A stretch of DNA of 27,060 bases from a virus: IMG/VR virus record IMGVR_UViG_3300027906_000119, positions 1-27,060 of that record; one strand, 5' to 3'. Position numbers and translations under genes: made by a program. The stretch's first letter is position 1, and every line of letters starts with the position of its first letter. Below the pieces are notes generated by a model. The model was not told the DNA's origin. It worked only from the letters and a program-made list of their open reading frames with translations, and made no database searches. Below, piece by piece: positions 1-27,060 of this stretch.

Positions 1-688
1 TGATCTGATCGTAATATTTACTCTTTGTGTCTTCTAAAAACTTATTCGCTTTTGCAAGTTCTTCTTTTAATATAATCTTTTTTTCTGTTATCTGTTGCTC
101 ACTATCTTCTTCTTCATCCCAAGCAAATTGACCTTCCATATGGAAAGTTATTTCCTTGTTAGTAAGGTAAGGTTTTGTTTGTTTATAGTATTCTCTTAAT
201 AACTGCTCATTATTTAACGCACTATAATCTCTATTTAACCTAACATAGTCTTCTAACGTACCACCAGTTTCTTCCATAAATGCTACTAGTTTATCTACAT
301 TTTCAGGTAAAGTTGGAACTTCAGTTTCTTTAGGTTTTTCTGCAACAGGTTTAACAGGTTCTTTTTCTTCAACCTTCTCTTCAGTTGATTTAATCTCTTC
401 TAAAGGATTTACTTCATCCTTTACTACTTCTTCTTTTTCACTTTCGTTGGAAGACTTTGGGGATTCAACGTGTGTTTCTCCCACTTTTCCGCCATCTGTG
501 GATTTTGCATCCACATCCACTTTCTCTGTGCTTTGCTCTTGAACGGCATCTTCTTCTTTTTTTAGGTTAACTTTAGTTACATCATCATTTTTAGATGTTA
601 GTTTTTTTGGTCTTCCAGGTTTCTTTTTCATTTTAAAGTCACCTTCTTGTTTAACTTCTTCAGTTACGTTTTTTACTTCTTCACTCAT
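1..688 (-). CDS. Scaffold-like head protein, C-terminus cut by window edge
   Basis: The reading frame starts at ATG 688 and is still open at position 1, giving 229 residues. Residues 1-30 are basic and contain KKKPGRPKK (21-29), whose GRP core matches an AT-hook. Residues about 30-125 are a low-complexity, Glu/Lys/Val/Pro-rich and probably disordered linker. From about 128 the protein looks folded and helical (FMEETGGTLEDYVRLNRDY near 137-155) and very acidic near 190-198 (WDEEEDSEQ). An acidic, coiled protein directly downstream of TerL and portal normally acts as internal scaffold for capsid assembly, and the C-terminal part resembles such proteins of Bacteroidota and marine podoviruses from memory. 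The gene begins 26 nt after the portal stop. The scaffold role is inference from position and composition. Confidence 0.6.
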   Translation of the reverse strand, partial: MSEEVKNVTEEVKQEGDFKMKKKPGRPKKLTSKNDDVTKVNLKKEEDAVQEQSTEKVDVDAKSTDGGKVGETHVESPKSSNESEKEEVVKDEVNPLEEIKSTEEKVEEKEPVKPVAEKPKETEVPTLPENVDKLVAFMEETGGTLEDYVRLNRDYSALNNEQLLREYYKQTKPYLTNKEITFHMEGQFAWDEEEDSEQQITEKKIILKEELAKANKFLEDTKSKYYDQI

Positions 689-714
689 AATATAATATTA
701 TATAATTATTAAGC

Positions 715-3132
715 CTACATAATTCCTCCTAAATTAGCTATATCGCCATTAAGAGTATCGTTTCCAGAAGATTCAAAATTAATTGGTAATCCATCTTCTT
801 GACGTTGTTGAATCATTTCGCTTTGTTGTGTTGCTTGGAGTTTGGTTCTATTATCTTTTCTATTTTCAATCTCTTGAATTTTTTGCTCCTCATTTGATAT
901 TTTAGCTTTAGCTAATTCCATGTTATAATTAAACTCTTGTTCCATCAACATTTGTTTAATCTGTCCTTCTCTTTCCATTCTTTGTATTTCAAACTGAGAT
1001 TTAGCTTGTTCAAATGAAACTTGACTATTTAATAATGCTTGTTGTTTTTGCGCTTCATACATAGCCGCTTTTTCTGCGGTTTCTTGATTCGCTTGAGCTT
1101 GCATTTGAATATTCTGTTGTTGTAGTTCTTCTTCTCTTTTTTGTTTTTCTCTTCTACGTTTCTTCAGTAATTCGTTAGCTAACTTTAAATTCCTAACATT
1201 CCTAATGTCTATTGCATCTTCTAAGTCTATTCCTCCAGTTTTTAACGCAATTTGAATATTTTGTTCTAAAGATTCTTTTTCTACTTCATCTGGTTCTAGT
1301 TCTAGAAATATACCAAAATTGTGAATTCTAACTTTTGCAAGTTCATCTAATGTTGCTACATTGAAATGAGTAATACTATTTTCTAATGCCTTTCTAGTTA
1401 AAGGGAAACGTAGAGATTGTGCTATTTTATTAGAAATATTTTCACAAGTTTTGAGAGTTAAATATAAACTTGCTTGCATTATATGTCTAGTAGCTACATT
1501 TGAATTAGCGGCTGCTAATTTCTGTAATCCCACTAATGATTTTTCATCAGGCATACTTCCATCTCTCGCTTCATTGAGTCCGGTCGTATCTCTTATCATT
1601 TGCAGGTAGTATTGATAAGTTTGAATCAACGACTGCATTTTAGCTCCACCAGAAGAAGTCTGTAGCTCTTGTACTGGTATTTTCCCTCTGTTTAATTCTC
1701 CATCTTGAGTAAGAGATCTACCTACAATAGAACCTGTTTGAAAATACATATTTAAAGCTTCAGCAGGGTTATAGTTTGTACCATTACCTAAGTCTACTTC
1801 TGCTAATCCATCCATGTCTAGGAAGATTCCATCTGGAACCATTCGAGCTAGAATTTGTTGCATTTTTAAATGAGTCAACTGTATCATATCAGCAAATCCA
1901 GTGATACGACTTACTAAGGATTCTATTCTTCCTTTGTACATTCTAGGAGCACAAATTTGATAACTCATATTTACCCTAGTAGTATCTGCTTCAGGTCTTG
2001 TCATATTTTCTGACATTCCCCAACCTAGCATATTTTCAAATCCTAATATTTTGGCGCCACTATATAGAGTTTCAATAGTTCGTGATGCTCTTTCAAAATT
2101 AGGATTATCTTCAGGAGGTAAAAAAGTATCTTCTTTTTCTAATGCTTTTTGTAATCCCTGATCAGTATGTTTTATTTTAAAGACTTGATCTACAAAAGTT
2201 TTCCATTCAAAAAATAAAACTTGTACCGTGTTCTCGTCCCATCTACCATTCCAACCTCTTACGTATTCAGAGTTTCCTTTATACTTTTGAATCTGTTCTA
2301 TTTCTTCTGGACCTAAGTAAGGAAATTTTTTCTTGAGTTGTGGTATTGTTAAATTTTTAACTTCTCCAACGTAGTATAAATCTTGAAAATTAGGATCTTC
2401 TGTATATGACCAAACCATATAGGCAGGATCTACGTAGTCTAAAGTAATTCCTTCTGCTTTGTTCCATTCTGTTTTAACTGCAGCAATACCTAATACAGTT
2501 AAATCATAATTTAATCTCTTCCTTACTAGTTGGTATTTATTTTGATCTAATACTTGATCTATTAATTCTTCTTCTGCAATTTCAATAGACTGTTTATAGT
2601 TCAATTGCATGTGCATAGGTAACTCTTCTAAGTTTTCAGGAGTGTTTTGATCAGGTTTAAAATTATTTAATCCGATACCAGGAAATAATTCTGCTACTGC
2701 TTCATAATAATCTTTTAAAGCAATATCTTCTAAAATCTTTTGAGCGTATTTAGTTCTGCGTTGTCTTGATTCAGGATCTTGAGCATAAGCATTTATCTCA
2801 TAAGTTCTTTGCGACATTCCATTAACTACAATGTCTACAAATTTAGGTATAACTGGAACTGGTTTCCAGTCTAAATTTAAATAAGATAAATCACCATTTA
2901 TAGCTAATTCATCTTTGTACTTTTGCACAGGTTGTTCAGCTCTAGCGTATAAACGCAAATTATGAAAATAGGTATAGTTCGTAAAAAACCTATATCCAGT
3001 TCCTTTGTAATTCCTAAACCATTCTGATTCTATAGCTCGACCTACTGCTAATCCATATTCGTATGTATTTTTTTCTGCCACAGGTACTACCTGGTCCGGA
3101 AAGATACTATTACTGTTCGTATAAATCTGCAT
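715..3132 (-). CDS. Portal protein
   Basis: 805 residues, the size expected for large podovirus or crAss-like portals. The portal forms the dodecameric ring at one capsid vertex through which TerL drives DNA and to which the tail attaches. The N-terminal part contains LDWKPVPVIPKFVDIVVNGM (87-106), a stretch I associate with this portal family, followed by a long mixed alpha/beta body. From roughly residue 640 to 780 the protein is a Gln/Glu/Lys-rich coiled coil (KKRRREKQKREEELQQQN and after), as expected for the C-terminal crown/barrel helices. The start codon follows the TerL stop directly (TAA then ATG, no gap), which implies translational coupling. No Shine-Dalgarno sequence is visible. 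The call rests on size, sequence character and the TerL-portal-scaffold order. Confidence 0.88.
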   Translation of the reverse strand: MQIYTNSNSIFPDQVVPVAEKNTYEYGLAVGRAIESEWFRNYKGTGYRFFTNYTYFHNLRLYARAEQPVQKYKDELAINGDLSYLNLDWKPVPVIPKFVDIVVNGMSQRTYEINAYAQDPESRQRRTKYAQKILEDIALKDYYEAVAELFPGIGLNNFKPDQNTPENLEELPMHMQLNYKQSIEIAEEELIDQVLDQNKYQLVRKRLNYDLTVLGIAAVKTEWNKAEGITLDYVDPAYMVWSYTEDPNFQDLYYVGEVKNLTIPQLKKKFPYLGPEEIEQIQKYKGNSEYVRGWNGRWDENTVQVLFFEWKTFVDQVFKIKHTDQGLQKALEKEDTFLPPEDNPNFERASRTIETLYSGAKILGFENMLGWGMSENMTRPEADTTRVNMSYQICAPRMYKGRIESLVSRITGFADMIQLTHLKMQQILARMVPDGIFLDMDGLAEVDLGNGTNYNPAEALNMYFQTGSIVGRSLTQDGELNRGKIPVQELQTSSGGAKMQSLIQTYQYYLQMIRDTTGLNEARDGSMPDEKSLVGLQKLAAANSNVATRHIMQASLYLTLKTCENISNKIAQSLRFPLTRKALENSITHFNVATLDELAKVRIHNFGIFLELEPDEVEKESLEQNIQIALKTGGIDLEDAIDIRNVRNLKLANELLKKRRREKQKREEELQQQNIQMQAQANQETAEKAAMYEAQKQQALLNSQVSFEQAKSQFEIQRMEREGQIKQMLMEQEFNYNMELAKAKISNEEQKIQEIENRKDNRTKLQATQQSEMIQQRQEDGLPINFESSGNDTLNGDIANLGGIM

Positions 3133-5358
3133 TTACTTATTAATTTTTGAAATTTCTCCTGTATTGTCATAGGTTTTAATACCTAAATTTATAGGTTGTG
3201 ATATTCGACGAGGAACTGGTCTATATCTATGTTTATTGCAAGCCATTAATGCTAAACCAGAACTTATAGATGCATCATGCTTTGTTCTATTGTTTATATT
3301 AAATGTAGCCCAATCTTCTAATGTTCGCTGAAAATACATGTCTCCATGAGTATCATTCTTGTATCCCACGTATTGATCAATATAAGTTTCTATTGCAGCT
3401 GCATGAGCTTGTTTAACATCCTCGCTTGAGTTTGGTATTCCTCCTACTTCTCTCTCTGTGATAGACAATTTATTTAAAGTTCTATCTGGTCTATTCATAC
3501 TAAATCCTCTATAACCTCTTCGTTTAAGATGATATAATAATCGTGGTTTATTGTTCTCTACTAGAATAGGCATTCCATAAAAATGAATAGCCATAAGTAC
3601 GTCTTCAAAAAACATTTCTGCTGTTTGTGGTCGTGATATATATTCTAAAAAAAAATGATTAGGTGGAGCGTCTTCCATGCTAAACTTGGTTAACCCGTGT
3701 AAAGCACCTTTAGAACCTCTTCCATCTACAGTTCCTGAAATATCATAACTATCACACCCAAAAGCTCCTATGTGATCATTTCCTGGATATTTAATACCAT
3801 TTCTTACAATCACATTGTTTTGGATCGTTTTAGGTGGAACCCAAGAAATAAAAAATCTTCCTTTAGAATTTGGAACAAATATAACTTTAGAATCTCTCCA
3901 TTCGTTTTCCCATTGAAAATTACCTTGAGTTAATTTCAACTCATTATTAGTATATTCATTGTAATCTATTTGCTCGTATATTTTTTGTAAATTAAATAAG
4001 CTATCAATAGCTTCATCTCTAAACGCGTGTTGTTCTGTACGAGGAAATTGTCTATAGTATTCATTTAAACTATCAGGATCGTTTTTTAATCCATCTACTT
4101 CATTCTGCCAATGCTCAACAACTCCAATATCTATAAGTTGATTATCAATTCCCTTAACAGGAGATGGTGGATTATCAAATACTGGTTTTCCATATTTATC
4201 TATAAAACCTTCATAGTTCCACTCCATAGGAATAAACAAAGAATACAAACCTTCTTTAGTTTGACCATTTTTGTTTCGATTAGTAACATCTGATCCATAG
4301 TAAATATCCTTAAAGTTTTGCCCTCCTTTTCCTAACGCATTAGAAGTTGAACCCATCATACATTTTCCTACAATTCTTCTTCCTAATCGTAAACATGTTT
4401 TAGTTACCTTCCAGTTATTTTTTATATTGTCAGGTCTTTCCCATTTACCACTCTCATCATGTCCTAATAGTTTTAATTTTTCACCATCATAACTATTATC
4501 ACCTGTGTTTTTCCAATCTATAGTAGTATCTAATCCTTCTAATTCTCTAATTTCTTCATTAACCTCCAACTTTCTACGTGTAAGTTTAGATGCCGGAACC
4601 CTATATGCCAGTTCGGTTTTAGGGCGATCCATACCATCTTGGATTGGTTTGAAGAAAAACGGATAGTTAACCGAGATTGGTACAACTTTATCTGTGAACA
4701 TTTTTTTAGCATCTGCTCCACTCTTTGATAAAATCCCATATCTACTGTCAGATGATATTGTTGCCTGATTAACGAGTTCTGCTGAGCACATAAAGGAAAA
4801 TCCTGATCGTCTATTTTTAAGATAGCACATTCCATAACATCTGGTATCAGCTTTACAGGCTTCCCAAAATATGTAGAATAACCTGTTTGATTCTCTAAAG
4901 TCAGGGGCTCCAATATCGATTTTTGACCATTGCAAGTACATGTAGTGAGTACCAGTAATATAAGTAGGTTCACCATTGTTGTAAAACCAAAATCCTTCAT
5001 CTCTTCTTTTAAATTCATTATCTATGTAGTCCCACCATTTCTCTCTAAAATCAGGAGGATATTTTTCCCAATCAAATCTATTTTTAATTCTTTTTAATTC
5101 TTTCGAATATTCGAATTGCTCCCAGTATTGTTCCTCTTTATTTTTGCTTCGTTTATAGCATTCATCTTCTTCTGGTAAAGCAATGCGGAGGTTTTGCACT
5201 TCAATGATCTGTCCAATTTTTCCTGTTTTACTTATAACTACAAAATCATATTCTTTATTATAACCATATTCCCATTTTTTTAGTCGGTTATTTTTCTTGA
5301 GAACATTCGAGTTAACTACATTAGGTATTGCTTTCCATAGCTCTTGAATATAACTCAT
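3133..5358 (-). CDS. terL: Terminase large subunit (ATPase and nuclease)
   Basis: 741 residues. This is the packaging motor: an N-terminal ATPase and a C-terminal RNase H-like nuclease that cuts concatemeric DNA. The P-loop is degenerate, KNRRSGFS (181-188), as in other terminases with an RRxG-type loop. A Walker B plus catalytic glutamate candidate is LKLLGHDES with D301/E302. Nuclease acidic residues are visible in order: D536 in GCDSYD, E601 in ILVENN, and D695 in TKHDAS. The long N-terminal region (1-150) is rich in aromatic and charged residues. The gene overlaps the end of the small upstream gene by ATGA (5355-5358) and abuts the portal gene. The family is secure; the crAss-like or flavobacterial affinity is an impression. 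Confidence 0.92.
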   Translation of the reverse strand: MSYIQELWKAIPNVVNSNVLKKNNRLKKWEYGYNKEYDFVVISKTGKIGQIIEVQNLRIALPEEDECYKRSKNKEEQYWEQFEYSKELKRIKNRFDWEKYPPDFREKWWDYIDNEFKRRDEGFWFYNNGEPTYITGTHYMYLQWSKIDIGAPDFRESNRLFYIFWEACKADTRCYGMCYLKNRRSGFSFMCSAELVNQATISSDSRYGILSKSGADAKKMFTDKVVPISVNYPFFFKPIQDGMDRPKTELAYRVPASKLTRRKLEVNEEIRELEGLDTTIDWKNTGDNSYDGEKLKLLGHDESGKWERPDNIKNNWKVTKTCLRLGRRIVGKCMMGSTSNALGKGGQNFKDIYYGSDVTNRNKNGQTKEGLYSLFIPMEWNYEGFIDKYGKPVFDNPPSPVKGIDNQLIDIGVVEHWQNEVDGLKNDPDSLNEYYRQFPRTEQHAFRDEAIDSLFNLQKIYEQIDYNEYTNNELKLTQGNFQWENEWRDSKVIFVPNSKGRFFISWVPPKTIQNNVIVRNGIKYPGNDHIGAFGCDSYDISGTVDGRGSKGALHGLTKFSMEDAPPNHFFLEYISRPQTAEMFFEDVLMAIHFYGMPILVENNKPRLLYHLKRRGYRGFSMNRPDRTLNKLSITEREVGGIPNSSEDVKQAHAAAIETYIDQYVGYKNDTHGDMYFQRTLEDWATFNINNRTKHDASISSGLALMACNKHRYRPVPRRISQPINLGIKTYDNTGEISKINK

Positions 5359-5648
5359 TTGCTACGCCCTTCCGCAAAACCTTTAAAATCTCTTTGAGGT
5401 TTTTCTTCTTTTGGTTTATCATTTAAAAGATCTTCTTCTTCTTGAATTCTTTGAAGAATTTCAAAAGCATCAAATATAGCAAGTTTCTTAGTGGCAGCTG
5501 CGTTCTTGAGACGGTCCGCAGACACATCCTCCCCCGTATCTACAATCTCCTCCTTCGCTACTTTTATCAGTTCTTCCACTGCTATCTGCCCAGCTTGGAT
5601 TATATTCTTTTTCGTTTCCTTCGTATTCATGTTGTAAAGCAATATCAT
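5355..5648 (-). CDS. Small protein immediately before TerL, candidate small terminase subunit
   Basis: 97 residues from ATG 5648. A second in-frame ATG at 5630 (residue 7, MNTKETKK) gives 91 residues and is equally plausible. The protein is helical and charged, with KEEIVDTGEDVSADRLKN followed by AAATKKLAIFDAFEIL, then an acidic stretch and a basic tail FAEGRSK. The position directly before terL, joined by ATGA, and the small helical character suit a TerS, but no DNA-binding domain is obvious, so the role is inferred from context. The first half overlaps the preceding gene out of frame by 143-161 nt, an unusually long overlap in which both frames look conserved. Confidence 0.7.
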   Translation of the reverse strand: MILLYNMNTKETKKNIIQAGQIAVEELIKVAKEEIVDTGEDVSADRLKNAAATKKLAIFDAFEILQRIQEEEDLLNDKPKEEKPQRDFKGFAEGRSK

Positions 5649-6168
5649 TAAATTTCATACAATATAAACGTTCTCCTTCTATTATGAATTCAAATTCTGA
5701 TTCAGGTGTAAACGTTACTAACGCTTCAAGAGGAACATTAAGAGCTTCTAATGCATCATTAGAATATTTTAATATTCCATAATGTTTTTTTTCTTTCTGA
5801 GCTTCTAAAGCGTCTATATCGATAATGGGTTTGACAAAACAATAATCTAAGTGAGATTTATTATTGTACATGTATATTTGTTGAGGTGAGCAAAAATACA
5901 AATCGTCTTTAAAATATGTTCCAGTGTTTCGTTCTTTTCCTCGTTGATCATACCATCTTCTAAATAAATTGTGATGAACATATACAATGTCACCTTCTTT
6001 TATTTTAGTATCATAAGCAGCTGGAATGGATACTACCCTTGCTTTTTTATTCACATGTATGTGGTTTTCCACATTGGTGTTTATAACAAGGGTTTTATCT
6101 TCTACCTTTTTAGTATTGTTGTATCTACTCCCAAGAGGAGTAACTATAAAATCGTATAAAGATCTCAT
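5488..6168 (-). CDS. Tandem Cpn10 (GroES-like) domain protein
   Basis: 226 residues with two halves of similar layout. Half one (about 1-75) has YDFIVTPLG, then ARVVSIP, then KIKEGDIVYVHHNLF. Half two (about 106-180) has YCFVKPI, then YGILKYS, then LEALVTFTPESEFEFIIEGERLYCMKFNDIAL. This strand order (a xxVxP strand, a short strand, an xxGDxVxx strand, and a final E/D-G-E-x-L-Y-x-M-x-x-x-D-I stretch) resembles GroES, so I read it as a diverged double co-chaperonin-like fold. The C-terminal tail (about 200-226) is Gly/Cys-rich (DCRYGGGCVCG). A canonical GroES-like gene exists separately at 14408-14668. The co-chaperonin function is inference; it could simply use the fold as a virion or assembly protein. 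It abuts the gene at 6168 by one shared base and overlaps the next gene deeply. Confidence 0.62.
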   Translation of the reverse strand: MRSLYDFIVTPLGSRYNNTKKVEDKTLVINTNVENHIHVNKKARVVSIPAAYDTKIKEGDIVYVHHNLFRRWYDQRGKERNTGTYFKDDLYFCSPQQIYMYNNKSHLDYCFVKPIIDIDALEAQKEKKHYGILKYSNDALEALNVPLEALVTFTPESEFEFIIEGERLYCMKFNDIALQHEYEGNEKEYNPSWADSSGRTDKSSEGGDCRYGGGCVCGPSQERSCH

Positions 6169-6398
6169 TAATATTCTAGATCATATTCTATAGCAATAGC
6201 CATCTGTGAGTTAAACTTCTTCCACGGTAGCATTGTGTCTTCCTTTTTTATATATATCATATACTCTCCTTCTTCAGGTTCGAGTATATCACAGATAACA
6301 TGACCTCCATATACCGGTTGTCCTACAGCATAATGCATCGCATCATTTTTATAGTCTGTACCAATACTTATCTTTCTTATTACCTTAGACATTTTCAA
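6168..6398 (-). CDS. Conserved-looking small phage protein
   Basis: 76 residues: VIRKISIGTDYKNDAMHYAVGQPVYGG near the N-terminus, a central beta-rich part, and WKKFNSQMAIAIEYDLEY at the end. The RKISIG...MHYxVGQ and xxMxxxIEYxxxF/Y pattern is familiar from hypothetical proteins in Bacteroidota phages, but no function is known to me. No signal peptide or membrane segment is present. It overlaps the upstream coiled-coil gene by 14 nt and shares one base with the Cpn10-like gene downstream, so it sits in the tightly packed cluster leading to the terminase. Confidence 0.75.
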   Translation of the reverse strand: MKMSKVIRKISIGTDYKNDAMHYAVGQPVYGGHVICDILEPEEGEYMIYIKKEDTMLPWKKFNSQMAIAIEYDLEY

Positions 6399-6645
6399 CT
6401 ACTTTTAGAGGAGCTTCTTTCTCTTCTATTTCTTCATACGAACCATCACTCATGTCTATATTAATAGACCCATAAGTTTTTTCTAATTCTATTTTAGTTG
6501 CTTGTACATCTTGGTTTAGTATTCCTACCTCATGACACAAAGCATGTTGTTGGGTAGATAAAATACCTATTTCTTTAACTAAGCGATCTAACTTTTCTTG
6601 TTGATCTTTAATTTTTTGTAATTCTTCTTTTTTAATTTTCTTCAT
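6385..6645 (-). CDS. Small coiled-coil phage protein
   Basis: 86 residues. Residues 1-60 are a continuous charged amphipathic helix (KKEELQKIKDQQEKLDRLV and on), predicted coiled coil, followed by YGSINIDMSDGSYEEIEEKE and an acidic tail. Small coiled-coil proteins ending in Y-G-x-x-N-I-D-x-x-x-G-x-Y are common in structural regions of AT-rich phages, with unassigned role. It starts 26 nt after the virion protein gene at 6672 and overlaps the next gene by 14 nt. Confidence 0.75.
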   Translation of the reverse strand: MKKIKKEELQKIKDQQEKLDRLVKEIGILSTQQHALCHEVGILNQDVQATKIELEKTYGSINIDMSDGSYEEIEEKEAPLKVVENV

Positions 6646-6671
6646 TTAATTAAATTTAATTATTCTTTATG

Positions 6672-7844
6672 TTAGTGTTCGTGTATTAATCTTATTAATA
6701 AACTATCATCAGCAGGGTTGTCATAAGCACACATACCTACTATTATACCACCCGTGGATGTTGTTGTAATTTTTGTTAAATCTGTAGGATCTAAATATAA
6801 TAATTGTCCTTCAGGCACGGAAGTCGCAGGAGTAGTGAATGGAGTAGAAGGAGTTAAACTTAAATTCCAACCATCCGAAGTACTACCACTATCACTATAA
6901 AAGTAAAATCTTACGTATCTATACCTTGTGCCTCCTGATGTACCATCACTAGTAATTGGAAAACCTGTTCCAATAACACTACTTCCATTCAATGTCGCTG
7001 CTTTAGCTTCCGTTGTAGGGAAAACCCATCCAGGTGATGAAGCAGCTGAATTCCAAGATGCTCCTGCAAATGATGACCCCCACGGCTCAGCAGTTACAGA
7101 CATAGCTTGTAACCAAGGAGTTCCAGCAGTAGTATAATTAGCCCAAGCAACATTATCATTAGAAACTTGTATTCCTAATCTATCATAAATAGAAGAATTA
7201 AAATCTTCAAATCCGAAACTATTTGGTGTCATTACTAAGTGTTCAGAACCAGAACCTACGTCAAATGTTATATAATAGTTAGTGCCAGAGCTATAATTGC
7301 TACCACCTCCATCATCCGTAAAAGTTGTATCATTCGTCAATGGTCTTATATTTGCTACTGGTGGAGTAGAATTAGGTAACACATATGTTTCAGATGAAGG
7401 ATTGAAAGTTGTAGTTCTTCTAGCTGTGATAAATCCTTCTATTAACACTGTAACAGAATCTCCATCATTAGCATCAGCTAAAGCTATTCCTACAATAGCA
7501 CTTTGATCAGGCAATGAGCCAGCTGTAGTAACTTTTAATACTCCACCTGTGTAATCATAAACTACAGGTTGTCCACAACTAATAGATCCTAAAGCGGTAA
7601 ATATTTCACCATATCCATACTGAGGTTGAGTTGTTACGCTATTTAAATTAACTTTAGCTGTACTTCCACTAAATCCAGAAAAATCTAAATCTCCTCCAGT
7701 TGCGGCTATAATATCTGCTCCTGTAAACTTTACGTTTTTTAAACTACCACCATCGTTATAATAAGCGGCCACTCCTAATATATCGTTAAGGGTTATTCCT
7801 GCAGCAGTTAAATCATCAAAACTGCTAATTTTTTCATTTGCCAT
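6672..7844 (-). CDS. Virion surface or tail-fibre-like protein
   Basis: 390 residues, no signal peptide, Ser/Thr/Gly-rich and almost Cys-free, as usual for phage fibres and decoration proteins. The N-terminus (EKISSFDDLTAAGITLNDIL) resembles short attachment segments of phage structural proteins. A beta module near 88-140 (GQPVVYDYTGG, then AIVGIALADANDGDSVTVLI) is echoed at the C-terminus near 345-390 (GQLLYLDPTDLTKI, then GIIVGMCAYDNPADDSLLIR). These two stretches look like halves or copies of a DUF2190-type decoration fold, separated by a Trp/Ser/Gly-rich insertion (about 180-335) that could be a jelly-roll or carbohydrate-binding domain. The start overlaps the preceding small gene by TAATG. 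The virion role is inferred. Confidence 0.7.
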   Translation of the reverse strand: MANEKISSFDDLTAAGITLNDILGVAAYYNDGGSLKNVKFTGADIIAATGGDLDFSGFSGSTAKVNLNSVTTQPQYGYGEIFTALGSISCGQPVVYDYTGGVLKVTTAGSLPDQSAIVGIALADANDGDSVTVLIEGFITARRTTTFNPSSETYVLPNSTPPVANIRPLTNDTTFTDDGGGSNYSSGTNYYITFDVGSGSEHLVMTPNSFGFEDFNSSIYDRLGIQVSNDNVAWANYTTAGTPWLQAMSVTAEPWGSSFAGASWNSAASSPGWVFPTTEAKAATLNGSSVIGTGFPITSDGTSGGTRYRYVRFYFYSDSGSTSDGWNLSLTPSTPFTTPATSVPEGQLLYLDPTDLTKITTTSTGGIIVGMCAYDNPADDSLLIRLIHEH

Positions 7845-7999
7845 TATTCTAGTTCTATTAAGTCAGTACTATTTTCTAATTCTATTAAGTCTAAAGTAGG
7901 TTCTAATTCTATAAAATCTCCCGTTGGTGGCGGTGGGGTAATTGTTGGTCCCTTAGGTGTTTTCACCATAGGGATCATATATCCATTACCTAACCACAT
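7844..7999 (-). CDS. 51-residue protein with repeated IELE units
   Basis: A short frame between two structural genes: ATG at 7999 and stop TAA sharing its final A with the next start (TAATG). The N-terminus is MWLGNGYMIPMVKTPKGP, followed by a Pro-run (TPPPPT) and three near-identical units FIELE, LIELE and LIELE separated by 4-6 residues. The exact coupling to the next gene and lack of any other frame here support it as a real gene. The function is unknown; a short linker or peptide associated with the adjacent fibre-like protein is possible. Confidence 0.6.
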   Translation of the reverse strand: MWLGNGYMIPMVKTPKGPTITPPPPTGDFIELEPTLDLIELENSTDLIELE

Positions 8000-8000
8000 A

Positions 8001-8363
8001 TTACCAAAGTGCTATTAAGTCACCATCAACTACATCTGTTCCTGTATCTGCATCTTCTGCTTCTTCTACTGTTGTAATCAATATTGGTAAAAATGAACCC
8101 GCAGGAACATTTTTAAAAATTGGTTGAGCACCACTCTCCATAGTAACTTGTATCGTACTGCAATTTACACCTACATATAAACAAGCTCCTCTTTGCATAA
8201 ATACGGTTTCTTCTAGTCCACTAGGTAAAGTAGCTGGTGCGGGCACTAACAAGTTTCCAAAGTCTGCTACATTGAGTGATTGTGCATCATGTGCAAAAAT
8301 TCTTGGTTGGGCCATCATGTTGCCTTCTAACCCAGCTATGTCTAATTCTACTGTTCCTGCCAT
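8001..8363 (-). CDS. Small beta-rich virion protein, probable spike or decoration subunit
   Basis: 120 residues. The C-terminal half has GACLYVGVNCSTIQVTMESG, then IFKNVPAGSFLPILITTV, and ends GDLIALW. This pattern (a cYVGxxG strand, a VxxxxVPxGxFLPVxVxxV strand pair, terminal D-x-x-A-L-W/Y) is frequent in small tailed-phage proteins found among head-decoration and tail genes. It is Cys-poor, acidic, with no signal or membrane segment. The stop lies one base from the start of the IELE-repeat gene. The virion role is inferred from pattern and neighbours. Confidence 0.7.
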   Translation of the reverse strand: MAGTVELDIAGLEGNMMAQPRIFAHDAQSLNVADFGNLLVPAPATLPSGLEETVFMQRGACLYVGVNCSTIQVTMESGAQPIFKNVPAGSFLPILITTVEEAEDADTGTDVVDGDLIALW

Positions 8364-8364
8364 T

Positions 8365-8808
8365 TTAAATTATTTTTCCTATTTTTTTTAAAATCATTAA
8401 TACTCCTAAAAGTATTAAACCTATAAATATTAATTCTTTATATTTATCCCACCAAGATAACTCTCTAAAAATTGCTTGCTTTATAGGTACTAGTTTTTCC
8501 ATAAAAACAGTATCGCCTTTGCATTCAACGTAGTGGTGTATTTCCTTTGTTAATGTATCGTGAAAGTATTTTAGTATTACACGTTCATTATTTATTACTG
8601 TTGTTGTGTCATGAATCTCTAAAATTGTTGTTGTATCATGAACAAACTCTTCAATAGTAATTGTGTCTCTTACAACTAAAGTATCTTTATATGCTAGATG
8701 AGGATATTTAGTTATTAAGTTGTTTAATCGTTTTTGTGGGGCACACGCTATTATACAAACAATAAATATTATTTGGATAAAAACTTTCCCAATGCTTTTT
8801 CTAACCAT
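8365..8808 (-). CDS. Spanin-like lipoprotein with C-terminal membrane helix
   Basis: 147 residues. The N-terminus is a lipoprotein signal: basic MVRK, a hydrophobic stretch and lipobox IIAC with Cys22. The middle (about 35-115) is beta-like with repeated D-T-hydrophobic units (YKDTLVVRDTITIEEF, HDTTTILEIHDTTTVI). The C-terminus (about 124-143) is a membrane helix with a basic end (KKIGKII). An outer-membrane lipid anchor plus an inner-membrane C-terminal helix in one polypeptide is the layout of unimolecular spanins (as in phage T1 gp11), which fuse inner and outer membranes at lysis. The upstream gene, overlapping by 40 nt, encodes a holin-like two-helix protein. Assignment as u-spanin is inference from topology. 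Confidence 0.65.
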   Translation of the reverse strand: MVRKSIGKVFIQIIFIVCIIACAPQKRLNNLITKYPHLAYKDTLVVRDTITIEEFVHDTTTILEIHDTTTVINNERVILKYFHDTLTKEIHHYVECKGDTVFMEKLVPIKQAIFRELSWWDKYKELIFIGLILLGVLMILKKIGKII

Positions 8809-8972
8809 GCTTTTGTTTGAGTTCCTTTAAATAAAAACAGTGCTAATGACACTGCTAAAATAGTAAGGAAGGATGTTAATGCTTCATCCTTCCAATAATA
8901 CATATATATATTTATACCTAAAAGAATTAAACCTATAATGTTAGTTAATGTATTTTTTGTAGAATCTTTCAT
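8769..8972 (-). CDS. Two-helix membrane protein, holin candidate
   Basis: 67 residues with two hydrophobic segments (about 10-27, and 32-50) joined by a short WKDEAL-containing turn, and a basic C-terminal tail (KAWLEKALGKFLSK). Size and topology fit a small class II holin, the pore former that times lysis. The position between the signal-peptide gene upstream (32 nt overlap) and the spanin-like gene downstream (40 nt overlap) supports a lysis role. The endolysin is not adjacent but lies about 3 kb upstream in the same block. Confidence 0.6.
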   Translation of the reverse strand: MKDSTKNTLTNIIGLILLGINIYMYYWKDEALTSFLTILAVSLALFLFKGTQTKAWLEKALGKFLSK

Positions 8973-9450
8973 TTTCGTTATAATCTTTTTCGTACATAGA
9001 GTTTCCGTGAGGTACTATTAATACTAAAATTTCGTATTTTAAAATTGGAAGTTGAACATCAAATAACCAAAACTTTCTAAAGTTTCTTTGAGTGCAATAA
9101 TGCGAATGTACAGGAAAATAATTTTGTAGTTGACCTAGATATATTTCTTCTGCCACTTTTGTTATAGCGTATTTATCACTAGAACAATCGACGGTCATTA
9201 TATATAAGTGCTTCAAAGTATCTAGCTGATAAATCCATGCTTTTTGATCTGGTTTAGATCTGTTAGGGTCAAACTTGAAATTGTTTTCTTTAAGGTATGT
9301 ATTTAAATCCACTGTTGGACTAGTTACCTTTGCGTAAAACCCCATGTCGTTAAACACAGATGGTGGTCTATAACTATACGTTGGAGCTGTGCGTTGCCCT
9401 TGAATAGACAAAGTTAATGTTAATAGTAATGTTAAAATAAATTGTTTCAT
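8941..9450 (-). CDS. Exported protein of unknown function
   Basis: 169 residues with a clear signal peptide: MKQF, a Leu/Thr core LTLLLTLTLSIQ, and a likely cleavage after QGQ near residue 19-20. The mature part is soluble, with single cysteines at about 89 and 118 (VDCSSD, HYCTQR) and a C-terminal hydrophobic strand pair ILKYEILVLIVPHG. I do not recognise the family. The export signal and position beside holin-like and spanin-like genes suggest a periplasmic or outer-membrane role at lysis or in host-surface modification. It begins after a 65-nt gap in which no gene is seen. Confidence 0.7.
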   Translation of the reverse strand: MKQFILTLLLTLTLSIQGQRTAPTYSYRPPSVFNDMGFYAKVTSPTVDLNTYLKENNFKFDPNRSKPDQKAWIYQLDTLKHLYIMTVDCSSDKYAITKVAEEIYLGQLQNYFPVHSHYCTQRNFRKFWLFDVQLPILKYEILVLIVPHGNSMYEKDYNENERFYKKYIN

Positions 9451-9515
9451 AATTATATGGGTTTTAATGGTTTATACTTATTTATATAATTACATATATT
9501 TAAATCACCTTTACA
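9451..9515 (-). promoter_or_regulatory. AT-rich gap with possible internal promoter
   Basis: One of only two minus-strand gaps longer than 50 nt within the late block. On the minus strand it is almost pure A/T, with ATATAAATAAG about 35 nt before the ATG at 9450. This could be an internal promoter for the lysis cluster. The evidence is only composition and spacing, and A/T runs of this kind occur by chance in such DNA. Confidence 0.2.
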
Positions 9516-10529
9516 TTACTTTTTCTTCTTTTTATTTCTTCTTTGTCTCCAAGTTTGTTTATATATATCAGTTGGCTTTTCAGTTCCTTCCATTAACCTG
9601 TTCTCGATACCTACTAGCGTATTTTCTCTATTCGACTTGTTGTGTTCAAGTGTTTGTCGATCATCACCCCCAGCAGCTTTGGTACCACCCATAACTGTTT
9701 GATTACCTTTATAATTGCCCATACGCCTATGCATTCTCTCCATTCTTCTATCGCTAATCACCTTAGTACCTGATTTTCTCCAATCCTTAGCACTCTTGTT
9801 ATAGTCGTTCCAACCAGTGTTTCCATCTTGAGCTTCACTGTGAACCCTTTCTCCTGTTTGAGCATCAAAAGTTTCTGAACTACCTAAGTATTTCCTAGAA
9901 ACATAACTTTTACTTTTCTCCTGACCAGAATTATTTGTTTTGGATTGGTGCATTATCTTAGGAGCATTTAATCTATCAATAGTTCTTGTTCCTCCACCAT
10001 CTGCTTCACTTGCGTCGTTTTGAAAATATGTTTGAGCGTCATGTGAGATATGTGAAGATCGTACTTTATCTAATACTTTACCACCTTTTTCGTTAGGTGT
10101 CATGTCATTGATCTTATATACTTCATTTATTCTATCTCCAAAAAACTTTTTGTTATTATCATACAACCTACCTTCCATGTCGTTAGGGGTAAACGTATCT
10201 CCATCTTTATCTCCCTTAGACGTAGTAGTTACTACAGGAGTTTTGTTTTCTGTTGTTTCAGAACCTATATGAAATTCTTGACCAGTAGCGTCAGTAAGAT
10301 ATGTATCTACAGTATGTTTGTCTGTTGTGCCTCCCTTATTGTCAGTTACGTTGTGTCCAATAACTCCTCCAGGTGGTTGGTACGTTTTACCTACATCAGA
10401 CTGAGTATGTTGAGAAGAAACATATTTACCTTCTTTTCTTTTGCTTGGTCCAGATTTTTTATTATCTCTTTTAGCTTTTTTTCCTGCTCGTTTAGCTTGG
10501 CGTTCATATTTCTTTGCTGGGTTTGCCAT
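9516..10529 (-). CDS. Large hydrophilic, probably disordered protein
   Basis: 337 residues dominated by Lys, Asp, Gly, Thr, Asn and Ser. The N-terminus is strongly basic (KKYERQAKRAGKKAKRDNKK) and the C-terminus ends RQRRNKKKKK. The middle has no hydrophobic core; short acidic and Gly-rich stretches alternate with scattered His. No cysteine, signal or membrane segment is present. Such proteins in structural clusters may be packaged with DNA or act as assembly factors, but I cannot assign a function. It starts just after the small membrane gene at 10532. Confidence 0.7.
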   Translation of the reverse strand: MANPAKKYERQAKRAGKKAKRDNKKSGPSKRKEGKYVSSQHTQSDVGKTYQPPGGVIGHNVTDNKGGTTDKHTVDTYLTDATGQEFHIGSETTENKTPVVTTTSKGDKDGDTFTPNDMEGRLYDNNKKFFGDRINEVYKINDMTPNEKGGKVLDKVRSSHISHDAQTYFQNDASEADGGGTRTIDRLNAPKIMHQSKTNNSGQEKSKSYVSRKYLGSSETFDAQTGERVHSEAQDGNTGWNDYNKSAKDWRKSGTKVISDRRMERMHRRMGNYKGNQTVMGGTKAAGGDDRQTLEHNKSNRENTLVGIENRLMEGTEKPTDIYKQTWRQRRNKKKKK

Positions 10530-10531
10530 AA

Positions 10532-10693
10532 TTATATATTTTTAAATGCTAATAAAAACTCTCTTAACCCTACACCAAAAGCTAATCCTGAATAAAATCC
10601 ATGACTTTCTGCGAGTAAAGCAATTCCAATAACTCCACATATCATGCTTTTGAATAATGGAGAATTAACTACGTTTTTAACTTTTTCCATCAT
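10532..10693 (-). CDS. 53-residue membrane protein
   Basis: A short frame joined to the upstream gene by ATGA (10690-10693). The sequence has a short basic/polar start, then SPLFKSMICGVIGIALLAES and HGFYSGLAFGVGLREFLLAF, giving one or two membrane-spanning segments with a Gly-rich turn, and ends KNI. Tiny proteins of the form NSPxFKS...GIALL...G...GFGLREFLLAFK are familiar in AT-rich phages of Bacteroidota and marine hosts. A holin-like or virion membrane-interacting role is possible; nothing visible decides. Confidence 0.68.
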   Translation of the reverse strand: MMEKVKNVVNSPLFKSMICGVIGIALLAESHGFYSGLAFGVGLREFLLAFKNI

Positions 10694-11049
10694 GCCATTC
10701 CCTCTCTTTTACCAGTATACAAAGTTGCAATTCCTTCATCTGTTGAAGAATCAAAATGTATTGAATGGTGGTTGTTTTGTCTACTATGTTTATGGACTTT
10801 ATTAGCAGATGCATGATGTCCATGTTCCATATGAGCTCTTCCTGATCTATCCATCATAGCATAATGCTTATCCTGATCTTCGTGGTGAATGTCAGTTTTA
10901 GCATCGTAAATTAACTCACGGTCGTGAATCATTTCTTGCTTTTTCTTTTTATCTCCTTTTTTGTAAGCTTTATCCGCTTTGTGGATTTGACCCTTAGCAT
11001 CGTAGATTAACTCTCTTTCATGCTCCATGTCTTTGTCGTATCTATTCAT
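10690..11049 (-). CDS. Histidine-rich protein with internal duplication
   Basis: 119 residues containing about 20 histidines. Two near-identical segments, HERELIYDAKGQIHKAD (about 10-26) and HDRELIYDAKTDIHHED (about 42-58), show an internal duplication of a helical unit. Between them is a Lys-rich stretch (YKKGDKKKKQE). The second half is His clusters (HMEHGHHAS, VHKHSRQNNHHSIHF), plausible metal-binding but without a recognised site spacing. The function is unknown. It ends in ATGA overlap with the small membrane gene, so the two are probably translated together. Confidence 0.7.
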   Translation of the reverse strand: MNRYDKDMEHERELIYDAKGQIHKADKAYKKGDKKKKQEMIHDRELIYDAKTDIHHEDQDKHYAMMDRSGRAHMEHGHHASANKVHKHSRQNNHHSIHFDSSTDEGIATLYTGKREGMA

Positions 11050-11054
11050 AATTC

Positions 11055-11306
11055 TTATCTTTTGTTACGTCTTGATATTTTAGATCCCTCTTTTAATTCA
11101 GGAAATTTTGCGTATACGCATTCTTTAATTTCTTCTGGATTTTCTGCGTTGTGAGCTAGTTTTAAAGCTGATTTAGCTCTTTTTAAACTATTGACAGGAT
11201 ATGTACCATCTGCTCCACAAAAGTCTCCTTTTGCAACATCTTTGTATTTACCTGCGTTAGATTTCCCTGGCTCTTCGCGTATTTCAGTTATTGTCTTTTC
11301 CGCCAT
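11055..11306 (-). CDS. Small conserved-looking phage protein (PVN/RA-type)
   Basis: 83 residues from ATG 11306, preferred over ATG 11336 because the shorter form begins at MAEKTITEIREEPG and shortens the overlap with the upstream gene from 53 to 23 nt. The centre reads FCGADGTYPVNSLKRAKSAL, then AHNAENPEEIKECVYAKFPEL. The pattern FxGxxxxYPVNxxxRAxxALxxAH...NPxxIxxxVYxxFPxL recurs in small proteins of phages and prophages near prohead genes, of unknown function. The tail is basic (KISRRNKR). Confidence 0.68.
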   Translation of the reverse strand: MAEKTITEIREEPGKSNAGKYKDVAKGDFCGADGTYPVNSLKRAKSALKLAHNAENPEEIKECVYAKFPELKEGSKISRRNKR

Positions 11307-11463
11307 TTTCTGTGTTTTTATAAGGGAACAAATCATTTAACTTTTTCTTTCTTTTACCACAGCCACATCCGCCTGGTATTTTATCAGCTAATTTTTTTAT
11401 TCCTGTTGCTTTTGTAAATCGTTCGATCGTGTCTCCTAATCCTTGATCTTTATTTTCTTCCAT
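11284..11463 (-). CDS. 59-residue protein with CxC motif
   Basis: ATG 11463 to TGA 11284. The sequence is Gly-Leu-Gly-Asp-Thr-Ile helix start (DQGLGDTIERFTKATGIKKL), then IPGGCGCGKRKKKLNDLFPY and a polar tail. The TKATGIK and CGCxKRKxxLNxLFPY elements are familiar from small phage proteins in AT-rich genomes, which supports the frame. The paired cysteines (C33, C35) with basic residues could bind metal or nucleic acid; function is unknown. It overlaps the next gene in another frame by 23 nt. Confidence 0.65.
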   Translation of the reverse strand: MEENKDQGLGDTIERFTKATGIKKLADKIPGGCGCGKRKKKLNDLFPYKNTENGGKDNN

Positions 11464-11481
11464 TATATTTGATTTAGTGAG

Positions 11482-11772
11482 TTATTTTGCTGCTCTTTTT
11501 CGGACGTTTGCAGCTCTCTTCGTCTTACCTTTTTTATCTAATTCTTTTGCTTTAGCTTCTTTCCCTTCCTTTTTCTCTTTTTGCTTAGCAGTCTTTTTTT
11601 CATCAAAGCTTGAATAACCTTGCTTTTTAGCTCTACGCTCTCTAGCTTCTTTTAAAGCCTCTCCTATTTTAGTTCCATCACTCTTTCCGTCCTCTTCTTT
11701 TTTTGCCGTTGTTTTAGAAGCTGTTGAAGCAGGCCTTCCTGGTGTGTATGCTTTTGGATTTTCGTAACTCAT
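11482..11772 (-). CDS. Lys/Ala-rich basic protein
   Basis: 96 residues, over one quarter lysine, with many Ala, Glu and Arg. After a polar N-terminus (MSYENPKAYTPGRPAS) the rest is charged helix (KEEDGKSDGTKIGEALKEAR, then alternating Lys/Glu, ending AANVRKRAAK). There is no hydrophobic core, cysteine, signal or membrane segment. It may be a DNA-binding or packaged internal protein; that is a guess from composition. It starts just two bases from the amidase stop. Confidence 0.7.
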   Translation of the reverse strand: MSYENPKAYTPGRPASTASKTTAKKEEDGKSDGTKIGEALKEARERRAKKQGYSSFDEKKTAKQKEKKEGKEAKAKELDKKGKTKRAANVRKRAAK

Positions 11773-11774
11773 AT

Positions 11775-12188
11775 TTATAAATTTTTATATTCTTCTGTTG
11801 CATCAAAAGATGGACAAGCTTTTTTAGCGTAATCCCTATGTGAATGTATAGTAGCTTCAGGATACATTGCTTTTAACGTACGCAACACAGCTATTAATGA
11901 TTCTTTTTGTTTTTCTGTTCTAGTATCTTTGGGAGTCTTACCATCTTCTTCAACGCCTCCGCAATAGCATAGTCCTATTGAATTTCGATTATACCCTTTC
12001 GTGTGCGCTCCCATTCTAGCTATATCTCTACCTTTTAATATATTTCCATTTATGTCTATGTAGAAATGATAACCTATATCACTCCATCCTCTACCTTCAA
12101 CGTGCCATTTCCTGATAGTATCAACAGATACATCTTGACCTTCTCTAGTAGCGGAGCAGTGTACAATAAGTTTATTTATTTGTCTCAT
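11775..12188 (-). CDS. N-acetylmuramoyl-L-alanine amidase endolysin (T7 lysozyme-like)
   Basis: 137 residues, one catalytic domain with no wall-binding extension, as in T7 lysozyme (about 150). It cleaves the bond between muramic acid and L-Ala in peptidoglycan. Zinc ligands fit the amidase_2/PGRP family: H10 in LIVHCSAT, H117 in IHSHRDY and C125 in KKACPSFD. Y40 (IGYHFYI) and K123 match the catalytic Tyr and Lys of T7 lysozyme, with the same K-x-C spacing. No signal peptide is present, so release would depend on a holin. It overlaps nothing and starts two bases after the preceding stop. Confidence 0.92.
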   Translation of the reverse strand: MRQINKLIVHCSATREGQDVSVDTIRKWHVEGRGWSDIGYHFYIDINGNILKGRDIARMGAHTKGYNRNSIGLCYCGGVEEDGKTPKDTRTEKQKESLIAVLRTLKAMYPEATIHSHRDYAKKACPSFDATEEYKNL

Positions 12189-12190
12189 TT

Positions 12191-12505
12191 TTATTTATTT
12201 CTTGCTTCTACTCTTCTAGTCTTCTCCCCTTGTCTAATCCCTATTCTTTTAGTTCTTTCTTCCATACGCTTTACCTTTAGCTCCTCTTTTTTATCATTGC
12301 TTTTTTCCCTTTCTTTAGCTTCCTTTTTTTTCTCATCTTCCTCATTAGCGTCAGGTTTTATTTTTACACCCGTATTATCATCTAATGTAAATTCTGGTTT
12401 TAAAGCAGGACCTCCAAATCCGTCTTTAGCGGAAACTGGTTCTCCACTTGGTAGCAATCCTCTAAGACTATGAGCTGATCTATCTAAGTCTGATCTATTT
12501 GCCAT
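12191..12505 (-). CDS. Highly charged small protein
   Basis: 104 residues. The first half is Gly/Pro/Asp-containing (LRGLLPSGEPVSAKDGFGGP, then FTLDDNTGVKIKPDA). The second half is a Glu/Lys/Arg helix (EEDEKKKEAKEREKSNDKK and on) ending in basic residues. No recognised domain. It resembles in style the other disordered or basic small proteins of this block. It overlaps the upstream membrane gene by 11 nt. Confidence 0.7.
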   Translation of the reverse strand: MANRSDLDRSAHSLRGLLPSGEPVSAKDGFGGPALKPEFTLDDNTGVKIKPDANEEDEKKKEAKEREKSNDKKEELKVKRMEERTKRIGIRQGEKTRRVEARNK

Positions 12506-12662
12506 TTTTTTTGTTTTTTAATAAATACCATTTATGTAAAGTATACCCTAATGTAGCACCCAATAACAATATTTTTAATGTTGGTTCTAACCAATCACAA
12601 CAACTAACTGCAAACGCTCCCGTGTTTACTGCGTATAGTTTTATTGAGTCTGCGACTTCCAT
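12495..12662 (-). CDS. 55-residue single-helix membrane protein
   Basis: ATG 12662 to TAG 12495. The protein has a short polar N-terminus (MEVADSIKLYAVNTGAFAVS), adjacent cysteines C21-C22, a membrane helix about residues 27-44 (PTLKILLLGATLGYTLHKW) and a basic tail YLLKNKKNGK. The form xxIKLYxxNxxAFxxS...LKIxLLxxxxxYTxxKxYLL is familiar in small phage membrane proteins near endolysins, so a holin role is possible. It begins three bases after the stop of the gene at 12665-12835 and overlaps the next start by 11 nt. Confidence 0.68.
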   Translation of the reverse strand: MEVADSIKLYAVNTGAFAVSCCDWLEPTLKILLLGATLGYTLHKWYLLKNKKNGK

Positions 12663-12664
12663 CG

Positions 12665-12835
12665 CTACTCCTTCTCAGCGTTCAACACTGCGTTACCTTG
12701 ATAACGACAATTGGATATTTTTAAACTAGTTTTTATCATGGCGTTTCTTGAATCCATTGATCTAGTTCCCAAATCTTTTACCTTAGGACTTCTATTTACT
12801 CCCGCTGGCTTTTGTTTTATTCCTCTACTTGGCAT
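12665..12835 (-). CDS. 56-residue basic protein
   Basis: ATG 12835 to TAG 12665. The sequence begins MPSRGIKQKPAGVNRSPKVK, then DLGTRSMDSRNAMIKTSLKI, with one Cys in SNCRYQGNAV. It is rich in Lys, Arg and Ser. It fits exactly between the Pro-rich gene (stop 12853) and the membrane gene (start 12662), and there is no better frame in that space. No function can be given. Confidence 0.5.
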   Translation of the reverse strand: MPSRGIKQKPAGVNRSPKVKDLGTRSMDSRNAMIKTSLKISNCRYQGNAVLNAEKE

Positions 12836-12852
12836 AATTATTTTTTTTATGA

Positions 12853-13578
12853 TTATTCGTATCTATTCTGCAATTCCAGAGCATCATCTTGAGATTGTAA
12901 GTCTCTTTCACCTTTAAAGGCTTCCCAAGAAGCTTTTCTTGAATCTGTTTGCCCTTGACGAACAGCTCTTTTAGTTCTTCTTGATTCTCTTCTAGCTTTT
13001 CTATTAGCTTCTCCCTCAGACATGCCTTCGGCTTTGTATTGTGCTTTAAGATCCTCCCATTGTTCTTTACGTTGAGACTGACGAGATTCTCTATCTTTCT
13101 TTCTATCATCTCGTTTGGCTTGTCTTGCAGCACCCATTGTACCTGCTTCTTTTTGATTACCTTTTCCAGACCAACCACCACTCCAAATATCCGCGTCAGT
13201 TTCTTTAGTATGTCCTTCATTAAAAGCATCAATAAACTCATTAGTTTCTTCTTCTACCATATCTTTTTTCTCTGGGGTAAAAGTTTTCCATTCATCCGCG
13301 CCTCCAGTGGAGTCTTTTACTATTCCACCTACGTTAGAAGCAACTCTATTCATATCGTTAGAAGATACTCCAGTTAAACCAGGATTTGCAGAATCCACAC
13401 TACCAGCACCAGCTAAATACTCACTTGATAGAGTACTATCAGGAGCAGGAGGAGCAGTAGGAAATGTTTGCCATGGATTATATGTATTAGGCGATGTCCC
13501 CAGTTGTCCAGTTGGTACTGGAGGAGGAGTAGGCGTAGACAACATGGCGGTTTGAGCTTGTGCGTTAGGCGTTGGCAT
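12853..13578 (-). CDS. Pro-rich/basic structural-region protein
   Basis: 241 residues in two parts. The first 60 are Pro/Ala/Thr-rich (MPTPNAQAQTAMLSTPTPPP and on), probably extended. The middle is acidic and Gly-rich (residues 95-135, with DADIWSGGWSGKG). From about 140 it is a highly basic Arg/Lys/Gln helix (AARQAKRDDRKKDRESRQSQ, then EANRKARRESRRTKRAVRQG). A Pro-rich linker followed by a basic helix could anchor a virion or DNA-associated protein; I do not recognise the family. It overlaps the previous gene by 14 nt. Confidence 0.72.
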   Translation of the reverse strand: MPTPNAQAQTAMLSTPTPPPVPTGQLGTSPNTYNPWQTFPTAPPAPDSTLSSEYLAGAGSVDSANPGLTGVSSNDMNRVASNVGGIVKDSTGGADEWKTFTPEKKDMVEEETNEFIDAFNEGHTKETDADIWSGGWSGKGNQKEAGTMGAARQAKRDDRKKDRESRQSQRKEQWEDLKAQYKAEGMSEGEANRKARRESRRTKRAVRQGQTDSRKASWEAFKGERDLQSQDDALELQNRYE

Positions 13579-14026
13579 AATGTTTGAATTTATCTTTGTT
13601 TACATTTAATATAGCAGTACTTAAAACTTTATCAGTATAAGATTCTCGTTTCATTAATTTATTACTTCTTACTGTTTCTGGAATTTCTTCTTCTCCTAAT
13701 ATAATTCTATATATTCTAGCTAGTAATTGTTTGCCTTTAAAAGATAGTTTATATATATTATATTTTTGAGTTGTTCTATTTCTTTCTCTCCACGTTACTA
13801 TCCAATCTTCTTTTATCAGTCTATTCCATCGGCGATTATCCCAACTATAAGAATGAACACCATCTTTAAAATCTTGTTTTGTAAATAAATTTATAGCATC
13901 TAAGTAGAAAAACAGTTCTATATCTGCTTCTTTAAGTTCACTTGTTTTTGCCGCCCATTTACGTATAATACGATAGTGTTTAAACAAATTTAAGTCTTTT
14001 AAGTCTGAAGCAGTTATATGTCTCAT
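13565..14026 (-). CDS. Winged-helix-like (MarR-type) protein
   Basis: 153 residues. The region about 32-110 reads as a winged helix: helix ELKEADIELFFYLDAINLF, helix KQDFKDG...WDNRRWNRLIKEDWI as a recognition-helix candidate, then a beta wing VTWRERNRTTQKYNIYKLSF followed by GKQLLARIYRIILGEE. This layout is like MarR-family regulators and like uncharacterised proteins in phage structural clusters. It could regulate late transcription or bind DNA in assembly; sequence alone does not decide. It is joined to the upstream gene by ATGA (14023-14026). Confidence 0.65.
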   Translation of the reverse strand: MRHITASDLKDLNLFKHYRIIRKWAAKTSELKEADIELFFYLDAINLFTKQDFKDGVHSYSWDNRRWNRLIKEDWIVTWRERNRTTQKYNIYKLSFKGKQLLARIYRIILGEEEIPETVRSNKLMKRESYTDKVLSTAILNVNKDKFKHYANA

Positions 14027-14406
14027 TTATTTTCTATAATATCTTTAATAGAAATTTTATCTCCTGCGGCAAAGTTATCTGTAGCCTCTATTATAGTTAC
14101 AAAAGGTTTTAGTCCTTTATTTACAGCACTTGTGTTTTCTCCACTAAATGTTTTTCCACCTGCTGAATAATCACCACCAATTAAATACTTTTCTCCTTCT
14201 TTACTATTAATGAAGTTTACCCCATTTTTGTTTGTTGAAAAGTTATCTTTTTCTCCACCGTTCTTTTTATTATTCTTGTTCTTGTCTCCATATAGTCCGT
14301 TTGTTTCACGCACTTTTCCCATGAAGTTTCTAAGTTTTTTATTAGCTCCACTTTCAGCTACTTTTTTAGCATTGCGGGAATCCATTTGATCTAATTGTAT
14401 ATCCAT
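14023..14406 (-). CDS. Polar small protein downstream of GroES
   Basis: 127 residues. Residues 1-75 are charged and Asn/Lys-rich (NKNNKKNGGEKDNFSTNKNG), probably disordered. The C-terminal 50 residues are more ordered (KGLKPFVTIIEATDNFAAGD, then KISIKDIIENK). No domain is recognised. It lies in the GroEL-GroES-this gene-winged helix run with one-base gaps or overlaps, so it is probably co-translated with the chaperonins. Whether it is related to them is unknown. Confidence 0.7.
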   Translation of the reverse strand: MDIQLDQMDSRNAKKVAESGANKKLRNFMGKVRETNGLYGDKNKNNKKNGGEKDNFSTNKNGVNFINSKEGEKYLIGGDYSAGGKTFSGENTSAVNKGLKPFVTIIEATDNFAAGDKISIKDIIENK

Positions 14407-14407
14407 C

Positions 14408-14668
14408 TTACAAAATTATTACTACGTCTATTTCTTTTATTACTTTATATGTTTTAGATTTTATTTCTATATTAAACCCAGCAGATTTATCATAATAAAT
14501 ATTATCTTTTTCTTTTATGATATTAACAGCATCACCTACATTAATTACTGTTGCTTGTCTATACCTTACATCTTCTCTTTGTTTTTCTCCCAATATCAAC
14601 CCTCCACTAGTTGTAGACGTTTTATTATGCGTAGGGTTTATAACTATATATTTACCGATTGCTTTCAT
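14408..14668 (-). CDS. groES: Co-chaperonin GroES-like (Cpn10)
   Basis: 86 residues against about 97 for E. coli GroES. The fold pattern is clear: GKYIVINP (5-12), a mobile loop TSTTSGGLILGEK with the hydrophobic GGLIL tripod (22-26) that docks on the GroEL apical domain, ATVINVGDAV in the middle, KDNIYYDKSAGFNIEIKSK, and the ending YKVIKEIDVVIIL like the GroES C-terminus. It caps GroEL so substrate proteins fold in the cavity. It overlaps groEL by ATGA (14665-14668), with groEL first, the reverse of the usual bacterial groES-groEL order. Confidence 0.85.
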   Translation of the reverse strand: MKAIGKYIVINPTHNKTSTTSGGLILGEKQREDVRYRQATVINVGDAVNIIKEKDNIYYDKSAGFNIEIKSKTYKVIKEIDVVIIL

Positions 14669-16206
14669 GCTCTTAAATTATTAATTACACAATCAGTAGA
14701 TAAAATAGTAGTAGCTACAGAAGCCGCGTTTTTTAACGCACTTTTAGTAACGAGTAAGGGATCTATTATTCCGGACTTTACCATACTTACTTTTTTATCT
14801 GTAACCACATTTAATCCTTCTCCTTTTTTCATATTGGCAGGTATTTCTCTTATTCCTGCGTTATTCAATATAATGTTAAAAGGAGCTCGTATAGCTTTAA
14901 GTAACACTTCTTCACCTATAGATTTCGGTTTTATATTTTCCGAAGCGTTTAATAAAGCGATACCACCACCTGGTACTATGCCTTCTTTTATCGCGGCTCT
15001 TGTAGCACATATAGCATCTTCTACTCTATCTTTTTTTTCTTTTAATTCTACCTCAGAATTTGCTCCTACTTTTATAACCGCTAATTTAGCTAATAGTCTA
15101 GCTAATCGTTTTTCGTATCGTAACTTCAAGTTGTTATTAGTAGTGTCGCTAATTTTCTGTTTTAAGTTTTCAATTATCTCGTCAACTTCTTCTGGTAATT
15201 CATCTATTTGAATTAAACTCTCATATAGTTTAGTAATACTCTTTTTACATTTACCTAAGTGCTCTGGTTGAATTAAATCTAAATCGTCTCCTAAGTCTTC
15301 ATTGATAAGAGTAGCTCCGGTTAAAGCGGCTAAGTCACTTAATGTATCTTCTCTACTTAAACCAAAAGTTGGGGCTGCAAGTACGTTTACTCTTAAAACT
15401 CCCTTAACTTTATTCATCGCTAAAGCATTGGTTACTTCTGGACTAACATCAGCTATAATTAATAATGCTTTATCTCGCTTAATTACATGTTCTAATATAG
15501 TTTGTATTTTTCGTACATTCTCTATTTTGCTTCCCACGATTAAGACTTCTGGATTATCCAGTTCTACACAATTCTTTTCTTTATTGTTAATGAAATGTGG
15601 GTTTGTAACTCCTTGATCATATTGAATACCTTCAATTTTCTCTGTTACAGTAATAGGATCTTCATGTGTTTCCATGATGACAACACCAGTATTATCTACC
15701 ATGTTGAAAGCTTCACTTATTAATGATCCTATTTCTAAATCGTTATTGGCTGATATGGTAGCAACTTGTTTTATTTTTTCGCCCTGCACTGGTGCAGCGG
15801 CTTTCTCAAGGTTTTGCACTACTTTAGTAACAGCCAAATTAATTCCTTCTTTAATGGTTCGCGGCGATTCCGATTTTATCGCTTTATATGCCTCTTGTAA
15901 TATAGCGTGCGCTAAAACCGTGGCAGTCGTAGTTCCGTCTCCCGCTTCTTGTACTGTTTTACGAGCTGCTTCTTTTAAGAGTTTTGCACCCATATTTTCT
16001 ACTGGATCCAAAAGAGTGATGCTATCTGCTACAGTAACTCCATCTTTTGTAATAAGGGGATTTCCATTCTCATCTTCCATTATCACACACTGACCACCAG
16101 CCCCAAGTGTGGAGCTGACAGCTTGTGTAAGTTTTTCTATTCCCGCGAATATTTTGCCTTTAGCATCCTCTCCAAAGTTGAGGTGCTTTACTATTGTCTC
16201 GTTCAT
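14665..16206 (-). CDS. groEL: Chaperonin GroEL
   Basis: 513 residues, shorter than the 548 of E. coli. Key ATPase elements are intact: TKDGVTVA with D55 (E. coli D52), GDGTTTATVLAHA with D90, VEDAICATRAA with D397 (E. coli D398), and EGIVPGGGIALL. The C-terminus ends TDCVINNLRA and lacks the flexible GGM repeat tail that fills the cavity floor in bacterial GroEL. With the coupled co-chaperonin gene it should give a phage-owned folding machine, presumably for capsid or tail proteins. It begins 21 nt after the stop of the 96-residue upstream gene. Phage GroELs are known but uncommon, and a phage GroEL paired with its own GroES more so. Confidence 0.95.
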   Translation of the reverse strand: MNETIVKHLNFGEDAKGKIFAGIEKLTQAVSSTLGAGGQCVIMEDENGNPLITKDGVTVADSITLLDPVENMGAKLLKEAARKTVQEAGDGTTTATVLAHAILQEAYKAIKSESPRTIKEGINLAVTKVVQNLEKAAAPVQGEKIKQVATISANNDLEIGSLISEAFNMVDNTGVVIMETHEDPITVTEKIEGIQYDQGVTNPHFINNKEKNCVELDNPEVLIVGSKIENVRKIQTILEHVIKRDKALLIIADVSPEVTNALAMNKVKGVLRVNVLAAPTFGLSREDTLSDLAALTGATLINEDLGDDLDLIQPEHLGKCKKSITKLYESLIQIDELPEEVDEIIENLKQKISDTTNNNLKLRYEKRLARLLAKLAVIKVGANSEVELKEKKDRVEDAICATRAAIKEGIVPGGGIALLNASENIKPKSIGEEVLLKAIRAPFNIILNNAGIREIPANMKKGEGLNVVTDKKVSMVKSGIIDPLLVTKSALKNAASVATTILSTDCVINNLRA

Positions 16207-16227
16207 TTGATTTAATTAAATTGGTTA

Positions 16228-16518
16228 TTATGTTGTGAATGTCTTAACTACTTTAGGTCCTTTTAAGAATTCTAATTTCTTAGAATAATGTTCTATAGAT
16301 CCATCAATTGCGGCTTCAGCGCCATCCATTGTCTCTCTTCTAGTAACATCAATCCACTCGTCTTCTTCAGGATGCAAGTACTCAGTTTGAAAAAATCCAT
16401 TTGGTAACTGAACAATTCTCCAATTGCTCTTTGTGGTTATATGTTTCCAAAGGTTGATCATTCTTTGATCAGGTCGTGTAGTAGAGGTAAAATCTCTACT
16501 GGTGTATAAAAACGTCAT
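16228..16518 (-). CDS. Small phage protein of unknown function
   Basis: 96 residues. MTFLYTSRDFTSTTRPDQRM is followed by a stretch NWRIVQLPNGFFQTEYLHPE and WIDVTRRETMDGAEAAIDGS, then HYSKKLEFLKGPK. The pattern (I-V-x-L-P-N-G-F-x-Q-T-E-Y, W-I-D-V-T-R-R-E-T, A-E-x-A-I) reads like a compact fold for modifying or contacting another protein and is familiar from marine phage hypotheticals, but no function is known. It sits directly upstream of groEL and is preceded by a 63-nt gap with a perfect dyad. Confidence 0.72.
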   Translation of the reverse strand: MTFLYTSRDFTSTTRPDQRMINLWKHITTKSNWRIVQLPNGFFQTEYLHPEEDEWIDVTRRETMDGAEAAIDGSIEHYSKKLEFLKGPKVVKTFTT

Positions 16519-16581
16519 GTTATTTGGTTTATGTTAAACGTTGGTTATTTATACTATCACATGATAGTTCGGTTATTTAAT
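16519..16581 (-). promoter_or_regulatory. Gap with perfect inverted repeat before chaperonin gene group
   Basis: A 63-nt space, large for this packed block. It holds ACTATCACATGATAGT (16553-16568), a perfect 7-bp inverted repeat around CA, foldable as 6 bp with a 4-nt loop. On the minus strand it is followed by ATAAATAACC. It lies between the end of the giant Cys-rich gene and the gene leading to groEL, so it could be an operator, an RNA-processing hairpin or part of an internal promoter. It lacks the T-run of an intrinsic terminator. Confidence 0.4.
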
Positions 16582-19500
16582 TTATTTCTTAGGGTCTTCA
16601 CCTGCAGCTTTCTTTGCCGCTTCTTCTTCTAAAGCTTCTTCATATATAGTTTTCTTTCCTCCTTCAGGTTCTGCCATTGCTGATTTTTCTTCTGCAACTT
16701 CTTCACCAGGCGCAGTGAAAAATACTATATTCCCTTCCATTCCATCTATAACAGTTGGATCTATAATGAAATCTGCACTAGCCGTTAATTGATAGATAGC
16801 GCCGGGTACTAGATCACCAATAGTATCCACACCAAATGCTGGTAAGAAAGCTGATCCAGCTTGATTTCCTATATTTACTAAGGGTCCTTCTCCTACGTAG
16901 AAACCTTCTACTGCATACATAGTACTCCATTGAGTTCCTTCAGGTAGTATAGCATCTTCTGGAATTTGTACAGAGAACCATGAATCCTCTTCTCCGCCTA
17001 TCACGTAAGGAGGAAATTCTCCAATTGGATCTGGAACAACAATTGGCGTAGTTCCATCTTGTACTCCGTCTTGTCCGGTAATAAGCATTTTAGGAGCTTC
17101 TTCACTTTCAACACATTCTGAAGGTAATTCCTCGCAAGTCTCAAATGTTGCTTTGTAAGCGTACAATGTATCAGCAGCTTCACATGGTGGTTCTTCAACT
17201 AACACGTAACAGCATTCATTGGTTGGTGTTGCAAGTTCTGAAATAATTATATTAGTAGCAGGTGCTGCTGGTCCACCAGGCACCGTGTTAGTGTCTATGT
17301 AAACCGTAGCTGGCATTGCGTCACAAGCTGTTCCACCCACACCAGCACATTTTGTATAGGTTCTTATATCTCTATATACACAACAGTCACAGAATGGTAC
17401 TTCATCATATTTAGTGTCTAAAGTTATTCCAAGCGGAGTACTTGCTGGTCCAACATAGTTGTCAACCTCATAACAAATACCATTACTACCTAACCAAACT
17501 CCACCACCAACATTAGCTGATAAGTCTTGATTTGTAATTGTCACATCTAAAGGATCGGTGCAATTTGTTATTTTAAAGTTTTGTAGAGTTTCTACGCATG
17601 ATTCACAACTAGCTTCTAAAGAATCTATAATACTATCTGGCTGAGGTGAAGTCTCAGGTACACATGTCCATGCTCCACGCTCATAACAGCATGACACTCC
17701 TGCGTATTCTACATATACGAATTCAGGTGGATTTACACCAGAAGCTTGAGTTATATCCCAATTTTTACAAGCATCTACATATATCGTATCGTATTCAGCT
17801 GGGATATCGCATTCTGCTTCTGGACACTTGGTATAAGCTACAATGTCTTTATATATACAACATTCACATGATTCTATTTCAGTAACATAAGCCGTGTCCC
17901 AACAGTCTATTGGAGTAGTTGGTCCAATATCTGTTGTTGATGCAATTACAGTTATACAACAAGTCTCAGGTTGATTCTCACATGTTGTGACATCTTGAAC
18001 TATTCCTGTAAACGGAAGAGTTAATCCTTCAATTCCAGGATTTAGAATACTTGTAGTTAACAATTCTGTTTCTGGGTCTGAACATAAAGTATACCTAAAG
18101 TATTCAGCTATACATTCCTCACATGTAGTGATTGCAGGATCAAAACTTAGATCTGTATACTCTTTTCCAGCTGTACTTAAAAAGTTTTCATTATCACAAG
18201 CAGGTTCAACATACTCATAACAACATTCTATATCAGCACCTATTGCCACTTTAATAATGTTTGGTCCCGTACCAGGCTTCCAATCTTGTCCTATTGTTTT
18301 ACCCCAATCACACACGTTAATATTTAGTGTAGGAAATCCTTCAACAGAGCATTCTTCACTACATGCGGTGTATGTTGCTACATCATAAAACTGGCAACAC
18401 TCGCAATTTAAAGCTGTACTATTCAATTCGTCATTACACTCAAAAACACTTACGAATGTAGAGAAACCTAAAGTATCATTAATATCAGTAGTGGCTTCTA
18501 CTTCTATACAACACAATTGCTTAACACATTCTACTCCCGCTAAATCACCTATATAGTGAAGACCTGGAGTACTGAACGGAGCTGTAATAGGATCAAGAGG
18601 ATCTTGATTATACCAGTCTGGTGCACCACAAGATCTGAACTTTAAAGTTTCTTCAGGTGGTGTAGGGCAGAATTCTCCCCCACATTCAGCAGGTCCTTCA
18701 AAAGTAGTTGTTTTTTCGTTGCAGATTCTTTCAGGTGAAGTATAACACCAAGTTAAACCACTTGGAAGAGTTATATATACCGTGTCTGCAGGTTCATTAC
18801 AAAGGCAATTATCATCAGCGCTTTTACCTACATTTATTACTATATTTTCTGGCGCATCTTTAGGAGCGTCTCCAGGACATGCGGTGTATGCATAGTTACA
18901 TGGATATTCACAACACCCACAATCTGGTTCATCTTCTCCAACTGGAGATGGACATGGTGGAGGGCTTGGTAACTCACTGCTAGCTCCTACATATTCATAA
19001 CAAACATCTCCTTCAGTTCCTGGATCACAACAGTATCTTCTAATAGTACCTACTGAAACACCTGGGTCTATTTCTTCTACGAAAAAGACTCCCGCATCAT
19101 CACACTTATTCCATCTGTAAGTTATAATGGGTTCCGAGGAACAAGCTTCATCTGTACAATCTCCTACGAGAATAAATGGTAGAACATACTCAGGAGTTTC
19201 ACAAACTTTTGTTAAAGTAAAACACCAAGTACTTCCATCAATTGTTATACTCACAATATTTCCATCACTAAAACTACAAGGATCAGAAACGGCTGGGGTT
19301 GCAGCGCTTCCAGCATATGGATCAAATACTGCAGGCATATCTCCCGGACATGGTTCTAAAACGAATGTACATGGATATAAGCAGCAATTGCAATTACAAG
19401 GTTCTGCTATAACCTCAGCACTATTTATTGTAATAGCACTTCCACTATCAGTAGTACCAATTGATGCTAACCAACAATCTCGCGGTTCGTCTGATACTGG

Positions 19501-20205
19501 GTCATTTATGTTTAAGAAAATACAAGGGTTATCTAAATAAGCAGCATCCCATCCAGTTATATTGGATTGAGCTGTTTCAATTGGGGATAATTCACGATCA
19601 CATGGACTAAACTTTATAATAGGATCTGTCGGTCCATCACAGCATTCTGGACAATCACTAGCAGTAGCTGTAAATACTGCTTCTTCCACGAAGTAACACT
19701 CAGTGAAAACTTCTCCAGATGTTCCGTATGGAGACCAAACAACACCATTTAGTTGAAGATCTTTTACATAACCAGGTGCGTAATCCGCAAAAAAGCAATC
19801 ATTAGTATAAGTCCAATATTGTGTCTTAGGCTCTATAATACAATCTCCAGTCTCTTTATCACAATTAACTGGTTTAATGACATATGTAGTAGGACAACCG
19901 TCTGAAGCGCTAGCTTTAAAGTCAATAGTTTTAGTAGCATTATCGCCAACTATTGAAACTGAACCATCTGACGATATGAAATTAAGTTCTTCATCACATG
20001 TTGAAGCTTCTATAGCTGTTCCTGATGGAGTGTTAATTTTAGAGATAGAAGTTGTACAGAATGTACACTTATCACAATCGAATAATTCTATAATGCTTTG
20101 AATACTGCATTGTTTCGTAAAGTTTCTATCTTCAGAATCTGTTATCACCACTAAATCAGCGGCTACTGGCTTATATTTTAGAGGGTATGTATATATTATT
20201 GCCAT
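16582..20205 (-). CDS. Giant cysteine-rich repeat protein, probable virion surface protein
   Basis: 1207 residues. The N-terminus (YPLKYKPVAADLVVITDSED) resembles short attachment segments of phage particle proteins. From about 33 to 1031 it contains roughly 87 cysteines and a repeated unit marked by C-x-C-C at 272, 429, 601, 780 and 939 (spacing 157-179), each followed by an aromatic/Tyr stretch and a second Cys group such as CCEYPCNYAYTACPGD or CCIYKDIVAYTKCPEAEC. Residues 1035-1207 contain no cysteine and form a separate C-terminal part (WFSVQIPEDAILPEGTQW and on) ending in an acidic Ala/Glu tail. No export signal is present. Cysteines may form disulphides in the particle outside the cell or bind metal. 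Family not recognised; a long fibre or adhesin is my best guess. Confidence 0.7.
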   Translation of the reverse strand: MAIIYTYPLKYKPVAADLVVITDSEDRNFTKQCSIQSIIELFDCDKCTFCTTSISKINTPSGTAIEASTCDEELNFISSDGSVSIVGDNATKTIDFKASASDGCPTTYVIKPVNCDKETGDCIIEPKTQYWTYTNDCFFADYAPGYVKDLQLNGVVWSPYGTSGEVFTECYFVEEAVFTATASDCPECCDGPTDPIIKFSPCDRELSPIETAQSNITGWDAAYLDNPCIFLNINDPVSDEPRDCWLASIGTTDSGSAITINSAEVIAEPCNCNCCLYPCTFVLEPCPGDMPAVFDPYAGSAATPAVSDPCSFSDGNIVSITIDGSTWCFTLTKVCETPEYVLPFILVGDCTDEACSSEPIITYRWNKCDDAGVFFVEEIDPGVSVGTIRRYCCDPGTEGDVCYEYVGASSELPSPPPCPSPVGEDEPDCGCCEYPCNYAYTACPGDAPKDAPENIVINVGKSADDNCLCNEPADTVYITLPSGLTWCYTSPERICNEKTTTFEGPAECGGEFCPTPPEETLKFRSCGAPDWYNQDPLDPITAPFSTPGLHYIGDLAGVECVKQLCCIEVEATTDINDTLGFSTFVSVFECNDELNSTALNCECCQFYDVATYTACSEECSVEGFPTLNINVCDWGKTIGQDWKPGTGPNIIKVAIGADIECCYEYVEPACDNENFLSTAGKEYTDLSFDPAITTCEECIAEYFRYTLCSDPETELLTTSILNPGIEGLTLPFTGIVQDVTTCENQPETCCITVIASTTDIGPTTPIDCWDTAYVTEIESCECCIYKDIVAYTKCPEAECDIPAEYDTIYVDACKNWDITQASGVNPPEFVYVEYAGVSCCYERGAWTCVPETSPQPDSIIDSLEASCESCVETLQNFKITNCTDPLDVTITNQDLSANVGGGVWLGSNGICYEVDNYVGPASTPLGITLDTKYDEVPFCDCCVYRDIRTYTKCAGVGGTACDAMPATVYIDTNTVPGGPAAPATNIIISELATPTNECCYVLVEEPPCEAADTLYAYKATFETCEELPSECVESEEAPKMLITGQDGVQDGTTPIVVPDPIGEFPPYVIGGEEDSWFSVQIPEDAILPEGTQWSTMYAVEGFYVGEGPLVNIGNQAGSAFLPAFGVDTIGDLVPGAIYQLTASADFIIDPTVIDGMEGNIVFFTAPGEEVAEEKSAMAEPEGGKKTIYEEALEEEAAKKAAGEDPKK

Positions 20206-20208
20206 TTG

Positions 20209-20628
20209 TTATGTTATTTCGTCTTGTTTGGGTGATTTAAACATATTCCAGTTCTTTAGCACTGCTTGTACCGAACCTGAAGTGTTTGTTTTAGTGCTTT
20301 CTGGAGTGTTCGCGTGCATTTTATCAGCTATTTTCCCAGTACTAGTGGAAAACATAGATCTTTTACCATCTCTATCCACTGTTACTCTAGTTAAATCTTT
20401 TATAAGACCTCTTTTTACTACATCTTCTATTTTATCTTGTTGAGGTACTTCCGCTTTAGTTACATTTACAGTAAAACTAGGTAAAGTAGTGTGTGGCATT
20501 GGTCCACTAGCACCCATTTTCCCTGAAGATTTCTTTTTTTTATTCTTTCCTTTTACTCCGCCAAGTTTAGGCCAAGTTATTTTGGAAGTAAGGTTACTTT
20601 TTTTAGGATTTCTACCGTGATTACTCAT
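20209..20628 (-). CDS. Basic small protein, first gene of the late block
   Basis: 139 residues. The N-terminus is Lys/Asn/Gly-rich (GKNKKKKSSGKMGASGPMPH), followed by VNVTKAEVPQQDKIEDVVKR and LIKDLTRVTVDRDGKRSMFS, then a Thr/Ser-rich stretch and WNMFKSPKQDEIT. No domain recognised, no signal or membrane segment. The start at 20628 lies about 20 nt downstream of a dyad in the divergent intergenic region, and three bases separate its stop from the giant Cys-rich gene, so it probably leads the late transcript. Confidence 0.68.
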   Translation of the reverse strand: MSNHGRNPKKSNLTSKITWPKLGGVKGKNKKKKSSGKMGASGPMPHTTLPSFTVNVTKAEVPQQDKIEDVVKRGLIKDLTRVTVDRDGKRSMFSTSTGKIADKMHANTPESTKTNTSGSVQAVLKNWNMFKSPKQDEIT

Positions 20629-20647
20629 ATATGTATTTATTTAAAAC

Positions 20648-20664
20648 GTTCTAATTCTTAGAAC
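20648..20664. promoter_or_regulatory. Perfect dyad, candidate operator of late block
   Basis: GTTCTAA-TTC-TTAGAAC is a perfect 7-bp inverted repeat with a 3-nt spacer, 20-36 nt before the first late start codon (20628). Its place within the presumed 5' leader of the late transcript suits a repressor operator or an RNA hairpin. No T-run follows, so it is not a terminator. Confidence 0.45.
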
Positions 20665-20829
20665 TCACATATTTTTTACTCTTTTTACATTTTTATTAGA
20701 TATATATAACTATAGGGTTGCCCCCTCCCCTCAGGTCGCCCTTCCAAAAAAGAAAATCGTTTTCATTTTACCGGGTCCCCCTTTTCCTAGAGAAAAATCG
20801 ATAAAGGTTTTGCCTTTAATTTAATTTTA

Positions 20830-21100
20830 TCCCCCATGTTTCACGTTTTTCCCTGGGACCTAGCCTATCCCCTCCCTCCCTCCCTTCCTATCCCATCCCA
20901 CCCTGCCCCTCCCCTCCCCCATCCTCATCCACATATCACATCGGTTTGTCTTTGTCTTATATGTATTCATATCATATCCCTTTGTCCTTGTCTTTATCAC
21001 ATCACATCTGTTTGTCTTTGTCCTACCCTATCCCCTCCCCTCCCATCCCCATCCCTAACCTCATCGCCCCACCCTCCACCCCTCCCTCCCTCCCACATTT
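20830..21100. repeat. Polypyrimidine C-rich tract
   Basis: The plus strand is nearly all C and T, with many CCC and CCCC runs (dense at 20864-20930 and 21024-21095). The complementary strand is therefore G-rich with repeated G3-G5 runs, which could form G-quadruplexes, and the C strand could form i-motifs. This is a sharp break from the AT-rich genome. It has an open plus-strand frame that is a by-product of composition and not a gene. Confidence 0.75.
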
Positions 21101-21122
21101 CACATTAGTTTGTTTTTGTTAA
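20935..21122 (+). repeat. Four iteron-like direct repeats
   Basis: Copies at 20935-20959, 20971-20996, 21001-21025 and 21099-21122 share TCACAT(C/T)nGTTTGTCTTTGTC, with the second (TCATATCCCTTTGTCCTTG) and fourth (TCACATTAGTTTGTTTTTG) more diverged. The first three lie 30-36 nt apart between the two C-rich stretches and the fourth next to the first bipartite motif. Direct repeats of this size in an intergenic region resemble iterons bound by an origin or regulatory protein. Confidence 0.6.
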
Positions 21123-21129
21123 TCATGTT

Positions 21130-21162
21130 GCAATGTAAATACGAGTGACTTAAGATAATATA
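21130..21162 (+). promoter_or_regulatory. Bipartite promoter-like motif, copy 1 (ATGT type)
   Basis: GCAATGTAAATACGA, 9-nt spacer, GATAATATA. It is the first copy after the intergenic tract, 38 nt before the start of a 32-residue hydrophobic peptide. TTGCAA at its 5' edge corresponds to TTACAA in most other copies. The one mismatch to the other ATGT copies is G for A at the first base. Confidence 0.65.
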
Positions 21163-21200
21163 TATGTAAGCAACGAAGCTAACAACTTAAATTAAATAAT

Positions 21201-21299
21201 ATGTATAAATTAAAACTAATAACTTTCAACATCGCACTAACATTATTCGTAATAAATATAATTCACTTTATATTTCAATTAATTAAAATTACAATGTAA
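21201..21299 (+). CDS. 32-residue hydrophobic peptide
   Basis: ATG 21201 to TAA 21299, preceded by motif copy 1 and an A/T leader ending AAATTAAATAAT. The peptide (MYKLKLITFNIALTLFVINI, then IHFIFQLIKITM) is almost wholly membrane-type. Its last codons ACA-ATG-TAA are the first bases of motif copy 2, so its end is fixed by that motif. It is too short for certainty, but a motif and leader placed just before it argue that it is expressed. Function unknown; inner-membrane targeting is likely. Confidence 0.45.
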   Translation: MYKLKLITFNIALTLFVINIIHFIFQLIKITM

Positions 21300-21323
21300 A
21301 TACGACTCATATAAGATAATATA
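21291..21323 (+). promoter_or_regulatory. Bipartite promoter-like motif, copy 2 (ATGT type)
   Basis: ACAATGTAAATACGA, 9-nt spacer, GATAATATA. It is 55 nt upstream of the gene at 21379 and overlaps the stop codon of the preceding peptide frame. Confidence 0.65.
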
Positions 21324-21378
21324 TATATAACAAACTAAATAACTAAATTAAATTAATAACTAATAAAAAATAAATAAT

Positions 21379-21600
21379 ATGTCTAAATTAAATAAAATAA
21401 CTAAAACTCGATTTGTAATCTCTAACTCTTTACTTGGTAAAAATCTAATAATTACATTTACAAATAAGAAAAATGAAACTTTCGAGTATAATCATGATGA
21501 AGTTTTCGCGAGAAATCAAAACTTATTAATGTCAATGAATTGCTTCATTAAATATGGTAATTATACAAATACTAATAAATTACCAAACTGGGCTAAGTAA
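21379..21600 (+). CDS. Small protein, paralogue of 22796-23044
   Basis: 73 residues. TKTRFVISNSLLGKNLIITF, then TNKKNETFEYNHDEVFARNQ, and CFIKYGNYTNTNKLPNWAK at the end. It aligns without gaps over most of its length with the protein at 22796-23044 (shared RFVI.SL.G, ITFTNKKNET, HDE, MNCF, YG.YTN.N.P). It may be a small beta-sheet protein; no function is known. It has no signal or membrane segment. The leader is pure A/T, without a Shine-Dalgarno sequence. Its downstream 230 nt are non-coding. Confidence 0.78.
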   Translation: MSKLNKITKTRFVISNSLLGKNLIITFTNKKNETFEYNHDEVFARNQNLLMSMNCFIKYGNYTNTNKLPNWAK

Positions 21601-21836
21601 AACTCAGTTTACATAAAAGTCCAGTTAGTTACGCTTGTTTCCTGGTAAATCAAATATGAATGAGCGAGCACCTCAACTTATAAAAGTATGACAATAGCCT
21701 GTTATTCGCTATACTTATAACCCTTTTGTCACACTATTAATACTATAATATTAATATATCTATGTAAGATATTGAGATATCAAGTGTTATAATAGAAACT
21801 AAAAATAAACTAATTAATAAATATACACCTTTTAAA
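21601..21836 (+). other. Non-coding stretch with imperfect hairpin
   Basis: About 236 nt without a convincing gene. AAGTAT (21684-21689) and ATACTT (21711-21716) form the core of an imperfect hairpin that extends outwards (TTATA/TATAA with a bulge) and inwards (AATA/TATT), followed by CCCTTTTGTC, a weak intrinsic-terminator-like layout. TATAAT occurs at 21788-21793. It could be the 3' untranslated region of the gene ending at 21600 or a small RNA. Confidence 0.35.
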
Positions 21837-21892
21837 ATGAATAAATATAATAATAAAAAAGAAGAACAAAGTGCAAATAAGTACTTGGAGTA

Positions 21893-21943
21893 ATGATGAT
21901 ACTATTTTGTATACTAGTAATATTAAACTATATTACAATGTAA
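21893..21943 (+). CDS. Possible 16-residue hydrophobic micropeptide
   Basis: ATG 21893 to TAA 21943, MMILFCILVILNYITM. A preceding 18-codon frame (21837-21893) ends TAATG onto this start. Like the peptide at 21201, it ends ACA-ATG-TAA at the start of a bipartite motif copy. The pattern may be due to the motif being able to terminate any frame ending this way, so confidence is low. Confidence 0.2.
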   Translation: MMILFCILVILNYITM

Positions 21944-21967
21944 ATACGAATGAGTAAGGATAATAAT
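21935..21967 (+). promoter_or_regulatory. Bipartite promoter-like motif, copy 3 (ATGT type)
   Basis: ACAATGTAAATACGA, 9-nt spacer, GATAATAAT. It is 30 nt upstream of the ATG at 21998, and the leader between is almost identical to the one before 23179. Confidence 0.65.
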
Positions 21968-21997
21968 AATATAAATAACTAATTAAAATTAAATAAT

Positions 21998-22126
21998 ATG
22001 AAAATAAATACTAAAAATACTAATATTGATATCACTCGACTAACTCTCGATTGGTTTGAAGGCAAAATTACTGCTAAAGAATATACTAAAATTGTTAAAA
22101 AATTAAATACTAAAGAAAATGCTTGA
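21998..22126 (+). CDS. 42-residue unknown protein
   Basis: ATG 21998 to TGA 22126. The sequence begins MKINTKNTNIDITRLTLDWF, then EGKITAKEYTKIVKKLNTKE, probably one beta hairpin followed by a helix (W-F-x-x-K-I-x-x-x-E-Y-T-K-I). It directly follows motif copy 3 and a conserved A/T leader and overlaps the next gene by 8 nt, which supports reality. Function unknown. Confidence 0.62.
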   Translation: MKINTKNTNIDITRLTLDWFEGKITAKEYTKIVKKLNTKENA

Positions 22127-22364
22127 TTTAACTAAACTAACAAAATTAAATGAAAACCATGAGTGGTTAGTAGATAATCCAGATTACTCAGAATTATATG
22201 AGAGAATTGGTTTTGAGAATATGGAAGACTACTTAATTGTCTACTCTTTTATACACAATTTAAAAGAAGTTACTAATGAACTAATTGATAACAATATAGA
22301 ATTTAGTCACCAGTCTTGCCACTTGTCAGATGAATCTTATTTACTAATAAATATAAAGCAATAA
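22119..22364 (+). CDS. 81-residue acidic unknown protein
   Basis: Mainly acidic and helical: MLDLTKLTKLNENHEWLVDN, then ELYERIGFENMEDYLIVYSF and IDNNIEFSHQSCHLSDESYL. No domain is recognised. It has no membrane segment and one Cys. It overlaps the 42-residue gene upstream by 8 nt and is followed after one base by another small frame, so it belongs to the same transcript. Confidence 0.72.
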   Translation: MLDLTKLTKLNENHEWLVDNPDYSELYERIGFENMEDYLIVYSFIHNLKEVTNELIDNNIEFSHQSCHLSDESYLLINIKQ

Positions 22365-22365
22365 A

Positions 22366-22509
22366 ATGAAAACAATAACACTAAAAATAGATGAAGATAA
22401 TGATATCTTTGAAATGAGAATTGGAAATGAAATATATACTCTTGACAATGTATATCAAAGTGAATATGGAAATCTATTTGATGAATTAAATATAGCAATA
22501 GAAATATGA
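22366..22509 (+). CDS. 47-residue acidic unknown protein
   Basis: ATG 22366 to TGA 22509. MKTITLKIDEDNDIFEMRIG, then NEIYTLDNVYQSEYGNLFDE and LNIAIEI: alternating strand-like residues with Asp/Glu, as in a small beta fold. It overlaps the next gene by ATGA (22506-22509). No function is known. Confidence 0.62.
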   Translation: MKTITLKIDEDNDIFEMRIGNEIYTLDNVYQSEYGNLFDELNIAIEI

Positions 22510-22745
22510 AAAAAATAATACTAGCAGTAGGAGCATTGGGAGTAATGTCTTTTACAACAAATCAAATACTACATACTTATCAACTTTCAGAAGCAATAAA
22601 TAATGTTCAAGATATGAAAGAGTGGATGGAAGAAGATATTTACAATAGTAGACTAGATGAAAGTGTCGGAAGTGATTACATTGATGTACTCAATGAAACT
22701 GAAGATCTACTCATTGATTTTTACAATGTAAATACGAACAAGTAG
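22506..22745 (+). CDS. Small protein with N-terminal export or membrane segment
   Basis: 79 residues. MKKIILAVGALGVMSFTTNQ is a typical signal peptide or signal anchor, followed by an acidic helical part with Trp at residue 40 (NNVQDMKEWMEEDIY, then YIDVLNETEDLLIDF). The last residues FYNVNTNK are encoded by the first element of motif copy 4, so the motif lies inside the gene end. It may act in the envelope; function unknown. Confidence 0.72.
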   Translation: MKKIILAVGALGVMSFTTNQILHTYQLSEAINNVQDMKEWMEEDIYNSRLDESVGSDYIDVLNETEDLLIDFYNVNTNK

Positions 22746-22755
22746 AGATAATATA
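22723..22755 (+). promoter_or_regulatory. Bipartite promoter-like motif, copy 4 (ATGT type)
   Basis: ACAATGTAAATACGA, 9-nt spacer, GATAATATA. It overlaps the 3' end of the preceding gene (stop at 22745) and lies 40 nt before the ATG at 22796. Confidence 0.65.
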
Positions 22756-22795
22756 AATGTAAACAAATTAATAACTAAATAAAATAAAATAAACT

Positions 22796-23044
22796 ATGAA
22801 TACTTTAACAACAAAGAGATTCGTGATAAGAAAATCACTAATCGGTGAAGATGTAACAATTACATTCACTAACAAGAAAAATGAAACTTATACTTACGAT
22901 CATGACGAGATCTACTCGACTCATCAAGAGAAATTTGAAACTATGAATTGCTTTCAAGAGTATGGTTCTTACACTAACTCAAATACAGTACCAAAATTCT
23001 GTAGAGATTTAAGTGAGGTTGAAAAACCAGAGATTACTGAGTAA
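22796..23044 (+). CDS. Small protein, paralogue of 21379-21600
   Basis: 82 residues. TLTTKRFVIRKSLIGEDVTI, then TFTNKKNETYTYDHDEIYST and TMNCFQEYGSYTNSNTVPKF, with a C-terminal acidic extension (DLSEVEKPEITE). It shares RFVI.xSL.G, ITFTNKKNET, HDE, MNCF and Y-T-N-x-N with the protein at 21379. As with that gene, a motif copy precedes it and a structured non-coding stretch follows, so the whole module appears duplicated. Confidence 0.78.
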   Translation: MNTLTTKRFVIRKSLIGEDVTITFTNKKNETYTYDHDEIYSTHQEKFETMNCFQEYGSYTNSNTVPKFCRDLSEVEKPEITE

Positions 23045-23063
23045 AGTGATCCACTATATATAA

Positions 23064-23143
23064 GCTGAGATAGCGAGAAATAGTATGTTAACACTCTTAT
23101 TAAAGAAGGAACATCTCGAGTAGGTTGTAACTACTCCTCAGCT
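23064..23143 (+). ncRNA. tRNA-like or other structured RNA
   Basis: GCTGAG (23064-23069) pairs with CTCAGC (23137-23142), and a flanking A/T pair gives 7 bp. Immediately inside the 3' strand is a hairpin GAGTAG-GTTGTAA-CTACTC (23118-23136), in the place of a tRNA T-arm. A weaker 7-nt loop ATTAAAG with 4 stem pairs (23094-23110) lies where an anticodon loop would be, reading TAA (Leu). The region from 23070 to 23092 does not form a D-arm, the T-loop departs from TTCxAxx, and the variable part is about 8 nt. It is therefore a tRNA-like fold at most; it lies in the 134-nt gap between 23044 and 23179. Confidence 0.3.
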
Positions 23144-23156
23144 CTAAATTAAATAT

Positions 23157-23178
23157 TAACTAATTAAAATTAAATAAA
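23157..23178 (+). promoter_or_regulatory. Conserved A/T-rich translation leader
   Basis: The 22 nt before the ATG at 23179 match the 22 nt before the ATG at 21998 (21976-21997) in 21 of 22 positions, and similar A/T leaders precede 21201, 21379 and 22796. There is no GGAGG. A/T-rich leaders are how Bacteroidota-type ribosomes commonly initiate, so this is probably the phage's translation-enhancing leader. Confidence 0.5.
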
Positions 23179-23376
23179 ATGGCATATAATCCAAATAATC
23201 CTTCAAACTGGTCTTGGAAAAGAGCGTTTGATGAAGTAGAAAAATCAGTGATACAAGGTGAAATGACTCAACAAGTAATAAACCATCTTGGTGATTACAC
23301 AGGTGAAACTAAATATGTAGATCTACCTAAAGAAAAACAAGATGATCTTTATGAAATACTTGGACAAATACTATAA
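23179..23376 (+). CDS. 65-residue unknown protein
   Basis: MAYNPNNPSNWSWKRAFDEV, then EKSVIQGEMTQQVINHLGDY and DLPKEKQDDLYEILGQIL: one aromatic N-terminus and three helices. Polar and acidic, no cysteine, no membrane segment. It has the conserved leader but no bipartite motif directly in front; the structured stretch 23064-23143 lies upstream instead. Function unknown. Confidence 0.72.
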   Translation: MAYNPNNPSNWSWKRAFDEVEKSVIQGEMTQQVINHLGDYTGETKYVDLPKEKQDDLYEILGQIL

Positions 23377-23377
23377 T

Positions 23378-23410
23378 ACAAACTGAATACGACACTTGAA
23401 AGATAATAAT
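23378..23410 (+). promoter_or_regulatory. Bipartite promoter-like motif, copy 5 (AACT type)
   Basis: ACAAACTGAATACGA, 9-nt spacer, GATAATAAT. The next ATG begins only 3 nt after it (23414), so if this is a promoter the mRNA would be nearly leaderless. It begins just after the previous stop. Confidence 0.6.
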
Positions 23411-23413
23411 AAT

Positions 23414-23686
23414 ATGAAAGATAAAATAAAATACATAACAACTAAACACTTAGACGCTATGATCGGTGACGACTACGTTAAACTAGCAGTTTTTCAAAGA
23501 AAGAACTCACCATATGGTTGGACTAAAAGAGAACTTAGAGTATCACCTTTTGGAGTGGACTTAGAAGAATTCGATTTTAACTACGTGAAGAAATATGTTA
23601 ATGAAGTATATTCTATCTTTCCTGATGAAGAAATAAAAGAATTAATAACTAAAGTAAATAAATACTATGAAAAGAACAATAAATAA
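23414..23686 (+). CDS. 90-residue unknown protein
   Basis: MKDKIKYITTKHLDAMIGDD, then KLAVFQRKNSPYGWTKRELR and FDFNYVKKYVNEVYSIFPDE, ending in a basic helix. I start at ATG 23414 rather than the in-frame TTG at 23396, which falls inside the bipartite motif. Mixed alpha/beta, soluble, no cysteine. Function unknown. It overlaps the next gene by 20 nt. Confidence 0.7.
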   Translation: MKDKIKYITTKHLDAMIGDDYVKLAVFQRKNSPYGWTKRELRVSPFGVDLEEFDFNYVKKYVNEVYSIFPDEEIKELITKVNKYYEKNNK

Positions 23687-23822
23687 GTGGGACATTACTA
23701 CACCACTACAAAGAAAGATTGGTAAATATATAAAAATAACACTCGCACTGGTATTTTTAAGTGTATGGACACCTATATTTATATACACCATAAATGAAGT
23801 AATTAAAATGATAATCAAGTAA
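23667..23822 (+). CDS. 51-residue single-pass membrane protein
   Basis: ATG 23667 to TAA 23822. A basic N-terminus (MKRTINKWDITTPLQRKIGK) precedes a hydrophobic stretch ITLALVFLSVWTPIFIYTI (about 24-42) and a short end NEVIKMIIK. It is a type II or similar inner-membrane protein. It overlaps the previous gene by 20 nt, in keeping with the operon. Function unknown; membrane-altering early proteins are common in phages. Confidence 0.6.
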   Translation: MKRTINKWDITTPLQRKIGKYIKITLALVFLSVWTPIFIYTINEVIKMIIK

Positions 23823-23832
23823 TAATTATAAT

Positions 23833-24036
23833 ATGAGTGATATAGAGAAAATAGAAAAAATAGCTAAAGGAATCATGGCAGGATACTATGGTGAGAAGCA
23901 GAAATGTGGTACTGAGTATCAGAAATGGACTTACGCGGTATTACAAGCAGATAAGATCTATTCAGGTGAATGGATAGTAGATAAAGAAACTAATGACTAT
24001 GGTTACGACTATGTTCAACAAATACTACAATCATGA
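23833..24036 (+). CDS. 67-residue unknown protein
   Basis: MSDIEKIEKIAKGIMAGYYG, then EKQKCGTEYQKWTYAVLQAD, and KIYSGEWIVDKETNDYGYDY. One Cys, aromatic-rich, helical at the start. No recognised domain. It shares an ATGA overlap (24033-24036) with the next frame. Confidence 0.7.
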   Translation: MSDIEKIEKIAKGIMAGYYGEKQKCGTEYQKWTYAVLQADKIYSGEWIVDKETNDYGYDYVQQILQS

Positions 24037-24161
24037 TTGATATAGAACACATAAGACTAGCGGCACTCAGATGGTTGCAAGTACAACAGTTAAGAACCAA
24101 ATACCCAAATGATCAAGAATTTGGTCACGAAGTAGCAAAACTAATAAAGAAAGATGAGTAA
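24033..24161 (+). CDS. 42-residue helical protein
   Basis: ATG 24033 to TAA 24161. MIDIEHIRLAALRWLQVQQL, then RTKYPNDQEFGHEVAKLIKK: two helices with Leu/Trp faces. ATGA overlap with the gene before and 8-nt overlap with the next support it. Function unknown. Confidence 0.62.
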   Translation: MIDIEHIRLAALRWLQVQQLRTKYPNDQEFGHEVAKLIKKDE

Positions 24162-24303
24162 AAGTGATGACGCTTACATAAAAAAAGCAATGTTGAAAGT
24201 GAAAGGTGGAGAATTTTACAACTGGTATAAGAATTTGCCTGGATATTTACAAGAAGCTTACAAAAGAGAATTTAACAAATTACAAACTAAATACGAACGC
24301 TAA
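24154..24303 (+). CDS. 49-residue basic protein
   Basis: ATG 24154 to TAA 24303. MSKSDDAYIKKAMLKVKGGE, then FYNWYKNLPGYLQEAYKREF, NKLQTKYER at the end. The final codons are the first element of motif copy 6 (ACAAACTAAATACGA read as ...QTKYE), so gene end and motif share the same bases. Function unknown. Confidence 0.6.
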   Translation: MSKSDDAYIKKAMLKVKGGEFYNWYKNLPGYLQEAYKREFNKLQTKYER

Positions 24304-24314
24304 TAGATAATATA
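24282..24314 (+). promoter_or_regulatory. Bipartite promoter-like motif, copy 6 (AACT type)
   Basis: ACAAACTAAATACGA, 9-nt spacer, GATAATATA. It overlaps the end of the preceding gene, and the next ATG begins 3 nt after it (24318), the same near-leaderless layout as copy 5. Confidence 0.62.
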
Positions 24315-24317
24315 TAT

Positions 24318-24485
24318 ATGAATACGATAAAAACACACACAGCAGACCGCAAGAAAGTAACAATAACTAAAACTATTAACGGTCAAATTGAAAAGAGAAC
24401 TTATAGAGGAGTTACTATTAATAATGTACCTGAAGAGTATAACCATTGGTTTAACTATAAAGGTCTAAGCTTTATAATCTCATGA
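24318..24485 (+). CDS. 55-residue basic protein
   Basis: ATG 24318 to TGA 24485. MNTIKTHTADRKKVTITKTI, then NGQIEKRTYRGVTINNVPEE, YNHWFNYKGLSFIIS. Strand-rich with basic residues. ATGA overlap with the next gene (24482-24485). No recognised family. Confidence 0.62.
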   Translation: MNTIKTHTADRKKVTITKTINGQIEKRTYRGVTINNVPEEYNHWFNYKGLSFIIS

Positions 24486-24682
24486 AAAAGAAATTAAAAT
24501 ATATGTGTCCAGAGTGTAAAGCTATGTATGAAGGACCTCAAGGAGCAACTCCATATATAGTAGCATGGAATGACGGTCACTTCTGTACTCCACGATTAGT
24601 AGGAGAAGAAGAAGTTAAAAAGCTTAGTGATAAAACTGAAAGCTTAAAACATGACGAGTTATGGACAACATATTATAACTAA
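24482..24682 (+). CDS. 66-residue probable zinc-binding protein
   Basis: MKKKLKYMCPECKAMYEGPQ has C9-P-E-C12, and a later H33-F-C35 (NDGHFC) gives a CxxC...HxC set that fits a compact zinc-ribbon or treble-clef fold. The remainder is acidic/basic helix (EEEVKKLSDKTESLKHDE). It may bind nucleic acid or a host protein. The zinc role is inference from residue spacing. Confidence 0.68.
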   Translation: MKKKLKYMCPECKAMYEGPQGATPYIVAWNDGHFCTPRLVGEEEVKKLSDKTESLKHDELWTTYYN

Positions 24683-24749
24683 ACAACCACGACTTCAATA
24701 CTTGCGACAGGCGATGTCGGAGAAGAAGAAAAACTGTGGGGCTGAGTGA
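24651..24749 (+). CDS. Possible 32-residue protein before the tRNA-like element
   Basis: ATG 24651 to TGA 24749, overlapping the zinc-protein gene by 32 nt: MTSYGQHIITKQPRLQYLRQ, then AMSEKKKNCGAE. It runs into the 5' part of the tRNA-like fold at 24742. Overlap of this kind is usual in the block, but the short length leaves it uncertain. Confidence 0.35.
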   Translation: MTSYGQHIITKQPRLQYLRQAMSEKKKNCGAE

Positions 24750-24821
24750 CGGCTCAGTTTGGAAAGCGAGGTCAGGTTATGACTGTTCTAGACATGAGAG
24801 GTTCGAATCCTCTCTCTCGTT
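24742..24821 (+). tRNA. tRNA-like element, anticodon-position TAT
   Basis: A canonical-looking T-arm AGAGG-TTCGAAT-CCTCT (24797-24813) is followed by CTCTCGT (24814-24820), which pairs 5 of 7 with CTGAGTG (24742-24748). Ahead of it is a D-arm-like stretch GCTC-AGTTTGGAAA-GCGA (24752-24769) with the conserved A, GG and A but only two good stem pairs. An anticodon-arm candidate GTCAG-GTTATGA-CTGTT (24771-24787) has four of five pairs and U33 before TAT, which would read AUA (Ile), a frequent codon here. The variable region is about 9 nt and no CCA is encoded. It may be a degenerate phage tRNA or another RNA using a T-arm. Confidence 0.38.
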
Positions 24822-24870
24822 CAAAAAGATTTACACGAGGTAGATCTATAAACTATAAAAATATAGTAAT

Positions 24871-25041
24871 ATGCAAGAATTAATCAAACAATTGCAAAAC
24901 TTATACTCATGGAATCAGTTCTATCAAAGTAGAACTATGAGGAAAGAAATGAAGACATGCCAACTTCAAATCAATGGCAAAAAACAAGAGATTAACGAGT
25001 TTAAAATGGCTCAGAAAAAGAGAAGAGGAGGCAAGAAATGA
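24871..25041 (+). CDS. 56-residue basic helical protein
   Basis: ATG 24871 to TGA 25041. MQELIKQLQNLYSWNQFYQS, then RTMRKEMKTCQLQINGKKQE, and a Lys/Arg-rich end KKRRGGKK. The basic tail could bind nucleic acid. ATGA overlap with the next gene (25038-25041). It is the first gene after the tRNA-like element. Confidence 0.62.
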   Translation: MQELIKQLQNLYSWNQFYQSRTMRKEMKTCQLQINGKKQEINEFKMAQKKRRGGKK

Positions 25042-25349
25042 CTTGGACAGAACTAGCTCAACAGCCATTCACTCAAAAGCGTAAAAACTTAAAAGAGATT
25101 AAGAAGAACGCTAAAGAATTAATGATACATGTAGTAGCATCTATGTGTGATAACAGGTATATCTTATCACTAAAGAAAAATTCTGATGGAGAATTTAAAA
25201 TGGATGGTGGAAGATATGCTCTCAGTAACTTTGGTTTCAAATCACCTGTCTATGAAATAGAGTGGGCAGCAGATGAAGGTAACTGGAGTGAGGTAATAGA
25301 TATTATAAACAGTGGATATCAAAGAATCCACAAAATCAAAAGCAGATGA
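25038..25349 (+). CDS. 103-residue unknown protein
   Basis: MTWTELAQQPFTQKRKNLKE, then IHVVASMCDNRYILSLKKNS, DGGRYALSNFGFKSPVYEIE, and WSEVIDIINSGYQRIHKIKS. It is mixed alpha/beta with one Cys and a Trp/Glu-rich middle (EWAADEGNWSE). No family recognised. It ends in an overlap (ATGATGA) with the next gene, one of a paralogous pair. Confidence 0.75.
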   Translation: MTWTELAQQPFTQKRKNLKEIKKNAKELMIHVVASMCDNRYILSLKKNSDGEFKMDGGRYALSNFGFKSPVYEIEWAADEGNWSEVIDIINSGYQRIHKIKSR

Positions 25350-25549
25350 TGAAAATGGATAACGGAACAGCAAGTAATAGTAAGATCTTTGAACTAAATG
25401 ATCAAGATATCGAGCTGATAGTCAGATTGTTACACGAAGAGTGCGATCACCACGTGTATCATCAAGGTGCTATTAGAAAACCAGATCAAGAATACTTTAA
25501 AGAAAGGTATGATCACTGCCAAGATTTAATAATGGAATTAACGAAATGA
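25346..25549 (+). CDS. 67-residue helical protein, paralogue of the next gene
   Basis: FELNDQDIELIVRLLHEECD, then HHVYHQGAIRKPDQEYFKER, and YDHCQDLIMELTK. The frame LxxxDIELIxxxL......KxRYxHxxxLIxxx is shared with the gene at 25546-25671, which therefore arose by tandem duplication. It is acidic, His- and Cys-containing (C29, H30, H31, H34). Function unknown. ATGA overlap with its paralogue. Confidence 0.72.
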   Translation: MMKMDNGTASNSKIFELNDQDIELIVRLLHEECDHHVYHQGAIRKPDQEYFKERYDHCQDLIMELTK

Positions 25550-25671
25550 AATTAAGTGAAGACGATATAGAATTAATAATAAAAGCTTTAAAATACTTTC
25601 AAGAAAGTAGTATAAAGGATAGATACAATCACTTAGAAGAATTAATAATAAAATATCAAAATGAGCGATAA
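25546..25671 (+). CDS. 41-residue helical protein, shortened paralogue
   Basis: ATG 25546 to TAA 25671. MKLSEDDIELIIKALKYFQE, then SSIKDRYNHLEELIIKYQNE. It matches the previous protein at the DIELI helix and the K-x-RYxHxxxLI helix but lacks the His/Cys segment between. ATGA overlap with that gene and an 11-nt overlap with the next support it. Function unknown. Confidence 0.65.
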   Translation: MKLSEDDIELIIKALKYFQESSIKDRYNHLEELIIKYQNER

Positions 25672-25819
25672 AGAAGCATTACAAGTAATAGTATTTATGG
25701 TGAATGATCATGTAAATAACAATGATAATCCTCATCGTGATTGGAAACTAGTAAATGATCTAATAAAATTTTTAGAAGAGAACGTAATACATTGCGCCAT
25801 GGATAATAACTATAAATAA
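25661..25819 (+). CDS. 52-residue unknown protein
   Basis: ATG 25661 to TAA 25819. MSDKEALQVIVFMVNDHVNN, then NDNPHRDWKLVNDLIKFLEE, NVIHCAMDNNYK. Helical, acidic, one Cys, two helices split by an Asn/Asp-rich turn. No function recognised. It sits within the overlapping chain of small genes. Confidence 0.6.
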   Translation: MSDKEALQVIVFMVNDHVNNNDNPHRDWKLVNDLIKFLEENVIHCAMDNNYK

Positions 25820-25825
25820 GAAATT

Positions 25826-26044
25826 ATGACAGTAAGAGAATTAATACAAGAATTAAAATACATGGATGAAGATGCAACAGTGAGATTTGCATCTCAACCA
25901 AGTTGGCCTTTTGAATACTCTATATATGGAGTAGTGCAAACTACAGTAAACTATAATGATAACGAAAGAGATATAGTTTACCTAGAAGAAGGTAAACAAG
26001 TAGGATATTTGCCTAAAGAGGCTAAAGACGAACTAGGGTGGTAG
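25826..26044 (+). CDS. 72-residue conserved-looking phage protein
   Basis: TVRELIQELKYMDEDATVRF and ASQPSWPFEYSIYGVVQTTV, then YNDNERDIVYLEEGKQVGYL and PKEAKDELGW. The TVRELIxELKxMDxDAxVRFASQPSWPFEY start is a common phage hypothetical pattern, giving confidence in the frame but no function. It is the best-conserved-looking gene of the plus-strand block. Confidence 0.78.
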   Translation: MTVRELIQELKYMDEDATVRFASQPSWPFEYSIYGVVQTTVNYNDNERDIVYLEEGKQVGYLPKEAKDELGW

Positions 26045-26145
26045 AATTTTTAAGAGATACTTTAATAGTAATCATAGGAATTCTATGTACACCAATAACA
26101 TTAACATATGAACTAATAAGATACTTATGCAACAAATTAAAGTAA
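26038..26145 (+). CDS. Possible 35-residue membrane protein with GTG start
   Basis: GTG 26038 to TAA 26145, GTG overlapping the previous stop by GTGGTAG. The translation is VVEFLRDTLIVIIGILCTPI, then TLTYELIRYLCNKLK, a membrane helix with a basic tail. A GTG start in this AT-rich block is unusual, but the hydrophobic helix and stop-start overlap suggest a real membrane micropeptide. Confidence 0.45.
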   Translation: MVEFLRDTLIVIIGILCTPITLTYELIRYLCNKLK

Positions 26146-26249
26146 CCATGAAGGAGATATACGATGCTATGAAGCCTTCAGTAGAAAGAAATAAAAAGAA
26201 ATACACCCGTAAAACCAAACATAAAAATGAAAAAAAGAACTATGAATGA
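26127..26249 (+). CDS. 40-residue Lys-rich protein
   Basis: ATG 26127 to TGA 26249. MQQIKVTMKEIYDAMKPSVE, then RNKKKYTRKTKHKNEKKNYE. It is strongly basic after residue 20, as for small nucleic-acid-binding or inhibitor proteins. It overlaps both neighbours (19 and 23 nt). Function unknown. Confidence 0.5.
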   Translation: MQQIKVTMKEIYDAMKPSVERNKKKYTRKTKHKNEKKNYE

Positions 26250-26592
26250 GCTTAGGCAAACTAAAGAGTATAAACTTGATAGATTAGAGAAAGCTCACAA
26301 AATACCTGAAGAAATAAAAAATATTCAAACGGATTTAAATGGTGATCATGGAGAAAGTATCACCGAAGTTACTCTTGAAGATCAAATACAAGAGATAGCA
26401 GCAATAGTAGCACCAACTATAAATGATGTAATTTTCAACGAAATTATAGAAGTAATGGACAACTATGATGAATTAAATTGGGGTTACTTTGTACAAGATG
26501 ACGCTCCAACAGCATTACTTGACGCTTGCTTTGACCACAAAACTGAAATTCATTATGAAATATTTCAATTGGTATTACAGAAATTAAAATAA
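26227..26592 (+). CDS. 121-residue acidic unknown protein
   Basis: A basic first 30 residues (MKKRTMNELRQTKEYKLDRL) are followed by an acidic helical body: VTLEDQIQEIAAIVAPTIND, then VIFNEIIEVMDNYDELNWGY, with ALLDACFDHKTEIHYEIFQL. One Cys. No domain recognised. It ends directly before motif copy 7. Confidence 0.75.
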   Translation: MKKRTMNELRQTKEYKLDRLEKAHKIPEEIKNIQTDLNGDHGESITEVTLEDQIQEIAAIVAPTINDVIFNEIIEVMDNYDELNWGYFVQDDAPTALLDACFDHKTEIHYEIFQLVLQKLK

Positions 26593-26594
26593 TT

Positions 26595-26627
26595 ACAAAC
26601 TAAATACGACTGAAGTAGGATAATATA
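26595..26627 (+). promoter_or_regulatory. Bipartite promoter-like motif, copy 7 (AACT type)
   Basis: ACAAACTAAATACGA, 9-nt spacer, GATAATATA. It starts just after the stop at 26592 and lies 14 nt before the next ATG (26642). Confidence 0.65.
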
Positions 26628-26641
26628 ATTAAATAAACAAC

Positions 26642-26830
26642 ATGAAAAAATTTAACAAAATGGAGTCTAATCTTATATGTGATTCGCTACGATTTTATGT
26701 AGCTAATTTAGAGTCAGAAATAAAAGATATGCAAAAAGAAGGTAAAAGATCTATATTTGCATCAGGTTTTTACACTAAAGTATCACAAGATTTAATAGAC
26801 AAAGTAAAAAACATGACTAAAAAACAATAA
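26642..26830 (+). CDS. 62-residue helical unknown protein
   Basis: MKKFNKMESNLICDSLRFYV, then ANLESEIKDMQKEGKRSIFA and SGFYTKVSQDLIDKVKNMTK. Mostly one or two helices with basic ends, one Cys. It is the first gene after motif copy 7. No function recognised. Confidence 0.72.
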   Translation: MKKFNKMESNLICDSLRFYVANLESEIKDMQKEGKRSIFASGFYTKVSQDLIDKVKNMTKKQ

Positions 26831-26831
26831 A

Positions 26832-27060
26832 ATGAATTTATACGAACAATTAAAACCAGAGATCAAGGCTATACTATGTAAAGAAGCTGAAACTTATGAA
26901 GCGTGCATAGAATGTATCTTTGAAGAGCTCAAAACCAAAACCAGATATACTCAACTGACTATAGATTCTGTTAGAACTTTGCATACTTTTGCAAATCTAC
27001 ACAGTTATCAATTAACCTCTTCTGAGGTATTATTCGGTGATCATATCTTTAATACTAAAT
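26832..27060 (+). CDS. Unknown protein, C-terminus cut by window edge
   Basis: ATG 26832 opens a frame still open at 27060 (76 codons visible): MNLYEQLKPEIKAILCKEAE, then TYEACIECIFEELKTKTRYT, and QLTIDSVRTLHTFANLHSYQ. Helical, with cysteines at 16, 25 and 28 (a CIEC pair that could bind metal). It starts one base after the previous stop. Family not recognised. Confidence 0.62.
   Translation, partial: MNLYEQLKPEIKAILCKEAETYEACIECIFEELKTKTRYTQLTIDSVRTLHTFANLHSYQLTSSEVLFGDHIFNTK

Follow-up and report, generated by a model that had tools for sequence, protein, structure and literature searches.

Seven predicted early-block promoters in a virus genome fragment, very probably read by a phage-encoded sigma-70-family factor

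In phage T4, a replacement sigma factor or a co-activator (gp55, MotA) redirects the host core RNA polymerase, and the -10 elements of promoters read by sigma-28 (FliA) contain GATAA. Pairs of a phage sigma factor and its promoters are already a known kind of system. The locus described here resembles phages phiEco32 and 7-11, which encode a sigma-70-family factor and have several short, conserved promoters of their own; as these lie upstream of the sigma gene or close to it, positive feedback is possible (PMC4331800). In phage 7-11, the promoters share a TGATGT core and drive the middle and late genes (PMC4331800). In Flavobacterium psychrophilum, the sigma-A promoter consists of TTTG and TAnnTTTG, and the bacterium otherwise has sigma-54 and ECF factors (PMC9723704). 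Here we analyze a 27,060-nt virus record (the window, i.e., the whole stretch of DNA studied) with seven copies of a two-part motif, which are very probably promoters read by a phage-encoded sigma-70-family factor on the host RNA polymerase core.

The pattern TACGA-N9-GATAATA occurs seven times in the window, every copy exact and on the plus strand with the fixed 9-nt spacer that the initial annotation had described (Table 1); the minus strand has none, and the reversed pattern gives no match. A position weight matrix (PWM) trained on 263 sites from other contigs, with the window sites excluded, picks exactly these seven copies, at scores of 32.6 to 46.4, and finds no further site above 6 on either strand of the rest of the window. 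The top PWM score in 200 dinucleotide shuffles of the window was 14.4, and the exact pattern appeared once in total among them. The seven copies are real and far above chance. TTACAA at the 5' edge, which had been noted for all but copies 1 and 5, is present in copies 2, 3, 4, 6, and 7; copy 1 has TTGCAA and copy 5 has ATACAA. The copies do lie at gene boundaries, as had been claimed, but not all are intergenic: the ORFs before copies 4 and 6 run at their 3' ends into the promoter sequence. Transcripts from copies 5 and 6 would be leaderless mRNAs.

Table 1. The seven predicted promoter copies, in window coordinates; the first position of each -10 element is the G of GATAATA
Copy	Span	Strand	Upstream block	-10 GATAATA	Predicted +1	Downstream	PWM score	Other basis
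1	21129..21166	+	21129-21144, then N9	21154-21160	G 21166	35-nt leader, ATG 21201 (32-aa ORF)	32.6	Sequence
2	21290..21327	+		21315-21321	A 21327	Leader, then ATG 21379 (73-aa ORF)	38.0	ORF call
3	21934..21971	+		21959-21965	A 21971	ORF 21998 (42 aa)	36.1	ORF call
4	22722..22759	+	Overlaps 3' end of ORF 22506-22745	22747-22753	G 22759	ORF 22796 (82 aa)	35.2	ORF call
5	23377..23414	+		23402-23408	A of ATG at 23414	Leaderless	37.0	Orthologous site in L332
6	24281..24318	+	Overlaps 3' end of ORF 24154-24303	24306-24312	A of ATG at 24318	Leaderless, 55-aa ORF	46.4	Orthologous site in L332
7	26594..26631	+		26619-26625	A 26631	ORF 26642 (62 aa)	43.7	Orthologous site in L332

The minus strand of the window carries terminase, portal, GroEL, and GroES genes. 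By terminase and portal, the nearest named relatives are MW202828, the genome of an environmental podovirus, and cultured phages that infect Flavobacterium, Cellulophaga, Maribacter, and Tenacibaculum. The sigma factor described below is carried by a large group of phages of Bacteroidota type, most of them uncultured. A DNA search with the early region of the window found no match among phage records. The window also contains several other elements. The ORFs at 21379-21600 and 22796-23044 encode similar small proteins that look like paralogues, judged by eye and from DNA matches, and each ORF immediately follows a promoter copy of its own. A C-rich polypyrimidine tract (20720-21120, C-skew 0.76) separates the late and early blocks; similar tracts occur in loci L335 and L349 and are absent from most other relatives. 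A hairpin, TATGACAATAGCC...TTTTGTCACACTA, lies at 21680-21740 (z -3.6), and a similar element, GTGTGACA..AGCCTACTA, lies near the start of the early block in records G002, G020, and G028. At 24700-24825 there is a tRNA-like sequence ending GGTTCGAATCCTCTCTCTCG, conserved at ∼74 to 76% in L338, L342, and L345, for which ARAGORN and Rfam give nothing and folding is not clearly better than that of shuffles.

A scan of viral contigs for AATACGA-N9-GATAATA yielded at least 119 stretches, many of them in contigs of 45 to 70 kb with several copies each, nearly all on the same strand. Alignment of the exact matches lengthens the consensus to TTACAAACTAAATACGA-N9-GATAATATA, and the full unit reads ACAAA (-36 to -32)-N3-AATACGA (-28 to -22)-N9-GATAATA (-12 to -6)-N5-purine (+1). 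We measured the geometry of this unit in 80 loci that carry the sigma gene described below (1.19 Mb). ACGA-N9-GATAATA occurs 263 times on the strand of the sigma gene and never on the opposite strand, the reversed control gives no match, and 241 of the 263 sites lie within 10 kb upstream of sigma. The spacer between ACGA and GATAATA is 9 nt in 263 cases, and any other length from 4 to 15 nt occurs at most four times. The conserved unit reaches further than the initial annotation had recognized: counting 12 nt on from the G of GATAATA, there is a purine in 262/263 sites, and likewise in 80 of the 82 sites with ACAAA but no ACGA. With G at -12 and the purine at +1, this is the -10/start geometry of a sigma-70-type promoter, in which the -10 element spans -12 to -7, +1 is a purine, and the -35 element lies 16 to 19 bp upstream. 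The spacing had been judged wrong for a sigma factor, but that judgment does not stand: the hexamer conserved upstream is ACAAAC, and its distance of 18 bp to GATAAT suits one (ACAAA-N19-GATAATA, the same arrangement, occurs 273 times in the sigma-bearing loci). The predicted +1 coincides with the A of an ATG in 32/263 sites, as in window copies 5 and 6, and only 3 of the 94 predicted starts in ten fetched genomes and the window fall well inside an ORF.

It is worth asking whether the motif could be an operator or an RNA-level site, i.e., a repressor binding site or a leader element. The sites precede small genes, and a protein dimer could bind the two blocks, which are spaced by roughly one turn of the helix. 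However, the strand asymmetry of 263:0, the fixed -10/+1 geometry, the invariant purine, and predicted starts placed exactly at ATG codons all speak for initiation of transcription, and we consider such a site very improbable. On these sequence features, the seven sequences are almost certainly promoters.

Comparison with related phages, which the initial annotation had suggested, bears this out. Record G059 (67 kb; its locus is L332) is a close relative of the window, with 78 to 94% DNA identity over the matching parts of the early block. Across the three promoters that are orthologous between the window and L332 (window copies 5, 6, and 7), the conserved blocks are identical at 67/69 positions (upstream block, 46/48; -10 block, 21/21), while the 9-nt spacer has drifted to 14/27 and the flanks are 70 to 77% identical. 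Other loci show which part of the motif is constant. In several sigma-bearing loci the sites, again on the sigma strand, retain GATAATA and the +1 purine but have no ACGA, and a different upstream element occupies the same register: TTACAAACAAAAT in L198, L207, and L228; CACGGACTTAA in L219; a C-rich form in L217; and TACAAA..AAATACAA in L177. The constant part is therefore GATAATA plus the start purine, and AATACGA is lineage specific.

These patterns also bear on another candidate reader, a phage RNA polymerase of the T7-like single-subunit type, for which the G of GATAATA would be +1. TACGA-N9-G does fit the register of the T7 promoter, whose consensus we take to be TAATACGACTCACTATAG. However, the 9-nt spacer is unconserved here, unlike that of T7, the invariant purine is found 12 nt beyond the G, and several lineages have lost TACGA while retaining GATAATA and the purine. 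In addition, the polymerase family PF00940 matches none of 11 sigma-bearing genomes, while the T7 control gives an E value of 9.9e-110. Such a polymerase is extremely improbable. As for a crAss-type virion RNA polymerase, a regular-expression search of the giant late ORFs found no D.DGD catalytic motif, and one giant late ORF scanned for protein families gave no match.

What, then, reads these promoters? Comparing motif genomes with motif-less relatives led to a candidate, a sigma-70-family protein of ∼250 amino acids. The terminase, portal, GroEL, and GroES genes of the window recur in all ten motif records that we fetched. The gene families found in 9/9 long motif genomes and in 0/4 motif-less relatives include the sigma gene and a gene for a helix-turn-helix (HTH) protein; MW202828, elemoA, phi38:1, and Panino (three cultured, one environmental) have neither motif nor sigma. 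Among motif-cluster records of at least 56 kb searched for sigma, 25/26 carry the gene, counting a copy interrupted by stops in G019. In the exception, G062, the cluster is located at that end of the contig where the sigma gene would be expected, and in the shorter sigma-less motif records with coordinates listed, the clusters are also at contig ends. In G059, the sigma gene lies ∼4.6 kb past the position that matches the truncated end of the window, and a sigma gene is accordingly placed, by prediction, ∼4.6 kb beyond that end in the window's own genome. In G019, the sigma gene (G019:C1:55767-56520) is broken by stops or a frameshift beside an intact promoter cluster, through sequencing error or decay.

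The assignment of this protein to the sigma-70 family comes from several searches. Pfam Sigma70_r2 and Sigma70_r4 score over the cut-off in two of four members scanned and more weakly in the other two, phrog_351 matches all four (down to E 3.5e-25), and the profile matches in the PDB are FliA, SigA, and RpoD (best, the FliA entry 1rp3, E 1.6e-10). A Foldseek search with the AlphaFold model (mean pLDDT, 75.5) matches sigma chains. Phage records contain only distant matches, with at most 27% identity. In an alignment with SigA and RpoD, the region 2.4 positions of Escherichia coli Q437 and T440, residues that we take to read promoter position -12 in sigma-70, are occupied by G104 and R107, both invariant in 80/80 phage sigma proteins; K100 and R101, where sigma-70 has two tryptophans, are likewise invariant in 80/80. 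A G instead of T at -12 fits this change in region 2.4. When we compared promoter bases (-13, presence of ACGA, and others) with sigma and partner residues for covariation, uncorrected for phylogeny, the top columns scattered. In L209 and L217 the sigma gene has its own predicted promoter of this class, with +1 at the sigma start codon, an arrangement that points to autoregulation like that of phage 7-11 (PMC4331800).

The HTH gene lies directly upstream of sigma in 73/80 loci and encodes a protein of ∼206 amino acids. Its C-terminal HTH domain resembles TetR/DtxR-type and sigma region 4 folds (Z up to 6.5), and Foldseek with the whole protein gives no clear whole-protein match. One record, G022, carries two diverged HTH-sigma pairs (L131:3078-4447 and L134:4292-5661). 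It is tempting to assign the upstream block to this partner, as in a middle promoter at which the HTH protein binds and recruits the host holoenzyme with its own sigma, comparable to T4 MotA. The adjacency of the two genes, and an upstream block that is long and varies by lineage while GATAATA stays constant, would suit such an activator. However, the F. psychrophilum -10 element TAnnTTTG (PMC9723704) is unlike GATAATA, the same genomes encode a phage sigma factor, and the change of T-12 to G matches the change in region 2.4. We regard host sigma plus activator as quite unlikely; like the operator, it fits less well than reading by the phage sigma factor.

The phage sigma factor, in our preferred reading, would take over the host RNA polymerase core and direct it to the early/small-gene block, binding at these sites, perhaps with help from the HTH partner. 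GATAATA would serve as the -10 element (-12 to -6) with RNA starting at the +1 purine, ACAAA(C) at -36 to -31 as the -35 element, and AATACGA (positions -28 to -22) as an additional element, which the product of the HTH gene directly before sigma may read. The initial annotation had proposed a dedicated promoter read by a phage polymerase or a host-modifying factor. The promoter class and the phage factor stand, on the -10/+1 geometry, the one-strand clustering before small genes, and the co-occurrence with a phage sigma-70-family gene; the polymerase does not, a sigma factor being most likely. Two observations weigh against this reading: the co-occurrence lies within one clade, where shared ancestry could explain the association, and several sigma-bearing lineages do without AATACGA.

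The annotation was also right that the motif is unlike the Bacteroidota promoter, as neither the TTTG nor the TAnnTTTG box appears in its PWM. Host-type promoters (TTTG-N16-23-TAnnTTTG) are absent from intergenic DNA of the window and number five in all in that of ten sigma-bearing records plus the window, versus ten in the sigma-less relative Panino, where 0.5 are expected. At the early block of sigma-bearing genomes they are absent or near expectation. The late genes, which lie on the strand opposite the early block, share no common upstream motif that we could find; AACTATA and start-codon contexts were inspected as late-promoter candidates and dropped. If every early promoter needs the phage sigma factor, something else must make the first sigma. 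How, then, does infection start? Since these genomes have almost no host-type promoters, sigma, alone or with its partner, might be carried in the virion, with sigma reading GATAATA and the -35 element and the partner reading AATACGA; we consider this full two-protein scheme unlikely.

In the open literature we found neither the promoter class nor the sigma family described. A widespread and almost wholly uncultured phage group, with at least 543 sigma loci in viral contigs, gains a predicted transcription program with starts at nucleotide resolution, and Bacteroidota gain a candidate orthogonal sigma/promoter pair. Unlike the 7-11 promoters, the motif here joins GATAATA to a long upstream block and serves the early/small-gene block, in genomes where host-type promoters are rare. 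The system differs from T4 gp55/MotA in sequence and genomic context, as here the sigma gene adjoins an HTH gene and its product keeps both regions 2 and 4. The best PDB profile match is to FliA, with which the phage sigma shares RIKGAI of region 2.4; region 3, unlike that of FliA, carries RIPEH, as in sigma-70. A sigma-28 promoter was considered and rejected, as GATAA is common to both but the preceding CC and the TAAA spacing are absent from the PWM, and the ACAAAC..AATACGA upstream element and its spacing differ from TAAA-N15-GCCGATAA. With flavobacterial sigma-A (PMC9723704) the promoters share a -10-type element beginning at -12, of different sequence. What is new is the sigma family, the middle AATACGA element, the adjacent HTH gene, and the scarcity of host-type promoters.
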